A DNA stretch of 64,000 nt from Methylophilaceae bacterium. GTDB lineage: Bacteria > Pseudomonadota > Gammaproteobacteria > Burkholderiales > Methylophilaceae. The stretch lies in assembly GCA_027488395.1 (NCBI GenBank), contig JAIYBT010000021.1:1-64000 (forward strand), read 5' to 3'. The notes under the pieces were generated by a model. That model searched no databases, had not been told where the DNA came from, and saw nothing but the letters and a program-made list of their open reading frames with translations. The position numbers and the translations under genes were made by a program. This document shows, piece after piece, positions 1-64,000 of the stretch (position 1 is its first letter; every line of letters starts with the position of its first letter).

Positions 1-3000
1 AAGCCGCCGCACACGCGGCTTAGAAATATTGCAAAGAATTCATGATTTTTCATTTATAGTAAGCCGCCGCACACGCGGCTTAGAAAATTGTCATATCACC
101 AATGCCAGTACGTTTCTCGTAAGCCGCCGCACACGCGGCTTAGAAAGTACTGAACGGGAGTTAAGTAACTATTGCAGAGTAAGCCGCCGCACACGCGGCT
201 TAGAAATAAGAAGTTAGGCCGTGTGGTTTGACCTGACAGTAAGCCGCCGCACACGCGGCTTAGAAAAAAATGATTAGCGTTAGGGCAACACCAGCTAGGT
301 AAGCCGCCGCACACGCGGCTTAGAAATTGTAAAGTTAATCTTTAAATGATTTGTAAAGGTAAGCCGCCGCACACGCGGCTTAGAAAAAGAGAAGCTACAA
401 AAATACGAAGCAGGAAAGGTAAGCCGCCGCACACGCGGCTTAGAAATCTTTAACAAATGGCCCATAAGACTGCGTTGGGTAAGCCGCCGCACACGCGGCT
501 TAGAAAAGCAAGGATGTATAGCCGTGATGTGTTAGATGGTAAGCCGCCGCACACGCGGCTTAGAAATATGACCTCATTGCTGACATAGTGCAGGAGCCGT
601 AAGCCGCCGCACACGCGGCTTAGAAAGTTCGTTGTGGTTGATGGAGGCGTGATACAAAGTAAGCCGCCGCACACGCGGCTTAGAAAAGAATAAGCGCTAA
701 TGCCAGCGCCAGAGTAAAGTAAGCCGCCGCACACGCGGCTTAGAAATTCAAAGCGTCTGATCAATTCGTAAAGTGGCCGTAAGCCGCCGCACACGCGGCT
801 TAGAAAATGAAAAACATACAGCGCATCTAGTTTGGGAATGTAAGCCGCCGCACACGCGGCTTAGAAATTTTCAATCGCTGAGGATTGATCAAAATGGCAG
901 TAAGCCGCCGCACACGCAGCTTAGAAATTTGCCGCACCAATCAAAACAGCGTCTTTCTTGTAAGCCGCCGCACACGCGGCTTAGAAATTCTTCAACGTAT
1001 AACTCTTTCGCCATGCTAAGTAAGCCGCCGCACACGCGGCTTAGAAATGAGTCTTTCCAGGGCTATGTCGTATAAACCAGTAAGCCGCCGCACACGCGGC
1101 TTAGAAAAACAATAAAGTATCGTTAATTGGCTTCACTTCGTAAGCCGCCGCACACGCGGCTTAGAAATAAAATATCGTTAATACCGTGGTCGGTAGCAAG
1201 TAAGCCGCCGCACACGCGGCTTAGAAATGTGGGCTTAGATAGTGCTTTTAGGTCAATTGGTAAGCCGCCGCACACGCGGCTTAGAAAATCTATCCTCTCT
1301 CCAAGTATGGTCTTGTATCGTAAGCCGCCGCACACGCGGCTTAGAAATTTATAAACATTGCGGCCAAACTCTAAAAATCGTAAGCCGCCGCACACGCGGC
1401 TTAGAAAGTAATTCACGGCCCAATCTGCCGCATCGACTTGTAAGCCGCCGCACACGCGGCTTAGAAAAATAGTTTGATTTGCGTCATTTACTAAATTGTG
1501 TAAGCCGCCGCACACGCGGCTTAGAAACAGTCCAGCAAGTCATCAAACGGCAGATTGTGGTAAGCCGCCGCACACGCGGCTTAGAAAGAAGATGCGCAAC
1601 GCAAACTAGATGAAAAAGGGTAAGCCGCCGCACACGCGGCTTAGAAATATGTAAGCACAGTATCAACGGCGATTGATAAGTAAGCCGCCGCACACGCGGC
1701 TTAGAAAGTAGGCAGCTGGTCGAGCTCGGGCAAGAACTTGTAAGTCGCCGCACACGTGGCTTAGAAATTGGTCATCATTGAATGCTTTAGCAGCTTTAAG
1801 TAAGCCGCCGCACACGCGGCTTAGAAAAAAAAACAAATCCAGTAAATTTAAACCAATAGGTAAGCCGCCGCACACGCGGCTTAGAAAAAGTAAACCGCTT
1901 TCGTGCCCAACTTGTGCAAGTAAGCCGCCGCACACGCGGCTTAGAAAAGGTGAGGAAAGCAGCTGGGCAATGCTGGACGGTAAGCCGCCGCACACGCGGC
2001 TTAGAAATTAACCGCCCTGCAAATAAACTGCCCACGAAAGTAAGCCGCCGCACACGCGGCTTAGAAATTGCACAATTAACGTAGCTGAATTGGTGAATGG
2101 TAAGCCGCCGCACACGCGGCTTAGAAATCTTTTTGCTCGCAATAGAAGTATTCAGCCACGTAAGCCGCCGCACACGCGGCTTAGAAACTAACCCTACCCC
2201 TAGAATCCATCGTAGACGGGTAAGCCGCCGCACACGCGGCTTAGAAAATCATCATTGCAACTGGACCGTCGATTTTGTTGTAAGCCGCCGCACACGCGGC
2301 TTAGAAATTTCTTTTTCAGCTTAACCCCATGCTTAAATTGTAAGCCGCCGCACACGCGGCTTAGAAACTGTGAAGCCCACATGCAAGCCGAGGTGACAAA
2401 GTAAGCCGCCGCACACGCGGCTTAGAAATTTATATTTTCACCAAGCAATTCTCAAGATGCGTAAGCCGCCGCACACGCGGCTTAGAAATTAGTTGAAAAT
2501 CATCTCTACAATCAGTATCAGTAAGCCGCCGCACACGCGGCTTAGAAAAAAAGTACGCATAGGCGGATTAATCACAAAGCGTAAGCCGCCGCACACGCGG
2601 CTTAGAAATACAAGCGATCCGTTGCCGTAAGCCACGCTTAGTAAGCCGCCGCACACGCGGCTTAGAAATGTTTACAATTGGTCAGACCTATCAGCTAAGC
2701 GTAAGCCGCCGCACACGCGGCTTAGAAATGAAAGAAAAAACGCGAGCCGCAACAATGGGCGTAAGCCGCCGCACACGCGGCTTAGAAAGTATTCATCACA
2801 AACGATACAAGTGCATCAAAGTAAGCCGCCGCACACGCGGCTTAGAAATTGATACAGCTTGCACATGAGAATAATTTAAAATAAGCCGCCGCACACGCGG
2901 CTTAGAAAATAAGGTGTCTGAATCTGTGCGTGATGCTTCTGTAAGCCGCCGCACACGCGGCTTAGAAAAGTAAGAACTGGCGCGCCATGTCTGCCCAAGT

Positions 3001-3507
3001 GTAAGCCGCCGCACACGCGGCTTAGAAATTAGCCGCAATAATCGCATCACGCTTGGCAACGTAAGCCGCCGCACACGCGGCTTAGAAAATTATATCGGCC
3101 CGGCTGAGGTTTCGCCCGTCGTAAGCCGCCGCACACGCGGCTTAGAAACTAGTCGCACGACTGGCAAAGCTAACAGCCAGGTAAGCCGCCGCACACGTGG
3201 CTTAGAAATAAACGTGGCCGTGATTTAGAGCAGCCGCTACGTAAGCCGCCGCACACGCGGCTTAGAAATTCCTTCGGGTCGCATGGCTGGTTTTTTTTGA
3301 GTAAGCCGCCGCACACGCGGCTTAGAAAATACAAGAAATTGGCCGCTGGTTTGGCGTACCGTAAGCCGCAGCACACGCGGCTTAGAAATGTCTGGGGCGC
3401 TGAATCCGAAAGCATAGGAAGTAAGCCGCCGCACACGCGGCTTAGAAATTTGGCGGTGGTGGCTAAGCCTTTGGCTAAGAGTAAGCCGCCGCAAACATTT
3501 ATAGAAA
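1..3507 (+). CRISPR. Type I-F-like CRISPR array, 59 repeats and 58 spacers
   Basis: A 28-nt repeat recurs every 60 nt. It starts GTAAGCCGCC and ends GCGGCTTAGAAA, with a perfect 7-bp inverted repeat (AAGCCGC / GCGGCTT) around a 7-nt loop. Spacers are 32 nt, except two of 33 nt (807-839 and 2368-2400). The repeat length, 32-nt spacers, palindrome position and CTTAGAAA tail match type I-F arrays (known family). The window opens 2 nt inside the first repeat, so the array may extend further left. Almost all repeats are identical; single changes occur in the units near 901, 2881, 3181 and 3361, and two changes near 1741. The last repeat (3481-3507) keeps only its first 13 nt and final TAGAAA, which marks the leader-distal end. 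Transcription is therefore inferred to run left to right, with leader and cas genes outside the window. All overlapping ORFs here are repeat artefacts. Confidence 0.98.
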
Positions 3508-3593
3508 TAAATTGTTCTGTGATTTGTTCATAGGCTTGTGTAATTCTACTTAAGTACTTAAAGAGCTAACTGTTGCAAAACCAATACTATCTT

Positions 3594-4664
3594 TTAACTT
3601 AATCTATTCGCCTTTTTTGAGCTTTTCTTAAAGCTAGTTGTATTTTTCTTTTTAACAGTTTTCGTTGATTTTACAGCTAAAGGTACAAATCGATCTGATG
3701 AGCTTTGACTGCGAGTGCCATAGTAACTTTTTGTATCGTCTGCTTGATGCCCTAGTACCTTAGATACGAAATCAGGATTAGTCTCACTGAGTGGTGAGGC
3801 CTTGCAATCTGCAGCCATGGCATGACGTGCTGTATACGCTGTAATACTCTCTTTTCTTTTTGGCCAAATGCGTTTGCCAACGCTTCGCATATGGGTACTA
3901 ACAGAATTTGGCTTCTCGACTGTAATTATTGGATTTCCATTATCTTTGATTAGGTAAGTTTTTAGCTTTTCAGTAATCTCATTATTGGCCAACTTTAAAT
4001 TACGTATTTCTTGTCCTGAGTGCTTAGTCACTTTTGCACCGTTAATGACAGCAGATAATTCTCCATTCTCAAGTATGAGCTTAACCCCATTTTTAAGCTC
4101 TGCTGGCCGACACCCAGTTGCTAAGATGACTAACATCGGAATGTGATATTGACCTGAAGAGTTATTCGCCATTTGTTCTCGCCAATCCTCTGGCAAGCCT
4201 CTAAGCGAGATTTTTTTGCTTTTTCGTTTAGATTCAGGAATCCATCCTTCCTTGTATTCTGCAGGGAGCATTTTCGCTAATGTTATATAGCCGTCAAATG
4301 ATGGTTGCATGACCACATTTTTTACTAAATCATGTTGATTGTTACGCTGCGCTTTATCAAGTTTTTGTAATATTTCTGATAACTTTTTTAGTGCCTCATG
4401 TCGAATTGCCCTGGCATACTTCCGCAATGTTGAATATTTGGACACTGAGCGTACTTTAGCGATGATGGATTCAGCGTCATATGGATGAAGGATGTTTTTA
4501 TCTTTGCCTACACCATAGAGCCTTTTAGCAATCTTTAAATAATCAGCTTCAGTGTTCGGTGTAAGTTTAGTATCTACAGTTGCTGAATCTTCATGTGGTG
4601 GTTTTAATGCATCCCTAGCTGCTTTTATTTTTGCGTGTAGTTCACGCCTGTCTGTATCTGTCAT
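3594..4664 (-). CDS. Tyrosine recombinase / phage-type integrase
   Basis: This 356-aa protein looks like a site-specific tyrosine recombinase that cuts and rejoins DNA through a 3'-phosphotyrosine. The catalytic signature is visible in the C-terminal half: box I Arg186 (ATGCRPAEL), box II Arg280 (TARHAMAA), His306 (LGHQ) and the nucleophile, best aligned as Tyr315 (TKSYYG). The usual first His of box II (HxLR) is replaced by Tyr277, a tolerated but uncommon change. The N-terminal 150 residues are basic and helical, as expected for an arm/core-binding domain. The C-terminal tail is Lys/Ser rich. It lies 87 nt beyond the CRISPR end and is followed upstream by a hairpin-rich gap and a KfrA-like gene. 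The family assignment is firm; its target site is not known. Confidence 0.88.
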   Translation of the reverse strand: MTDTDRRELHAKIKAARDALKPPHEDSATVDTKLTPNTEADYLKIAKRLYGVGKDKNILHPYDAESIIAKVRSVSKYSTLRKYARAIRHEALKKLSEILQKLDKAQRNNQHDLVKNVVMQPSFDGYITLAKMLPAEYKEGWIPESKRKSKKISLRGLPEDWREQMANNSSGQYHIPMLVILATGCRPAELKNGVKLILENGELSAVINGAKVTKHSGQEIRNLKLANNEITEKLKTYLIKDNGNPIITVEKPNSVSTHMRSVGKRIWPKRKESITAYTARHAMAADCKASPLSETNPDFVSKVLGHQADDTKSYYGTRSQSSSDRFVPLAVKSTKTVKKKNTTSFKKSSKKANRLS

Positions 4665-4769
4665 TGTGAACTCTTCCGTCCACTAACGCGGACTCCAGCG
4701 CTGGCATATTTAACTACTAGCCACCAGCTCGGCCGTGGTACGTTCCGATATTCCGTCCTGTCTGTCACA

Positions 4770-4784
4770 TGCGACCAGGTCGCA
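4770..4784. repeat. 15-nt palindrome with GCGAC/GTCGC arms
   Basis: TGCGACCAGGTCGCA is a perfect 7-bp dyad around a central A. Its inner GCGAC/GTCGC arms recur in the hairpin at 4949-4980, which suggests that the same protein could bind both sites. Confidence 0.75.
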
Positions 4785-4879
4785 CATGCCAAACAGTCCT
4801 ACACATCTACACCAGCCAAAAGTCAGCTGTTATCTTTTCGCTCCCGCTCAAAAATAACACCTAACTTATGACTGCCACC

Positions 4880-4907
4880 CCGTTATCTGCATGCACACAG
4901 ATAACGG
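4880..4907. repeat. 10-bp perfect inverted repeat, 8-nt loop
   Basis: CCGTTATCTG at 4880-4889 is matched by CAGATAACGG at 4898-4907. No T-tract follows on either strand, so it is not a standard terminator. It is a candidate protein-binding site or cruciform. Confidence 0.8.
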
Positions 4908-4948
4908 TCATGTTGTTTTGGTTTGCCTGTTTGCTCGCTAAATTAGTC

Positions 4949-4980
4949 GATTCAACGCGACATCCCTGTCGCATTGAATC
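4949..4980. repeat. 14-bp inverted repeat with TCCC loop, flanked by TTAGTC direct repeats
   Basis: The left arm starts GATTCAAC and the right arm ends ATTGAATC. Thirteen of 14 pairs are perfect, and the remaining one becomes a G-U pair in a minus-strand transcript. TTAGTC occurs directly on both sides (4943-4948 and 4981-4986). The hairpin lies just downstream of the KfrA-like gene but lacks a U-tract, so a role as RNA processing or stability element, or as DNA site, is as likely as termination. Confidence 0.8.
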
Positions 4981-5019
4981 TTAGTCAAATGTCATCCAAG
5001 CGATCAAATCTCCGCTAAT

Positions 5020-5457
5020 CTACTTGCCGTCTAAAATGGCTAGGCTAGCTTTCAGCGCATCAACTTCAGCTCGCAATGCTAAATTTCCTGCACTCAGCTT
5101 CTCTATCTCATCAGCCTGAGCCTCGCACAAAATATCTGCTTGGATTTTCTCAGCGTATGCTTCCTCTAGTTGATTATTCAATACAATGATTTTGAATTGA
5201 TACTCTTTGTAATAGTGATCAACCTTTTTTTGAAATAGATTTTTTATGGGCAGTTTTATTTCTCTAGCAATTTCGTCTTCGGTGAGCTCTACGACAAGCA
5301 GCGTTTTATTCCATTGACGTAAATGCTCTGTAATTGTCGTGTAACTACCAAACCCAAGCTGTTGCCGAATCACGGCAACGGTAGGTTTTTGGCCTTCTGC
5401 CACTAATTTGTCGCAGATGGTTTTGATATTTTCATAATTAACTTTTGACTCTTTCAT
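5020..5457 (-). CDS. KfrA-like DNA-binding protein, short form
   Basis: A 145-aa protein whose first 60 residues resemble the KfrA N-terminal DNA-binding domain (CDKLVAEGQKPTVAVIRQ followed by LGFGSYTTITEHLRQW). The C-terminal half (about 85-140) is a heptad-like coiled coil. In the known family, KfrA is a plasmid protein with a long coiled coil that binds its own operator and helps segregation; this copy is much shorter than the usual 300 or more residues. AAGGA precedes the ATG at good spacing, and a perfect inverted repeat overlaps the candidate promoter, consistent with autoregulation. It may be a regulator or accessory factor for the neighbouring recombinase; that link is inferred from position only. 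Confidence 0.75.
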   Translation of the reverse strand: MKESKVNYENIKTICDKLVAEGQKPTVAVIRQQLGFGSYTTITEHLRQWNKTLLVVELTEDEIAREIKLPIKNLFQKKVDHYYKEYQFKIIVLNNQLEEAYAEKIQADILCEAQADEIEKLSAGNLALRAEVDALKASLAILDGK

Positions 5458-5470
5458 TAAGCTTCCTTAT

Positions 5471-5501
5471 CTGTAATGTAAATATTTTTGTTACATTACA
5501 G
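5471..5501 (-). promoter_or_regulatory. Operator of the KfrA-like gene: 11-bp perfect inverted repeat
   Basis: CTGTAATGTAA (5471-5481) and TTACATTACAG (5491-5501) are exact reverse complements around a 9-nt AT-rich centre, immediately upstream of the KfrA-like start. KfrA proteins are known to repress themselves through such sites, so autoregulation is the likely role. A related half-site, GTAACAT, lies at 5511-5517. Confidence 0.75.
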
Positions 5502-5524
5502 GTGATTTACGTAACATTTTTCAA
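5495..5524 (-). promoter_or_regulatory. Candidate promoter of the KfrA-like gene
   Basis: On the minus strand TTGAAA (5519-5524) and TGTAAT (5495-5500) are separated by 18 bp. The -10 box lies inside the operator, so a bound repressor would block polymerase. Confidence 0.5.
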
Positions 5525-5538
5525 AAAGTTTAATTTTT

Positions 5539-6210
5539 TTATTCAATCCTTAATAGCGCACTCAAAGCCACCTTAGGGTTTGGATAATTATTCTTGATGT
5601 AATCAAGGCAATCATCCCAAGTCACAACGGTCTCTTCACCCAGTATTTGTCGCAGTTCTTCGACGTTTTGAATGTGGCCAGCCTCTAGTTGTTTAAACAT
5701 GTCTTTAGGTAGCGACAACATGTTCTCAGCACCTAGACTGCCACCACGCCATTTCACCTTGGGCAACACCTCCGGTCCGATGGGTTTAGCAACTGGAGAG
5801 TGAATGCCGATACGTTTTCTTATCACAACGACAATTTGATGCGGGTCGTATAAAAAAAATACCTGGTTATCTACTACGCGTTTTAAATTGAATGATCGGC
5901 TACCCTCACGCCATACACCGGCGAGTTCAGCACCATTTACAAATAATCGTTCTACTGCGTATTGAAGATCATCCAGTACCACACCAACCACCCAATAATG
6001 CACTTGATCACTCTTGAGCATGCCGTTATGCATGCCTAACGCGCTATATATCGCTTCAGACTTCTCTGCAGGAATGGGTCTACGCCCACCCATCGCATCT
6101 GTTAAATTAGTGGTATGAATATCTGCTTCTTTTGCGATCTCCTGAACTGTTTTATGCCTTAACCTAAAGATACATTTGATTAGATCCGATAAATCATTGT
6201 TATTAAACAA
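5539..6210 (-). CDS. HTH-containing protein of unknown function
   Basis: I do not recognise the family. The 223-aa product starts with a probable helix-turn-helix at about residues 8-50 (TVQEIAKEADIHTTNLTDAM), as in phage-type repressors, followed by a mixed alpha/beta region of about 150 residues without an obvious enzymatic motif. The start is a TTG (6208-6210): AGGAGG lies 5 nt upstream and no in-frame ATG fits better. It is transcribed away from the small gene at 6302, and the 91-bp gap between them holds a good promoter for the rightward pair. A natural guess is a repressor that controls the recombinase operon, but nothing in the sequence proves it. Confidence 0.7.
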   Translation of the reverse strand: MFNNNDLSDLIKCIFRLRHKTVQEIAKEADIHTTNLTDAMGGRRPIPAEKSEAIYSALGMHNGMLKSDQVHYWVVGVVLDDLQYAVERLFVNGAELAGVWREGSRSFNLKRVVDNQVFFLYDPHQIVVVIRKRIGIHSPVAKPIGPEVLPKVKWRGGSLGAENMLSLPKDMFKQLEAGHIQNVEELRQILGEETVVTWDDCLDYIKNNYPNPKVALSALLRIE

Positions 6211-6229
6211 ATCTACCTCCTAAATAAAC

Positions 6230-6258
6230 TTGATTTGAAACATTGTGATAAATATAAT
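6230..6258 (+). promoter_or_regulatory. Sigma-70-type promoter for the small gene and serine recombinase
   Basis: TTGATT (6230-6235) and a perfect TATAAT (6253-6258) are spaced by 17 bp, placing the start of transcription near 6265, about 37 nt before the ATG at 6302. Confidence 0.7.
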
Positions 6259-6301
6259 AACCCATATAAACTCAATGTCAAATCCACACAAAGGAATAAA
6301 A

Positions 6302-6511
6302 ATGCGCATTGGAAAACCGAAAGATGTATCAACCATCTATGATCAAGATACTGATGAAAGCTTCATCACCTCATTCATTGACGACCTAAAGTTACAGATT
6401 ACGATTCAATTAAAAGCGCGTAATGTAAAAGCGGAATCACGCGTATTAGAAAAAATATTAAAAGAGTCTCTGGATGAGCTACCACCGACGACCTTATTTC
6501 ATGTCAGTTAG
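6302..6511 (+). CDS. Small protein of unknown function next to the recombinase
   Basis: A 69-aa acidic/basic mixed protein without recognised family. The ATG at 6302 is chosen over the longer frame beginning at 6245 because AAGGA sits 6 nt upstream and the sigma-70 promoter reaches about 6258. Helical segments around ITSFIDDLKLQITIQLK and SRVLEKILKESL are visible. It is the first gene of an apparent two-gene unit with the serine recombinase, so a recombination directionality factor or regulator is possible, but this is only an inference from position. Confidence 0.6.
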   Translation: MRIGKPKDVSTIYDQDTDESFITSFIDDLKLQITIQLKARNVKAESRVLEKILKESLDELPPTTLFHVS

Positions 6512-6520
6512 TTAAATTAA

Positions 6521-6556
6521 AAAGTAGCCTAAGTTAAAAAAGTAGCCCAAGTTAAA
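6521..6556 (+). repeat. Two tandem 18-bp direct repeats before the recombinase gene
   Basis: AAAGTAGCC-T-AAGTTAAA (6521-6538) is followed at once by the same 18 nt with C in place of the T (6539-6556). AGTTAAAT occurs at 6509-6516 and again at the second copy's end. The repeats lie in the 86-bp gap before the serine recombinase and may be a regulator or recombinase site. Confidence 0.8.
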
Positions 6557-6597
6557 TCAAAGAACATTACAAAGCAGCAGAAAAACAGGAGAAGCCA

Positions 6598-8250
6598 ATG
6601 CGAATTGCGACATATGTACGGGTATCAACGGTACGTCAGGCGGAGAACGATTTATCGATCCCTGACCAAACGCGGCAATTACGTGAATGGGCTAAAGCCA
6701 ATGGTCACATGATCGTGGAAGAATTTGTAGAACCTGGTGCTTCTGCTACAGATGATAAGCGACCAGAGTTTCAACGCATGATTGAAGCTGCACTGGTGAA
6801 ACCAGCGCAATTTGATTTGATTGTGATTCACTCATTCTCCCGCTTCTTTAGAGATGCTGTGCAATTTGGCTTGTATGAGCGCAAGTTAGCTAAAAACAAA
6901 GTACGGGTAATTTCAATTACCCAACAAACCAGTGACGATACTGCAGGTGAGATGATGCGGCGCATTATCAATACCTTTGATGAATACAGCTCAAAAGAAA
7001 ACTCCAAGCACACCAGTCGTGCTATGCGTGAAAACGCACGCCAAGGCTTCTTTAACGGCTCTAAACCGCCTTATGGCTATGATTCAGTCACCACAGATGT
7101 ACAAGGCAGCCGTGGACGTAAAAAGAAGAAGCTAGCGATTAATCCTGACGAGTCAGTCATTGTTAGCAAAATCTACGATATGTACACCTATGGCAACGAC
7201 GGCAGAGACTATGGTTGCAAGGAAATTGCGATGCATTTGAATAAAACTGGCTATCGCATGCGAGGCCAGCCTTTCACGATGCAGAAAGTCCACACCATCC
7301 TCTCTGACACGCTTTATAACGGTGATTATTATTTCAATGTGATCAAATCAAAAACGGGCGAAACTCGGCCTGCAGATGAATGGGTGAAGACAAGCATCCC
7401 TGCAATCATTGATGCGCACCAATTTGAGTTGGTGAAAGCGAAAAGAGAGGCGCGAACACCTTCAACCTCACCTATCCAAAGAGTCTTATCAAAAACTCTA
7501 CTCACTGGTTTGATTAAATGTGGGGAGTGCGGTGGCTTTATGACACAAGCGACTGGAAAGTACGGGCTGTATAAATATTACAAATGCACTAGTCGATGCA
7601 GTAAAGGCAATGTTGCATGTAGCAGCAAATCACTGCCAATGGATAAAGTCGATAAATTGGTGATGGAAGCGTTAACGCAAAAGGTATTCACACCTGCGAA
7701 ATTACAAGAGATTTTGACTGAATATCGACAAAACCTTTTAGCACAAGACGCTACTATCAGTGAAAAAGTAACATTGATCAATCGACAAATTCAACAGGTT
7801 GAAGAACGACAAAAACGTTTGCTTGATGCCATTGAGCTTGGTGCATTAGAACTAGATGAAATGACACTGGAGCGATCGCAAGATTTGAAACGTTCAAAGG
7901 AAGCGTTACTGATCGAGAAGCATAAACTTCAAAAGTCTGATAACGATGCCTTTCCAGAATTACGTGCTAGTAAGCTCGAAAAGCTTAGCAAGCTTATTTC
8001 AAGCAAGCTATTAAGTACCAATCCAGATACTGCAAAAGGCTACCTAAAATTATTGGTTGATCAAGTGACTGTGAAAGAAAATGTGATTGAAATGAAGGGG
8101 CCAATTATCGGTTTAGTGCGGGCTATAAAAGCAAAAGACGAAAAAAATGGGTACTTGAATCAAGTACCCACTTCCCTCATGGTTTGGCGCGCCCGGCGGG
8201 AGTCGAACCCACGACCCTTGGCTTCGGAAACCAATACTCTATCCAGCTGA
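6598..8250 (+). CDS. Large serine recombinase (resolvase/invertase superfamily)
   Basis: This 550-aa protein is a large serine recombinase, an integrase-type enzyme that uses a 5'-phosphoserine link. The resolvase domain covers about 1-150, with nucleophile Ser10 (YVRVST) and the conserved SRFFRD segment. The Recombinase domain follows (KPPYGYD), then a zinc ribbon near 305-345 (CGECGG, later CTSRC and AC), then a coiled coil (about 375-460). AGGAGA lies 7 nt before the ATG. The last 25 or so codons run through a terminator hairpin and into the antisense strand of tRNA-Arg; the tail ESNPRPLASETNTLS is the familiar translation of a tRNA read backwards. The functional C-terminus probably lies before this. 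The arrangement suggests the element inserted at the tRNA. Confidence 0.92.
   Translation: MRIATYVRVSTVRQAENDLSIPDQTRQLREWAKANGHMIVEEFVEPGASATDDKRPEFQRMIEAALVKPAQFDLIVIHSFSRFFRDAVQFGLYERKLAKNKVRVISITQQTSDDTAGEMMRRIINTFDEYSSKENSKHTSRAMRENARQGFFNGSKPPYGYDSVTTDVQGSRGRKKKKLAINPDESVIVSKIYDMYTYGNDGRDYGCKEIAMHLNKTGYRMRGQPFTMQKVHTILSDTLYNGDYYFNVIKSKTGETRPADEWVKTSIPAIIDAHQFELVKAKREARTPSTSPIQRVLSKTLLTGLIKCGECGGFMTQATGKYGLYKYYKCTSRCSKGNVACSSKSLPMDKVDKLVMEALTQKVFTPAKLQEILTEYRQNLLAQDATISEKVTLINRQIQQVEERQKRLLDAIELGALELDEMTLERSQDLKRSKEALLIEKHKLQKSDNDAFPELRASKLEKLSKLISSKLLSTNPDTAKGYLKLLVDQVTVKENVIEMKGPIIGLVRAIKAKDEKNGYLNQVPTSLMVWRARRESNPRPLASETNTLSS
8141..8169 (-). terminator. Rho-independent terminator of tRNA-Arg, inside the recombinase ORF
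   Basis: GGGTACTTGA (8149-8158) pairs perfectly with TCAAGTACCC (8160-8169). Read on the minus strand it is followed by ATTTTTTT, giving a strong intrinsic terminator 15 nt past the tRNA 3' end. Confidence 0.88.
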
Positions 8251-8261
8251 GCTACGGGCGC
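8185..8261 (-). tRNA. tRNA-Arg, anticodon CCG
   Basis: On the minus strand the sequence folds as a full cloverleaf of 77 nt including an encoded CCA end (8185-8187). The acceptor arms are GCGCCCG and CGGGCGC, the T arm is GTGGG-TTCGACT-CCCGC, and the anticodon stem encloses loop TTCCGAA, giving anticodon CCG for codon CGG. The gene has its own -10 box upstream and terminator downstream. The serine recombinase ORF overlaps its 3' two-thirds in antisense, marking it as the probable attachment site of the island. Confidence 0.97.
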
Positions 8262-8270
8262 ATTGCGCGC

Positions 8271-8276
8271 ATTATA
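8271..8276 (-). promoter_or_regulatory. -10 box of the tRNA-Arg promoter
   Basis: TATAAT on the minus strand lies 9 nt before the mature tRNA 5' end. No good -35 match is visible. Confidence 0.6.
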
Positions 8277-8473
8277 GCAAACAAGTGAGGCCAGCTTGGT
8301 TGGTGTTGTGTCAAAAAGGTGGGCTTTGTCATGCGTATTTATGTTTTTTTTGCTTGGCGAGTATTGTTTGGTGGAGGCTTGGCATGGGTTTTGACTGACA
8401 TGGTGCTGTCATATTGTTTGATTATGCTTGGCACCCATTGTATGTCTCCGCTGATCAAGCGAAGGAAAAAACC

Positions 8474-9613
8474 ATGAAAGCGATGATTTTAGCTGCAGGC
8501 AAAGGTACGCGCGTGCGGCCATTAACGTATGAATTACCCAAACCGATGATTCCAGTGATGGGTAAGCCTGTGATGGCATATTTGATTGAGCATTTAGCTA
8601 AGCATGGTGTGACTGACATCATGATTAACGTCAGTTATTTGCACGAAAAAATCCAACATTATTTTGAAGATGGTCATCGCTTTGGGGTGAATATTGGCTA
8701 CTCGTTTGAAGGGGATATTCGGGCCAATGAAATCGTGCCGCATGCCGTAGGTTCGGCGGGAGGGATGCGAAAAATTCAGGATTTTAGTGGGTTTTTTGAT
8801 GACACCACCATTGTGTTGTGTGGCGATGCCATTATTGACTTAGACATCTCGCAAGCACTAGCGCAGCATCGTCAATCAGGGGCGATGGCAAGCTTGGTCA
8901 CGATGCAAGTGCCGATGGATAACGTCTCAAGTTATGGCGTGGTGGTATGTAATGCAGAAGACAAGATCATTTCGTTTCAGGAAAAACCTTCTCCGCTGGA
9001 GGCGCGCTCTAATTGGGTGAGCACTGGGATTTATATATTTGAGCCCTCGGTATTGGATTTAATTCCTTCAGGCAGTGAGTTTGATATTGGTACCGATTTG
9101 TTTCCCCTTTTGGTTGCGCGTGGGTTGCCGTTTTATGCCATTAAGCAGCCGTTTAATTGGATTGATATTGGTGTCGTCAGTGATTATTGGCAAGTCATGC
9201 AACAGATGATGTCGGGTGCGCTACCTTCATATGGCATGCCCGGTACGCAGGTAAGGCCTGGTGTGTGGGTTGGTCTGAATGTGCATGTGGATTGGGAAAG
9301 TGTGACCATAGAGGGCCCTGTCTATATTGGTTCGGGCACGCGTGTCGACAAAGGTGCAAAAATCATTGGTCCAAGTTGGGTCAGCAGTGGTTGTCATGTG
9401 CAGCGCGATAGCGTGGTGGTTCGCTCAATTTTGTTTGATTACACGCGTATTGCGCAAGGCTATGTCATTGAAGAGCGCATTGTGTGTGGAGAATATTGCG
9501 TTGATCGCACAGGACGCATGATGCATATGGATGATGAACTTTGCGACATTATCTGGACAGATGCTCGCGAAAAAGTGGTGTATCCCGCGCAATATGCACA
9601 CGCCAAAATTTAG
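8474..9613 (+). CDS. Sugar-1-phosphate nucleotidyltransferase with left-handed beta-helix
   Basis: A 379-aa NDP-sugar pyrophosphorylase that would activate a sugar-1-phosphate with an NTP. The N-terminal Rossmann-like domain begins with LAAGKGTRVRPLT and KPMIPVMGKP, the nucleotide-binding signature. LCGDAIID is the metal-binding aspartate segment. From about residue 255 the hexapeptide-like repeats (GPVYIGSGTRVDKGAKIIGP) form a left-handed beta-helix. This resembles GDP-mannose or dTDP-glucose pyrophosphorylases; the sugar cannot be told from the sequence. The start at 8474 is preferred over an upstream in-frame start at 8414, because GAAGGA precedes it and family members begin with MKAMILAAG. 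It stands alone on the strand; it may feed exopolysaccharide, which would suit the PEP-CTERM protein next door. Confidence 0.85.
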   Translation: MKAMILAAGKGTRVRPLTYELPKPMIPVMGKPVMAYLIEHLAKHGVTDIMINVSYLHEKIQHYFEDGHRFGVNIGYSFEGDIRANEIVPHAVGSAGGMRKIQDFSGFFDDTTIVLCGDAIIDLDISQALAQHRQSGAMASLVTMQVPMDNVSSYGVVVCNAEDKIISFQEKPSPLEARSNWVSTGIYIFEPSVLDLIPSGSEFDIGTDLFPLLVARGLPFYAIKQPFNWIDIGVVSDYWQVMQQMMSGALPSYGMPGTQVRPGVWVGLNVHVDWESVTIEGPVYIGSGTRVDKGAKIIGPSWVSSGCHVQRDSVVVRSILFDYTRIAQGYVIEERIVCGEYCVDRTGRMMHMDDELCDIIWTDAREKVVYPAQYAHAKI

Positions 9614-9718
9614 GTTTAATGTGCTTGATTGCTTGCGTCTGGGACTAGGCTTGTAGGTTCAAAGTATTGTCACAATCGCTCGGTATTCTCGCTGCAAACT
9701 AACGAGGAGAAGTGACGA

Positions 9719-11239
9719 ATGAAAAAAATTAATCTAGCAATTGCCTTACTTTTAGGCAGTATCAGTGTCGCGCAAGCGGCCACTACGTATACCATTGCGA
9801 AAGCATGGGGCTTTCAGCATACAGGTACGGGTTATTTGGCTGAAATTCCAGCATACGATGCCATTACCAATACAGTATGGGTTGCGGGTGTGACTGGCGT
9901 TGATGTACTCAATGCAACGAACGGTAATTTGTTACAACGTATTGATACTTCTGCATTTGGTAACATCAATAGCGTCAGTATCAAAAACGGTTTGGCTGCG
10001 TTCGCGATTGAAAATGTTAACCGTAGCCAAGCTGGCTTGGTCAAGCTGTATGACACTTCTACCCGGTCACTGGCCAGCGGCAACAACAGTTTTACTGTTG
10101 GTTCATTGCCCGACATGGTGACTTTTACGCCAGATGGAAAAAAAATCTTGGTGGCTAACGAGGGTACCCCCAATTTTGTGTCTGGTGGGGTGAATGATTA
10201 CGGTGTTAAAACAAGCGCCAATGGTGTAACACCAATTACTTTCGGTGCTTCTGCGAACGATCCGGTCGGTAGCGTTACCATTATCGATGTGACAACTCGC
10301 ACGGTGGCTAACACCGCGACATTCGCAGGGGTGACCACCACAGGTGCTAATACTAATATTCGTACCAATACTGGCATGGATTTTGAGCCAGAATATATTG
10401 CAGTGAACGCATCCAGCACCAAGGCTTATGTGACTTTGCAAGAGGCAAACGCGATTGGTATTTTAGATTTAAATACCAATAGCTTTGAAAAAGTCGTCGG
10501 TTTAGGTGTTAAAGACTTTAGCTTACCTGGCAATCAGATTGACGCGCGAGACCGTGCACCCATCGGTGATTTTAAAAGCGTCAATGTCAAAGGTTTTTAT
10601 ATGCCTGATAGCATCGCGACTTACGAAGCGAGTGGCAATACTTACTTGGTAACTGCCAACGAAGGTGACTTTCGTGAGGATGATGCAGACAGGGACCGCG
10701 CTAATACCATCGGTGTGAGTGGTGATTTATCTAGATTGCAAGTGTCTCTTACAGATTCAACCGCCACTGATCTCTATGTAGCAGGCGCACGTTCATTTAG
10801 TATTCGTGACGCCAATGGCGCACTTGTGTATGACAGCGGTGATATTTTAGATAAAGAAGCTGCCCGCTTAGGCATTTATGATGATAGCCGTAGTGATGAT
10901 AAAGGGGTAGAACCTGAAGGGCTCACCTTGTTGAATTTGTTAGGTCGTACCATTGCTGCGGTAGGGTTAGAGCGCACTACCACGGGCGCGATTGCCTTGT
11001 TTGATATTACCGATCCGACCAAAGTGAGTTTTATTGAGATGATTAAATCCGATGGTGATATTGCGCCAGAGGGCTTGTTCTCTTTTGTGGCTGGGGGTAA
11101 AGGCTACATTGGCTTTTCAAATGAAGGTTCTAGCACGACTTCATTATTTAGCGTTACCGCGGTACCAGAGCCAGAAACATACGCCATGTTTGGTTTAGGC
11201 TTAGGTTTACTTGCATGGGCGAGACGTCGTCAAGCTTAA
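9719..11239 (+). CDS. Secreted beta-propeller-like protein with PEP-CTERM sorting signal
   Basis: A 506-aa exported protein. The N-terminus is a signal peptide (MKKINLAIALLLGS, cleaved near VAQA). The body has repeated beta-strand blocks with YVTN-like phrases (TPDGKKILVANEGTPN, NTYLVTANEGDFRED, GVEPEGLTLL), as in the choice-of-anchor I / esterase-like propellers. The end carries a classic PEP-CTERM: VPEPETYAMFGLGL, a hydrophobic helix, then ARRRQ. In the known system exosortase recognises PEP and attaches the protein to exopolysaccharide or the outer surface. No exosortase gene is in the window. GAGGAGA precedes the ATG, and a strong terminator follows, so it is a single-gene unit. Confidence 0.88.
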   Translation: MKKINLAIALLLGSISVAQAATTYTIAKAWGFQHTGTGYLAEIPAYDAITNTVWVAGVTGVDVLNATNGNLLQRIDTSAFGNINSVSIKNGLAAFAIENVNRSQAGLVKLYDTSTRSLASGNNSFTVGSLPDMVTFTPDGKKILVANEGTPNFVSGGVNDYGVKTSANGVTPITFGASANDPVGSVTIIDVTTRTVANTATFAGVTTTGANTNIRTNTGMDFEPEYIAVNASSTKAYVTLQEANAIGILDLNTNSFEKVVGLGVKDFSLPGNQIDARDRAPIGDFKSVNVKGFYMPDSIATYEASGNTYLVTANEGDFREDDADRDRANTIGVSGDLSRLQVSLTDSTATDLYVAGARSFSIRDANGALVYDSGDILDKEAARLGIYDDSRSDDKGVEPEGLTLLNLLGRTIAAVGLERTTTGAIALFDITDPTKVSFIEMIKSDGDIAPEGLFSFVAGGKGYIGFSNEGSSTTSLFSVTAVPEPETYAMFGLGLGLLAWARRRQA

Positions 11240-11266
11240 TACTTACGTTTCATTGACGTAGTAATC

Positions 11267-11300
11267 ACCGCGATTTGGGGAACCAAGTCGCGGTTTTTTT
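11267..11300 (+). terminator. Rho-independent terminator after the PEP-CTERM gene
   Basis: ACCGCGA (11267-11273) pairs with TCGCGGT (11288-11294), the loop region itself holding a small TTGG/CCAA stem, followed by a T run to 11300. Confidence 0.88.
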
Positions 11301-11348
11301 CATCTGATCTCTGCGAATTGCGGCTAGGTTTATCAAGCTGGCCTGCGT

Positions 11349-11354
11349 TATAAT
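11349..11354 (+). promoter_or_regulatory. -10 box for the cytochrome c5 gene
   Basis: A perfect TATAAT lies 33 nt before the ATG. No clear -35 is visible. Confidence 0.5.
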
Positions 11355-11386
11355 AGTGCAATATTTTTGATCACAGGATAATCAGC

Positions 11387-11890
11387 ATGTCGGAAAATAA
11401 CAGTAGTGTGAATGGCAGTGCTTCAAGTTTAGCCAAACCAGCGATCATCATTGTCGTTGCATTGGCTGTGGTGATTGTGGCGTATGTTTCTGGACTCTTC
11501 GGTAATCAACAGGCGCAATCAAATGCAGAGGCCATCGCCGCTGCTGAAAAAAAGATTGATGATTCCATTAAGCCCGTTGCCATGGTGGAAGTAGCTGAAG
11601 CCTCTGGTGCCCATGTCGAAAAAAGTGGTGAAGAAATCGTAAAAGGTGTGTGTATTGCTTGCCATGGTGTGGGTGCTTTAGGTGCGCCTAAAATTGGTAA
11701 TGCTGGCGATTGGGGTCCTAGGTTGGCACAAGGCTATGAAACCTTGGTAAAACACGCTACAGAAGGTATTCGTAGCATGCCAGCACGCGGTGGCAATGCG
11801 GAACTGACTGATTACGAGGTGGCGGATGCAGTGGCTTATATGGCCAATCAAGCAGGGGCTAAATTTGATTCGGCCAGTTTTAAAAAATAA
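11387..11890 (+). CDS. Membrane-anchored cytochrome c5 family protein
   Basis: A 167-aa class I c-type cytochrome. Residues about 15-40 form one transmembrane anchor (IIIVVALAVVIVAYVSGLF), so the haem domain sits in the periplasm. The haem motif is CIACH near residue 88-92. The distal Met ligand is in SMPARGG, and the family phrase YEVADAVAYMA is near the end. It is likely an electron shuttle between quinol-oxidising complexes and terminal oxidases, as in other betaproteobacteria. AGGA lies before the ATG; a terminator follows, so it is probably monocistronic. Confidence 0.9.
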   Translation: MSENNSSVNGSASSLAKPAIIIVVALAVVIVAYVSGLFGNQQAQSNAEAIAAAEKKIDDSIKPVAMVEVAEASGAHVEKSGEEIVKGVCIACHGVGALGAPKIGNAGDWGPRLAQGYETLVKHATEGIRSMPARGGNAELTDYEVADAVAYMANQAGAKFDSASFKK

Positions 11891-11903
11891 GCATGATTTG
11901 AAC

Positions 11904-11933
11904 AAAAAGCCGCTTGTGATAAGCGGCTTTTTT
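11904..11933 (+). terminator. Rho-independent terminator after cytochrome c5
   Basis: A 12-bp stem, AAAAAGCCGCTT (11904-11915) with AAGCGGCTTTTT (11921-11932), and a 5-nt loop. The A and T tracts on both sides make it potentially bidirectional. Confidence 0.92.
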
Positions 11934-11965
11934 ATTGGTGTAAATTTCAAAAAAGGTGCATAGGT

Positions 11966-12805
11966 ATGGCCCGTTACGCCATCGGTGATCTCCAGGGTTG
12001 TTTTTATTCGTTGATGCATCTTTTAGACAAGATTGCATTCGATAGCAACCATGATGAGCTTTGGTTTGTAGGCGATTTAATTAACCGCGGGCAGGGCTCG
12101 TTGGCTGTCATGCGGTGGCTGTATCAGCACCAAGCAAGTATCAAAGTGGTGCTAGGTAACCACGATTTGCATGCAATTGCCGTTGCGCACGGCGTGCGCC
12201 CACCCCATCGCTTTGATACGCTCTCTGAGTTGTTGTTAGCAGCAGACGGTGGAGAGTTGTTACATTGGTTAAGACATCAGCCCCTCATGGTATTCGCCGA
12301 TGACTACGCCATGGTGCATGCAGGCTTGTATCCGCAGTGGTCTTTAACGCAAGCAAAAGGCCTCGCAGAAGAGGTAGAAGCTGTGTTGCAATCGCCGCAT
12401 TACGCTGATTTTTTACAAGCCATGTATGGTAATCAGCCAGCACAATGGTCGGATCAGTTGATGGGGATTGAGCGTTGGCGGGCCATCACCAATGCGTTGA
12501 CCCGCATGCGGATTTGTGACGCACAAGGCGCGATGGAGTTTACCTTTAAAGGTGAGCTTGCAGAGGTACCCGAGCATTATTGGCCTTGGTTCTTAGCGCC
12601 CGTACGTTGCGAACAACCAGCGCAAACCATCTTGTTTGGTCACTGGTCAGCGCTAGGGTTATATCAGGGTGCCGGCGTAATCGGCTTAGATACTGGATGC
12701 TTATGGGGACGCACACTGACGGCATACGCCCTCGATACACACGACATTGTGCAAGTGCCCCTTGATCTGCGTGATCAAGCTGTCAGTGGATCGCAGCAAG
12801 ATTAA
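11966..12805 (+). CDS. apaH: Bis(5'-nucleosyl)-tetraphosphatase, symmetrical
   Basis: ApaH hydrolyses Ap4A to two ADP and also removes Np4 caps from RNA in the cytoplasm (known family role). The 279-aa length is normal. The metallophosphatase motifs are in order: GDLQGC (GDxxG) at 7-12, GDLINRG (GDxxxR) near 36-42, GNHD near 65-68, HAG near 118, and GHWSALG near 230. The start lies 32 nt past the previous terminator. It faces the olsA gene tail-to-tail across 102 bp. Confidence 0.96.
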   Translation: MARYAIGDLQGCFYSLMHLLDKIAFDSNHDELWFVGDLINRGQGSLAVMRWLYQHQASIKVVLGNHDLHAIAVAHGVRPPHRFDTLSELLLAADGGELLHWLRHQPLMVFADDYAMVHAGLYPQWSLTQAKGLAEEVEAVLQSPHYADFLQAMYGNQPAQWSDQLMGIERWRAITNALTRMRICDAQGAMEFTFKGELAEVPEHYWPWFLAPVRCEQPAQTILFGHWSALGLYQGAGVIGLDTGCLWGRTLTAYALDTHDIVQVPLDLRDQAVSGSQQD

Positions 12806-12833
12806 GATAGAACAATGGGGCTGAAACGATTGA

Positions 12834-12881
12834 AAGCCAGCGCGAGCACTGGCTTGAAACATCATATGCAATTAAATTGCA
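12834..12881. terminator. Dyad symmetries in the apaH-olsA convergent gap
   Basis: AAGCCAG (12834-12840) pairs with CTGGCTT (12849-12855), and TGCAATTAAATTGCA (12867-12881) is a palindrome. Neither has a strong T-tract, so a role in ending both convergent transcripts is only likely. Confidence 0.35.
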
Positions 12882-12907
12882 ACATGTTGTCTTGAGTATT
12901 TTGAAAG

Positions 12908-13705
12908 TTATGCCTGTTGCGCCTGCGTTACAGGTGTAGGCGCGGTGGTTGTTGGCTGCGGGAATAAATGGCTATTGATGGCCTGATACGCCATTTGTGC
13001 GATGGCTTGGCGGGTGTGGTCGCTAGGATTGATGGCGGGGCAAAAGTGGATATGAATACGCGGAGATTGCATGCCTATGTACATGCGCATGGATTCAAGG
13101 ATACTCGTCTCTCCGGCATACGCGGCCGCTAAGTTTGGGGATCCGTCAGGCAATGGATAGGAGATGGCCATGGGAATCACCTGCGCATGTGCATTCACAG
13201 CTGATTGCAGTAGGCTACTTTTAAAAGGCAATACACTCAGTCCTTCGGTGGTGGTGCCTTCTGGAAAAACGCACAGATTATCCAATTGTTTTAACGCGTG
13301 ACTTGCCAGTTGAATAACGCGCGAGGCATCACGGTTTTTGGTACGGTTGATAAAAATGGTGCCTGATTTTTTAACCAAATAACCAAACACTGGCCAGTCT
13401 TTGATTTCTACTTTTGCCACAAATCGGACGGGAATGAGGCTATTAATCGCGTGAATATCCGACCAGGAAATATGGTTACCAACGAATAGGGTACCATGCG
13501 TGCGGATATCGGGCAGTTGCCCACTGGTAGTGACTTGTAAGTTAAAACAATTCAGTAGACGCTTGCACCACCACTGGATAATGCCCATGCGTAACCAACG
13601 ATTGCTGACCGGCAAAATTAAACTTGCCAGTAGCAATCCAGTCAGGGTGTGCAACACAATGCGGGTAATACGATACCAGCGGATGACGAGTAAGGTGTTT
13701 GGCAA
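12908..13705 (-). CDS. olsA: Lyso-ornithine lipid O-acyltransferase (PlsC family)
   Basis: A 265-aa membrane acyltransferase of the PlsC family. NHISWSD carries the catalytic HX4D motif (about residues 72-82) and FPEGTTTEG is the acceptor-binding motif near 150-158. A hydrophobic N-terminal helix (residues 12-30) anchors it to the inner membrane. Alone it could be a 1-acylglycerol-3-phosphate acyltransferase, but it directly follows an OlsB-like gene, which points to O-acylation of lyso-ornithine lipid. The start appears to be TTG (13703-13705), one base after the olsB stop codon and without a clear SD sequence; translational coupling to olsB is likely. The C-terminus is Pro/Thr rich and not conserved. 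Confidence 0.82.
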   Translation of the reverse strand: MPNTLLVIRWYRITRIVLHTLTGLLLASLILPVSNRWLRMGIIQWWCKRLLNCFNLQVTTSGQLPDIRTHGTLFVGNHISWSDIHAINSLIPVRFVAKVEIKDWPVFGYLVKKSGTIFINRTKNRDASRVIQLASHALKQLDNLCVFPEGTTTEGLSVLPFKSSLLQSAVNAHAQVIPMAISYPLPDGSPNLAAAYAGETSILESMRMYIGMQSPRIHIHFCPAINPSDHTRQAIAQMAYQAINSHLFPQPTTTAPTPVTQAQQA

Positions 13706-13706
13706 C

Positions 13707-14495
13707 TTATTTTAAGAAATGCGCGGCATATCTTGGGTTGATTCGGGAGAAAGGTAACAATACCAGCATATCTGCAGTATTAAAAGCCGGATCCCATGCA
13801 GGCTCACCGCAAATAAAAGCGCCTAAGCGTAAATAGCCCTTAATCAGTGGTGGGCAGGGTACGTCTAAGGTTTGATCTAATGCGTCAATCGGTAACGCAT
13901 TATGTGGAAATACACGATACTCTGCAGGTGAGAGGTGATCTTCGCGCAAGGATGCAAACAAGGATGCCGCCATATGACCGCCATCATGCATCGAAACGCT
14001 GGCGCAACCAATCATATATTCGTACTGATGTGCGCGCATGTATTTTGCAAGCCCAGCCCACAACATGGTAATGGTCCCACCTGTTCGATAGTCTGCATGG
14101 ACGCAGGCACGCCCCAGCTCTACTGTACGATCGCTCAATGGTGCCAAGCGGCTTAAATCAAATTCGCCCGCAGAATAGTAGCCACCCGCCAACATCGCTT
14201 GCATGGGACTTAAAATACGGTAAGTGCCAACCACTTGCTGAGTGGATTCATCTCTGACCAGTAAATGATCGCAAAAGGCATCAAACCCATCCACATCTAA
14301 TCCATGATGCCCCTTGATTTGCGCGCCCATTTCTTCTGCAAACACTTGATAGCGTAGGCGTTGCGCTTCGGCGATTTCTTCAGCGCAACTGGCCAGAGAT
14401 ACAGTCAGCTGTGGCTTTTGTGATAAAGGGGCCTGATGGTGTGGCGTCGTTTCTGTTTGCAATACTACGTTTGGCTGAAGGTTGCTCTCGAACAT
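13707..14495 (-). CDS. olsB: L-ornithine N-alpha-acyltransferase
   Basis: OlsB moves a 3-hydroxyacyl chain from acyl carrier protein to ornithine, the first step of ornithine-lipid synthesis. The 262-aa protein has the GNAT/autoinducer-synthase-like core: AQRLRYQVFAEEMGA, DGFDAFCDHLLV, VGTYRIL, then VELGRACVHADYR. These phrases are typical of the OlsB family. The ATG at 14493-14495 is preferred to the GTG just before it, since AGGAG is 7 nt upstream. Downstream is olsA. Upstream, a triple TGTCAC-type repeat with 11-bp period looks like a Pho box, which fits the known induction of ornithine lipids under phosphate starvation. Confidence 0.88.
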   Translation of the reverse strand: MFESNLQPNVVLQTETTPHHQAPLSQKPQLTVSLASCAEEIAEAQRLRYQVFAEEMGAQIKGHHGLDVDGFDAFCDHLLVRDESTQQVVGTYRILSPMQAMLAGGYYSAGEFDLSRLAPLSDRTVELGRACVHADYRTGGTITMLWAGLAKYMRAHQYEYMIGCASVSMHDGGHMAASLFASLREDHLSPAEYRVFPHNALPIDALDQTLDVPCPPLIKGYLRLGAFICGEPAWDPAFNTADMLVLLPFSRINPRYAAHFLK

Positions 14496-14549
14496 CACGC
14501 TTCTCCTGATTGAATTAGGGCCATGATAGGAGCGATAGATGAACGATTA

Positions 14550-14578
14550 GTGACGTCTTTGTGACAGTTAGGTGACAA
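14550..14578 (-). promoter_or_regulatory. Pho-box-like triple direct repeat upstream of olsBA
   Basis: On the minus strand TTGTCAC, CTGTCAC and ACGTCAC follow one another with 4-nt spacers (CTAA and AAAG), an exact 11-bp period. This matches the known PhoB site pattern CTGTCAT-N4-CTGTCAT. It ends 55 nt before the olsB start. Confidence 0.72.
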
Positions 14579-14610
14579 GCCAATAAAAAGAGCGACCAAA
14601 AAAAGCAATA

Positions 14611-14634
14611 AAAAAAGGCGACCTAAGTCGCCTT
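14611..14634 (-). terminator. Rho-independent terminator of the glycine-zipper lipoprotein gene
   Basis: AAGGCGAC (14615-14622) pairs with GTCGCCTT (14627-14634) around a CTAA loop. On the minus strand a T run follows, just after the gene at 14653. Confidence 0.88.
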
Positions 14635-14652
14635 ATGGGATGCGTTAAACAA

Positions 14653-15111
14653 TCAATGTGTAACGCGAGAGGTGCCGCCATGTTCCACAATGCGCACGCG
14701 ATCGCCCGCTTTAAAGGTTTCGTCTGATTCTTGCACAATCGCGATCAACCCACCACCATCGACTTTAATGGTAATTTCTAAAGCATCCTTACGGGTCACG
14801 GCTTCTTCCGCGGCTGAACCCGCTAAGCCCCCTGCCACAGCGCCAATCACAGCGGCAATCGCGCTACCACGACCGCCCCCAATGCTACTGCCAGCAATGC
14901 CGCCAATTGCGCCACCTGCAATGGTGCCAACGGGGGATTTGGTGCCATCTAGTTTGACGGTACGTACGCTTTCTACCACACCTGTTTTGATGGTTTGTAC
15001 GCGTTTGGCCTCATCCCGTGAGTAAACGCTGCCAGAGTTGGAGCTCACACATCCACTTAACACGCTGATTAATACCAGCAAAGACAGGTGGGCCATTATG
15101 CGTAATTTCAT
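14653..15111 (-). CDS. Glycine-zipper outer-membrane lipoprotein (SlyB/Pcp family)
   Basis: A 152-aa lipoprotein. The signal peptide ends in the lipobox LSGC with the acylated Cys at about residue 21. The centre (about 60-100) is a glycine-zipper region, VGTIAGGAIGGIAGSSIGGG and onward, the 2TM glycine zipper of SlyB/Pcp proteins that insert in or brace the outer membrane. The C-terminal part (ITIKVDGGGLIAIVQ, GDRVRIVEHG) is the usual beta domain. Length and order fit the family. It is the last gene of a possible two-gene unit with the PfkB kinase 28 bp upstream. SlyB-type proteins are often stress- or Mg-regulated; no site is seen here. Confidence 0.86.
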   Translation of the reverse strand: MKLRIMAHLSLLVLISVLSGCVSSNSGSVYSRDEAKRVQTIKTGVVESVRTVKLDGTKSPVGTIAGGAIGGIAGSSIGGGRGSAIAAVIGAVAGGLAGSAAEEAVTRKDALEITIKVDGGGLIAIVQESDETFKAGDRVRIVEHGGTSRVTH

Positions 15112-15139
15112 ATCATCTCCTTAGTAGTGAAACAGCAAT

Positions 15140-16168
15140 TTAATGCAACGTTTGCGCTGGTGCTGCCAACGATGGGTCTTCTTTCAACGCGTCTTGTACC
15201 AGTGCATGGCTGTAAATATGTTCAATCTCTGCACGGCTAGGGTGGTGGTTTTGACCGCCACGACTACCAATTTTAATGGCCCCCATGGTCGATGCCAGCC
15301 GACCACAGGCTTTCCAATCCCAACCTCTCACAATGCCATATAACAAACCAGCTCGATATGCATCGCCACAACCAGTGGGATCAACCACCTGATCAGCCTT
15401 AACGCATGGAATCTCATGGCGTTGACCATCGGCATAAATATGCGAACCTTCCGCCCCAAGAGTAACAATCAATGCCTTCACTTTGGCGGCCAGTTGCGGC
15501 AAGCTCAAGCCCGTTTTATCTTGAATAATTTGCGACTCGTAATCATTGACCGCGAGATAATCAGCCATCTCAATAAAATGCAAGAGTTCTTCGCCGTTGA
15601 ACATCGGTAAACCTTGGCCTGGGTCAAACAAAAACGGAATTCCCGCATCAAAACATTCTTTGGCATGTTGAAACATCGCGTCTCTACCGTCGGGAGCAAT
15701 GATCGCTAATTGAATATGTTCTGCCTGTTTGACACTGTTGAGATGTGCTTGTTGCATGGCCCCTGGATGAAAGGCAGTGATTTGATTGTCGTCTAAATCC
15801 GTCGTGATAAAGGCTTGCGCAGTAAAGGTACCTTGAATGGTTTTGATATGGGTTTGCGCAATGTGGTGTTGAGATAACCATGCCTGATAGGGCGCAAAAT
15901 CATCTCCCACGGTTGCCATAATATGGGGGTTGCCCTCCAGTAACTGCAGGTTATAAGCGATATTCCCCGCAGTGCCGCCAAACTCACGGCGCATCTCAGG
16001 CACTAAAAATGCCACACTGAGTTTATGGATTTTATCCGCCAAAATATGATTTTTAAATTGGTCTGGAAACACCATGATGGTGTCATACGCCAAGGAACCA
16101 CAAATAAGAATATTCACAGGAGAAACCGCTCGCTTTAATGGATAATTTAACATTATTGCTGTGCGCAT
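15140..16168 (-). CDS. PfkB-family carbohydrate/nucleoside kinase, adenosine-kinase-like
   Basis: The 342-aa ORF encodes a ribokinase-superfamily enzyme. ICGSLAYDTIMVFP near the N-terminus and FGGTAGNIAYNL are the substrate-binding PfkB signature 1. DPTGCGDAYRAGLLYG near residue 255-270 is signature 2, with the catalytic base Asp and anion hole. The whole resembles bacterial adenosine-kinase-like proteins common in betaproteobacteria. Substrate is not proven. The start is uncertain: family members begin close to NILICGSLAY, so GTG at 16117 (residue 18) or ATG at 16153 are as likely as 16168; none has a strong SD. Confidence 0.85.
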   Translation of the reverse strand: MRTAIMLNYPLKRAVSPVNILICGSLAYDTIMVFPDQFKNHILADKIHKLSVAFLVPEMRREFGGTAGNIAYNLQLLEGNPHIMATVGDDFAPYQAWLSQHHIAQTHIKTIQGTFTAQAFITTDLDDNQITAFHPGAMQQAHLNSVKQAEHIQLAIIAPDGRDAMFQHAKECFDAGIPFLFDPGQGLPMFNGEELLHFIEMADYLAVNDYESQIIQDKTGLSLPQLAAKVKALIVTLGAEGSHIYADGQRHEIPCVKADQVVDPTGCGDAYRAGLLYGIVRGWDWKACGRLASTMGAIKIGSRGGQNHHPSRAEIEHIYSHALVQDALKEDPSLAAPAQTLH

Positions 16169-16219
16169 TTAGGAAGGCAAGCATATTCAAACATAGGTTT
16201 GAACAAGCGCTAGCTCAAT

Positions 16220-16786
16220 TTAAGATTGTTTGAGCGCGAGATCGATCAATGTTTTTGCGGCTTTTTTGGCAGATTTAATGGCGCCAGAGCCCCGCTTGAT
16301 TTGTTCGGCTTGTACAGCGCCTTCAAATAAAATGGATAGTTGCAAGGCAAGACCATCGGCATCTTTGATCGCAGCCTCATGGGCAAGTTTGCTAATGAAT
16401 TGTCGAAATTCACGAGATTGTTGTGACGATAACTGATGTATTCGATTTTCTTCGTTTGGAAATTCAGCAGAGGCTTTAATAAACGTCACCCCTGTAAAAT
16501 AAGGGGATGACACCCATTCCTCAATAAATTCAAATAATTTTTGAATTTTTTCATCTGGCTTGCCACTCAGCGCATTGAGTTTGTCATTCATCCAGTTTTG
16601 AAACTCTTGATGGCTTTGTTGCAGCACCGCCAATACTAATTCTTCTTTACTTGTAAAGTACTTGTAAAGTGTCATTTTGGTCGTGCCAGCCACTGCAACG
16701 ATGGTATCAACGCCAGTCGAATTAATCCCTCTGCTTTGAAACAGATCAGTAGAAACCTTTAGGATTTTTTGCTTGAGCAAACTCAT
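16220..16786 (-). CDS. TetR-family transcriptional repressor
   Basis: A 188-aa regulator. The N-terminal HTH is typical of TetR: KVSTDLFQSRGINSTGVDTI then AGTTKMTLYKYFTSKEEL. The C-terminal helical part is the variable ligand domain. An in-frame start 17 codons upstream exists, but MSLLKQKIL is the normal TetR beginning. A -10-like TATAAT lies only 6 nt before this ATG with TATACA 17 bp further, so the message could be leaderless. Two copies of TATAC-N6-GTATA flank its start and the divergent SRPBCC gene. It most likely represses itself and that neighbour in response to an unknown small molecule. Confidence 0.88.
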   Translation of the reverse strand: MSLLKQKILKVSTDLFQSRGINSTGVDTIVAVAGTTKMTLYKYFTSKEELVLAVLQQSHQEFQNWMNDKLNALSGKPDEKIQKLFEFIEEWVSSPYFTGVTFIKASAEFPNEENRIHQLSSQQSREFRQFISKLAHEAAIKDADGLALQLSILFEGAVQAEQIKRGSGAIKSAKKAAKTLIDLALKQS

Positions 16787-16805
16787 AATTTGATTATAGC
16801 CAGCA

Positions 16806-16821
16806 TATACCGTTTTGTATA
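16806..16821. promoter_or_regulatory. TetR operator 1 (TATAC-N6-GTATA)
   Basis: TATAC (16806-16810), CGTTTT, GTATA (16817-16821). It covers the candidate -35 of the tetR promoter and has the same architecture as the site at 16879-16894. Confidence 0.7.
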
Positions 16822-16878
16822 GTTTATAGCGCAACATGAAACTTTAATGACGTATTTTGAACTTTTTGATGCTAAAAA

Positions 16879-16894
16879 TATACTAACCTGTATA
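16879..16894. promoter_or_regulatory. TetR operator 2 (TATAC-N6-GTATA)
   Basis: TATAC (16879-16883), TAACCT, GTATA (16890-16894). It overlaps a -10-like TATAGT (16891-16896) 56 nt before the SRPBCC start. The identical arms and 6-bp spacing in both sites argue for one shared repressor. Confidence 0.72.
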
Positions 16895-16951
16895 GTATCG
16901 GTTATTCAGAGATACTGAATGTTGTCATCCTCTTTAATCAAGGAAAAAATA

Positions 16952-17452
16952 ATGAAAATTTTAAATGCAGTGTGCACCTCTTTAGTGTTGGCAGCGATTT
17001 CGCATGGCGCCTTGGCAGCTGAGCCTTTGTACGTAGTGAAGTCTGTTGAGTTAAATCAACCTGTAGATGTCGTTTGGAACAAGGTTTCAAATTTTTCTGA
17101 TTTGGGCGCATGGCATCCAGCCGTGGCTAAAACTGAAATTGTTGCAGGTAAAAATAATCACGTCGGTGCAAAACGTGTATTGACGCTGCAAGATGGTGGC
17201 AAGGTAAATGAAACATTAACCGCTTATCAACCCAAAAAACATACTTACGCTTACAAAATCACGGACAGCGTATTGCCAGTCAACGATTACGTATCCACCA
17301 TTAGCGTGCACAGTAACGGCGCAGGTAAATCTGTTGTGGTGTGGGAAAGCCATTTCTTGGCAAAATCACCTGCTGACGATAAAGCGGCTTCAGATGCGAT
17401 TAAAGGTGTCTACGATGGTGGTTTAAATCAGTTAAAAACAGTATTTCAATAA
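16952..17452 (+). CDS. Exported SRPBCC-fold protein
   Basis: A 166-aa protein with a signal peptide (MKILNAVCTSLVLAAISHGA, cut near ALAA). The rest is a START/SRPBCC ligand-binding fold: SVELNQPVDVVWNKVSNFSDL and WHPAV, the polyketide-cyclase-like opening. It probably binds a small hydrophobic ligand in the periplasm; ligand unknown. The ATG at 16952 is preferred over 16919 since AAGGA is just upstream and it opens the signal peptide. It is divergent from tetR with a TATAC-N6-GTATA operator over its promoter, and ends at a strong terminator, so it is a monocistronic target of that repressor. Confidence 0.83.
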   Translation: MKILNAVCTSLVLAAISHGALAAEPLYVVKSVELNQPVDVVWNKVSNFSDLGAWHPAVAKTEIVAGKNNHVGAKRVLTLQDGGKVNETLTAYQPKKHTYAYKITDSVLPVNDYVSTISVHSNGAGKSVVVWESHFLAKSPADDKAASDAIKGVYDGGLNQLKTVFQ

Positions 17453-17476
17453 TCAAAACGATTGTTGAGCAATATT

Positions 17477-17503
17477 AAGCCACCGTACTGCGGTGGCTTT
17501 TTT
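17477..17503 (+). terminator. Rho-independent terminator after the SRPBCC gene
   Basis: AAGCCACCG (17477-17485) pairs with CGGTGGCTT (17491-17499), loop TACTG, then T run to 17503. Confidence 0.92.
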
Positions 17504-17518
17504 GTGGGAAACGCTTTG

Positions 17519-18259
17519 TTATTTGGAGCGCATCATCAGCATCGGCGTGTAATTACATTTCACTTGATCGAGTAACTGATTGACCAGTATTTGCTCTGCA
17601 CGATTGCTGGTCACGTGACCATTAATGATGTTTTCGATATAAACACTCTTTAAGCGGTCTGGCAGTTGGATTGCCTCCAGCAGGCGGCAATCACCATGTT
17701 TCATGGTCTCGAGCCGACTGTAAATGGCTGCGGTTTCAGTGGGGCTGGCTTCTTGTGATAAGGGGTGAGGTGGTGGTGCTTGGTTGGCTTGTTGCGCAAT
17801 TGTTGCAGGCGGGTTGAGCGAGGCATGCCAATAAAAGCCCCCCAATAATCCTAAACATAATCCGCAGATCACGATGCCATAATTGCGGACGGCCATCCAG
17901 TGAATTTCACGTGTTGTTTGTACTTTAATCAATGCATGTGCTGCATGTTTTGCATGTCGCAGCGCTGGTGAGGCCGGATGTTGTAGCGCCTCTTGGCATG
18001 CACTCATTGCCATAAAGTAAAGCTGATTTGCCAACATCTCAGGTAACGTTGCCCCGGCTAATCTGGCTTGCTGTGTTAGATACTGTTGCAACAACGCTGG
18101 CGGGGTTGGTGAATATGGTAAGGGTGCGTTATGTGCCAACGGGCTAGACAACATATCGTCTAAAACACTAAACAATGCCAATAAACGTTCGTTGGGGCGG
18201 CGGCTAGATTTCTCTAGCATGTGGATTAACCACTCAGATTGTAATAAAGCGTACACCAT
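17519..18259 (-). CDS. Single-pass membrane protein of unknown function
   Basis: I do not recognise this family. The 246-aa product has a cytoplasmic-looking N-terminal half rich in Ala, Leu and Gln (LPEMLANQLYFMAMSACQEA), one transmembrane helix near residues 128-146 (YGIVICGLCLGLLGGFYW), a Pro-rich linker (PPPHPLSQEASPTE), and a C-terminal domain with two cysteines (GDCRLLEAI and VKCNYTPML) that may form a disulfide outside the membrane. It is last in a possible operon with the TlpA-like thioredoxin and hemJ, 9 bp after hemJ. The presence of cysteines beside a thioredoxin gene is suggestive only. Confidence 0.65.
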   Translation of the reverse strand: MVYALLQSEWLIHMLEKSSRRPNERLLALFSVLDDMLSSPLAHNAPLPYSPTPPALLQQYLTQQARLAGATLPEMLANQLYFMAMSACQEALQHPASPALRHAKHAAHALIKVQTTREIHWMAVRNYGIVICGLCLGLLGGFYWHASLNPPATIAQQANQAPPPHPLSQEASPTETAAIYSRLETMKHGDCRLLEAIQLPDRLKSVYIENIINGHVTSNRAEQILVNQLLDQVKCNYTPMLMMRSK

Positions 18260-18268
18260 GGCGTGCAG

Positions 18269-18679
18269 TTAAAATGGTTTGACGATCACAAGCATGGCGA
18301 CGACAAATAATATCAGCACGGGTACTTCATTGAACCAACGATACCATATATGAGAACGTTGATTTTGTTGCGCTTCAAATTGGCGTAAAAGCTTGCCACA
18401 ATAATAGTGATACCAAGTTAAGATGATGACAAAGCTTAATTTTGCATGTAACCAGCCACCACCAATGCCATAGCCCAGCCAAAGCCACAAACCAAATCCC
18501 AACGCGAGCCAAGCCAACGGTTGCATAAAGCGATTGAGTTTGTTGGCCATCAGCATCAACCTTGCGTAGGCGTTTGGGTCCTGTTCCATTGCAAGGTTGA
18601 CAAAAATACGCGGTAAATAAAATAAGCCAGCAAACCAGCTGGTGACAAACACAATATGCAATGCTTTGACCCACAACAT
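18269..18679 (-). CDS. hemJ: Protoporphyrinogen IX oxidase, HemJ type
   Basis: HemJ is the membrane enzyme that oxidises protoporphyrinogen IX to protoporphyrin IX, the step before haem or chlorophyll synthesis. The 136-aa length is typical. It begins MLWVKALHIVFVTSWFAGLF, with the conserved His and the phrase FYLPRIFVN, and has four transmembrane helices with a conserved HAKLSFV segment. The start codon lies 2 bp past the stop of the TlpA-like gene, so the two are cotranscribed. Confidence 0.92.
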   Translation of the reverse strand: MLWVKALHIVFVTSWFAGLFYLPRIFVNLAMEQDPNAYARLMLMANKLNRFMQPLAWLALGFGLWLWLGYGIGGGWLHAKLSFVIILTWYHYYCGKLLRQFEAQQNQRSHIWYRWFNEVPVLILFVVAMLVIVKPF

Positions 18680-18681
18680 GT

Positions 18682-19188
18682 CTAGTTTCCTTGCTGATCT
18701 AACAACTGACGAAGGTGAACAAAATCGAGTTCGCCTATCGTTTTCTCCAAGCGACGACCTTGCTTGTCATAGATGAACGTGGTGGGGGTTAAGTTGACAT
18801 TGCCAAATGCCTTGACCATGCCTCCCGTTTGGTCGTGCATCACTTGAAATGGTAATGCCTGCGTTTTGGTGTAGTTTCTAACCTGACCAATCGGATCATA
18901 AGGCATCGCCACCGCAATCACCTCAACATTTTTATTGCGGTATTGTTGATAGGTGTTAATCAAGTCTGGCATTTCTTTTATGCAACCAGAACAGTCAGTT
19001 GCCCAGAAATTAATCAAGACTGTTTTGCCTTGTAAATCGCGCATTTTAATGGTGCGGCCATCCAGCGTAGTGAAGGTCACATCGGGCGCTTGTGGTTTTT
19101 GAGTGACCGCGAAAGCAAGCCCTGCCAACAAAACAAGCGTGACCAGTGGAATAAGCCATTTTTTTGAGAAGATCTTTGAGTTGAGCAT
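18682..19188 (-). CDS. TlpA/ResA-like membrane-anchored thioredoxin
   Basis: A 168-aa periplasmic thiol-disulfide protein. The N-terminal helix (WLIPLVTLVLLAGLAFAV, about 11-28) is a membrane anchor or uncleaved signal. The thioredoxin-fold active site is CSGC in INFWATDCSGCIKEMP near residue 66-69, and the cis-Pro is in LTPTTF. Such proteins reduce apocytochrome c haem sites or other exported cysteines. The neighbour hemJ supports a link with haem supply. It is divergent from the large FAD oxidoreductase, with a 92-bp gap. Confidence 0.87.
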   Translation of the reverse strand: MLNSKIFSKKWLIPLVTLVLLAGLAFAVTQKPQAPDVTFTTLDGRTIKMRDLQGKTVLINFWATDCSGCIKEMPDLINTYQQYRNKNVEVIAVAMPYDPIGQVRNYTKTQALPFQVMHDQTGGMVKAFGNVNLTPTTFIYDKQGRRLEKTIGELDFVHLRQLLDQQGN

Positions 19189-19248
19189 GATTAAATTTTG
19201 AGATAAAACCCTAGAACGTTTACCGTGTTTGTGCAGTCTACCGCATGA

Positions 19249-19254
19249 TATAAT
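19249..19254 (+). promoter_or_regulatory. -10 box of the large oxidoreductase gene
   Basis: TATAAT lies 26 nt before the ATG at 19281. The -35 region is weak. Confidence 0.45.
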
Positions 19255-19280
19255 TCACTTTTGAGTTTAATAAAACATCA

Positions 19281-22200
19281 ATGAACGCACCAGTCTCAGC
19301 CGCTTTGCTTAAAGCCGATTCTACCCCTTTAGCGCGTTTGCGCGAAATTCCTTACAACTATACCTCTTTTTCTGACCGTGAAATCGTGATTCGGTTTCTG
19401 GGCGAAGACATCTGGGATATTCTCAATGTGTTGCGCACAGAACGTAAAACTGGCCGTAGCGCGCGCATGTTATTTGAGGTGTTAGGCGATTTATGGGTTG
19501 TCTCGCGCAATCCTTATTTGCAAGATGATTTGCTCGAAAATCCTAAACGCCGTAAAGCGTTAATTGACGCGTTATATCATCGTATTGCTGCCATCGAAGA
19601 GCGCAGTGCCGGCAACGACAAAGTGCAAAAGTTAGTCGCTGCAGCCAAAAAAGCGGTGGAAAAATTTGCAGATGACTTCAAGCAAACCTTTGATTTGCGT
19701 AAAAAAGCATTAGCAAAACTGACCAAAATTACGCGCAAAGATAATATTCAATTTGATGGCTTAGCGCGGGTCTCGCATGTGACAGACGCCACCGACTGGC
19801 GTGTTGAATATCCGTTTGTGGTGATTAATCCAGATACCGAAGCGGAAATTTCTTATTTAGTCCGCGCTTGTATCGAATTAGGGTTGACCATTATTCCACG
19901 GGGTGGCGGTACGGGCTACACCGGCGGAGCCGTGCCACTCACGCCATTGTCTGCCGTCATTAACATCGAGAAATTAGATCAGCATACCGGTGTGCAAATG
20001 CACACGTTGCCGGGCGTATCACGCCAAGTGGCCACCATTGAATGCGGTGCGGGGGTGGTCACACGTCGAGCCATGGATGCAGCCACTGAAGCTGGCTTAG
20101 AGTTTGCATGCGACCCCACCTCGGCCGATGCCTGTTGTATTGGCGGTAATGTGGCGATGAATGCGGGCGGCAAAAAAGCGGTATTGTGGGGCACCGCGCT
20201 GGACAATCTCGCCTCATGGCGCATGGTAACGCCCGATGCCACCTGGTTAGAAATCGAGCGTTTAGACCACAACCTAGGCAAAATTCATGACATTGAAATG
20301 GCGCGTTTTAAAATCAGTCGCTATGACATTGATCATAAAAACTTGCTGGCCGAGCCAGAGATTTTAGAAATCCCAGGGCCGAGTTTCCGCAAGGTCGGCT
20401 TGGGTAAAGATGTGACTGATAAGTTTTTATCAGGCTTACCCGGTATTCAAAAAGAAGGTTGCGATGGCTTAATTACCTCAGCCACCTTTATTTTGCATCG
20501 TATGCCTAAACATGTGCGTACCATTGCACTGGAGTTTTTTGGTAATGTGTCCAACGCAGTGCCTGCCATTGTGGAAATTAAAGATTACTTAGACGCCACC
20601 GCAAAGCAAGAGCCTGCGGTCATCATGGCGGGTCTTGAGCACATGGATGAGCGCTACATCAAAGCGGTGGGCTATGCTACCAAGGCAGCGCGTCAGCAAC
20701 GTCCAAAAATGGTGTTGTTGTGCGACATTGCGTCCGATGATGAAAATGCCGTGGGTGAAGTTGCCTCAGCCGTGGTGCGTATGTGTAACGCCCGTGATGG
20801 TGAAGGCTTTGTCGCGGTGTCAGCCGAAGCGCGTAAAAAATTCTGGTTAGACCGTTCACGCACAGCAGCAATTGCGCGCCATACCAACGCGTTTAAAATC
20901 AACGAAGATGTGGTGATTCCATTGCCGCGTTTAGGTGAATATTCAGACGGTATTGAGCGGATTAACATTGAATTATCGATTCAGAATAAATTGCGTTTGG
21001 TGGATTCGCTAGAGCAGTTTATGTTGGGCGATTTGCCGTTACAAGCCGATGAAGATGGCAATGCTGATCCTGAAGGTGTGAAATCTAAGCAAAATATTGC
21101 GTTGCAGTTACTGCGTGATGTGCGCGCTAAATGGCGCATGATTTTAAATACGCTGGATGAACCTGTTAGCGTGTTGGGTGAGTTTGGTAAGGCCTATGCG
21201 CAATATGAGAATGTGTTCCGTGCAGTGCAATCTTATGAACTGCGCGTGTCATGGAAGCGTGAACTTAAACGTCCGATGGCGGATATTTTTGCGGGCCGCG
21301 AGTTTCAAAAAATCCTAGATAAGCTCGATGAGATACAAAAAACCGTATTAAAGAGCCGGGTATTCATTGCCTTACATATGCATGCCGGCGATGGTAACGT
21401 CCACACCAATATTCCTGTGAATTCAGATGATTACGGCATGATGCAAGACGCGCATGCAGCAGTTGCGCGCGTGATGGGGTTGGCACGTAGCTTAAACGGT
21501 GTGATCTCAGGTGAGCACGGTATTGGCATTACCAAAATGGAGTTTTTGGACCAAGCCACCATTGATACCTTTACCGCGTATAAAAATAAAGTGGACCCCA
21601 ATGGACACTTTAATAAAGGCAAACTATTAGCAGGTTCTGGCTTAGAAAACGCCTATACGCCAAGCTTTGGCTTATTGGAGCAAGAGTCCATCATCATGGA
21701 GCAATCTGCCATTGGTGAAATTGCAGATGATATTTCAGATTGCTTGCGTTGCGGTAAGTGTAAGCCGGTATGTTCTACCCACGTGCCACGCGCGAACTTG
21801 CTGTACAGCCCACGTAATAAAATTTTAGGCACCTCACTTTTGATTGAGGCGTTTTTATACGAAGAGCAAACCCGCCGCGGCATTTCACTCAAACACTTTG
21901 ATGAGTTTAACGATGTGGCCGACCATTGCACGGTCTGTCATCGTTGTGAAAAACCATGCCCAGTCAATATTGATTTTGGCGAAGTCTCGATCAAAATGCG
22001 CAACTTCTTGCGCGAGCAAGGGAAAAAGAAATTTAACCCTGGCACGGCGGCGGGCATGCTTTACCTCAACGCCAAAGATCCAGCCACCATCAAGTTCTTG
22101 CGTGGCACCATGATAGGCTTGGGGTATAAAGCGATTAATATCGCTAATAGTCTCGCCAAAAAGTTTGGTCTGCTGAAAGATAAAAAAGCGCCGCCTGCTA

Positions 22201-23150
22201 CGGTGGGCAAAGCAGAAATTAAAGCACAGGTGATACATTTTATTAATCGCCCCATGCCGAAAAAGATGCAGTCTAAAACCTCACGCGCCATGTTAGGGTT
22301 AGAAGACGACACCATGATTCCTGTGATTCGGAACCCACAAAAGGTGACGGAAGATTCAGAAGCAGTGTTTTACTTCCCTGGATGTGGCTCTGAGCGCTTG
22401 TTCTCGAACGTGGGCCTCGCGACACAAGCCATGCTGTATGAAGTGGGTGCCATCACCGTGCTACCGCCTGGTTATTTATGTTGTGGTTATCCACAAACGT
22501 CGTCAGGCAATCACGATAAAGGCCAAGAAATCACTGCGGATAACCGTGTGTTGTTCCACCGCGTGGCCAATACGCTCAATTATCTCGATATTAAAACGGT
22601 GATTGTATCGTGCGGTACCTGTATGGATCAGTTGCAAAAATATGAGTTTGAGAAAATTTTCCCAGGCTGCCGCTTACTCGATATTCATGAATACCTGATG
22701 GAGAAAGACCAAAAGCTGTCGAACGTCACAGGGACACGCTATATGTATCATGATCCTTGTCATAGTCCGATGAAGACCTACAAACCATTAGAAGTGACCA
22801 ATAAGTTGATGGGCACCGAGGTGGCGTTAAACGATCGTTGTTGCGGTGAGTCAGGCACATTTGCAGTGGCAAGGCCAGATATTGCCACGCAGGTGAAATT
22901 CCGTAAGCAAGAAGAGCTTGAAAAAGGCATGGCGAAAATGGGCTTAACCGTTGGTGCGCCCGAGCAACCCGTGAAAATACTTACTTCTTGCCCAAGTTGC
23001 TTGCAAGGCTTATCCCGTTATGGCGACGATACAGGGATTGAAGCCGATTACATTGTGGTTGAAATGGCAAAACATATTCTTGGCGAAGATTGGATGCAAG
23101 ACTATGTGCACAAAGCTAACAATGGCGGTATTGAAAAAGTATTGTTGTAA
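19281..23150 (+). CDS. Large FAD-binding oxidoreductase fused to Fe-S and CCG domains (DUF3683 type)
   Basis: A 1289-aa, multi-domain flavoprotein. The first 170 residues match the DUF3683-type N-terminus. The FAD PCMH domain follows ([17 protein letters not shown] near 205, then [12 protein letters not shown]), with a FAD-oxidase C domain ([13 protein letters not shown], then GEHGIG) near 690-750. Two 4Fe-4S motifs come next ([11 protein letters not shown] near 820 and [12 protein letters not shown] near 883), then two CCG-type cysteine blocks (CCGYP near 1067 and CCGESG near 1187). It is effectively a GlcD-GlcF or LldD/LutA-like fusion that would oxidise a 2-hydroxy acid (D-lactate or glycolate class) and pass electrons via Fe-S to the quinone pool. 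Substrate is not shown. Confidence 0.88.
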
Positions 23151-23172
23151 TCACCCTTTGATTTGTATCAAG

Positions 23173-23204
23173 AATAGCCCCGCAGTGATGCGGGGTTATT
23201 TTTT
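23173..23204 (+). terminator. Rho-independent terminator after the large oxidoreductase
   Basis: AATAGCCCCGCA (23173-23184) pairs with TGCGGGGTTATT (23189-23200), including one G-U pair, loop GTGA, then T run. Confidence 0.92.
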
Positions 23205-23439
23205 GTCCATTGTATCGCGCGCGCACAAACCTCTGTTAGCGCCCGTGTTACCCCCAACTCGCTCAGCCGCGCAAGTATTGGTTTTGCATCAATCAGCCGA
23301 CTAAACGCTTGGGTTCGCTTTGATTAAATCCTTAGTAGGCATCAATCCAAGTGGTTGGCAAAGGTATAATTGCACATGGATTAAACACCCATAAACCTAA
23401 AAATAAGCATGGTGGTGTGCACAATATAAGAGAGTGAAA

Positions 23440-24459
23440 ATGAATATTTACCCCCTGATCAAACCAGTGTTATTTCAGCTTGAGGCCGAGCGCGCGCATG
23501 ATGTCACGCTGGCCTCGTTAAAGCTGGCCTCTCAATATGGCTTATTGCGTGGTTTTGCGCCAACGTTGGCCGAGCAGGCCACACAAGTGATGGGCATCAT
23601 GTTTCCAAACCGAGTAGGCTTAGCCGCGGGTTTAGATAAAAATGGTGCAGTGATTGATGGCATGGCCGCCTTAGGCTTTGGGTTTCTAGAAATAGGCACC
23701 ATCACCCCGAGAGCGCAACCGGGCAATCCCAAGCCACGTCTGTTTCGCCTGCCGCAAGTAGCGGGCATTATTAACCGTTTTGGCTTTAACAATGTGGGGG
23801 TCGATCAACTGATCGAAAACGTTAAAGCCGCACAGTTTAAAGGCGTGTTGGGCATTAACATCGGCAAAAATTTTGATACGCCGAATGAACGCGCAGCCGA
23901 TGATTATTTGCATTGTTTGCGCAAGGTTTATGCCTATGCCAGCTATGTCACGGTGAATATTTCCTCCCCCAACACCAAAAACCTACGTGCGCTACAAGAA
24001 AAAGAAGCCTTATCGCAACTGCTCGCCAGCCTCAAAGCCGAGCAAACAGCACTCGCGCAACAACAGGGCAAATATGTGCCGATTGCGCTCAAAATTGCCC
24101 CTGATTTAAGCAACGAGCAAGTGCAAGAAATCGCCGAGTTACTCATGCAACACCAGTTTGACGGCGTGATTGCCACCAACACCACACTCTCACGCGAGGC
24201 GGTGCAGGGCTTGGCTCATGCCAATGAAGCAGGCGGCCTGTCGGGCGCGCCTGTCAAAGCCGGGTCTACCCAAGTGATCCGCACCTTAGCTGCGCGCCTA
24301 CAGGGTAGTGTGCCGATTATTGGCGTCGGTGGCATTTTGTCAGGGGCAGATGCGCAAGAAAAAATCGCTGCCGGCGCCAGTTTAGTGCAAGTGTATAGTG
24401 GCTTAATTTACAAAGGCCCCGCCTTAGTCACAGAGCTGCGTCGCGCTTTGCAAGCATGA
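23440..24459 (+). CDS. pyrD: Dihydroorotate dehydrogenase (quinone), class 2
   Basis: PyrD oxidises dihydroorotate to orotate in pyrimidine synthesis and passes electrons to quinone at the inner membrane. The 339-aa protein carries [20 protein letters not shown], the FMN/substrate loop, [18 protein letters not shown] with the catalytic Ser, IALKIAPDL and [10 protein letters not shown]. The N-terminal helix ([15 protein letters not shown]) is the class 2 membrane-docking part. The ATG at 23440 is used rather than the GTG at 23434, with AAGAGAG just upstream. It overlaps the following GST gene by 4 bp (ATGA), so the two are cotranscribed. Confidence 0.96.
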
Positions 24460-25067
24460 CCAAGCCCATTTTGTATTCCTATCGTCGTTGCCCGTATGCC
24501 ATGCGTGCACGGATGGCATTGTGGGCAGCCGATATCGCATTAGAAGTACGCGAAATCAGCCTGCGTGACAAACCCAAACACCTGCTAGACATTTCCCCTA
24601 AAGGCACCGTGCCCGTGTTGCAATTAGCCGATGGCACCGTACTGGAGCAAAGCCTAGACATCATGCGCTGGGCGCTACAGCAACACGACCCACACGGCTG
24701 GTTAAGCAGTGATATGCACAGTGCTGATCTGTTGATTAGCAGCAACGACGGCACTTTTAAACAAGCGCTAGACCGTTATAAATACCCTGACCGCTACCCT
24801 GAGCTAACGCAAGCCGATTACCGAGCGCAAGGCGCGCTGTTTTTGCAACAATTAGAGGCCGCCTTAAACCACCAAGCTTATCTGCTAGGCGATGCCGCAA
24901 GCGTGGCGGATGTGGCTATTTTTCCATTTATCCGCCAGTTTGCCGCAGTGGATACCGAGTGGTTTGCGCAAAGCCCATATCCTAAATTGCGGGCTTGGTT
25001 GGCTGGTTGGGTTGAGAGTCCACTTTTTGCGTCAGTGATGCAAAAGTTGCCAACTTATACAGCGTAA
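24456..25067 (+). CDS. Glutathione S-transferase family protein
   Basis: A 203-aa GST-fold protein. The N-terminal thioredoxin-like domain starts [17 protein letters not shown], with the CPYA motif of omega-like or glutaredoxin-like GSTs, and has the cis-Pro in [12 protein letters not shown] followed by [10 protein letters not shown], the glutathione-binding Glu-Ser. The C-terminal half is all helical ([18 protein letters not shown]). It may carry out glutathione-dependent reduction or deglutathionylation; substrate unknown. The start codon overlaps the pyrD stop (ATGA), so translational coupling is likely. Confidence 0.88.
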
Positions 25068-25478
25068 TGTCGTTTAAAGAAAATTCATCACAGCTAGTGT
25101 ATGGCGAACCTTCATCCACTTAAAAAACTGTTTAGCCGTGTGATGCCATCGCGGTGTTAGTAGTTAAAACTTTAAATCTATGGTCATGATTTCAATTATA
25201 AAAATTAACAACCCTTATGATTTTTTAGTCAATACCGCGGTTTGCAAGGATGGCTTGAGCTAATGGCTTGAATTGTGGCCGATACACTAGCGCTAATGAA
25301 TGCAGATGGCTAATCTCTTTGCGATGAGATCGTATGCTTGGTGAATTTAATACTAGCCCGACAAAGTAATATCGGACATTGTCTTCGGTAATTTTAGATG
25401 CTGGTGACAGTATGCTTATCTACGTAAGCATTTGGGTAAAAGTAATCAGACATGTTCACATGCAAGTGTTTCTAGTGG
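25068..25478. other. 411-bp intergenic region, no gene seen
   Basis: Lies between convergent GST and porin genes. Short ORFs are present but lack SD sequences and family features. ATGCTTA (25412-25418) and TAAGCAT (25425-25431) form a 7-bp dyad without T-tract. AT-rich and otherwise featureless. Confidence 0.6.
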
Positions 25479-26582
25479 TCAAAACATCACAATTGCTGCC
25501 GTGGTGGCTGTTAAGCTGTCGTTATCAAAGCGATTGCCTTGTTGAAAAATGCGGTCTCTACTATGAAATTTTCTCACTTCAGTGCGTATCGCAACATGTT
25601 TTGTAAATTTGTAATCTAGGTTTGCTGAATAACTCCATGTACTAAATCCGTTCGGTGTATCGGTGGAAATAATGACTTGATCTTTATCTTGATAATATTC
25701 AACTCTGGCCGCCAGGCTTAGTTTTTCTGAATATTGATATTGGGTAATGATGATGGGTGATAACCAAACATTGTAACTTTGACTGTTTCTTTCAGCTTGT
25801 TCAGCGCCAATATCGAATCCAGCAATCATCCCCCAATGATCGTTTATTTGGTATTGACCATACAAGTGATGAAAATATCGTATTCTTCTGTCCTGGTCTG
25901 ATTTGTCATTCCCAATAAAAGAGCTGCTATTGAGGGTGAGTTTTGCATGAGGTCTATAGGTGAGTTGATGACCTATTGAGAGTGATGAATTGCCATTTGG
26001 CCGTTGAATGCGCTGCCAACCATTTAAAATCAAACCACTGGCATACCATTTGCCATCCTCTGAAGTATATGAAAGCTTTACGCCTGTTTCAAAATAGGGT
26101 GAGTTATCAGCAAGCATGCTTCTGGTCACGGTCCAGTTATCAAGACCAATCGCACTTTCAAATCCAATATGGGACGGCATAACGCCTGCATCTAACCAAA
26201 GATTTTCGCTCAGTTTAAATCCAATGTTGGCTTCAAATATTTTTTGCAAGTCTTTAGGTTCAGCAACATAATTTGCACGCATGTAAGTGCCAGAACCTAA
26301 AGCAAGATTTGCACGTACTCTATCAGTAGTTAGATTGGCTTTAATCAAGCCTAAGTTAATGCTGGGCTTGCCAACGGCATTATGGCTGTATGTAAAGCTT
26401 GGCCTTGCATCCTTTGTGGCGTCATTAACATCATGCAAATAGTAGGTTTCTAAGTAACCGCTGATATTAATCTTACTTTCATCACTCATATTGATTGAGT
26501 CTGCAAGGGCATTATGGCTACTTAGAAGCAATAATGAGAAAAAACTACGTGCAATATGATGATTAAAATAATTGGCTATCAT
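25479..26582 (-). CDS. Outer-membrane beta-barrel porin, BBP2-like
   Basis: A 367-aa exported protein resembling the putative beta-barrel porin-2 family. The N-terminus is signal-like (SFFSLLLLSSHNALA) and the mature part is alternating aromatic strands ending in a terminal phenylalanine (AAIVMF), the usual outer-membrane insertion signal. Phrases such as SGYLETYYLHDVND, RPSFTYSHNAVGKPSINLGL and LALGSGTYMRANYVAEP are typical. The ATG at 26582 is preferred to one 21 codons upstream inside kup; SD is weak. It follows kup by 40 bp on the same strand, so it may be cotranscribed and serve as a cation or solute channel. That role is inference. Confidence 0.78.
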   Translation of the reverse strand: MIANYFNHHIARSFFSLLLLSSHNALADSINMSDESKINISGYLETYYLHDVNDATKDARPSFTYSHNAVGKPSINLGLIKANLTTDRVRANLALGSGTYMRANYVAEPKDLQKIFEANIGFKLSENLWLDAGVMPSHIGFESAIGLDNWTVTRSMLADNSPYFETGVKLSYTSEDGKWYASGLILNGWQRIQRPNGNSSLSIGHQLTYRPHAKLTLNSSSFIGNDKSDQDRRIRYFHHLYGQYQINDHWGMIAGFDIGAEQAERNSQSYNVWLSPIIITQYQYSEKLSLAARVEYYQDKDQVIISTDTPNGFSTWSYSANLDYKFTKHVAIRTEVRKFHSRDRIFQQGNRFDNDSLTATTAAIVMF

Positions 26583-26622
26583 GACGCTTAGCAGATCATT
26601 GAATGCGGATGCTTGATGATAT

Positions 26623-28491
26623 TTATATGTGAACACGTGAACCAAGTTCTATTACGCTGTTACTGGGGATATTGAAATAATCAACGATGCTGCCAGCATT
26701 GCGTGACATTAGGCTGAATAAATCATCGCGCCATTTAGCCATGGCACCGCCATGCCCAGAAATGATTGTTTCTCGGCTTACAAAATATGAGGTGGTGAAC
26801 GGTTCAAAGGAAAATCCTGCGATGTTCGATTGTGAAAGAGCTAGCGGGATATCGGGCATTTGCATAAATCCATAATGCAATTTGATTTGCCAAAACCCTG
26901 CGCCAATGTTCATGACCTCACAACGCGCATGCGCTGGTACATGTGGAATGTCAGCATAGTTGACGGTGATAATCAAATTGATGCTGTGCAGTACTTGGTT
27001 GTGTTTTAGGTTATGTAATAAAGCTTGTGGCACTGTATCCAGATTGGCATTTAGGTATACAGCGGTGCGCTCAATTTTAGGGATTCGGCTATGCGATAAG
27101 CTTTGAATAAATGTCTCCATTTTTGGGTCATCCTCATGGATTTTTTCCAGCAAGATTTGCCTGCCTTGACGCCAAGTCCACATCATAATGACAAGGCCAA
27201 TCGCTAAGGCGATGGGAAACCAGCCACCATTAAAAAACTTCACCGAGCAAGACGCCAACAATAAAATATCAAGGCATATAAAAACACTGGTTGCACTGAT
27301 TGCAACCCATAGTGGGTATTTCCAAATATTACGCACTACAAAATAAGTCAATATTGAGGTAATGAGCATGGTTCCAGTCACGGCAATCCCATAAGCTGCG
27401 GCAATGGCTGAAGAATTTTTAAAAGCCAGTACTGTTAGGATGACGGCGAAAAGCAATATCCAGTTAATGGCGGGAATATAAATTTGCCCAGATTCTTTGG
27501 CCGAAGTATGAAGAATTTTCATTCTGGGTAAAAAGCCAAGCTGAATCGCCTGCCGTGTAATGGAGTAAGCCCCAGAGATCACCGCTTGTGAGGCAATGAT
27601 TGTTGCTAGGGTGGATAAAATAACTGAGGGTATCAATAGACTAGGCGGAAATGATAAATAAAATGGATTGGTCACGGCTTCAGGATGCGCCAAGAGTAAT
27701 GCCCCTTGACCAAAGTAGTTAAGCGCTAAACCTGGCAGTACCAAACAAGACCACGCAATACGAATGGCAGGGCGACCAAAATGTCCCATGTCTGCATAGA
27801 GTGCTTCAGCCCCTGTCATGGCTAAGACCACTGCACCAATGGCTAAAAATACACCAGCACCTCTATCGGCAAAAAACTGCAAGGCATACATTGGGTTGAG
27901 CGCATGCAAAATCTCGGGCGCTTTGATGATATGCGTTATACCAACAATGCCTAATGTTAAGAACCAAATTACGACGATGGGCCCAAAAAACTTTCCTACT
28001 TTTGCGGTGCCTTTTTTCTGCAAAATAAACAAGCCAATTAAAATTGCGATTGAAATGGGTAGGACGTATTGGGTCAGCGTAGGGGTGATTAATGATAGGC
28101 CTTCAACGGCTGAAAGGACGGAAATAGCCGGCGTTAATATGCTATCCCCATAAAACAATGCTGCGCCAAAAACGCCTAGCGCGAACAAGATTGTTTTTGT
28201 GCGGTGGTGTTGCACAGAGGAAGCCGCTAAGGCAAGTAATGCCATGACGCCACCTTCCCCCTTGTTATCAGCGCGGAGTACCAGTAAGACATATTTGAGT
28301 GTTACGACAAACATCAGCGCCCAAAAAATAGCAGATATCGCGCCCAAAATATTGAGATGCGTTAACGCGATGCCCGTCGATTCTCCAAAAATTTCTTTGA
28401 CGGTGTACAGTGGACTGGTGCCAATATCGCCATAAACAACACCAATGGCACCCAGTGTCAGGGCGGCTAGGCCTTTAGATGATTGACGCAT
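26623..28491 (-). CDS. kup: Low-affinity potassium uptake transporter Kup
   Basis: A 622-aa inner-membrane K+/H+ symporter of the Kup/HAK/KT family. It opens with LAALTLGAIGVVYGDIGTSPLYTVKEIF, the hallmark, and shows 12 transmembrane segments followed by a cytoplasmic C-terminal domain of about 170 residues. Length is normal. The ATG at 28489-28491 has GAGGG upstream and matches family starts. Upstream lie a KdpE/KdpD-like pair on the same strand, and the 81-bp gap holds an 11-bp-phased direct repeat, so kup rather than kdpFABC may be the regulated potassium transporter here. A porin gene follows. Confidence 0.95.
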   Translation of the reverse strand: MRQSSKGLAALTLGAIGVVYGDIGTSPLYTVKEIFGESTGIALTHLNILGAISAIFWALMFVVTLKYVLLVLRADNKGEGGVMALLALAASSVQHHRTKTILFALGVFGAALFYGDSILTPAISVLSAVEGLSLITPTLTQYVLPISIAILIGLFILQKKGTAKVGKFFGPIVVIWFLTLGIVGITHIIKAPEILHALNPMYALQFFADRGAGVFLAIGAVVLAMTGAEALYADMGHFGRPAIRIAWSCLVLPGLALNYFGQGALLLAHPEAVTNPFYLSFPPSLLIPSVILSTLATIIASQAVISGAYSITRQAIQLGFLPRMKILHTSAKESGQIYIPAINWILLFAVILTVLAFKNSSAIAAAYGIAVTGTMLITSILTYFVVRNIWKYPLWVAISATSVFICLDILLLASCSVKFFNGGWFPIALAIGLVIMMWTWRQGRQILLEKIHEDDPKMETFIQSLSHSRIPKIERTAVYLNANLDTVPQALLHNLKHNQVLHSINLIITVNYADIPHVPAHARCEVMNIGAGFWQIKLHYGFMQMPDIPLALSQSNIAGFSFEPFTTSYFVSRETIISGHGGAMAKWRDDLFSLMSRNAGSIVDYFNIPSNSVIELGSRVHI

Positions 28492-28532
28492 GTTGTGACC
28501 CTCATATAAATATTGTGAGTATTCCAACATTG

Positions 28533-28551
28533 ATCACATATCAATCACATA
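28533..28551 (-). promoter_or_regulatory. Candidate response-regulator site upstream of kup
   Basis: On the minus strand TATGTGAT occurs twice with 3 nt between (28544-28551 and 28533-28540), an 11-bp period. OmpR-family regulators such as KdpE bind tandem direct repeats of this spacing. It lies 42 nt before the kup start. Confidence 0.5.
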
Positions 28552-28572
28552 AACATCGTGTAAAAGTAAAAA

Positions 28573-29262
28573 TTAGATGGCAGCTAATCGATACCCAATA
28601 CCCGGTTCAGTCAGAATGAATCTGGGGGTGGCTGGATTTTCCTCGATCCTTGCACGTAGCCTACCCATATGGATGCGTAAATAGTGAATATCATCGACAT
28701 ACTCGCTCCCCCAAACGGCACTCAGTAAATGCCGATGAGAGAATGCTTTTCCAGGTTTTTTAGCCAACTCAAGCAAGAGTTTGAATTCAATCGGGGTTAA
28801 ATGTAATGGCAAGTTTTTGAGCTTGATGGCTTGATTTTCCAAATCAATCGTTAAATCACCCACTTCGTAAACATGATCTCTTAAGCTCATCATAGAACTT
28901 CGTTTTAGATGTACACGAATACGTGCTAACAGCTCTTCGATGCCAAATGGTTTGGCTAAGTAATCGTCTGCACCCAAATCAAAACACTTTACTTTTTCAG
29001 TCTCTAAATGCCTGGCTGATAACACAATAATAGGCAAATCTGAGTAAGCGCGAATGTGGGGTATCAAGCTTGAGCCGTCCCCGTCAGGGAGTGATAAATC
29101 CAAAATAGTTAATATGGGTTTATTGGTCGTCAAATGCGCTGTCGCGCTTTCAAGCGTCGGCATGCATTGCACTTTGTAAGCATTTAATCTAAGGCTAGAC
29201 TGCAAAAATTGACTAATTTCTGCATCGTCCTCCACAACCAAAATGTATGGGTTATCCAACAT
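28573..29262 (-). CDS. kdpE: KdpE-like response regulator
   Basis: A 229-aa OmpR-family regulator. The receiver domain has the acidic pair EDD at 11-13, phospho-acceptor Asp55 (ILDLSLPDGDG) and the conserved Lys in DYLAKPFG near 105. The winged-helix domain (LTPIEFKLLLELAKKPGKAF, then YLRIHMGRLRARIE and EPGIGYRL) matches KdpE best among known regulators. Its start overlaps the kinase gene by 11 bp, so they are one unit. The usual targets kdpFABC are absent here; kup follows at once. The likely job is to switch on kup and perhaps the porin under potassium limitation. Confidence 0.86.
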   Translation of the reverse strand: MLDNPYILVVEDDAEISQFLQSSLRLNAYKVQCMPTLESATAHLTTNKPILTILDLSLPDGDGSSLIPHIRAYSDLPIIVLSARHLETEKVKCFDLGADDYLAKPFGIEELLARIRVHLKRSSMMSLRDHVYEVGDLTIDLENQAIKLKNLPLHLTPIEFKLLLELAKKPGKAFSHRHLLSAVWGSEYVDDIHYLRIHMGRLRARIEENPATPRFILTEPGIGYRLAAI

Positions 29263-30736
29263 GATCCAAGTGCATTCCTGGCTGCGTAAAAATTAAACTC
29301 ACTTTAGCGCCTTGAGATTGTTCATTAACGAAGCATAACGATGCATCATGCAATTTTGCAATAGCCAACACAATTGGTAGTCCTAAACCAAAGCCTTTAG
29401 GCCTTGTCGAGGAAAATGTTTCAATCATACTTGCATTAAAACCTTCACTAAATCCTTTGCCATGATCAGCTACGCTAATCATTATTTTGCTATCAAGGTG
29501 TGCCACCTCGATGTGAATTGGCGATAAAGAAGTTTTATTTTCTTCGTTCGCTTGAATTGCATTCACTACTAAATTATTCAAAGCTAAAACTAATAAGTCA
29601 TGGTTTGCCTTAATGAATAGGTCAGCATGATTGCTTTTTACAATAAATGTTACTTTTGATTCGTGCTGATATAAGTCCACGATGCTCGCAATAATCTCAT
29701 CGGGTGAAAGAAGCGTCATTGCAATAGTCTGTTTTGAAACAGATGCTAAACGCACTAAAGACAGTATATTCTCTGTCGTTCTTGCTAAGTGTTTTGCCTG
29801 TGAATTGATAATATTGGTCAGCTGACGCATGTCAGCATGATTCATGATTAAATCAGTTTGATTTAGCGTGGTTGCTGCTCCAAGGATTGAAGTCAGTGGT
29901 GTGCGCATGTCATGTGCAATCGAAGCTAGCAGAGTGCTTTTGATTGAGGCTTCTTGCGCCTGTTGCTCCACACACTGCATTTTTTCTCTTTGTAATAGTT
30001 GCTGGTACGCCGCAGAAATTTGGCTGGTTGCGAGCTTTACGGTTTCTATTGTATTCGCTGTTACACCAGCGTCTAGATTGGGTATGAAGACGACAGGGTC
30101 ATTACTTGATAACCGATTAAAAGGTACTATCCAGTAATCAGCATCGGGCCAGTTTTCAGTGCCTGCCCCAAGCATTTTACCGTTCGCTTTTACCCATACG
30201 ATTGCGTTGATATGCTCAGCACTTAACTTAAAATCACCTTTTAACAAAGACTCCTCTTTTATAATAAAAATTGGGTGATCAAACATGGACTGAAACCAGT
30301 CTTGGCTTTGGACCAAAAGTGCTGAGGTGTGCTCAGCTAACCCTAATTTTTCTGCAAGTAGTCTAAGCATATTCGCACGTGAGTATGCTTCATTTAATTT
30401 GATGGTTTCGAGTTTTAAGCGTTTTACTAATGAAGAAACCACCATAGAAACCACTAGAAAACTCATTAGACTCGCCCATGAAGCAACATGGGCAACCTGA
30501 AAAGTAAACTTGGGCTCTACAAAAAAATAATTGAGTATCAGGAAGCTAGACAGTGCAACCAACACTGATAACTCAGTTGAAAAGTAATAGGCAACACAAA
30601 CAACAAGCAGTAAATACAGCATCGAAATGCCAGTAAAACCTAAACTACCGTAGCATTGAACCGCGCTCAATGTAATGACGGAAATAATCACAAGTAATAT
30701 AAACAGTTTTTTTAATCGTGTGTGCAAGGCGGACAT
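29252..30736 (-). CDS. kdpD: KdpD-like histidine kinase lacking the N-terminal sensor domain
   Basis: A 494-aa inner-membrane kinase that corresponds to the C-terminal half of KdpD. It starts at the DUF4118 four-helix membrane block (residues about 11-105), followed by a short GAF-like linker (130-240), HisKA with phospho-His275 (ASIAHDMRTPLTS), and the ATPase with N, G and F boxes (NNLVVNAIQAN, DHGKGFSEG, FGLGLPIV). The about 380-residue KdpD plus Usp region found in full-length proteins (about 900 aa) is absent. No upstream ORF restores it: the 30737-31105 gap is not coding. Either the signal is read by the membrane and linker domains, or another protein supplies the missing part. Confidence 0.85.
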   Translation of the reverse strand: MSALHTRLKKLFILLVIISVITLSAVQCYGSLGFTGISMLYLLLVVCVAYYFSTELSVLVALSSFLILNYFFVEPKFTFQVAHVASWASLMSFLVVSMVVSSLVKRLKLETIKLNEAYSRANMLRLLAEKLGLAEHTSALLVQSQDWFQSMFDHPIFIIKEESLLKGDFKLSAEHINAIVWVKANGKMLGAGTENWPDADYWIVPFNRLSSNDPVVFIPNLDAGVTANTIETVKLATSQISAAYQQLLQREKMQCVEQQAQEASIKSTLLASIAHDMRTPLTSILGAATTLNQTDLIMNHADMRQLTNIINSQAKHLARTTENILSLVRLASVSKQTIAMTLLSPDEIIASIVDLYQHESKVTFIVKSNHADLFIKANHDLLVLALNNLVVNAIQANEENKTSLSPIHIEVAHLDSKIMISVADHGKGFSEGFNASMIETFSSTRPKGFGLGLPIVLAIAKLHDASLCFVNEQSQGAKVSLIFTQPGMHLDHVG

Positions 30737-31105
30737 ATCAATATGTTTGGAAATCGATGAGGTCAGCGAAGTGGAGAGGGTGAGTATCGATTGATTTTCA
30801 AGCGCATATTTTTTTCTAATTGCTCAGTCGCCGCTTTGTGCAAGTTGTTTGTAACCAGGGTTTGGTAAAGTGGCTTGTTTAAATGCCTTTGGTTTAATTG
30901 CGCTGTCATTGCGTTTGGCCATGCGTATATTGATGCATGTATCTTTTAAGGCGATTTATGACGCCGCCTGCAACATATGTTTTTAATACCCTTTATATCA
31001 GTCATACTTTTTCACGACCTTGCTGACGGCTCACAATCAAAGCATGTGCATCACTTATCACGCAGACAATCCCCAAAAATATAGCGATTGAAATGTTTGC
31101 GACGG
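30737..31105. other. 369-bp intergenic region, no gene seen
   Basis: Separates phoH and the KdpD-like kinase. It should hold the promoter of the potassium cluster; no strong -10/-35 pair stands out. GGCG (30953-30956) and CGCC (30962-30965) form a small dyad. No remnant of a KdpD N-terminal domain can be read in any frame. Confidence 0.6.
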
Positions 31106-32053
31106 CTAATCCTTTTGTCCAGTCTGCTCGTATTTTTCATAGGCATTAATAATTTTTTGTACCAATGGGTGCCGCACCACGTCTTGTGACAGGAAGTGGG
31201 TAAAGGCAATGCCTTTAACGTCTTTAAGGATTTTTTGCGCTTCGACTAAGCCGCTTTTTTGGTGGCGTTGTAAGTCGATTTGCGTGACATCGCCCGTGAT
31301 CACGGCTTTGGTGCCAAAGCCGATGCGGGTTAAAAACATTTTCATTTGTTCGGGCGTGGTGTTTTGCGCTTCATCCAAAATAATAAAGCTTTGGTTTAGG
31401 GTGCGGCCGCGCATGTAGGCGAGCGGGGCGACTTCAATGGCGCCGCGTTCAAACATTTTGTTGACGGTGTCGTAACCGGCTAAATCATATAGGGCGTCGT
31501 ATAGCGGGCGGAGGTAGGGGTCAACTTTTTGGTTAAGGTCACCCGGTAAAAAGCCTAAGCGCTCGCCTGCTTCTACGGCTGGGCGGACCAATACAATGCG
31601 TTTGACGCGGTCGCGGGTCATGGCGTCGACGGCACTGGCCACGGCTAAATAGGTTTTACCCGTCCCGGCGGGGCCGATGCCAAAGCTAATGTCATGGTCT
31701 TGAATTTGTTGTAAGTAGCTCACTTGGCGTGGGGTGCGACCATGCAAATCACCGCGGCGGGTCATGAGGCTAGGCATGTGGCTGGTGACTTGCTCGGGCT
31801 TGAGTTTGTCGATCTCCACCAAGCCGAGCTGGATATCTTCTAGCTCGATAGGTTTTTTAGAGCGCGCATAAAAGGTTTCTAGCATTTGCGCGCCTAGCCG
31901 CATATTGCTTTGCGTGCCGCTTAAATAAAAGGTACTGCCACGACGGTTAATCTCAATCTCTAAGCCATTGGCAAGCTGGCGGATATTTTCATCCAACGGC
32001 CCGCATAAATTGGCGAGCAGGGTGTTGTCTTCGGGGCTAAGGGTGATTTCCAT
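31106..32053 (-). CDS. phoH: PhoH-family ATPase
   Basis: A 315-aa PhoH-like P-loop ATPase (YbeZ type), linked to RNA metabolism and ribosome maturation together with YbeY. The Walker A motif GPAGTGKT is at 127-134 and Walker B FIILDEAQN near 215-225. An N-terminal PhoH-N region precedes it. It lies 110 bp downstream of miaB on the same strand, the usual miaB-phoH order. The normal third gene ybeY is not next; it is found at 46136. GAAAGA precedes the ATG. Confidence 0.93.
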   Translation of the reverse strand: MEITLSPEDNTLLANLCGPLDENIRQLANGLEIEINRRGSTFYLSGTQSNMRLGAQMLETFYARSKKPIELEDIQLGLVEIDKLKPEQVTSHMPSLMTRRGDLHGRTPRQVSYLQQIQDHDISFGIGPAGTGKTYLAVASAVDAMTRDRVKRIVLVRPAVEAGERLGFLPGDLNQKVDPYLRPLYDALYDLAGYDTVNKMFERGAIEVAPLAYMRGRTLNQSFIILDEAQNTTPEQMKMFLTRIGFGTKAVITGDVTQIDLQRHQKSGLVEAQKILKDVKGIAFTHFLSQDVVRHPLVQKIINAYEKYEQTGQKD

Positions 32054-32163
32054 GCAGGTCTTTCAATCTTGTTTGCGGGTGGTCAATGCGAACGCTTGCT
32101 GTTGGTCAATTTAGTGTGGGGTTGGTTGCATTGTGGGCATGAACGCGCTGTGTCGCGCACCGT

Positions 32164-33507
32164 TTAGTCAGTGATAATTTCACCGACTAAACGGTGCGCG
32201 TTGTAGACATCGGTGATTTTGACGCGCACCATTTGGTGGATATACCTGGCATCAGCCGCAATATCCACCACGCGACCATTATCCGTTTTGCCCGCGAGTA
32301 AGTTGGGGTCTTTCCAAGAGGGGCCATCAATCAGCACCCGTTGTATGCTGCCTAACATGGCACGGCTAATGGCATCGCCAATGGTTTCATTTTCAGTTTG
32401 TAGTTGTTTTAGCCATGCGGCTTTGGTGGCATGGTCAACGCTGTCTTCTAAGTAACTGGCCGGGGTACCCGGGCGCGGGCTATATAAAAAGCTAAAGCTA
32501 TAATCAAAGCCAATGTCGCGTTGTAGTTTTAGGGTAGCTTGAAAGTCTTTTTCGGTTTCACCCGGAAACCCAACAATAATGTCGGTGGTGATGGTAAGCG
32601 CTGGGTTAGCCGTTTTGAGTTTGCGTACCAACCCTTTAAATTGTAGGGCAGTGTAGTTGCGCTTCATCGCCATTAAAATGCGGTCACTGCCCGCTTGTAC
32701 CGGCAGGTGCAGTTGATTGGCCAGTTTGGGTAAGTTGGCGTGGCAAGCAATCAAGCGCTCGTTCATTTCGTTGGGGTGGCTGGTTGTGTAACGTAGCCGT
32801 TCAATCTGTGGAATCTCGGCGATGGTTTCAAGTAACAGCGCTAAATCTGCCTCAACCCCTTGGTAGTCAGCGCGGTAGGCGTTGACGTTTTGACCGAGCA
32901 GGGTGATTTCTTTCACGCCTTGTTCGGCCAATTGGATAGCCTCGGTCAAAATATCTTCAAATGGCCGCGAAAACTCTTCACCGCGGGTGTAGGGCACCAC
33001 ACAAAAACTGCAATATTTGCTGCAGCCTTCCATGATGCTTAAATAAGCCGTCGCGCCTTCGATTTTAGGGGGCGGCAAGTGATCAAACTTTTCGATTTCG
33101 GGAAAGCTAATATCCACCTGTGCGCGATTGTGCGTTTGCTTGGCTTTAATCAGCTCGGGCAAGCGGTGCAAGGTTTGTGGGCCAAATACCACATCGACAT
33201 ACGGCGCGCGTTTTAAAATGGCATCGCCTTCTTGACTGGCTACGCAGCCCCCCACCCCAATCACTAAGTTAGGATTTTTGGCCTTGAGTGGAATCATACG
33301 GCCTAGGTGGCTAAACACTTTTTCTTCGGCTTTTTCGCGCACCGAGCAGGTGTTGAGAACGATGACATCCGCTTCTTCCATGTTGTCGGTTTGCGTCATG
33401 CCCTCGTGTTCGCGCATCACATCGACCATACGTGACGCGTCATATTCGTTCATCTGACAGCCAAATGATTTGATAAAGATTTTTTTGCCAGACTCTGGGG
33501 CGCTCAT
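32164..33507 (-). CDS. miaB: tRNA-2-methylthio-N6-dimethylallyladenosine synthase MiaB
   Basis: MiaB is a radical-SAM methylthiotransferase that converts i6A37 to ms2i6A37 in tRNAs reading UNN codons. The 447-aa protein begins [19 protein letters not shown], the UPF0004 domain with three Fe-S cysteines (FGCQMN, NTCSVR, GVGGCVA). The radical-SAM motif is [20 protein letters not shown] domain closes the protein ([22 protein letters not shown]). The ATG at 33505-33507 is preferred over a start 19 codons upstream, which would add a hydrophobic tail not seen in the family. Confidence 0.96.
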
Positions 33508-33631
33508 GCGGAGGAAATTTTCAATCAAAAACAATATTTTAGCGTATTTAGTCGTCACGAGCACTGGACATTACATGTATAGCAAAGCGCCAACCTCGCT
33601 ATCTACAGTAAAATAGCGTTTTGTTTTTGAA

Positions 33632-35035
33632 ATGTATGTGATGCAAGCCTTGCCGATTTTTATGAATATCGCCCATCGATTATGTATTGTGATCGGCGGG
33701 GGGGAAGTGGCGACGCGCAAAGTCACCATGTTGCTGAAAGCGCAAGGCGCAGTGACGGTGATTTCACCAGCGCTGGATCACGAGTTACAAGCCATGTTGG
33801 AGGCAGGGGAAATTCAGTATTTAGCCAGCACGTTTGCGCCCGAGCAGCTGACCAGTGCCTGTTTGGTGGTAGCCGCCACCGATGATGAGGCAGTCAATGA
33901 AGCGGTGTCGATTGCGGCTAAGCGCATGAATATTCCAGTGAATGTGGTGGATGCGCCAGCGTTGTGCACCTTTACCATGGGCTCGATTATTGACCGTAGC
34001 CCGGTGGTGATTGCGATATCCAGCGAGGGCAATGCGCCAGTGTTGGCGCGCTATATCCGCACTAAAATTGAATCGATGCTGCCAGCCGCTTATGGTCGTA
34101 TCGCCGGCATTGCTGGGGAGTTTCGTGACCAAGTCAAAGAAAAGTTCGCCACCACGCAAGCGCGACGCCGTTTCTGGGAGCGTATTTTAAATGGCCCTTT
34201 TGTTGAGCGCGTGTTGTCTGGTCAAGAGCATGCTGCAAGACAATTATTAGGTGAATTAATCGCACAAAGTGAAGACGCGCATACCGTAGGTGAGGTGTAT
34301 TTGGTGGGCGGCGGGCCGGGCGACCCCGACTTGCTGACTTTTCGGGCTTTGCGATTGATGCAGCAATGTGATGTTTGCGTATATGACAAATTGGTCAGCA
34401 AAGAGGTAATGGAATTGGTACGCCGCGATGCTGAGTTGGTTTTTGTCGGTAAATCGCGTGACCAACACACCATGCCACAAGAGGAAATCAATGCGTTGCT
34501 CGCCCGTTTGGCGCTAGAGGGTAAACGCGTGTTACGGCTTAAAGGTGGCGACCCATTTATTTTTGGGCGCGGCGGCGAGGAAATCGAAACCCTGATGCAA
34601 CATGGGGTGCCGTTTCAGGTCGTGCCAGGGATTACCGCAGCCAATGGCGTGTCTAGCTATGCGGGTATTCCGCTCACCCACCGCGATTATGCGCAAGCCT
34701 GCTTGTTTATCACCGGCCATTTAAAAGATGGCACGGTTGACCTCGATTGGCAAGCGATGGCGCGCCCTAATCAAACCGTGGTGATTTATATGGGCTTGGT
34801 CGGCTTGGCCGAAATTTGTCAGCAATTAATCGCACATGGCGTGTCACCGCACATGCCAGCGGCAGTGGTGCAACAAGGCACTACGCAAAAGCAACGGGTG
34901 GTGGTCTCTACCCTGAGTGATTTGGCCGCCGCGGTGGCCGAGGCCGGCTTAAAGCCACCCAGCTTGACTATCATTGGTGAGGTAGTGCAATTGCGTGAAC
35001 GATTGAATTGGTTTACGCCAATGCAAAGTGATTAA
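33632..35035 (+). CDS. cysG: Siroheme synthase, trifunctional
   Basis: A 467-aa CysG that makes sirohaem from uroporphyrinogen III. The N-terminal part is the precorrin-2 dehydrogenase / ferrochelatase (LPIFMNIAHRLCIVIGGGEVATRK with its NAD-binding Gly loop). The dimerisation domain follows (SEGNAPVLARYIRTKIE). The C-terminal part from about 215 is the SAM-dependent uroporphyrinogen methyltransferase (LVGGGPGDPDLLTFRALRL, LKGGDPFIFGRGGEE, VPGITAANG). All three regions look intact. The start is uncertain: 33632 and the in-frame ATG at 33641 both lack a clear SD. Sirohaem serves sulfite and nitrite reductases, which are not in the window. It is divergent from miaB. Confidence 0.95.
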   Translation: MYVMQALPIFMNIAHRLCIVIGGGEVATRKVTMLLKAQGAVTVISPALDHELQAMLEAGEIQYLASTFAPEQLTSACLVVAATDDEAVNEAVSIAAKRMNIPVNVVDAPALCTFTMGSIIDRSPVVIAISSEGNAPVLARYIRTKIESMLPAAYGRIAGIAGEFRDQVKEKFATTQARRRFWERILNGPFVERVLSGQEHAARQLLGELIAQSEDAHTVGEVYLVGGGPGDPDLLTFRALRLMQQCDVCVYDKLVSKEVMELVRRDAELVFVGKSRDQHTMPQEEINALLARLALEGKRVLRLKGGDPFIFGRGGEEIETLMQHGVPFQVVPGITAANGVSSYAGIPLTHRDYAQACLFITGHLKDGTVDLDWQAMARPNQTVVIYMGLVGLAEICQQLIAHGVSPHMPAAVVQQGTTQKQRVVVSTLSDLAAAVAEAGLKPPSLTIIGEVVQLRERLNWFTPMQSD

Positions 35036-35091
35036 CGCGGTGTGGGACTTTATTGGAATCCGCCCGTGGGTTGCTTGCCGAGCAGATCACT

Positions 35092-36405
35092 TTAGTTGTA
35101 CGCCATAATCGGTAGGGCTAAGCGCGCTTCTAAGCCACCTTCAACCCGATTCAGTAAAGTGAGTTGACCACCATGTAGTTTGGCAATGCGGTTACAAATG
35201 GCCAAGCCTAGGCCACTGCCGCCCTCATATTTGTTACGCGCACTGTCCATGCGCTCAAACGGGCGCAACAAGCGCTCAGCATGTTCGGGCGGGATGCCGG
35301 GGCCATTATCCATGACGCTAATCACGATTTTATCAGCCATCACTTGGCTACGGACTTCAACTTTGCCTTTGCCATAGTTGTAGGCATTGCCGACCAAGTT
35401 ATCCAGTAAGCGCTGCATGGCGAGTGGCCGAATCGGAATAAAATATTTTGGTCCCATCGACAATTTAATCTCACGCCCTGCGCGCAACTGACGCTCGGCC
35501 AAGGCGCGCAGTAAATCGTTGATATCCATCATTTTCGACGGCTCGCCTTCAACCCCGCGTACAAAATCTAAAAATTGATGAATGATATTGTCCATGTCAG
35601 AAATATCTTCAATCATGCCGTGTTTCATGTAATCGGCTTCCAGCGGCAACATTTCAACGGCTAAGCGAAGGCGCGCTAAAGGGGTGCGAATGTCATGCGA
35701 GACACCCGCCAATAGCAAGGTACGCTCGGCATCCAAACGGGCCAGTGATTCTGCCATCTCATTAAAGGTATGCGTCACTTCGCGCAATTCTTCTACGCTG
35801 TCAACAGGTAGGCGCGGTGCGGGTTCGCCATTACGCAAACGCTCAGCGGCATGCACCAGCATGTTCAGTGGGCGATTAATCCGTGCGGCAATGATATAAG
35901 CACCAAATAAAGAGAGTCCACCAACCACTGCCGCCCAGCCTAACCAATGCCATGGAAATGGTCGATCGACTTGGATGCGTGGGATTACCACCCAAAAGTC
36001 ATCTTGACCGACATTAAAACTGATCCAAAGCCCAGCAATATCGTAATGGTTGACGGTGATGATGGTTTCTTCACCAAGCTTTTCACGGATTTTTTGCGCA
36101 ACCAAATTAATAAAGGGGTCGGCAGGCAGCGGATCAATATCTTCTAAAAAATCGGCTGAATACACACGCACCCCTTCACGGCCAGATAACTCTGAGAGCA
36201 AGGCGAGGCGTCGATTTTCATGCGAGGCAATTAACGAAGCGCGCGTGTAGTTCACGATAGTCACCGCTTGCAATGCGGCAGCAGTGGCGCGCGGTTCGCG
36301 ATCAAAATAATCAAAAATCTTCAGCGACGCATAAATACTGATCGCGAGTAGTATCGCGATCAGTAGCATGATGCGGGAGAGCAGTCTTCTAGGCAGTAAA
36401 CGCAC
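35092..36405 (-). CDS. envZ: EnvZ-like osmosensor histidine kinase
   Basis: A 437-aa inner-membrane kinase paired with OmpR. Transmembrane helix 1 is at about 11-30, a periplasmic domain to 150, transmembrane helix 2 at 152-173, HAMP to about 225, HisKA with phospho-His237 (AGVSHDIRTPLARL), then the ATPase (NLVGNAYNYG, DNGPGIPPEH, GSGLGLAI). The start is GTG at 36403-36405, with GAGGA 10 nt upstream. It lies 29 bp after ompR on the same strand, the standard ompR-envZ order. The periplasmic loop has no motif I recognise. Confidence 0.9.
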   Translation of the reverse strand: MRLLPRRLLSRIMLLIAILLAISIYASLKIFDYFDREPRATAAALQAVTIVNYTRASLIASHENRRLALLSELSGREGVRVYSADFLEDIDPLPADPFINLVAQKIREKLGEETIITVNHYDIAGLWISFNVGQDDFWVVIPRIQVDRPFPWHWLGWAAVVGGLSLFGAYIIAARINRPLNMLVHAAERLRNGEPAPRLPVDSVEELREVTHTFNEMAESLARLDAERTLLLAGVSHDIRTPLARLRLAVEMLPLEADYMKHGMIEDISDMDNIIHQFLDFVRGVEGEPSKMMDINDLLRALAERQLRAGREIKLSMGPKYFIPIRPLAMQRLLDNLVGNAYNYGKGKVEVRSQVMADKIVISVMDNGPGIPPEHAERLLRPFERMDSARNKYEGGSGLGLAICNRIAKLHGGQLTLLNRVEGGLEARLALPIMAYN

Positions 36406-36434
36406 TGATCAGCATCCTCAGGGTATACATGGGA

Positions 36435-37160
36435 TTACTGTGGCGATTCGCCGTCTGGAATGAACACATAGCCAAAGCCCCACATGGTTTGCAGATAACG
36501 TGGGTGCGCAGGATCAGGTTCGATAATACGGCGTAAGCGCGAGACTTGCACATCAATACTGCGGTCAAACACATCTAATTCACGTCCTCGCGCCAATTGC
36601 ATCAGTCGATCGCGGGAAAGCGGTTGGCGCGGATGTTCAGTGAACACTTTAAGTAGCGTAAATTCGCCACTGGTGATGGTAATCGGGCTGCCTTGTTTGG
36701 ATAAACTTCGGGCGTTTACATCAAACACAAACTCACCAAATTGAAAGACTTCGTTTTTAACCACGGCATTTGCTTGCGGTGAAATTTCATGGCGGCGTAA
36801 CACAGCGTTCATACGGGCGAGCAACTCGCGTGGATTAAATGGTTTTGGTAAATAATCATCTGCGCCCATTTCCAAGCCAACGATACGGTCGACTTCGTCA
36901 CCTCGGGCGGTCAGCATAATAATCGGCGTGCTGATATTTGCGCCACGCAAACGGCGACAAATAGCAAGACCATCTTCACCTGGTAACATCAAGTCTAAAA
37001 TCAGCAAATCAAAACGTTCGTGCGCAAGCGTGGCATCCATTTCTTTGCCATCAGACACGGATTTAATATTAAATCCTTGATCTGTGAGGTAGCGCTGTAA
37101 CAATTCACGCATACGTAAATCATCATCAACCATCAATATTTTTTTTAACTGCTCTGCCAT
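36435..37160 (-). CDS. ompR: OmpR response regulator
   Basis: A 241-aa regulator with a receiver domain (acidic pocket DDD at 12-14, phospho-Asp56, conserved Lys in DDYLPKPF near 107) and a C-terminal winged helix (SGEFTLLKVFTEHPRQPLSRDRLM, then MQLARGRELDVFDRSIDVQ). The RELDVFDRSIDVQVSRLRR phrase is diagnostic for OmpR over other family members. In the known pathway it is phosphorylated by EnvZ and controls porin genes. A perfect GTTACA-N4-GTTACA repeat lies 167 bp upstream in the shared gap with an EF-hand gene, which suggests autoregulation or control of that gene. Confidence 0.95.
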   Translation of the reverse strand: MAEQLKKILMVDDDLRMRELLQRYLTDQGFNIKSVSDGKEMDATLAHERFDLLILDLMLPGEDGLAICRRLRGANISTPIIMLTARGDEVDRIVGLEMGADDYLPKPFNPRELLARMNAVLRRHEISPQANAVVKNEVFQFGEFVFDVNARSLSKQGSPITITSGEFTLLKVFTEHPRQPLSRDRLMQLARGRELDVFDRSIDVQVSRLRRIIEPDPAHPRYLQTMWGFGYVFIPDGESPQ

Positions 37161-37605
37161 GCATTGACCTTTTTTGCGGGGTAACAGTGGGTATGTTTTT
37201 TTAATCTACTTCGATCCGTTAGATGATGGCATACGCTTAAATTACAAGCGTAACACTTGCCATTACAGACAAAACTTTTAATGAATAATTATACTCTAAG
37301 CATGGGTCATGCAATCGAGGCGCATAGTTACAAAGCGTTACAAATCACCTTTTTTGAGAAACATTACATTTACAATCTTGTTGCAAGATGCAAAAGCATT
37401 TTTCTTTGCATCTATAAATGTCATATAGTATTTGTTAAATGTGTTGATACAAACACTTAAATTGCGGTATTTTAGGTCCGTTTTTAAATTGTTTTGTATT
37501 TGTTCAGCACGGTATAGTGCTCAGTAATCAATAGGTCTGATAAATATACAATGTATGCAACACTCAAACACAGCTGTCTTTTGGACATCGCTTCTTAGGA
37601 CATAA
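37161..37605. other. 445-bp divergent intergenic region with regulatory repeats
   Basis: Lies between ompR and the EF-hand gene. A 67-codon ORF on plus (37257-37460) lacks features and SD and is not called. The region holds the OmpR-like repeat at 37327-37346, an 8-bp inverted repeat GATGCAAA (37387-37394) / TTTGCATC (37405-37412), and AT-rich promoter-like stretches such as TATAGT near 37513. Confidence 0.65.
37327..37346 (+). promoter_or_regulatory. OmpR-like binding site, two tandem 10-bp half-sites
   Basis: GTTACAAAGC (37327-37336) is followed directly by GTTACAAATC (37337-37346). This fits exactly the GTTACA-N4-GTTACA pattern known for OmpR. A looser pair, CATTACA then TTTACA, follows near 37364-37377. 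Confidence 0.65.
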
Positions 37606-38277
37606 ATGTCTAAGCAACGCCAATTCATGACAGCAATGCCAACGCTAACAATGTCACATAGACGCATCGCATTTGGTTTTAGTGCCAGTGCAATGCAGAT
37701 CAATCACAAAATGGTGTGCCTGATTGCAACGCTATTCTGTACGTTTCCTGTATTAGCAGATTTAAAACTCCCCATCCGCGTCAGCGAAAACCGTGTGCTT
37801 GATAACGATGAGGCTGGCTTAAATAAAACCCTTGAATATAACTTCAGCCCGGAAGACCGCGCGAGGTTACGTAAAGCACTCACAGATTACGCTCGAAACA
37901 CTGACCCCGATCATCAACTCATGTTGCAAAAGCGTAAAGCCATGCACGAGAGTATTACGCAGCGCTTCAACGAATGTAACCGAGACAACGATGATTCCTT
38001 AGATCGCGAGGAAGCCACCTTATGTTTGCCTCAAGTCGCTAGACATTTTTCCTATGTCGACGTAGATGGTAACGGAGTGATTACGTTAGAAGAGCTAGAA
38101 CTCGCGCAATTAAAAATGAGTGAGCGGCAACGTGCGGTTGAGGTGGGTGCGGATGGCCAACAAGCCAATAACAACGAACTTGATGTCGAAGGCAAATTGA
38201 GAAATAAGCTCAAACTTAATCCACTGAACAACACGACAGGTAAAGAAGTGTCTGTCAGCCGCAAACGCCCGGGCTAA
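37606..38277 (+). CDS. Exported EF-hand calcium-binding protein
   Basis: A 223-aa protein. Two EF-hand-like loops are visible: NRDNDDSLDREE (near 125-136) and DVDGNGVITLEE (near 148-159), the second a canonical DxDxNGxIxxxE loop. The N-terminus carries a hydrophobic segment (VCLIATLFCTFPVLA) ending near residue 51, so the protein is likely exported if translation starts here, or from an internal Met at 37693 or 37711 giving a normal signal peptide. AGGA 5 nt before 37606 supports the long start. The function is unknown beyond Ca2+ binding. It is divergent from ompR and shares the OmpR-like site. Confidence 0.72.
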   Translation: MSKQRQFMTAMPTLTMSHRRIAFGFSASAMQINHKMVCLIATLFCTFPVLADLKLPIRVSENRVLDNDEAGLNKTLEYNFSPEDRARLRKALTDYARNTDPDHQLMLQKRKAMHESITQRFNECNRDNDDSLDREEATLCLPQVARHFSYVDVDGNGVITLEELELAQLKMSERQRAVEVGADGQQANNNELDVEGKLRNKLKLNPLNNTTGKEVSVSRKRPG

Positions 38278-38322
38278 ACGCTCGCCTCAGTTTCATATGG
38301 TCACGGAACCTCTAGTGGGGCT

Positions 38323-39540
38323 GTGGTCATAATAAATGTTACATCATCAATATATCCTGTCTTGATAGATCACCTTACATTGACGTTTCAATGGCAATCG
38401 ACCTTATCAAAAGTGTCAGCTACTGCTTGGCGCGCTATCGCTGGTGATCACCCCTTTTTAAGCTATGACTGGTTAGTTGCTTTTGAAACAGCTGGTGCGG
38501 TGGGCGGGCGAACGGGCTGGACGCCCCACCATTTGCTGGTATACGCAGGGGAGGATGTGTTGGCTGCGATGCCGCTTTACCTCAAAATGCATTCATATGG
38601 TGAGTATGTGTTTGACTGGTCTTGGGCAGAGGCTTACGAGCAAGCGGGCGGCCAGTACTATCCTAAGTTATTGAATGCCATTCCGTTTTCACCGGTGACG
38701 GGGCCACGTATTTTAATCCATCCATCCGTGCTTGATCGCGATCAATTGGCGCAACGGATGTTGCAAACCGTGAGTGATTATTGCAAAACGCAAGGCTGGT
38801 CTGGCTGGCATAGCTTGTTTCCAGATCAGGTATCAGCCCACTTATGTGAAGCAGCAATGGGATTACGCCGTGAGGGCGTGCAGTTTAGATGGCACAATGT
38901 CTCTTATGCGGATTTTTCAACGTTTTTGCAAACGCTGAGTCACGATAAGCGAAAAAAAATCAAACAAGAGCGCACTAAAGTGCAGTCGCAAGGCGTGACC
39001 TGTCGCGTGGTGCGCGGCGCAGAGGCCAGCGCTGAGGATTGGTCATTATTTTATACTTGTTATTGTAATACCTATTATTTGCATGGCAGTCAGCCGTATT
39101 TGCCAGAGGCGTTTTTTCGTGACATTGCGCAACACATGCCAGCGCAGTTGGTGTTATTTATCGCTAGCGATGCAGATGGCGATATTGCGGCAAGTTTGTG
39201 TGTGCATGATGGAAAAACCTTGTATGGCCGTTATTGGGGCGCGCTTAAACAAGTTTCTTGTTTGCACTTTGAGTTGTGTTATTACCAGCCTCAGCAATTT
39301 TGTATCACCCATGGCATCACCTATTTTGAAGGCGGTGCGCAAGGGGTGCATAAACTTGCGCGAGGCTTCAGTCCGTATGCAACGTGTTCGTATCATTGGC
39401 TCAGTCATCCCGAGTTTCAATTGAGTGTTGCACGCTTTTTGCAACGTGAATCTTTGGGCGTGCAACAATATGTCAACGAATTGGAAGAGCGCTCTCCCTA
39501 CAAAGCAACCGATGACGCGCAAGTATTACCAAGCAATTGA
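38323..39540 (+). CDS. DUF482 / peptidoglycan-related acyltransferase-like protein
   Basis: A 405-aa member of the DUF482 family (GNAT/FemAB-like fold). Family phrases include HPFLSYDWLVAFE, DVLAAMPLYLKMHSYGEYVFDW, PFSPVTGPRIL and the acceptor-side FEGGAQGVHKLARGF. It is annotated in relatives as peptidoglycan biosynthesis or recognition, but no reaction is established as far as I know. The start is uncertain: a GTG at 38323 is the furthest 5', without clear SD; TTG at 38362 or 38380 would also fit. It overlaps the convergent SDR gene by 15 bp at the 3' end. Confidence 0.8.
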   Translation: MVIINVTSSIYPVLIDHLTLTFQWQSTLSKVSATAWRAIAGDHPFLSYDWLVAFETAGAVGGRTGWTPHHLLVYAGEDVLAAMPLYLKMHSYGEYVFDWSWAEAYEQAGGQYYPKLLNAIPFSPVTGPRILIHPSVLDRDQLAQRMLQTVSDYCKTQGWSGWHSLFPDQVSAHLCEAAMGLRREGVQFRWHNVSYADFSTFLQTLSHDKRKKIKQERTKVQSQGVTCRVVRGAEASAEDWSLFYTCYCNTYYLHGSQPYLPEAFFRDIAQHMPAQLVLFIASDADGDIAASLCVHDGKTLYGRYWGALKQVSCLHFELCYYQPQQFCITHGITYFEGGAQGVHKLARGFSPYATCSYHWLSHPEFQLSVARFLQRESLGVQQYVNELEERSPYKATDDAQVLPSN

Positions 39541-40227
39541 TTTTCCCGCGTAGTCAATAAATCTTCCACTATCCTCGACGCGCAACGTTGAAATCACTTG
39601 TGTTAAGCCTTGTACGCTAGTGGTCACATCAATCAAGCCATCCGGTCCGCCCATGGCCGTACGCACCCAGCCCGGATGGAGCGCGGCAACGATAATTTGA
39701 TCTTCGGCTAAGTCTATCGCTAAGCTTTTGACCACCATGTTGAGCGCCGCTTTACTACTCCGATAGATATAGCTGCCGCCACTGCTGTTGTCGGTCATGC
39801 TGCCCATTTTGCTGGTCATCGCAATCAGTTTGGGCGTGGTGGCGCGGGTTAAGTGCGGGGTAAATGCTTGTGCTAAATAATAGGTGCTCAATGTATTGAC
39901 TTTAAAAGCCGCTAACCAATCAGTCATTGAAGCTTGTGTGACATCACTCTTCGGGTACATCCCTGCATTGCTAATCAATATATCAATCTTTTCAGTAGAG
40001 AGTTGCTCTGCGAGCGCCTGAATTGCATTAGGGTCAGCGACCTCCAAGCCGTAGACGGAAACGTTTGCGTGTGTGGCGGCGAGTTGATGAAGCGCCGCCG
40101 CTTGTGTCACATCGCGCACGGTGGCAATGACCCGATGGCCTAACGCAGCGTAATGCTGCACATAGCCAAGCCCGATGCCACGGCTTGCGCCTGTAATTAA
40201 AACAGTGAAATGCGTTTGCTTGTCCAT
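39526..40227 (-). CDS. Short-chain dehydrogenase/reductase
   Basis: A 233-aa SDR-family oxidoreductase. The NAD(P)-binding Gly motif is ITGASRGIG at about 11-19, NAG is near 88, and the catalytic Tyr-Lys pair is in YIYRSSKAA near 150. The catalytic Ser is in MTSKMGS. The C-terminal HPGWVRTAMGG is common in the C-factor/YciK-like SDRs. Substrate unknown. It is transcribed toward the DUF482 gene and their ends overlap by 15 bp. Confidence 0.87.
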   Translation of the reverse strand: MDKQTHFTVLITGASRGIGLGYVQHYAALGHRVIATVRDVTQAAALHQLAATHANVSVYGLEVADPNAIQALAEQLSTEKIDILISNAGMYPKSDVTQASMTDWLAAFKVNTLSTYYLAQAFTPHLTRATTPKLIAMTSKMGSMTDNSSGGSYIYRSSKAALNMVVKSLAIDLAEDQIIVAALHPGWVRTAMGGPDGLIDVTTSVQGLTQVISTLRVEDSGRFIDYAGKSIAW

Positions 40228-40336
40228 ATGAATCCTTTAAAGTATCAGTTTGATTGGCATATTAAATCAAATGGCATGCGCTTAGGGGGTTAACACCCAC
40301 AAGTCGTGCATGTGTAATCAACAAAGGTGAGATGCG

Positions 40337-41437
40337 TTGAAACTTAATCAACATTTTTTTGGTTGGCTAATGGCTTGTTTAACTGTGGTTACGCTCTATG
40401 CGGCCACGCAGGGGATGGCAGCGACTGGCGCCGACGCCAGTCGATTGTTAGTTGAGCGTCCGTCGCGGTTGCAGCCTGAAGATGTCGCTGTGATTTATAA
40501 TCTGCACGATGCGCAAAGCGAAGAAGTGGCTCGCTATTATGTCCAAGCCAGACAAATACCGAATAGTCATTTAATCGGTGTTGCCCTGCCCAAAACCGCA
40601 AAAGATAGTCTTAGTGTGGCTGAGTTTGAAGCCTTAAAAGCACAAATTGATGCCAAGCTTCAGCAACAGCAAGTGTTATTAATGGTGTGGCGCACACCGT
40701 TTGCAGTGCAGTGTAATGGCTTAACCAGTGCGCTTACGCTAGGGTTGGACCTGAACCAATGCAAAAAAACGTGCGACCCTGGCCGCGATAATCCCTATTT
40801 CAATAGTCCATCATTACGGCCTTGGGCCGATCATCATCTGCGCTTAGCCATGCTGCTTCCCATTACCACGGTGGATCAGGCAAAAGCGTTGATAGACCGT
40901 GGTCTGCTCAGTGAATTTACTTTGAACGACAGTCAAGGCTTCTTTTTGAAAACCAGCGATGCCGCGCGCTCAAAACCGAGAGAGCCATTTTTTCCACCCG
41001 ATGGACTGACGATTAAATCCAAAAAAATCGTGATGCATACGTTAACAGCCGAGACGTTGAGCCGTGAGAGTGGTGTGATGTTTTATTTTACAGGGCGGGT
41101 GAAAGTGGAGGGTTTGGACACCAACACCTACTTACCTGGCGCGGTTGGTGATCACCTTACCTCCACAGGCGGTATTTTGCATGATAACCAAGGGCAAATG
41201 CCGGCGACCCGCTGGCTGGATGCCGGCATGAGTGGGAGTTATGGCACGGTATCTGAGCCTTGTAATTATTGGCAAAAATTCCCTAACCCAATGGTGATGA
41301 TGTCACATTATTTGGCAGGTGAAACCTTGATCGAAGCCTATTGGAAAAGTATCAAATGGCCGATGCAAGGCGTGTTGATTGGAGATCCTATGGCCAAGCC
41401 TTTTGCCAAAACGGCACCTTTGTTAAATCTACCGTAA
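40337..41437 (+). CDS. TIGR03790-type exported protein
   Basis: A 366-aa protein of a family I recognise only as TIGR03790, common in environmental proteobacteria and without known function. A signal peptide spans the first 28 residues (FFGWLMACLTVVTLYAATQGM, cut near AAT). Phrases include EDVAVIYNLHDAQSEEVARYY and WRTPFAVQCNGLTSALTLG, and near the end YLAGETLIEAYWKSIKWPMQGVLIGDPMAKPF. The start is TTG (40337-40339), with AGGTGAG placed 5 nt upstream. It precedes phoR, which has its own promoter. Confidence 0.75.
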   Translation: MKLNQHFFGWLMACLTVVTLYAATQGMAATGADASRLLVERPSRLQPEDVAVIYNLHDAQSEEVARYYVQARQIPNSHLIGVALPKTAKDSLSVAEFEALKAQIDAKLQQQQVLLMVWRTPFAVQCNGLTSALTLGLDLNQCKKTCDPGRDNPYFNSPSLRPWADHHLRLAMLLPITTVDQAKALIDRGLLSEFTLNDSQGFFLKTSDAARSKPREPFFPPDGLTIKSKKIVMHTLTAETLSRESGVMFYFTGRVKVEGLDTNTYLPGAVGDHLTSTGGILHDNQGQMPATRWLDAGMSGSYGTVSEPCNYWQKFPNPMVMMSHYLAGETLIEAYWKSIKWPMQGVLIGDPMAKPFAKTAPLLNLP

Positions 41438-41476
41438 AAGCGGTCTATCCACGCTAGACCCAACGCATGGCTCGCG

Positions 41477-41482
41477 TATAAT
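41477..41482 (+). promoter_or_regulatory. -10 box of the phoR promoter
   Basis: TATAAT at 41477-41482, with TAGACC (41455-41460) as possible -35 at 16 bp. GGTCTA (41442-41447) and TAGACC (41455-41460) form a 6-bp dyad that overlaps the -35. Confidence 0.5.
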
Positions 41483-41498
41483 CGCTTCACCCGTTTAC

Positions 41499-42809
41499 TT
41501 GAGTGTTAAAGTGCAAGATATTCGTTGGAAAGCGTTTTGGTTTCATGCCATTTGGGTGGTGATCTGTCTGCTGGTCGGCTGGCTTGCTCAGACCAATAAA
41601 GCATGGTTTTTGTACGCAGCGGGTTTGCTTGTTTACTTAGCGGGCCACTTGTATTGGATTCATCGCTTATACCAATGGATGCTAAAACCCAGTTTAAATT
41701 TTGTGCCCAATGGCAAAGGCATCTGGGAAGATATTTTTGCCAATTTATACCAAGAATTACGCCGACATTCGCGTAGTCAAAGCCAATTAAGCAGTTCGCT
41801 TGAACGATTGCGCCATGCAACCAGTGCCTTGCCCGACGGTGTGGTGGTACTCAACAATCGCAATGAAATTGAGTGGTTTAACGAACCCGCTGTCCAGCGG
41901 TTAGGCCTCAAGCGCCACCATGATGAAAATCAACCGATTTATTATTTATTGCGGCAAGCCGAGTTTATTGCCTATTTGCAAGCAGAAGAATACAGCGAAC
42001 CGCTTAAATTGCATGCTTGGCGCAGTCCAGATGTCACGCTAGAGTTACAAATTATTCCATTTGCCAGCAAGCAACGTTTACTTATTTGTCGCGATATTTC
42101 TGCCTTAGAAAAAACCGAAGTGATGCGCCGCGATTTTATTGCCAATGTGTCGCATGAGTTACGTACGCCACTCACCGTGATTGGTGGCTTTTTAGAGACG
42201 ATAGGCGACATGGAAGGTGAGATTTCAACGGATATCAAACCTTATTTTGAGATGATGCAAGCGCAAACTACGCGCATGCGACGCATTATTGAAGACTTGC
42301 TGACGTTGTCTAGGATTGAAAATAACGCGACGTTGAAAGATGAGGCAGACCTAAATATGCCGCGGCTGTTGCAACAGATCACCAATGATGCCAAAGCGTT
42401 AAGCCAAGGTCAGCATCAGGTGACCTTACATCTAGAGGCCGATTACAACCTGCGGGGCAGTCATGATGAGCTGATGAGTGCTTTGAGTAACCTCACCAAT
42501 AATGCCGTTCGTTATACGCCTGCGCAAGGTCATATTGATATTTACTGGCGCCAGCAAGGCGAACAACTGGTATTCAGTGTGCAAGATACTGGCATCGGTA
42601 TTGAGCCCCAGCACTTGCCTCGTTTAACCGAGCGTTTCTACCGAGTGGACAGTGGTCGTAGCCGCGATACAGGCGGCACAGGCCTCGGGCTTTCGATTGT
42701 GAAGCACATTTTGCATCATCACCAAGCCCAGCTCAAGATTGAGAGTGAACCTGGCAAAGGCAGCTGCTTTACCATTGTATTTCCTGCAGAACGGGCGCTG
42801 GTAAAATGA
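41499..42809 (+). CDS. phoR: PhoR phosphate-regulon sensor kinase
   Basis: A 436-aa kinase with two N-terminal transmembrane helices (about 12-50, short loop), the PhoR-type linker, a PAS domain (ATSALPDGVVVLNNRNEIEWFN), HisKA with phospho-His near residue 218 (NVSHELRTPLTVIGGFLETI) and the ATPase (NLTNNAVRYTP, DTGIGIEPQHLPRLTERFYRVD, GTGLGLSIVKHI). This order and length are typical of PhoR. It usually follows phoB; here the gene before it is the TIGR03790 protein, so phoB is elsewhere or the order is broken. The start is TTG at 41499 or GTG at 41511, close to the promoter, so the leader is short. It ends with ATGA overlap into the lipoprotein gene. Confidence 0.9.
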   Translation: MSVKVQDIRWKAFWFHAIWVVICLLVGWLAQTNKAWFLYAAGLLVYLAGHLYWIHRLYQWMLKPSLNFVPNGKGIWEDIFANLYQELRRHSRSQSQLSSSLERLRHATSALPDGVVVLNNRNEIEWFNEPAVQRLGLKRHHDENQPIYYLLRQAEFIAYLQAEEYSEPLKLHAWRSPDVTLELQIIPFASKQRLLICRDISALEKTEVMRRDFIANVSHELRTPLTVIGGFLETIGDMEGEISTDIKPYFEMMQAQTTRMRRIIEDLLTLSRIENNATLKDEADLNMPRLLQQITNDAKALSQGQHQVTLHLEADYNLRGSHDELMSALSNLTNNAVRYTPAQGHIDIYWRQQGEQLVFSVQDTGIGIEPQHLPRLTERFYRVDSGRSRDTGGTGLGLSIVKHILHHHQAQLKIESEPGKGSCFTIVFPAERALVK

Positions 42810-43537
42810 GAAATTGGAGCGCATGCTGGCTAGTTTGCGCGCTCGTCTTGGTGGGTTGTCAATCGCCTCAGTTGGTCGAATCACCCAATGCAAGACCGAT
42901 TCCTTTGCGCCAAGATCGTAACGGTTTAAAGCAACTGATTAAAACAGATATGGATCGTTTGGCGGATCTAGAATATGCGGAAAATGCAGATAGTCTGCGC
43001 GCACTGATGCTTAAACTGTATAAGCGCAATCCAGCCGAAGCGCCAAAATCTGGTTTGGGTACCCCCGAGCGCATTGCGGCCTATGTGTTTGAGCAAGCGT
43101 CAAGCCACCAGTGGCAATTTCCTCAGTTATCTAATTTACAGGGTACGCAAGCGATCTTGTTGGCGTTTCAGCCAGAATATACGGGTGACCGCATATTGGC
43201 GTTAACAGTGGGCATACAGTCCATGCTATTTGTGGCGCATGGCCATAACAGTGCATTTATCTTTACCGATAGCCTTGAGCCACAAAGCCTATACAATGCC
43301 GCTCGCAATGTGGAAATTGCAATATGGAAACTCAGTACCGCAACCTGCAAAGTAGGTACATTATGTTTGCTCACCAATAGTATGCAAGGTGATGCACATA
43401 ACTTAAGTTTCGAACGTGAGTTTGCAAAAATCATTGCCCGCACTGATTTGTTGGCGTTTACCTTGGCTGAGAAGTCACAGCGTTTTATTTCACGCGTTAC
43501 GCAGGTGGTTGGTACGCGTCCTTTCTTTCCTTTTTAA
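42806..43537 (+). CDS. Lipoprotein of unknown function
   Basis: A 243-aa product. The signal peptide is MRNWSACWLVCALVLVGC, a clear lipobox LVGC with acylated Cys18. The mature part has no family that I recognise; phrases are FQPEYTGDRILALTVGIQS and FIFTDSLEPQSLYNAARNVEIAIWKLST. Its start overlaps the phoR stop by 4 bp, so it is translationally coupled, and it is probably anchored in the outer membrane. The coupling with phoR hints at an envelope or phosphate link; this is inference. roxA follows after 12 bp. Confidence 0.75.
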   Translation: MRNWSACWLVCALVLVGCQSPQLVESPNARPIPLRQDRNGLKQLIKTDMDRLADLEYAENADSLRALMLKLYKRNPAEAPKSGLGTPERIAAYVFEQASSHQWQFPQLSNLQGTQAILLAFQPEYTGDRILALTVGIQSMLFVAHGHNSAFIFTDSLEPQSLYNAARNVEIAIWKLSTATCKVGTLCLLTNSMQGDAHNLSFEREFAKIIARTDLLAFTLAEKSQRFISRVTQVVGTRPFFPF

Positions 43538-43549
43538 AGAGAATGTTTC

Positions 43550-44704
43550 ATGCAAGCGTTGCCATTACTCAATGGATTAACCCCCGCCCAATTTATGGCG
43601 GAATACTGGCAGAAGAAACCATTGCTGATCCGAGGCGCCATGTCAGGATTTACCGGGCTGATTGATGCAAATGCATTAGCAGGGTTGGCCTGCGAAGATA
43701 TAGTACCCGCCCGCATTGTGCAATGTGATCCGCAACGCATGGATGATGGAGACGCTTGGCAGGTGAGGCATGGGCCCTTTGCTGAAAATGATTTTGCCCA
43801 GTTACCGCCCAGTCATTGGACCCTGCTCGTGCAAGGCGTGAATCATGTGCTACCAGAAGCGCAAGCATTGCTCCAACAATTTAATTTTATTCCCTATGCG
43901 CGCTTGGATGATTTGATGGTCAGCTACGCTGTGAAGGGGGGCAATGTTGGGCCTCATCTTGATAGCTATGATGTGTTTTTGTTACAGGGTAAGGGTAAAA
44001 GGCGTTGGCGCATTAGTCAACAAGCTGAGCATAGCATGGTGAAAGATGCGCCTTTGCGCTTACTTGCAGATTTTAAAACTGAGCAAGAGTGGGTGTTAGA
44101 GGCGGGTGATATGCTTTACCTGCCGCCGCAAGTAGCTCATTGGGGCATTGCCGAGGAAGATGACTGCATGACCTATTCGATCGGCTTTCGTGCGCCCGCT
44201 GCGCAAGAGCTCGCGATTGAGTTTCTAGAAGACTGCCGTGCAAACGCGTGGCCAGATCAACGATATCAAGACCCCGACTTGATGCCCGTGGATGATCCTG
44301 CTGCCATTTCAACGCAGATGGTGAACCAAGTCGCCACCCTGTTGCGTAACATTCCTTGGTCAACTGCGCAGCTAGGCCCTTTTTTGGGTCGCTACTTGAC
44401 CGAGCCTAAAGCGTTTATGTTGTTTCAGCCACCCAAAAAAATGGCCATTGACCGCTTTGCTATTCGCGTAAAACGGGATGGTGTTGTGCTGGATTTGCAA
44501 TCGCAAATGTTGCATTGGCAACACCAGTTTTTTATCAACGGTGAAGCTGTTGATCTACCAACTTCGGAAGCGCAACGATTAAATCGATTGGCCAATACCA
44601 GACAACTTGAGGCAAGCGCCTTTAACGCACCGCCTTCGGATGCCATGATGCACTGGTTGCATCAAGCTTACCTCGCTGGCTATTTGCACTTTTTGGTAGA
44701 TTAA
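43550..44704 (+). CDS. roxA: Ribosomal protein L16 arginine hydroxylase RoxA (YcfD-like)
   Basis: A 384-aa JmjC/cupin 2-oxoglutarate dioxygenase that hydroxylates an arginine on ribosomal protein L16 (known for YcfD). The Fe-binding HxD is in VGPHLDSYDVF near 135-139, and the distal His is in PPQVAHWGIAEEDD near 195. FMAEYWQKKPLLIRGA at the N-terminus and GKGKRRWRIS after the HxD are typical. The C-terminal dimer and winged-helix parts are present, length normal. It is last in a phoR-lipoprotein-roxA run. Confidence 0.9.
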   Translation: MQALPLLNGLTPAQFMAEYWQKKPLLIRGAMSGFTGLIDANALAGLACEDIVPARIVQCDPQRMDDGDAWQVRHGPFAENDFAQLPPSHWTLLVQGVNHVLPEAQALLQQFNFIPYARLDDLMVSYAVKGGNVGPHLDSYDVFLLQGKGKRRWRISQQAEHSMVKDAPLRLLADFKTEQEWVLEAGDMLYLPPQVAHWGIAEEDDCMTYSIGFRAPAAQELAIEFLEDCRANAWPDQRYQDPDLMPVDDPAAISTQMVNQVATLLRNIPWSTAQLGPFLGRYLTEPKAFMLFQPPKKMAIDRFAIRVKRDGVVLDLQSQMLHWQHQFFINGEAVDLPTSEAQRLNRLANTRQLEASAFNAPPSDAMMHWLHQAYLAGYLHFLVD

Positions 44705-44904
44705 GGGCTGACTAGGGTATATTTTTAAGTGTATAAACACGAAAAATCACCTTCTTTTGCACCTGTAAGAAAAAATCATGCATTTTTATAGTGCAGTTCG
44801 TTCTTTTTTTAATTAATTGCTGATACAATTTGTTCACTCGGTCGGTTTCATGATTGAGATTTGCCGTACATAATTTTTTGCTCATACATACTAAGGAAAT
44901 TAAG

Positions 44905-45126
44905 ATGACACGTTCTGCATTGTTGGCTGCATTGTTGGCTTTGGCTTTGACCGCTTGTGGTGAAAAACCAGCTGAAGAGGCTCCTGCTACTGAAGCTCCA
45001 GCCGCTACTGAAGCTGCTCCTGCTGAAGCTGCACCAGCTGAAGCTGCTCCTGCTGAGGCTGCACCAGCTGAAGCCGCTCCTGCTGAGGCTGCTCCTGCTG
45101 AAGCCGCTCCTGCTGAAGCTAAGTAA
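44905..45126 (+). CDS. Small Ala/Pro/Glu-repeat lipoprotein
   Basis: A 73-aa lipoprotein. The signal peptide ends in LTAC, with AAGGA before the ATG at 44905; an ORF starting 17 codons upstream is not used. After GEKPAEEAP the chain is seven tandem PAEAA units. Such low-complexity lipoproteins occur in betaproteobacteria as abundant, possibly envelope-spacing proteins, but no function is known here. It is monocistronic with its own terminator. The gene is the plus-strand one: the opposite frame reads ASAGA repeats and has no SD. Confidence 0.8.
   Translation: MTRSALLAALLALALTACGEKPAEEAPATEAPAATEAAPAEAAPAEAAPAEAAPAEAAPAEAAPAEAAPAEAK
45019..45123 (+). repeat. 15-bp coding tandem repeat (7 units)
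   Basis: Seven 15-nt units encode PAEAA (the last PAEAK). Units differ only at third codon positions and in GAA/GAG, so the array can slip and vary between strains. Confidence 0.9.
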
Positions 45127-45144
45127 TCTAGTTTCACCGAAGTG

Positions 45145-45173
45145 AAAAAAGCCGACGTCAGTCGGCTTTTTTT
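45145..45173 (+). terminator. Rho-independent terminator after the PAEAA lipoprotein
   Basis: AAAAAAGCCGAC (45145-45156) pairs with GTCGGCTTTTTT (45161-45172), loop GTCA. Tracts on both sides make it possibly bidirectional. Confidence 0.92.
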
Positions 45174-45279
45174 ATTTTGCATGTTTCTCGTAAGCTTGAT
45201 GGATATGTTCAGCACTAAATTGCATTGGTAAAAGCCATCTTTTTATCTTTAAAGCGGCGCTTATCGCAACAGTAAATGA

Positions 45280-46068
45280 TCAATGCTGACGCAGGCTCAA
45301 GGCATTTGCAATGTTGCAAATCTCAATAAATGTGTCTGTAATTAAGGATGCGCCGCCAATCAATCCGCCATCGATATCGGGCATTGCAAATAATGCTTCG
45401 GCATTGTCTGGTTTCACACTGCCACCATAAAGCAATGGCATGATTGCAGCAACGGCTGGATTGTGCAGCGCAATATGACCACGTAAAAAAGCCAATATAC
45501 TTTGAGCATGCTGAGCGGAGGCCGCTTTACCAGTGCCAATCGCCCATACGGGTTCGTAGGCAATCATTCCTTTGGCTAAGGCTTCGATGCCTACATGTGC
45601 AATCACAGGGTTTAATTGACGCACCATCACAATGTCAGTTTCGCCTTGTTCATATTCTGCCAATGTTTCGCCGATACATAATATTGGGGTTAAGCCTGCA
45701 GCAATGGCTGCTTCAAAACGTTCGCCACACGATTCATCACTATCATGACCGCGTTGTCTGCGTTCAGAGTGGCCAATCAATACGTAATCACAGCCAAACT
45801 CTTTGAGCATCAATGGCGATACGGAGCCAGTAAATGCCCCATCACGAAATCGACTCATGTTTTGACCACCCCAGCGGATGTGGCTATCTGCCAGTACTTG
45901 TTGTGCTTGATATAAATAGGGATGGGGTGGACACACCACATATCGCGCTTGATGATCTTGTGTGCGATGTAATAGGGTTTGCATAAATTGCTGGTTATGC
46001 GAAAGATTGCCGTGCATTTTACGGTTTGCAATGACCCATTTATCTCGAATCGTTGGATAGCTGTGCAT
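45280..46068 (-). CDS. tpiA: Triosephosphate isomerase, divergent copy
   Basis: A 262-aa TIM-barrel enzyme that interconverts glyceraldehyde 3-phosphate and dihydroxyacetone phosphate. Catalytic residues are present: Asn15 and Lys17 (ANRKMHG, where most enzymes read GNWKMN), His in LIGHSERR near 100, and Glu in AYEPVWAIGTGK near 172. The phosphate loop is in LYGGSVKPDNA. The start is taken at 46066-46068; the ORF extends 61 codons upstream but that part is antisense to ybeY. The gene stands alone, not beside secG as commonly seen, so it may be a second copy. Confidence 0.9.
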   Translation of the reverse strand: MHSYPTIRDKWVIANRKMHGNLSHNQQFMQTLLHRTQDHQARYVVCPPHPYLYQAQQVLADSHIRWGGQNMSRFRDGAFTGSVSPLMLKEFGCDYVLIGHSERRQRGHDSDESCGERFEAAIAAGLTPILCIGETLAEYEQGETDIVMVRQLNPVIAHVGIEALAKGMIAYEPVWAIGTGKAASAQHAQSILAFLRGHIALHNPAVAAIMPLLYGGSVKPDNAEALFAMPDIDGGLIGGASLITDTFIEICNIANALSLRQH

Positions 46069-46135
46069 AGGGGCGTTTACGTTCAAGGATTTCTTTCTAT
46101 AATGACGGATATTTTCAACAAAACTTAATCCACTG

Positions 46136-46570
46136 ATGCCCCAGCTTACGTTCAATTTGCAACGCGCCACATCCGCCACGACGTTGCCTAGCCATGCCCA
46201 ATTTAAACGATGGGTCAATGCTGCATTGCGGGTAGACACGCATGTCACCATTCGTTTGGTAGATAGCGAGGAAGGACAAGCCCTAAATGCAGCTTATCGC
46301 GGCAAGGATTATGCAACCAATGTACTGACTTTTCCCCTCGCTGAGTCGCCGATATTAATCGGCGATATCGTGATGTGTGCGCCTGTGGTTGCTCAAGAGG
46401 CGCAACAACAAGGCAAGTCTCTCTTGCATCATTATGCCCATTTAACCATACATGGGGTATTGCATTTGCATGGTTACGATCATGAAATAGACGCGCAAGC
46501 CCAATTAATGGAAGCCATGGAAATTGCAATTTTAGCGCGTTTGCATATTCCAAATCCGTATCTAGAATAA
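46136..46570 (+). CDS. ybeY: Endoribonuclease / rRNA maturation factor YbeY
   Basis: A 144-aa metalloprotein needed for 16S rRNA 3'-end maturation and ribosome quality control. The Zn motif is HGVLHLHGYDH near 115-125, that is H-x3-H-x5-H. AYRGKDYATNVLTFP is also a family phrase. In most proteobacteria it follows phoH; here it is 14 kb away, beside scpA. It is divergent from tpiA with a 67-bp gap. No clear SD precedes the ATG. Confidence 0.93.
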   Translation: MPQLTFNLQRATSATTLPSHAQFKRWVNAALRVDTHVTIRLVDSEEGQALNAAYRGKDYATNVLTFPLAESPILIGDIVMCAPVVAQEAQQQGKSLLHHYAHLTIHGVLHLHGYDHEIDAQAQLMEAMEIAILARLHIPNPYLE

Positions 46571-46607
46571 GCTTTAAACTGTCAGCGCGAATGGTTACAA
46601 TCGTGAC

Positions 46608-47387
46608 ATGGAAGCAAGCGCATTACAGATTAAAATTAACGGACAGCCCTTATCAGCGTTGCCGCAAGATCTATACATTCCGCCAGATGCCCTTGAAGTT
46701 TATCTCGATGCGTTCGAAGGGCCGCTGGATTTATTGCTCTATTTAATTCGCAAACATAATCTTAATATTTTAGATATTCCTATGGCTGCCCTCACAGCGC
46801 AGTACATGGTTTATGTTGAAAACATGCATGCACTCAAGCTAGAGTTGGCGGCAGAATATTTATTAATGTCTGCCATGTTAATTGAGATTAAATCGCGGAT
46901 GTTATTACCCAAGCCTGTCGACATCGCCGAAGAAGATGATCCACGCGCTGAGTTGGTCAAACGTTTACTCGAATATGAGGCGATTAAATTGGCAGCACAG
47001 CGTTTAGACGCTATGCCCAAAGTAGGTGAAGACATCGATGTTGCAGCCGCGCATTACGATCACACACGTACCGTGAGTCTGCCTGAAGTCAGTTTAGAAG
47101 CACTGGTAGAGGCTTGGCGGCAGGTGATTAAGCGGGCTAAGTTAAATCAGCATCATAAGCTTGGGCGCGCCGAATTATCGGTGCGGGAACACATGAGCTT
47201 AGTGCTACGTTTACTCAAACAAACGCCTTTATTGCAATTTGAGCAGTTGTTTAATTTAGAGCAAGATGGGTTGCCTAAGCTGGTGGTGCATTTTTTAGCG
47301 ATTTTAGAATTGGCCAAGGAAGGCCTGATTCGCATCACGCAACAAACTGCTTTTGGACCGATTTATTTACAAGCCAGTATTGGTTGA
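46608..47387 (+). CDS. scpA: Segregation and condensation protein A
   Basis: ScpA is the kleisin that bridges SMC heads with ScpB during chromosome condensation. The 259-aa protein has the family block VYLDAFEGPLDLLLYLIRKH then ILDIPMAALTAQYM, an SMC-contacting N-terminus, the AEYLLMSAMLIEIKSRMLLP helix, and a C-terminal winged helix (FLAILELAKEGLIRITQ). It lies 37 bp after ybeY and 9 bp before scpB. Confidence 0.94.
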   Translation: MEASALQIKINGQPLSALPQDLYIPPDALEVYLDAFEGPLDLLLYLIRKHNLNILDIPMAALTAQYMVYVENMHALKLELAAEYLLMSAMLIEIKSRMLLPKPVDIAEEDDPRAELVKRLLEYEAIKLAAQRLDAMPKVGEDIDVAAAHYDHTRTVSLPEVSLEALVEAWRQVIKRAKLNQHHKLGRAELSVREHMSLVLRLLKQTPLLQFEQLFNLEQDGLPKLVVHFLAILELAKEGLIRITQQTAFGPIYLQASIG

Positions 47388-47396
47388 TTTGAATCT

Positions 47397-47945
47397 ATGC
47401 TTGCACTCGATCATATTCAGAACCTTAAACGTATCTTAGAGGCCGCGTTATTAACCGCATCACAACCGCTCAGCTTAGACGATTTGCAAAAGTTATTTGT
47501 CACCCGCATGGAACGCGCTACATTAAGGATGGTATTGGATGAGCTTAAAACGGATTGGGCCGATCAATCGCTCAGTTTGGTGCAAGTTGCGTCAGGCTAT
47601 CGCTTCCAAGCCAAGCCTGAGTATAGCGAATACATTGCTCGGTTAACGCCCGACCGCCAACCCAAATATTCGCGAGCAGTGATGGAAACGCTGGCGATCA
47701 TTGCATATCGTCAACCAGTGACGCGTGGAGATATTGAGCAAATTCGTGGTGTAGCCGTCAACCCGAATGTGATTCGCCAATTACAAGAGCGGGATTGGAT
47801 TGATGTGGTCGGGCAACGTGAAGTGCCAGGCAGGCCCTCACTGTATGCCACCACACAGCACTTTTTAGATGATTTAAATCTACGCTCATTGGCTGAATTG
47901 CCGCCGTTTGATGACTTTGCGCAAGCAGAAATCCCGCTCGAATAA
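47397..47945 (+). CDS. scpB: Segregation and condensation protein B
   Basis: A 182-aa ScpB with two winged-helix domains: RILEAALLTASQPLSLDDLQ at the N-terminus and METLAIIAYRQPVTRGDIEQ then IRGVAVNPNVIRQLQERDWI. It binds ScpA and SMC. It is directly between scpA and modE on the same strand, so all four genes from ybeY could be cotranscribed. Confidence 0.94.
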   Translation: MLALDHIQNLKRILEAALLTASQPLSLDDLQKLFVTRMERATLRMVLDELKTDWADQSLSLVQVASGYRFQAKPEYSEYIARLTPDRQPKYSRAVMETLAIIAYRQPVTRGDIEQIRGVAVNPNVIRQLQERDWIDVVGQREVPGRPSLYATTQHFLDDLNLRSLAELPPFDDFAQAEIPLE

Positions 47946-47954
47946 GAGGACAGC

Positions 47955-48305
47955 ATGGAGGCCCCTCAGCTAAAAATTCGTCTGCAATTTCAACAACAAA
48001 CGGTGCTCGGTCCAGGTAAGTTGGCCTTACTGCAAGCGATTGCGCAGCATGGCTCTATTTCAGCAGCGGCAAAATCCATGCATATGTCCTATCGACGTGC
48101 TTGGGAGCTGGTCGATGTGATGAATCAGAGTTTTAATCAACCTGTGGTGGTCGGTATAAGCGGCGGTGCGCATGGCGGTGGCGCGCAAGTAACGCCTTTT
48201 GGACTGGCGCTGATTGCGCATTATCAGCAGTTACTGATATTGGCAGCCCAGGCGGTCACTGCTGAACTGGACTGGATCACGCAAGCGCTGAAACCAATCA
48301 ACTAA
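47955..48305 (+). CDS. modE: ModE-type regulator, DNA-binding domain only
   Basis: A 116-aa winged-HTH protein matching the N-terminal domain of ModE: LLQAIAQHGSISAAAKSMHM then SYRRAWELVDVMN is the LysR-like helix-turn-helix, and VVGISGGAHGGGAQVTPFG is the wing. Full-length ModE (about 260 aa) has two C-terminal TOBE/molbindin domains that bind molybdate; they are absent here and no following ORF supplies them. It lies 9 bp after scpB and in front of modABC. The ModE-like box downstream argues that it still binds DNA; how it would sense molybdate is open. Confidence 0.87.
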   Translation: MEAPQLKIRLQFQQQTVLGPGKLALLQAIAQHGSISAAAKSMHMSYRRAWELVDVMNQSFNQPVVVGISGGAHGGGAQVTPFGLALIAHYQQLLILAAQAVTAELDWITQALKPIN

Positions 48306-48333
48306 GCGCTTCATCTTAGATTTTTTTTGGTTG

Positions 48334-48359
48334 TCGTTATTCCTGATTGAAAATAGCGA
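48334..48359 (+). promoter_or_regulatory. ModE-like operator upstream of modA
   Basis: TCGTTAT (48334-48340) and ATAGCGA (48353-48359) flank a 12-nt centre. The E. coli ModE box has CGTTAT-N12-ATAACG, so arm sequence and spacing agree apart from one G for A. A -10-like TATGAT follows at 48363-48368, so bound ModE would cover the promoter. Confidence 0.7.
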
Positions 48360-48368
48360 TGGTATGAT

Positions 48369-48557
48369 CATCATGCCATGTAGATGTCGCACATGGGTTG
48401 CAAGGTGTGTCCCCTGATGAATGAATGGATGCGCGTGCATGCCTCATCGAGCGCTCTGATGCATTCAAATAAGCGCGCTTCAAGCGCTTAAGTGCAGCAT
48501 GGTGTTCGTTTAGGCACCAGCATTACTTAATCACATCACAGCTTAGAATAGGGGTTT
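48369..48557 (+). other. Long untranslated leader of modA
   Basis: About 185 nt separate the candidate modA promoter from the ATG, unusual for this compact genome. No ORF is convincing. Several dyads are visible: AAGCGC / GCGCTT near 48471-48489, and TGAATG (48418-48423) with CATTCA (48462-48467). A structured, cofactor-sensing leader such as a Moco-type riboswitch is possible, but I could not match its consensus by eye. Confidence 0.4.
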
Positions 48558-49349
48558 ATGCAGAGATGGAAGATCACCAGTTGGTGGATAGCAAGCTTGT
48601 GCTGCTTAATGGTGTTAGCGCCTGCCAGACAGACGCTGGCCGCTGACAATAATGTGCAGGTGTTGGCTGCGGCGAGTTTAACCAATGTTATGAATGTATT
48701 AGCGAAACAGTTTACCTTGCAAACCGGCATCGCCGTGACGACGATTTATGGTGGGTCTGGCAGCCTTGCCAAACAGATTGAACAAGGGGCGCCAGCCGAT
48801 CTGTTTATCTCCGCAGATGAAAAATGGATGCAAAACCTGAATGAAAAAAAATTAGTCAACCCAAACACCATCAAACCCTGGCTGACCAACCGGTTGGTGA
48901 TGATCACACCCGCCAATAAAGCCAGTGTGATACCACCTCAGGCCAACACAGATCTCCGTCCATGGCTTTCTGGTTTTTGGTGCACCGGGGATACGCTTTC
49001 TGTGCCCGTGGGCATCTATGCAAAGCAAGCGCTTACGCATTTAGGCTGGTGGGAGCAGGTGAAGCCAAAATTAGTCAGCACGCAAGATGTACGGGCTGCG
49101 CTAACCTTGGTAGAGCGCGAGGAGTGTGACGTGGGGATTGTGTATGCCAGTGATGCTTTAATGACTGATAAAGTCAGGGTAGCCGGTCAGTTTGCTGAAC
49201 AGGATCATATGCCCATCGTGTATCCGATGGCGACCTTACCCAATGCCTCGCGTGAAACCCTCACGTTTTTCCGTTATCTACAATCTGCTGAAGTCTCCAA
49301 ACTCCTTGTGAAATACGGCTTTAAACCGATTGCAGAAGGTAAATACTAA
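48558..49349 (+). CDS. modA: Molybdate ABC transporter, substrate-binding protein
   Basis: ModA binds molybdate or tungstate in the periplasm. The 263-aa protein has a signal peptide (WWIASLCCLMVLAPARQTLA), then VQVLAAASLTNVMNVLAKQF, typical ModA opening, GGSGSLAKQIEQGAPADLFISADEKWM, the oxyanion-binding Ser region, and YASDALMTDKVRVAG near the C-terminus. GGGG precedes the ATG weakly. It begins a modABC set, downstream of the ModE-like box and leader. Confidence 0.94.
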   Translation: MQRWKITSWWIASLCCLMVLAPARQTLAADNNVQVLAAASLTNVMNVLAKQFTLQTGIAVTTIYGGSGSLAKQIEQGAPADLFISADEKWMQNLNEKKLVNPNTIKPWLTNRLVMITPANKASVIPPQANTDLRPWLSGFWCTGDTLSVPVGIYAKQALTHLGWWEQVKPKLVSTQDVRAALTLVEREECDVGIVYASDALMTDKVRVAGQFAEQDHMPIVYPMATLPNASRETLTFFRYLQSAEVSKLLVKYGFKPIAEGKY

Positions 49350-49359
49350 TTATTCAATC

Positions 49360-50076
49360 ATGTCGTCAATCATGACCACAACACATTCTTGGATACTCAG
49401 CCCTGCAGAACTCACCATTATCTGGTTGTCGATCAAAGTTGCTATTTTTTGCGTGCTCATCCTCTGCTTGCCTGCTTTGTTTACCGCATGGCTGTTGGCA
49501 AAAAAATCGTTTATCGGCAAATCTTTACTCGATGCGATAGTGCATTTGCCAATGGTGTTGCCACCCGTGGTGTTGGGCTATGGCTTGCTGATCTTGCTTG
49601 GGCGTAAAGGATGGCTCGGCAGTTGGTTGTATACGCACTGGCAGGTGCAGTTTACGTTTCATTGGACGGGTGCGGTGATTGCTTCCGCGGTGATGGCGTA
49701 TCCATTAATGGTACGGGCGATCCGTCAGGCACTCCTACAAGTGGACCCCAAGCTTGAGCAAGCTGCGCAAACGTTGGGCGCTAATCCTGTGCGCGTGTTT
49801 TTTAGCATCACTTTGCCGTTGTCATCGCATGGCTTACTTACAGGGGGCATATTGGCGTTTAGTCGCAGTTTAGGTGAATTTGGCGCGACGATTACTTTTG
49901 CTGGTAATTTAGAGGGTGAAACCCGCACCCTACCTTTGGCGATTTATAGTTTGACCCAATCGCCAGATGGCGATGCGGCAGCATTGCGTTTGGTGGTATT
50001 CAGTATTTTGCTATCGGTGTGTGCGTTATTGTTAAGTCAATGGTGCGAGCGTGGCTTGCTCAATAGGCATCGCTAA
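49360..50076 (+). CDS. modB: Molybdate ABC transporter, permease
   Basis: A 238-aa inner-membrane permease with about five to six transmembrane helices. The EAA loop that contacts the ATPase is AAQTLGANPVRVFFSITLPLS, followed by GLLTGGILAFSRSLGEFGATITFAGN, a diagnostic ModB phrase. The start is taken as ATG 49360, 10 bp past modA; ATG at 49372 is also possible. Confidence 0.94.
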   Translation: MSSIMTTTHSWILSPAELTIIWLSIKVAIFCVLILCLPALFTAWLLAKKSFIGKSLLDAIVHLPMVLPPVVLGYGLLILLGRKGWLGSWLYTHWQVQFTFHWTGAVIASAVMAYPLMVRAIRQALLQVDPKLEQAAQTLGANPVRVFFSITLPLSSHGLLTGGILAFSRSLGEFGATITFAGNLEGETRTLPLAIYSLTQSPDGDAAALRLVVFSILLSVCALLLSQWCERGLLNRHR

Positions 50077-50077
50077 T

Positions 50078-50761
50078 ATGCTTACGGTCAATATTCATTA
50101 TCAACACCCGACTAGCACTGCGCAACTGGCGCAAGCAAATTATCGCGCAACGTTTACTGTGGCTGCGGGTCAATGTTTAGGCATCATGGGGCCATCAGGC
50201 GCTGGTAAAACCACGTTATTGCATGCAATTGCAGGATTGCTCAATCCAACTGCAGGTGAGATATTGGTGCATGGCACCGTTTGGTATGATGGTACGCGTG
50301 CGATTCATTTGGCGCCACATCAGCGACCCGTAGGAGTGGTTTTTCAAGAAGGCCGCTTATTTCCTCACTTATCAATTGAGCAAAATTTACGGTATGGCAT
50401 GCCTCGCCGAGCAACGCCCACTATTTCTTTGCACGAAGTGATAGACATATTGGCGATAAAAGCGCTGCTGCAACGCACACCTAGCCAACTGTCTGGCGGG
50501 GAACGACAACGGGTTGCGTTGGGCCGTGCCTTGCTACGTCAACCGCAAATATTATTGATGGATGAGCCGTTAAGTGGGCTGGACGCAGCGTTAAAGCAGC
50601 AAGTGCTGCCGTATATACAGCAGGTGATACAACGATTTTCAATGCCGACGATTTATGTCAGCCATGCTCAGGACGAGATTGCACGTGTTGCTGATCAGGT
50701 GAGAGTGATGGATCATGGCGTGCTCGGACAAGCACGCCCAGTCATTGCAAAAGACGATTAG
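50078..50761 (+). CDS. modC: Molybdate ABC transporter ATP-binding protein, short form
   Basis: A 227-aa ABC ATPase. Walker A is GPSGAGKTT, the Q-loop VVFQEGRLFPHLS, the signature LSGGERQRVALGRALL, Walker B ILLMDEPLSGLD and H-loop VSHAQDE. Most ModC proteins have about 350 residues because of a C-terminal TOBE molybdate-binding domain; here the protein stops soon after the H-loop. The ATG at 50078 is one base past the modB stop. It overlaps the convergent slyD gene by 4 bp. Confidence 0.92.
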   Translation: MLTVNIHYQHPTSTAQLAQANYRATFTVAAGQCLGIMGPSGAGKTTLLHAIAGLLNPTAGEILVHGTVWYDGTRAIHLAPHQRPVGVVFQEGRLFPHLSIEQNLRYGMPRRATPTISLHEVIDILAIKALLQRTPSQLSGGERQRVALGRALLRQPQILLMDEPLSGLDAALKQQVLPYIQQVIQRFSMPTIYVSHAQDEIARVADQVRVMDHGVLGQARPVIAKDD

Positions 50762-51237
50762 TGGTGATGGCCGCCCGCGCCATGCACATGTTGATGTTCA
50801 ATTTCTTCTTTGTTTGCAGAGCGTACTTCTTGAATCGTCGCGGTAAATAATAAACGTTGACCTGCCCAAGGATGATTGCCATCAACCACTACTTTGCCAT
50901 CTGCAATATCGGTAATTGTATATAAAATGACGTCGCCGGTTTCGTCCTCACCTTCAAATTGCATGCCGATTTTTAAATCTTTGGCTGGAAATGCACTGGC
51001 GGGCTCAATTTGCACTAAGGTGTCGTCGTATTCACCAAACGCTTCTTCTGGGTCTAAACTCACCTCTACAACGTCACCGACATTTTTGCCGTGCATGGCT
51101 TCTTCTACTTTGGGGAAAATATTATCGTAACCGCCATGCAGGTAAGCGACTGGATCATGACTTTCTTCCAATGTTTCGCCATCACTGTTGATGAGTTTAT
51201 AGGTCATAGAGACCACGGTGTTCATTGCTACTTGCAT
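50758..51237 (-). CDS. slyD: FKBP-type peptidyl-prolyl isomerase SlyD
   Basis: A 159-aa prolyl isomerase and chaperone with inserted-in-flap domain: VVSMTYKLINSDGETLEES opens the FKBP part, GYDNIFPKVEEAMHGKNVGD and DPEEAFGEYDDTLVQ are diagnostic for SlyD. The C-terminal tail HQHVHGAGGHHH is His-rich and shorter than in E. coli, but could still bind nickel. The start may be at residue 1 or at the second Met. It is convergent with modC, overlapping by 4 bp. Confidence 0.93.
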   Translation of the reverse strand: MQVAMNTVVSMTYKLINSDGETLEESHDPVAYLHGGYDNIFPKVEEAMHGKNVGDVVEVSLDPEEAFGEYDDTLVQIEPASAFPAKDLKIGMQFEGEDETGDVILYTITDIADGKVVVDGNHPWAGQRLLFTATIQEVRSANKEEIEHQHVHGAGGHHH

Positions 51238-51297
51238 AGTCGATTTCTCAAGTGTTAGATTTGAAATAATATTTTAAAGGATATTTCTGTCATCGTG

Positions 51298-51816
51298 TCA
51301 GTTCGGGCGATGATAAATATGGCCAAATTGTTTACGCCATAGCCATGGTGCAGTCGGCTGCGCTTGGGCCCACAGCCCAACGCCTTGCTGTTGTGCCGCG
51401 GATTGTATGGTCAATAATGTGGCCTCCTCTACATAGCGGGTATCGACCCATGCATAGCCGTTTGCAACTTGATGTGCTGCGGCATTGATGCCATCACAGT
51501 AGAGGTCGCCTAATCGTCTTTGATAGCGATCAAGCCCACTCAATTGAACGTGAATTTGGGTGGCTGCTTCCGGCGTCGCTGCCCGATCGCCCAAGCATAA
51601 TTGGCGCAGACTGCGCTGTGCTTGTTTGCCCGCTGCTTGCTGTAATTCTGGTGCATCGATGAAACGTAACCTGAGCTTGTAGCGTTCACCATTGTCATGA
51701 ATGACAACTGTATCGCCATCAATCACCGTTTCCAGTATAGGGTTTGCATTGGCGGTTGACGTGACAACCCCCATGAAAATCAGTAGATAAATGACGTGAT
51801 TGCGCGCGCCGTGCAT
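51298..51816 (-). CDS. Exported thermonuclease-family (SNase-like) protein
   Basis: A 172-aa protein with a signal peptide (YLLIFMGVVTSTANA) and an OB-fold staphylococcal-nuclease-like domain: TVIDGDTVVI (metal Asp), RLRFIDAPE (Arg and Asp), RYQRRLGDLYCDG and GYAWVDTRYVE. Catalytic residues appear kept. It may degrade extracellular or periplasmic DNA or RNA. It lies 6 bp after nadB, likely cotranscribed. Confidence 0.87.
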   Translation of the reverse strand: MHGARNHVIYLLIFMGVVTSTANANPILETVIDGDTVVIHDNGERYKLRLRFIDAPELQQAAGKQAQRSLRQLCLGDRAATPEAATQIHVQLSGLDRYQRRLGDLYCDGINAAAHQVANGYAWVDTRYVEEATLLTIQSAAQQQGVGLWAQAQPTAPWLWRKQFGHIYHRPN

Positions 51817-51822
51817 GGCAAC

Positions 51823-53451
51823 TTAATCCAGCAGGCTAGAATAGTTTTCTGGGGTCAGTACCGTGGGGATGGCATCTTCGAGGGTATCTGGATAATCTTT
51901 GCTGAAATGTAATCCGCGGCTCTCGTGACGCTCGATAGCGCAACGCACGATCAGTTCGGCCACTTGTAGTAGATTGCGTAGTTCGATTAAATCGTGATTG
52001 ATTCTAAAGTTACTGTAAAACTCATGTACCTCGTCACGTAACATATGGATGCGATGCAGGGCGCGGCTTAAGCGTTTGGTGGTGCGCACAATGCCCACGT
52101 AATTCCACATAAAGCGGCGTAACTCGTCCCAAGTATGGGTAATCAACACCTCTTCATCAGCATCTGTTACGCGGCTTTCATCCCAATCTGGCAAGGAGAT
52201 GGTGGCTTGTTTGCCCGCGGCACGAATGTCCTCAGCACAGCTGGCGCTGAAGGCTAAGCATTCCAGTAAAGAATTGCTGGCCAAACGATTGGCGCCATGT
52301 AAGCCCGTGCAGGCCGTTTCACCAATCGCATATAAGCAATCCACATCGGTTTTACCTTGCATGTCCGTCATGACGCCGCCACAGGTGTAATGCGCTGCGG
52401 GTACTACTGGTATGGGTTGACGGGTAATATCAATCCCAAGCGATAAGCAACGCTGGTAAATCGTAGGGAAGTGGGATTGAATGAAGTCTGCAGGTTGATG
52501 GCTGATGTCTAAGTAAACGCAATCTAAGCCGCGTTTTTTCATTTCAAAGTCGATGGCGCGCGCCACGATATCGCGTGGCGCTAATTCGGCGCGTGGGTCA
52601 TGACTAGGCATAAAACGCGTACCATCAGGCAGCATCAAAATGCCACCTTCACCCCGTAACACCTCTGAGATTAAAAAAGATTTGGCATGCGGGTGATACA
52701 AACAAGTAGGGTGAAATTGAATAAATTCCATATTCGCGACGCGACAACCTGCACGCCATGCCATCGCCATGCCATCGCCTGTGCTGACATCGGGGTTGGT
52801 TGTATACAAATAGGCTTTGCCCGCCCCGCCCGAAGCAAGTACCGTATATTGTGCAGAAAAAGTAAGCACTTTGCCGGTAATGTTGTTCAGTACGTAAGCA
52901 CCTAAACAACGGTTGGGGCCGTCTAAAGGGGTTTCTTTGAACAGTTTGTGGGTGGTGATTAAATCCACTGCAATGTGGTGTTCAAGCAAGGTGATGTTGG
53001 GGTGCTGTTTTACGCGCTCTGATAAAGTGGTTTGCACAGCATCCCCAGTTGCATCTGCAACGTGTGCCACGCGGCGGTGGCTATGGCCACCCTCGCGCGT
53101 CAGGTGTAGGCTTGCATCTGTATCATCACGGGTAAAGTTAACGCCTTGCTGCAACAGCCATTCAATACTCGACCGACCGTTGTTCACGACCATCCGAGTG
53201 ACTTCAGTGTCACACAAACCAGCGCCCGCAATCAGCGTGTCTTGGATGTGTGCCTCGATTGAATCTTCATCATTAATGACTGCGGCAATGCCGCCTTGTG
53301 CCCAGTTACTCGCGCTGATAGGTTGGTCACGTTTGCATAAAATACATACCGAATATTCTTCTGCAAGACGTAATGCGAGAGATTGGCCAGCAAGGCCGCT
53401 ACCGATAATTAAAATATCGAATACTTTTGACATATCGAATACTTTTGACAT
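51823..53451 (-). CDS. nadB: L-aspartate oxidase
   Basis: NadB oxidises aspartate to iminoaspartate for NAD synthesis. The 542-aa flavoprotein opens [21 protein letters not shown], the FAD dinucleotide fold, followed by [13 protein letters not shown], then [33 protein letters not shown] and [22 protein letters not shown]. The N-terminus reads MSKVFD twice, due to an exact 18-bp duplication of the start region; translation may begin at 53451 or at 53433. nadA and nadC are not in the window. Divergent from rpoE. Confidence 0.95.
53414..53449 (-). repeat. 18-bp tandem duplication over the nadB start
   Basis: ATATCGAATACTTTTGAC occurs at 53414-53431 and again at 53432-53449, doubling the ATG and first five codons (MSKVFD). 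The copies are exact, so the duplication is probably recent. Confidence 0.92.
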
Positions 53452-53657
53452 ATAGATGCGTGGACTGAACTTTTAGCGGATGGTTGCGGTCATTCTTAGG
53501 CTTACTTTACACATCGATAAAGAGAAGCACACTAGGGGAAGAACAGATGTTAAACACAGCAAATCTTGAAGCGCTTTCACGAACCGGGTTCGTTGAAAAC
53601 AATACTAAAGCGTATACTACTCCCAAACATACATTTACCCAAGGGAGTCAGGTAAAG

Positions 53658-54287
53658 ATGACTGCTCAAGCGGCCAGTGCTAAACAACAAGAAACCAGAG
53701 AGCTTGATCAGATGCTTGTCGAGCGCGCGCAGCAAGGTGATAAGCGTGCCTTTGGGTTACTCGTTGAAAAATATCATCGTAAGTTAGGCCGTCTACTGTC
53801 ACGGATGATACGTGACCAAGCGGAAGTGGAAGATGTCGTGCAAGAATCGTTCATCAAGGCTTATCGCGCATTAAACAGCTTTCGTGGGGACAGTGCCTTT
53901 TACACTTGGTTATATCGTATTGGTATTAATACCGCTAAAAACTACTTAGTCTCTATGGGCCGTAAGCCCCAAGTCATGCAAGACGTCGAAATCGAAGATG
54001 TAGAAAACTTCGAAGAAGGCAATGACATGCGCACCATGGAAACCCCTGAAACCTCATTGATGACCAAAGAAATTGCACAAACAGTCAATGATGCAATTGC
54101 CAGCTTACCAGATGAGCTTAGAACGGCTATCACCTTGCGTGAGTTAGAGGGGTTAAGTTACGAAGATATTGCAACAGTCATGCAATGCCCAATCGGTACG
54201 GTCCGTTCTAGAATTTTTAGAGCCAGAGAAACCATCGCTGCTAAGCTCAGACCATTATTGGATACACCGCAACATAAACGTTGGTAG
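53658..54287 (+). CDS. rpoE: RNA polymerase sigma factor RpoE (sigma-E)
   Basis: A 210-aa ECF sigma factor. Sigma region 2 is DKRAFGLLVEKYHRKLGRLL then EVEDVVQESFIKAYRALNSFRG and FYTWLYRIGINTAKNY. Region 4 is LPDELRTAITLRELEGLSYEDIA then MQCPIGTVRSRIFRARE. The start at 53658 is chosen because family members begin with a short tail before ELDQMLVERA and an AGG lies just upstream. An upstream ATG at 53547 with GGGGAAG also fits and would add 37 residues; the ORF is open to 53484. It heads the rseA-mucB-rseC-mucD envelope-stress operon. Confidence 0.93.
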   Translation: MTAQAASAKQQETRELDQMLVERAQQGDKRAFGLLVEKYHRKLGRLLSRMIRDQAEVEDVVQESFIKAYRALNSFRGDSAFYTWLYRIGINTAKNYLVSMGRKPQVMQDVEIEDVENFEEGNDMRTMETPETSLMTKEIAQTVNDAIASLPDELRTAITLRELEGLSYEDIATVMQCPIGTVRSRIFRARETIAAKLRPLLDTPQHKRW

Positions 54288-54390
54288 TGTTTGGGTAATC
54301 TGATACTTTTTATATCGTTTTAATGAATGTGTTTATGACAATTTTTTTTCTCAGTGATAACATAAAAACACTGATCAATATGGGGTTAAT

Positions 54391-54852
54391 ATGAAGCAGC
54401 AACTTTCAGCTTTAATGGATGGCGAAGCCGATGTCGAGCGTTGCGAGCATATTTTTTTAGCTGCAAAATCTACAGGTGAGGTCGCTCAGGCTTGGCATAG
54501 TTATCATGTCATACGTGATGCCATGCGTGATGAGCTATATGTGCAATCGAACATGACAATGCGCATTATGACCGCCTTAGACGATGAACCCACAGTGTTG
54601 GCACCACAATCTCCCGTTGCTTTAGTGCAAGCGCAATCACAAGCCACACGCTTTAGTCCTATGGCTTGGTCGATTGCCGCTTCTGTGGCTGCCGCAATGT
54701 TTGTTGGTGTGTTTGTGTTTGATCAATCACCCAATACTTCGCCAGCACAAATTGCAGAAACGGATACGAGTCAATATGTACTAGCCCATCATAATAATGC
54801 ACCTAGCAGTGCGACTTATTACGTGCACAATGTGGCTTTCAGTGGTGAATAG
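54391..54852 (+). CDS. rseA: Anti-sigma-E factor RseA
   Basis: A 153-aa single-pass inner-membrane anti-sigma factor. The cytoplasmic N-terminal domain has QLSALMDGEADVERCEHIF and WHSYHVIRDAMR, the RseA-N sigma-binding fold. A transmembrane helix follows near 90-110 (MAWSIAASVAAAMFVGVFVF). The periplasmic part is short. In the known pathway DegS and RseP cleave it to free RpoE. Confidence 0.9.
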   Translation: MKQQLSALMDGEADVERCEHIFLAAKSTGEVAQAWHSYHVIRDAMRDELYVQSNMTMRIMTALDDEPTVLAPQSPVALVQAQSQATRFSPMAWSIAASVAAAMFVGVFVFDQSPNTSPAQIAETDTSQYVLAHHNNAPSSATYYVHNVAFSGE

Positions 54853-54873
54853 TTGCCTGTTTCAAGTATTGCT

Positions 54874-55827
54874 ATGATGGTACGGGTTATATCTTCGTTT
54901 TTTGCTTTATTCCTCATTTCCTTTTCAGCATTTGCCGAGGAAGATCTTTGGGTAAATTTGCAAAAAACGGCATCCGCCGCTCGTGAGCTCAATTATCAAG
55001 GCCTCTTTGTCTACCAAAGTGGTGCCATGATGCGCTCAGTGCAAATCACTCACATGTTCGAAGGTGGACGTGAATTTACCCGTAATGTGGTGTTAGATGG
55101 TCGCCCACGAGAAGTGTTTAGTGAAGGCGACGATATTGTCATTTTTAATGCAAAGCATGACAAAATAGTGATCGAAAAACGGCGTGGACAGAACCTGTTT
55201 CCTGCCATGTTACCAACCCACCTGAACATCCTTAAACAAAGCTACAAATTAAAAATGGTGGGTACTGAGCGCGTTGCTGGTCGCGTCGCACAAGTGCTGG
55301 ATTTAGTGCCGAACGATAATCTTCGTTATCAATACCGTATCTGGTCAGACAGTGAATTTGGCCTATTACTTAAAATGAGCATGTTAGATATTCAAGGTAA
55401 AACCCTAGAGCAAATAGGATTTACCCAAGTCAATCTTTTGCTCAGTAAAGATCTTGATTGGTTTCAACCTAATATTGATCCCACAAAACCGTATGTGATG
55501 GATGACAATTTAGAGTTAAATCATGTCGATAGTCACTTGGTGGTGCCTGTACTACCGCCTGGCTATCGCAAAGTGGATCAAATTAAGTTGCAAGTGCCAG
55601 GTAAAACCGCACCCGTGCAACAATTAATTTTTTCTGATGGATTGGCTTCAGTGTCTTTATTTGTTGAGCCTTTGCTTAAAGGGATGCAACCACGCATTGG
55701 TAAAAAGTCTTTTGGTTCTACAAATCTGTGTGCGCATGTGATGAACGGTTATCAAGTGGTTGTGGTCGGTGAAGTGCCCAGCCAAACCGTTGAGCAAATA
55801 GCACAGCAAGTCTCCTTTAAAAAATAA
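54874..55827 (+). CDS. mucB: MucB/RseB periplasmic sigma-E regulator
   Basis: A 317-aa exported protein that binds RseA and lipids to tune its cleavage. The signal peptide is MMVRVISSFFALFLISFSAFA. The MucB/RseB N-terminal lipid-binding domain covers WVNLQKTASAARELNYQGLFVYQSG to about 190, and the smaller C-terminal domain ends in VVVVGEVPSQTVEQIAQQV. A TTG at 54853, right after the rseA stop, could also be the start; ATG at 54874 gives a normal signal peptide. Confidence 0.88.
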   Translation: MMVRVISSFFALFLISFSAFAEEDLWVNLQKTASAARELNYQGLFVYQSGAMMRSVQITHMFEGGREFTRNVVLDGRPREVFSEGDDIVIFNAKHDKIVIEKRRGQNLFPAMLPTHLNILKQSYKLKMVGTERVAGRVAQVLDLVPNDNLRYQYRIWSDSEFGLLLKMSMLDIQGKTLEQIGFTQVNLLLSKDLDWFQPNIDPTKPYVMDDNLELNHVDSHLVVPVLPPGYRKVDQIKLQVPGKTAPVQQLIFSDGLASVSLFVEPLLKGMQPRIGKKSFGSTNLCAHVMNGYQVVVVGEVPSQTVEQIAQQVSFKK

Positions 55828-55837
55828 AACCACCCTC

Positions 55838-56281
55838 ATGATCGAAGAACGCGCCAAAATCACGGCCATCCTCTCAAATGCATCGTCTCCCATGGTATTG
55901 CTTGAAGTTGAGCGCAAAACAGCCTGTGGTTTGTGTGGTCAAACCCAAGGCTGTGGCAATAAAGTATGGGGCAATCTACTTGGCCACCAACAATCAGGAT
56001 TTGCTGCAAAAAATAATATTGGCGCTACGATTGGCCAGTCTGTGATTGTGGCAATTGACGAATCTGCAGTCATGCAAGCAGCTTTGCTCTTGTATTTTGC
56101 ACCCCTTGTCCTAATGTTATTGTCAGCAGGCCTTTGTCAGTGGTTTTTTCAAAGCAATGGCATCGCCATCCTTGGCGCGACGGTAGGCTTGCTATTGGCT
56201 TGGCGTTGGATGAAGGGTTTTTTATCCGTGCGTCCGCAAGCGTTCTCTTATCCTGAAATTGTCCGTCTAGCGACGCAATAG
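55838..56281 (+). CDS. rseC: RseC/MucC family inner-membrane protein
   Basis: A 147-aa protein with a cytoplasmic N-terminal domain (ARVTA-like opening IEERAKITAIL), a Cys cluster CGLCGQTQGCG typical of RseC/MucC, and two transmembrane helices (AALLLYFAPLVLMLLSAGL and IAILGATVGLLLAWRW). In E. coli it modulates sigma-E and an Fe-S reduction system. Position between mucB and mucD is canonical. Confidence 0.9.
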   Translation: MIEERAKITAILSNASSPMVLLEVERKTACGLCGQTQGCGNKVWGNLLGHQQSGFAAKNNIGATIGQSVIVAIDESAVMQAALLLYFAPLVLMLLSAGLCQWFFQSNGIAILGATVGLLLAWRWMKGFLSVRPQAFSYPEIVRLATQ

Positions 56282-56329
56282 GGTAAGGTTTATTTAAAAA
56301 TGATTAATACATTGTTGATAGGATTCCTC

Positions 56330-57751
56330 ATGATGAAACAGTGGTTGCGTCGATCGTTGTTAATTTGCGCGATAGCGTTGGTGCCTTTGCAGTCGGCACA
56401 GGCAAAAGATTTACCTGACTTCACCGAGCTCGCTGAAAAGCAGGGCCCTGCGGTGGTCAATATCAGTATTACTTCAGTGGTACATGGCAGCGGTGGAATG
56501 GGTTTTCCTGGCATGCCAAATGATGAAGGCTTACAAGAGTTTTTTAAGCGATTTGGCATTCCAGGGATGCCTGGCATGCCAGGACAAGACGGTGGCCAAG
56601 ATTATAAAACCCAATCGTTAGGATCTGGTTTTATCATTAGTCATGATGGCTATATTTTAACCAATGCGCATGTGATTAACGAGGCGGATGAGGTGTTGGT
56701 TAAGTTACAAGACAAACGCGAGTTCAAAGCAAAAATCATTGGTGCCGATAAACGTACCGATGTTGCCTTGATTAAAATTGAAGCTACGGGCTTACCGAAA
56801 GTCACGTTTGGTGACCCGAATACGCTCAAAGTGGGTGAGTGGGTCGCTGCGATTGGCTCACCATTTGGCTTGGAAAATACCATGACGGCAGGCATTGTCA
56901 GTGCGAAAGGGCGTGCCTTACCGCAAGAAAACTATGTGCCGTTTATTCAAACAGACGTTGCAATTAACCCAGGTAATTCGGGCGGACCACTGTTTAATTT
57001 GCGCGGTGAAGTGGTGGGCGTCAACTCTCAAATCTACAGCAAAAATGGCGGCTCGATGGGATTGTCATTTAGTATTCCGATTGATGTTGCGCTGGATATC
57101 TCCAATCAACTTAAAACGACTGGACGTATTTCACGTGGATGGCTTGGTATTGCAATACAAGAAATCACCAAAGAGTTGGCGGAATCGTTTGGTATGAAAA
57201 ACACCAATGGCGCCTTGGTGGCAGGGGTGGAAAGAAACAGTCCAGCGGATAAAGCCGGCTTAGAGGCTGGCGATGTCATTGTTAAGTTTGACAACAAAGC
57301 AATCATTGCATCCAGTGATCTGCCTCGTGCTGTGGCCTCCACCAAGCCTGGTAAGGTGTCTCAGCTTGAGGTCTTGCGCAAAGGGTCGGTAAAAGCATTG
57401 CCAGTAACTGTAGGCGAAATGCCAACAGATCAAGCTGAGGCGCCAGCGGTGACTAAGGAAAGTGCAAAGCCCGAAGCCAATAAGCTTGGGTTAACCTTAC
57501 GTGACTTAACGCCCGCGCAAAAGAAAAAACTCAATGGTAAAACTGGATTATTAGTGGCTGAAAGTACGGGTGCTGCAGCGCAAGCAGGCATTCGTCGTGG
57601 CGATGTGGTATTAGGTTTGAATAACAATGATGCACCATCAGTGGATGCGTTTAATAAGCAAGTGAATGCCATTCCTGTTGGTAAAACCGTGGCTTTATTG
57701 GTATTGCGTGGTGAATCTACCTTATATGTGCCGATTAAGATTACAAAATAA
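56330..57751 (+). CDS. mucD: Periplasmic serine protease MucD/DegP
   Basis: A 473-aa Do-type protease and chaperone. The signal peptide is MMKQWLRRSLLICAIALVPL, cut near AQA. The trypsin-like domain has catalytic His (TNAHVI), Asp (KRTDVALIKI) and Ser (NPGNSGGPLFN), and two PDZ domains follow (GWLGIAIQEI and LGLTLRDLTPAQ). The ATG at 56330 is preferred over 56300, as AGGA lies 6 nt upstream. A Gly/Met/Pro-rich loop (GMGFPGMPNDEG) precedes the His. It closes the sigma-E operon. Confidence 0.93.
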   Translation: MMKQWLRRSLLICAIALVPLQSAQAKDLPDFTELAEKQGPAVVNISITSVVHGSGGMGFPGMPNDEGLQEFFKRFGIPGMPGMPGQDGGQDYKTQSLGSGFIISHDGYILTNAHVINEADEVLVKLQDKREFKAKIIGADKRTDVALIKIEATGLPKVTFGDPNTLKVGEWVAAIGSPFGLENTMTAGIVSAKGRALPQENYVPFIQTDVAINPGNSGGPLFNLRGEVVGVNSQIYSKNGGSMGLSFSIPIDVALDISNQLKTTGRISRGWLGIAIQEITKELAESFGMKNTNGALVAGVERNSPADKAGLEAGDVIVKFDNKAIIASSDLPRAVASTKPGKVSQLEVLRKGSVKALPVTVGEMPTDQAEAPAVTKESAKPEANKLGLTLRDLTPAQKKKLNGKTGLLVAESTGAAAQAGIRRGDVVLGLNNNDAPSVDAFNKQVNAIPVGKTVALLVLRGESTLYVPIKITK

Positions 57752-57903
57752 TCGCTGGTGTTAAGCTTGTGCCGATGCGCAATCGCTGGCGAGAAACGCC
57801 TTTGATTGCGCACACTGTCACAGCTTGGCCTATCTAAGAGCGGTCAACGTTTCTAAATTTATCACTGAGAATTAGGCATTTGCTGTAAAATGCAGCATGT
57901 TTT

Positions 57904-57928
57904 AAAAGGCGCTATAAGCGCCTTTCTT
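57904..57928 (+). terminator. Terminator or attenuator between mucD and lepA
   Basis: AAAGGCGC (57905-57912) pairs with GCGCCTTT (57918-57925), loop TATAA, then CTT. It lies 25 nt before lepA, so it may partly separate lepA from the sigma-E operon. Confidence 0.65.
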
Positions 57929-57952
57929 GCTTGTAAATAACCTGAATCTCAC

Positions 57953-59746
57953 ATGAAAAACATTCGTAATTTTTCAATCATTGCCCATATTGATCATGGC
58001 AAATCTACCTTGGCTGACCGCATCATTCAACTCTGTGGTGGTCTAGAAGCCCGCGAAATGGAAGCGCAAGTCCTTGATAGTATGGATATTGAGCGCGAGC
58101 GTGGGATTACGATTAAAGCGCAAACGGCTGCTTTAGAATATAAAGCCAACGATGGCCAAATCTATCAACTCAACTTGATTGATACCCCGGGTCACGTTGA
58201 TTTTAGTTACGAAGTCAGCCGCTCTTTATCTGCATGTGAAGGCGCACTGTTGGTAGTTGATGCCTCGCAAGGGGTGGAGGCGCAAAGTGTGGCCAATTGC
58301 TATACCGCGATTGATCTTGGTGTAGAAGTCACCCCAGTACTGAATAAAATCGATTTGCCGTCAGCCGATCCTGAGCGCGTTATGCAAGAAATCGAGGATG
58401 TGATTGGCGTGGATGCCACCGATGCCGTGCGTTGCTCTGCGAAAACCGGCTTAGGGGTGCTAGATGTATTGGAGCAAGTGGTGGCAAAAGTGCCTGCGCC
58501 ACGAGGCAACGTCGATGCACCGCTCAAAGCGTTGGTGATTGATGCTTGGTTTGATAATTACGTCGGGGTTGTCATGCTGGTGCGGGTTGTCGATGGCGTG
58601 CTCCGCGCGAAAGAAAAAATCCGCTTGATGGCGACGGGCGCTGAATACCTGAGTGAACAAGTAGGGGTGTTTACGCCTAAATCGCTGCCACGTGCGCAGT
58701 TAAGTGCAGGCGAAGTAGGGTTTGTTATTGCGGGCATTAAAGAGCTTGCCGCGGCTAAAGTGGGCGATACCGTGACCCTGGCAGGCAGGCAGGCTGCCGA
58801 ACCATTGCCTGGGTTTAAAGAGGTCAAGCCGCAGGTGTTTGCGGGCTTATATCCAGTGGAATCTAATCAATTTGAATCGCTAAGAACTGCGCTGGAAAAG
58901 CTCCGATTGAACGATTCCAGCCTTCAGTTTGAGCCAGAAAACTCCACCGCCTTAGGCTTTGGATTTCGTTGTGGCTTTCTAGGCTTGTTACACATGGAAA
59001 TCGTACAAGAGCGCTTAGAGCGTGAGTACGACATGGATTTAATCACGACGGCACCTACCGTGGTATACGAGTTGTTGTTGCGCACAGGTGAAATCACCCA
59101 AATTGAAAACCCTTCACGCTTGCCAGAGCTGTCACGTGTCGAGGAAATTCGTGAGCCGATGATTGTGGTCAACTTGCTGATGCCACAGGATTATGTGGGC
59201 CCAGTGATGACACTTTGCAACAACAAGCGTGGCATCCAACGTAATATGCAATACATGGGTCGTCAGGTGATGCTCAGTTATGAAATGCCGCTGAATGAAG
59301 TGGTGTTGGATTTCTTCGATAAACTCAAATCAGTGTCACGCGGCTATGCCTCCATGGATTATGAGTTTTTAGAGTTTCGTGCGGCCGATCTGGTGAAGCT
59401 CGATATTATGGTCAACGGCGAGCGGGTTGATGCTTTGAGCTTGATTGTGCACCGTGCCAATAGCTTGTACCGTGGACGTGAGCTGGTGTCTAAAATGCGA
59501 GAACTGATTCCACGCCAAATGTTTGACATTGCAATTCAAGCCTCGATTGGCGCTAACATTATTGCGCGTGAGACGGTAAAAGCCATGCGCAAAAACGTTA
59601 TTGCCAAATGTTATGGCGGTGATATTACGCGTAAACGTAAGTTGCTCGAAAAACAAAAAGAGGGTAAAAAACGCATGAAGCAAGTGGGTAATGTGGAAAT
59701 ACCACAAGAAGCGTTCTTAGCGATTTTGCGGGTTGAAGATAAATAA
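57953..59746 (+). CDS. lepA: Translation elongation factor 4 (LepA)
   Basis: A 597-aa GTPase that acts on stalled or initiating ribosomes. G1 is [14 protein letters not shown]3 DTPGHVDF, G4 [10 protein letters not shown], and G5 SAKTG. The EF4-specific C-terminal domain ends in [25 protein letters not shown]. Full length. It precedes lepB, with three 18-bp repeats between. Confidence 0.97.
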
Positions 59747-59797
59747 TGTCTGGTGACACGGTATACAAACGCGACAAAAATCAATAACGTGATCCAT

Positions 59798-59851
59798 TTA
59801 TCACTTAACATCGTTTTATCACTTGGCATCGTTTTATAACTTAGCATCGTT
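59798..59851. repeat. Three tandem 18-bp repeats between lepA and lepB
   Basis: The unit TTATCACTTRGCATCGTT is repeated three times (59798-59815, 59816-59833, 59834-59851) with few changes. It sits 31 nt before the lepB start. No coding role is seen. Confidence 0.85.
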
Positions 59852-59881
59852 GTCACGGTGCCTTATTCACAGGGTTTAAGC

Positions 59882-60697
59882 ATGTATTTTGCATTATTTA
59901 TGTTGGTAATACTGGTCATTTCGGGGGCGATTTGGTTGCTCGATATCGTGGTGCTACGCGCACGGCGTCAGGCCAATCAGTTAGGCACCGTGCCTGATCC
60001 GTGGTACGTGGAGTACAGCAAAAGCTTTTTCCCAGTGATTTTATTGGTGTTTAGCGTCCGCTCTTTCATCGTGGAGCCGTTTAAAATCCCATCAGGCTCG
60101 ATGATGCCAACGCTGCTGGCGGGGGATTATATTTTGGTGAATAAATTTACCTATGGCTTACGCGTGCCGATTTTAAACAACGTGTTTTATGCCAACAATC
60201 AACCGCAACGTGGTGACGTTTTTGTGTTTCATTATCCACCGCAACCGACCATTGATTATATTAAGCGTGTGGTGGGTTTGCCGGGCGATCAAATTCAATA
60301 CCGAGACAAGCAACTCACAATTAATGGTCAAGTGGTGAGCCTTGATTTTGTGAAGCCGTATCCTTATAGCCTTAAAATCAACGAAGCCGCTGGCGATGAT
60401 CGTCCCGTTGAAGTGACCGCCTCGCAATTGGCGGAACAGCTTGGTACGGTGAAGCATGAGGTATTAATTCATGACATCATGAATCAATACACCCCAGGCA
60501 GCTTGGGCGATCGTCTCATGCAAGGCGAGGTGATCACCGTGCCTGCGGGCGAGTATTTTGCAATGGGCGATAATCGTGACAATAGTTCAGATAGCCGAGT
60601 ATGGGGCTTTGTGGCGGAAAAATATCTGGTAGGTAAAGCGTTTTTTATCTGGTTTAACTTTGATCAATGGCAGCGTATTGGTCAGCGCATTGGTTAA
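59882..60697 (+). CDS. lepB: Signal peptidase I
   Basis: A 271-aa inner-membrane protease that removes signal peptides. Two N-terminal transmembrane helices flank a short loop (FALFMLVILVISGAIWLL and FFPVILLVFSVRSF). The catalytic Ser73 is in PSGSMMPTLL and the general-base Lys in YIKRVVGLPGD near 138. The C-terminal motif GDNRDNSSDSRVWG is intact. ATG at 59882, with AGGG 8 nt upstream, is chosen over the GTG at 59858. Confidence 0.95.
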   Translation: MYFALFMLVILVISGAIWLLDIVVLRARRQANQLGTVPDPWYVEYSKSFFPVILLVFSVRSFIVEPFKIPSGSMMPTLLAGDYILVNKFTYGLRVPILNNVFYANNQPQRGDVFVFHYPPQPTIDYIKRVVGLPGDQIQYRDKQLTINGQVVSLDFVKPYPYSLKINEAAGDDRPVEVTASQLAEQLGTVKHEVLIHDIMNQYTPGSLGDRLMQGEVITVPAGEYFAMGDNRDNSSDSRVWGFVAEKYLVGKAFFIWFNFDQWQRIGQRIG

Positions 60698-60761
60698 CAA
60701 TGGTTTGTTTTTTAACGATACGCATGGTTCCCACGTATCAAGATTACTGAGGAGTAAACCG

Positions 60762-61136
60762 ATGGCATCTACTCAATTAGCAACGTTAACGCAATCGGCA
60801 CGCGCGCAAACGGGTCTCGGTGTGATGGGGCTGTTATTGGTGTTGACCGCGTTTGGTATTTTAGGCATTGTGGGTCTTAAAGCGATTCCAGCGTATATTG
60901 AGTTTTACACCATTGAAACCACCATTAAACGTATCGCGATTGATCCCATGATGCAAACCGATAACGATCGTCGCGCCGCCTTTGATCGTCAAATGCAAGT
61001 TGATTATATTAAAACCTTGCAAGGGCGCGATTTGTTGATTGGGAACGGGCTGATTACTGTGCAATACGAAAAGCGTATTCCTTTGCTCAGCAACGTGACC
61101 TTATTGATTGATTTTGATGCGAGTAGTGAGCATTAA
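60762..61136 (+). CDS. DUF4845 membrane protein
   Basis: A 124-aa protein with one transmembrane helix (GVMGLLLVLTAFGILGIVGL, about 18-38) and a short extracytoplasmic part (IPAYIEFYTIETTIKRIA). DUF4845 is normally found between lepB and rnc in betaproteobacteria, and this position fits. No function is known. GAGGAG precedes the ATG at 60762; an ORF beginning 34 codons upstream overlaps lepB and is not used. Confidence 0.88.
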   Translation: MASTQLATLTQSARAQTGLGVMGLLLVLTAFGILGIVGLKAIPAYIEFYTIETTIKRIAIDPMMQTDNDRRAAFDRQMQVDYIKTLQGRDLLIGNGLITVQYEKRIPLLSNVTLLIDFDASSEH

Positions 61137-61148
61137 TCGGTCGCGCCC

Positions 61149-61820
61149 ATGAACGAATTGTCGGTTCTCGAAACGCGTATTAGTTATCGCTTTTCCCAGC
61201 CCAATTTGCTGGCTCAAGCGCTCACCCACCGCAGCTTTTCTGCGACCAATAACGAACGTTTAGAATTTTTGGGTGATAGCGTTTTAAATTTTATCATTGC
61301 CCATCAATTGTTTAATTTGTTCACTGGCCTGCCAGAAGGGGATCTAAGTCGCCTGCGTGCCAAATTAGTCAAAGAAGCCAGCTTGGCCGAAATCGCCATT
61401 GATTTGCACTTAGGAGATTATCTCAAGCTCGGTGAGGGCGAATTAAAAAGCGCCGGTTGGCGCCGTCCATCGATACTTGCCGATGCGCTAGAAGCAATTG
61501 TAGGCGCGGTTTATTTAGATGGTGGTTTTGTCGCAGCCGAGCAGGTAGTGACCTTACTCTATGCCAATAAACTGACCACCATAGATCCACAAGTGATTGA
61601 TAAAGACGCAAAATCACAGCTACAGGAATACTTGCAAAGCAAAAAAATGGCGTTGCCAGATTATCAAGTGATTGCCATTGAAGGGGAAGCACATGCACAA
61701 AGTTTTACTGTGCAATGTCAAATCCCTAAACTTAACCTAACCACGGTGGGCCTTGGCACCAGCCGCCGCATCGCAGAACAACAAGCGGCTAAACTCGCTA
61801 TGGAAAAAATACAATCATGA
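61149..61820 (+). CDS. rnc: Ribonuclease III
   Basis: A 223-aa double-strand RNase for rRNA and mRNA processing. The signature [14 protein letters not shown] is near residue 37-50, with the second metal-binding Asp/Glu in [16 protein letters not shown]. The double-stranded RNA-binding domain follows ([13 protein letters not shown] to about 220). It overlaps era by 4 bp (ATGA), the usual rnc-era coupling. Confidence 0.96.
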
Positions 61821-62728
61821 CCGACGCCCATGTAGACACCACTGTTATTGAAGACTTTCGCTGCGGTACTGTCGCCATTGTCGGCCGACCCAACGTGGGG
61901 AAATCCACGTTGCTCAACCATATCTTGGGCCTCAAATTAGCCATTACTTCGCGTAAAGCGCAAACGACCCGACACCGTTTACTGGGTATCCACACCACCG
62001 AGGATAGCCAGTTTTTGTTTGTGGACACCCCAGGCTTTCAGCAAAAGCATATTAATGCGCTGAATAAAACGCTCAACAAAACGGTCACCCAAGTGTTGAC
62101 CGAAGTGGATGTGGTGTTGTTTGTGATTGAACCGATGAAGCTCGGTGAAGCGGATGAACTGGTCCTTAAATTATTGCCCAAAAACAAGCCGGTTTTGTTA
62201 GTGGTGAATAAGTCCGATTTAATGGGCGACAAAGGCAACTTGCTGCCGTTGATTCAAGACTTTGATTTGCTATTTGAGTTTGCAGGCATTATCCCAGTGA
62301 GCGCCAAAAAGAACTTAAATTTGGATGAATTGCTGGCCTCTATCCGTACGCATCTGCCAATACAACCCGCCATGTATGGTGAAGACGAGCTCACGGATAA
62401 AAACGAGCGCTTTTTAGCCGCCGAACTGATCCGCGAAAAAATTTTTCGATTGGTGGGCGATGAGTTACCTTACTCGATGACGGTAGAGATCGAAAAGTTT
62501 GAGACCGTTAAACAGCTACGACGTATTTTTGCTGTGATTATTGTTGACAAAGACAGCCAAAAACCAATGATTATTGGCAAAGGCGGCGAAAAGTTGAAAC
62601 AAATTTCGACCGAAGCGCGGCAAGACATGGAAAAATTATTTGGCTCAAAAGTGTATTTAGAAACTTGGGTCAAAGTCAAAGGCGGTTGGGCCGATGATGA
62701 GCGTGCGCTTAAAAGTTTAGGTTTTTAG
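61817..62728 (+). CDS. era: GTPase Era
   Basis: A 303-aa GTPase for 16S rRNA maturation. G1 is [13 protein letters not shown]2 in KAQTTRHR, G3 DTPGF, G4 NKSD. The KH domain at the C-terminus has [22 protein letters not shown]. The start overlaps the rnc stop. Confidence 0.97.
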
Positions 62729-62750
62729 TTCGGCATTCAGTACAAGCAGC

Positions 62751-63500
62751 ATGGCGGTCAGAGGGACAGACTCGGGTACGCATAAACAATCGCAACAGCC
62801 GATTTTTATTCTGCATACCTATCCGTTTAAAGAAACCAGCCTCGTGGTGGAAATGTTTAGCCGAGAGTTTGGACGCGTGGCCGCAGTCGCGAAAGGCGCA
62901 CGCAGACCGTTGTCTGCCATGCGTGGCATGTTGCAATCGTTTCAACAGTTGGCAGGCACGTGGTCAGGCAAAAACGAACTTAAAACACTGCATAGCCTAG
63001 AGTGGATGACGGGCCTTACCTTACTGCGCGGCGAAGCCCTGATGTGCGGTTTTTATATGAACGAGTTACTGTTGCGCTTGCTGCCACGCGACGATGCCCA
63101 TGCTGAACTGTTTGATTATTACGCACATACCGTGCAAGTGTTGTCTAGCTTGCAAGCGCCAGAGAGCGTGCAATTGGCTGAAGTCATGCGGCGGTTTGAA
63201 CTTAAATTGTTGCAACTATTAGGCTATGCGGTGCCACTGACACACGACGAGCATGGTGAGGTGATCCACTTGGATGAAACCTACCGGTTTGAGGCCGATT
63301 ACGGCGCTTGTGCCCCCAGTGCGACCAAAAATGGCATTCTGATTTTAGGTGCGAGCTTGGTGGGCATGGCGCGCGGCGATTACAGTAGTGCCACCACGCA
63401 AAGCCAAAGTAAACAATTAATGCGCTATTTACTGCAACATTATTTAGGTGAAAAACCCTTACATACCCGCCAATTGTTGGTAGATTTACAAGGATTTTAA
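62751..63500 (+). CDS. recO: DNA repair protein RecO
   Basis: A 249-aa RecO, which loads RecA with RecR. The N-terminal OB-fold is FILHTYPFKETSLVVEMFSREFG then RVAAVAKGARRP, and the C-terminal helical region has LRRFELKLLQLLGY-type phrasing (MRRFELKLLQLLGYAV). The typical four-Cys zinc module is not clear. It follows era by 22 bp and precedes pdxJ. Confidence 0.93.
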   Translation: MAVRGTDSGTHKQSQQPIFILHTYPFKETSLVVEMFSREFGRVAAVAKGARRPLSAMRGMLQSFQQLAGTWSGKNELKTLHSLEWMTGLTLLRGEALMCGFYMNELLLRLLPRDDAHAELFDYYAHTVQVLSSLQAPESVQLAEVMRRFELKLLQLLGYAVPLTHDEHGEVIHLDETYRFEADYGACAPSATKNGILILGASLVGMARGDYSSATTQSQSKQLMRYLLQHYLGEKPLHTRQLLVDLQGF

Positions 63501-63690
63501 ACACCGTACGGTCATCGCATTTCCGACGCGCAGAGAACACCTGCTGTGTTTCGAGGTCATTGAGAAGGTGCGATTACCCATGTTGCGTCTGTGCTTGGTT
63601 GACAACCATCGTCGCACTTATTTTTTGAAACACTTTTTGCGGCCTACCCGCATTTAACAACCCTTTTTTAAAGAACGCAAATACTCTTTT

Positions 63691-64000
63691 ATGCTTAAAC
63701 TCGGTGTCAATATCGACCACGTCGCCACCATTCGTCAGGCCCGTGGCACCAAATATCCTAGCGTAGTGCAAGCCGCACTGCGTGCTGAACAATCGGGCGC
63801 AGATAGTATTACGCTGCATTTACGCGAAGATCGCCGCCATATGCAAGATGCCGATATTTTTGCGTTGCGTCCATTGTTGCAAACTAAGATGAACCTTGAG
63901 TGTGCTGTGACCGCTGAAATGATTGATATCGCGATTCAGGTCAATCCACAGGATGTCTGTCTAGTACCTGAGCGTCGCGAGGAGCGCACGACTGAGGGCG
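63691..64000 (+). CDS. pdxJ: Pyridoxine 5'-phosphate synthase, 5' part
   Basis: PdxJ joins 1-deoxyxylulose 5-phosphate and 3-amino-2-oxopropyl phosphate to form pyridoxine phosphate. Only the first 103 codons are in the window: [49 protein letters not shown] and [16 protein letters not shown], all diagnostic. The ATG at 63691 begins this conserved N-terminus. The gene runs off the right end. Confidence 0.96.

Follow-up and report, generated by a model that had tools for sequence, protein, structure and literature searches.

A CRISPR-Cas locus on a probable genomic island at tRNA-Arg(CCG), with a large serine recombinase as the likely integrase

Genes and features beside tRNA-Arg(CCG)

The window, i.e. 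the whole stretch of 64,000 nucleotides that was analysed, forms the start of contig C17 of a Methylophilaceae genome. The features considered here are given below, with coordinates referring to the window unless contig C27 is named.

1..3508, + strand: CRISPR array, leader-distal part (28-nt repeat, ~60-nt period; degenerate last repeat at ~3481-3508, by eye)
3594..4664, - strand: putative tyrosine recombinase, last gene of the HTH-KfrA-recombinase operon (invariant residues; weak Pfam matches)
5020..5457, - strand: KfrA-like DNA-binding protein (PF11740, KfrA_N, E = 2.3e-15)
5539..6210, - strand: HTH/repressor-like protein, first gene of the operon (homologues beside large serine recombinases; repressor match at E = 0.03 only)
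6245..6511, + strand: small gene just upstream of the large serine recombinase (homologue of 55 % identity over 66 residues at the same place in relative G018)
6598..8250, + strand: large serine recombinase (LSR), likely integrase (Pfam, alignment, tail analysis; codon 529 is 8182-8184)
8149..8169, - strand: hairpin and U-run within the LSR 3′ codons (from sequence; read as terminator of the tRNA transcript)
8164..8184, + strand: predicted right attP arm, GTACCCA-N14 (family form GTGCCCA-N14-TGG)
8185..8193, + strand: core TGGCGCGCC, common to the tRNA-Arg 3′ end and the left end at C27:177366-177374; right boundary of the island
8185..8261, - strand: tRNA-Arg(CCG), intact target (ARAGORN, Rfam)
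C27:195398-202806: leader-proximal part of the array and the cas genes

The series of genes running from the tyrosine recombinase up to tRNA-Arg, comprising KfrA, the HTH protein, the small gene and the LSR, is present exactly where the initial annotation had placed it. The LSR contains Resolvase, Recombinase and Zn_ribbon domains (Pfam), the first two of which assign it to its class, and R8, S10, Q24 and R82, which we take to be its catalytic region, are invariant in 10 aligned sequences. This enzyme, situated at the tRNA, is most likely the integrase.

Tyrosine recombinases are characterised by the catalytic set R-K-(H/K)xxR-(H/W)-Y. In the product of 3594-4664, R186, K211, R280, H306 and Y315, presumably the catalytic residues, are invariant in four homologues, with the position of the first H of box II being occupied by Y277. 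This protein matches no Pfam family at E ≤ 0.01; two of its four homologues display weak matches to Phage_integrase and two to ResT-TelK. In a search that gave a weak match of the protein to XerA (E = 0.23), three matches to neuroserpin ranked higher, and its single-sequence structure model has a pLDDT of 44.

The HTH protein likewise matches no Pfam family, and its homologues, which are 36-38 % identical, adjoin LSRs in the relatives G018 and G046. The entire three-gene operon recurs: at locus L141 it is divergent from an LSR, and in G046 it adjoins an LSR match of 26 residues that lies at the start of a contig. Because the operon is found beside LSRs in two other genomes, the putative tyrosine recombinase is probably part of the LSR module, and its reading as the mark of a second, stacked element was rejected. 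Initially the two recombinases had been taken as mobile-element genes, with the CRISPR locus possibly carried by, or stacked within, an integrated element. The former holds, as genes of one island, but they are poor evidence for two stacked elements, as both occur next to LSRs in two other genomes as well. The operon is a recurring accessory module, which may help to control or partition the circle or to resolve its dimers.

Island boundaries and probable CRISPR-Cas cargo

Duplication of the tRNA 3′ end at the far boundary had been set beforehand as a test of integration, and such a copy is present, with TGGCGCGCC occurring at C27:177366-177374 as well as at C17:8185-8193, so that two ends share a common core at the target gene. 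The CRISPR array of the window resumes at the end of C27, where it follows cas genes of type I-F2 (I-Fv). The island would therefore extend over C27:177366-202806, joined via the array to C17:1-8184, a length of 33,625 bp to which an unassembled part of the array has to be added. Positions 3594-8261 would form the end with the integrase, as part of a single integrated genomic island. The genes of that interval were correctly assigned to an island, the interval itself corresponding only to the right-hand ~4.6 kb of a larger one. The GC content of the island is ~0.40, against a backbone mean of 0.483 (sd 0.026) in 2-kb windows.

The connection between C27 and C17 is one that we infer from two contig ends, both of which terminate inside a CRISPR repeat. 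With an assembly of 27 contigs, and a join that is not seen in reads, the two pieces might instead be CRISPR fragments from different replicons or copies. This is extremely improbable, as a single repeat family on one strand runs into both contig ends, and all 66 repeats detected genome-wide (≤2 mismatches) lie in C27:202241-202748 or C17:59-3448, leaving no third place.

A tRNA-Arg site without the island, for which the initial annotation had suggested a search, exists in one relative, G006, where the order is crtB-crtY-blh-tRNA-Arg-cytochrome c-apaH with nothing listed in between. The G006 assembly is fragmented, and its tRNA has neither a terminator-like flank nor manC beside it.

With regard to gene content, the array and cas genes are situated between both ends, as had been proposed in suggesting that the CRISPR locus may be borne by an integrated element. 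PADLOC matches to all five genes, with their positions, give the type I-F2 order cas1, cas2-3, cas7fv, cas5fv, cas6f. There is a Pfam match for cas5fv as well, and NCBIfam profiles match cas1, cas6f and the first piece of cas7fv. The cas7fv gene is interrupted by an in-frame TGA (L014:13989-13991), with both pieces matching Cas7fv separately. Amongst the 159 genomes searched, cas5fv was found in this one alone. A CRISPR-associated transposon (I-F3), expected to have Tn7-like genes but neither cas1 nor cas2-3, was rejected, as both cas genes are there. Besides CRISPR-Cas, the island carries an RND efflux operon together with a two-component system, and genes for a Fic protein, a GGDEF-EAL protein and PEP-CTERM-like proteins.

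Since the array continues on C27, the tRNA-end copy lies there and G006 is island-free, the CRISPR-Cas locus is best explained as cargo of a single integrated island at tRNA-Arg(CCG), with the LSR as integrase; to this explanation as a whole we assign a probability of about 0.88. The source of this bacterium's CRISPR-Cas system is thus probably an integrated element, both ends of which have been located.

A predicted attachment site within the recombinase gene

The left and right ends of the island make one dyad, GTACCCACTTCCCTCAT / GTGCTCACTTCCCTCAT, with 15 of 17 bases equal, and the dyad attP expected beside a serine integrase gene is here predicted inside the LSR gene. The total length of the dyad is odd, at 51 bp, which is unexpected for a 2-bp crossover. 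The LSR would act on this attP and on the tRNA-Arg(CCG) 3′ end as its recombination partner, and would thereby have performed the integration; the attP of the predicted circle would read GTACCCA...TGGCGCGCC...TGAGCACTGG. From position 8188 onward the tail of the LSR is antisense tRNA. The circular form would thus encode a native enzyme tail ending in ...WRAVDEGSEHWKINVDIN, and the chromosomal form an antisense-tRNA tail. As the LSR frame is open across the rejoined attP in 11/11 elements with both ends found, integration would swap the last ~15-20 residues of the enzyme for antisense-tRNA residues, an exchange that may have some function. On insertion the tRNA would remain whole, and the flank that it had before would come to lie at the opposite end of the island, past the 9-bp tRNA-end copy. 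The island may still be capable of excision.

The hairpin in the LSR 3′ codons lies within a 55-base stretch with a predicted fold of -25.2 kcal/mol, and a terminator-like flank, by a rule of our own, occurs in 25/64 relatives vs 67/1280 shuffles.

That the tyrosine recombinase, rather than the LSR, inserted the island is very improbable. Tyrosine integrases are the usual integrases at tRNA genes (PMC4383910), and a relative of 83 % identity lies 1.7 kb from tRNA-Leu in G020; the recombinase gene is, however, at neither end of the island, the attachment arm is within the LSR gene, and the recombinase is detected in only 2/80 LSR loci, although 47/76 abut a tRNA.

Immediately left of the left core, 60 bp resemble an LSR relic, their translation being an LSR C-terminus, DEKNEHLIQVPISLTVWRA. 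This relic end just beyond the boundary suggests that the site was used earlier, and the history is therefore not one clean insertion. Explaining the 60-bp repeat as mere duplication of the tRNA terminator was rejected on account of that translation of the left copy, and is also disfavoured by the G006 tRNA, which by our own rule has no such hairpin. The relic would equally suit a stacked or composite island, in which CRISPR-Cas (alone or together with the tyrosine recombinase and KfrA) entered separately near an LSR element, or several elements fused, as would a KfrA-recombinase pair lacking an LSR near tRNA-Leu in G020:C39 and signs of tandem insertion at tRNA-Arg in G007 and G020. Such an origin appears unlikely, given that a scan of the 34,156-base own stretch found no further left end inside the island by the rule used for left ends, that the recombinase-KfrA-HTH operon adjoins LSRs in L141 and G046 (both short loci), and that the two outer arms agree as described.

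The recombinase family and known systems

The 3′ flank is readable in 76 LSR relatives; in 47 of these the 3′ end of the LSR gene abuts a complete tRNA, in none of the 76 does its 5′ end do so, and 29 have no abutting complete tRNA. The T-arm motif is present in 66/76, vs 136/1540 random windows; eight of the 10 lacking it depart, by eye, from tRNA sequence soon after the core. The attP arm stands at a spacing of exactly 21 bases to TGG in 52 of 66 relatives. Across 25 PF07508 loci in 61 genomes, the arm motif occurs in 9/10 family members vs 0/14 scorable others. Outside the family, 1/15 LSR loci likewise overlaps a tRNA, and abutment alone is therefore no family marker. Targets shift between branches of the LSR tree, mostly from one tRNA to another.

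Left ends were sought for the own element and 10 other places, with ~0.9 chance matches expected per scan, at loci extending ≤6 kb upstream, such that the search favours small elements. None was found for two of the four long relatives (G004 and G014). The weakest matches are those of G086 and L201, with a 6-base core only.

In viral contigs, exact scans with two exact forms of intact attP returned 0 and 0 stretches. Six viral loci harbour LSR relatives, and none of the four inspected has an intact attP. In L232 and L233 the LSR runs, by eye, into tRNA-like 3′ ends where ARAGORN called none; L231 has a core, then other sequence and TGGGCAC at a different spacing; and L236 is a partial match of 25 % identity. 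Three plasmid LSRs were inspected out of 311 records, none with an intact attP: one adjoins a complete tRNA-Arg, the second shows both the arm motif and a T-arm-like stretch, though its LSR frame is broken, and the third has neither.

A broader proposal, which we consider possible but rather doubtful, is that these enzymes form a widespread, undescribed family of serine integrases directed to the 3′ ends of tRNAs (Asn, Arg, Glu, His and Ala), with attP lying within the 3′ codons of the integrase genes themselves. A single ~40-bp stretch would then serve as attP arm, as integrase codons and, for some family members, as terminator of the tRNA, and the swap of the last 15-20 residues would act as a sensor, biasing the enzyme between integration and excision. 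With a predicted attP available for 11 elements, target choice and the effect of tail exchange are directly testable.

Islander-type genomic islands in tRNA genes (PMC4383910) resemble the present island in having the integrase aboard, an intact tRNA at one end and a displaced tRNA 3′ fragment at the other, but employ a tyrosine recombinase, whereas the likely integrase here is a serine recombinase. Serine integrases specific for tRNAs were called unknown in 2014, and the LSR family runs counter to the statement that tyrosine integrases are the only ones known to use tRNA genes. Attachment sites within the integrase gene, with the C-terminus altered by integration, are described for streptococcal ICEs in rumA (PMC4701971) and for phage Mx8 (PMC6070905); the former target a protein gene and the latter uses a tyrosine integrase, in contrast to an LSR family with tRNA targets. 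The V. cholerae VPI-6 islands (PMC6360697) similarly bear I-Fv cas1-cas3-cas7fv-cas5fv-cas6f on an integrated island, with a tyrosine integrase rather than an LSR, and in a different host group and site. Precedents therefore exist both for CRISPR islands and for in-gene attachment sites.

The island at tRNA-Arg(CCG) and possible earlier insertions

The island is wider than the recombinase-bearing interval of the initial annotation, the gene calls of which are all in place at their positions. A DNA search with the island as query located its left end on C27, another contig of the same genome, as 61 bases (C27:177314-177374) that are 87 % identical to the right end and terminate in TGGCGCGCC, the final 9 bases of the tRNA-Arg gene; this is the second copy of the tRNA 3′ end that had been proposed as a marker of the far boundary. 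The window begins at the first base of its contig (C17). C27 and C17 each terminate within a CRISPR repeat, and the 66 copies of this repeat in the genome (≤2 mismatches) all lie at C17:59-3448 or C27:202241-202748, on one strand. With these contigs presumed to join, the island comprises 25,441 bp of C27, 8,184 bp of C17 and an array part of undefined length, with a GC content of ~0.40 vs 0.483 for the backbone (sd 0.026, 2-kb pieces). Upstream of the array on C27 lie cas1, cas2-3, cas7fv, cas5fv and cas6f, a set that therefore denotes type I-F2/I-Fv. Four of these genes are open frames, and cas7fv is split by an in-frame TGA (L014:13989-13991, an extracted locus of C27), such that interference may have been lost with adaptation genes kept, or the TGA may be an assembly error. 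The proposal of an integrated element at tRNA-Arg with the CRISPR locus as part of its load was right in substance.

Features at the right end and cargo of the island
Window 6598-8250 (+): large serine recombinase (LSR), likely integrase
Window 8185-8261 (−): tRNA-Arg(CCG), at the LSR 3′ end
C27, left of the cas genes: two proteins with a PEP-CTERM-like end (by eye)
C27, left of the cas genes: GGDEF-EAL protein
C27, left of the cas genes: third PEP-CTERM-like protein
C27, left of the cas genes: Fic protein
C27, left of the cas genes: two-component system
C27, left of the cas genes: CusA-like RND efflux operon

To the left of the C27 boundary stretch are blh, crtY and crtB (named by eye; homologues were found in relatives). 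In the relative G006, tRNA-Arg(CCG) directly adjoins crtB-crtY-blh, and next come homologues of two genes that the window carries to the right of its tRNA, those for cytochrome c and apaH. This arrangement, in which no manC lies between these and the tRNA, is one example of the empty site that the initial annotation had sought. A blh homologue occurs in 9 of 120 genomes, our own included; by listed positions, blh is beside tRNA-Arg in G006 only of the other eight, and six have the two apart or on different contigs, the tRNA position in G089 not being listed.

Judged by its sequence, the 60-bp repeat at the island ends is more than a tRNA duplication. When translated, the left copy corresponds to an LSR C-terminus (DEKNEHLIQVPISLTVWRA vs DEKNGYLNQVPTSLMVWRA), and no more LSR similarity was detected beside it (blastn, 600 bases examined). 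C27:177314-177365, just beyond the left boundary, is an apparent relic comprising the last ~20 codons of another LSR, and suggests that a related element had occupied this tRNA before. In two relatives (L075, G007:C180; L077, G020:C17:35165-37563), the LSR end leads into a tRNA-Arg 3′ fragment truncated in the anticodon region, beyond which other DNA lies. The full tRNA lies 2.2 kb beyond the fragment in G020, and next to a 383-aa ORF on a different contig (L049) in G007, which suggests that later elements entered between LSR element and tRNA. Restriction-like genes are found left of the tRNA in G014 and G021 (a by-eye reading of the initial protein residues), and reuse of the site is suggested for all four genomes.

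The LSR family and its probable tRNA targets

Relatives of the LSR were studied in the best 80 of 276 loci in genome contigs, 76 of which have at least 60 bases past the match end. A complete tRNA starts −30 to +80 bases from this end in 47 of the 76, and none lies at the 5′ end; every one of these 47 tRNAs runs antisense to its LSR (Asn 24, Arg 17, Glu 3, His 2, Ala 1). A T-arm motif follows the LSR in 66/76, vs 136 of 1540 random 175-base windows. GTGCCC/GTACCC precedes TGG by exactly 21 bases in 52 of the 66, lies closer in 12 (by eye, mostly an earlier TGG picked by the search) and is absent in two. By eye, the tRNA T-arm is of a variant form in two of the ten relatives without the motif (L156, L183), and the other eight depart from tRNA sequence soon past the core (in our own element, the 9 bases common to the tRNA 3′ end and the left end); one of these eight, L172, encodes a protein identical to that of L173, a locus abutting tRNA-Asn.

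As a control, 61 genomes yielded 25 PF07508 loci, 10 of them family members (≥42 % identity); nine of the 10 have the arm motif (GTGCCCA/GTACCCA-N14 before the core) and six abut a complete tRNA. In the tenth, from G028, the ORF is cut by a stop, and a separate look at the gene end found the motif there. Amongst the 15 loci outside the family, the motif occurs in 0 of 14 scorable; one of the 15 (G018:C201, L261) overlaps a tRNA-Leu 3′ end antisense, as the family does, with no similarity to the window LSR detected (tblastn, E≤1e-3). tRNA use therefore extends beyond this family. Target labels cluster when placed on a 79-LSR tree, with 14 changes over seven label groups vs a shuffled mean of 37.4, two groups being kinds of 'unassigned' and some labels coming from acceptor-stem sequence only. 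Asn and Arg labels need seven changes each, and the branch of our own LSR holds 20 rows (19 Arg, one unassigned).

The window LSR end also forms a strong hairpin with U-run on the tRNA strand (−25.2 kcal/mol). A terminator-like structure of this kind was scored in 25/64 relatives vs 67/1280 simple, not dinucleotide-preserving, shuffles, and is therefore a feature of only part of the family.

Genes accompanying the LSR

In the window, an HTH-KfrA-recombinase operon is divergent from a small gene and the LSR. The KfrA and LSR identities are firm by Pfam profile search; on sequence criteria, the tyrosine recombinase is the weaker call, with no Pfam family at E≤0.01. R186, K211, R280, H306 and Y315 are invariant across its four homologues (identity down to 31 %), two of which weakly match Phage_integrase and two ResT-TelK. 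The same gene order recurs in L141 (29-39 % identity) and in G046:C214, where a 26-residue match to the LSR adjoins it at the start of the contig. The two recombinases of the window probably belong to a single module. G020:C39 has KfrA and recombinase near tRNA-Leu, with no LSR detected. By tblastn (1e-4), the 80 loci, 53 with >2.5 kb of upstream sequence, hold HTH in three, KfrA in four and the recombinase in two. Just upstream of the LSR in 47/80 is a Rep_trans-like protein (E=1e-4, under the curated cut-off, one of the 47 tested). There are therefore two architectures, the LSR and tyrosine recombinase pair of the window being the rarer.

G018 has the order LSR-small-HTH-KfrA, then a MobV/Mob_Pre-like relaxase (L074:4614-5534) in place of the recombinase, which may render this related island mobilizable. 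Ten small elements of 4.4-6.5 kb carry the same LSR family (L145, L162, L175, L185, L188, L201, L214, L217, and L110 and L115 from G027 and G086). The Rep_trans-like protein is in seven of the eight covered by tblastn, L217 excepted (G027 and G086 being outside this search), and all ten look like integrated mini-replicons.

A predicted attP within the LSR gene

The search for left ends (TGG, 18-22 bases and TG(A/G)G(C/T)AC, with at least six core bases common to the right end) covered our own stretch, four long relatives and any of the 80 loci whose right core could be read. They were located for our own element and 10 others of 4.4-6.5 kb; as the loci extend only 6 kb upstream, larger elements would escape detection. 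When the right end is rejoined to the left, a predicted attP results, usually GTGCCCA-N14-core-N14-TGGGCAC; our own (C17:8164-8193 with C27:177366 onward) is a 51 bp dyad with N14 either side of a 9-bp core, the odd length of which is a misfit with a symmetric 2-bp crossover.

The LSR frame is open across the rejoined junction in 11/11, stopping 17-21 codons past the core TGG in 10 and at 29 in one; the two other frames stop at 3 to 121 codons. All 11 tails contain (G/E)(H/Y)W, followed by 6-10 residues in 10. The GH is dictated by the DNA motif; the signs of a genuine C-terminus are the additional W codon and the place where the frame stops. In the integrated state, the LSR frame instead continues into the antisense tRNA, a change that may have a functional role.

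What sets the island apart and makes it worth following is this tRNA-directed serine-integrase family with a predicted attP in its own gene. Serine integrases specific for tRNA genes were described as unknown in 2014, and the available portions of PMC12884075, PMC12424338, PMC7426155, PMC8637289 and PMC12765450 contain no contradicting statement; priority is not claimed, because later databases of the TIGER type may hold such islands uncommented and most subscription journals lie outside coverage. The island itself is a further member of an already known kind of element. The accessible text of PMC6360697 places CRISPR-Cas I-Fv on the integrated island VPI-6 of V. cholerae, a feature common to both. 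Integrase tails that change on integration are already described for rumA ICEs and phage Mx8, according to the sections available of PMC4701971 and PMC6070905, a feature common to these systems and, by prediction, to our own LSR.
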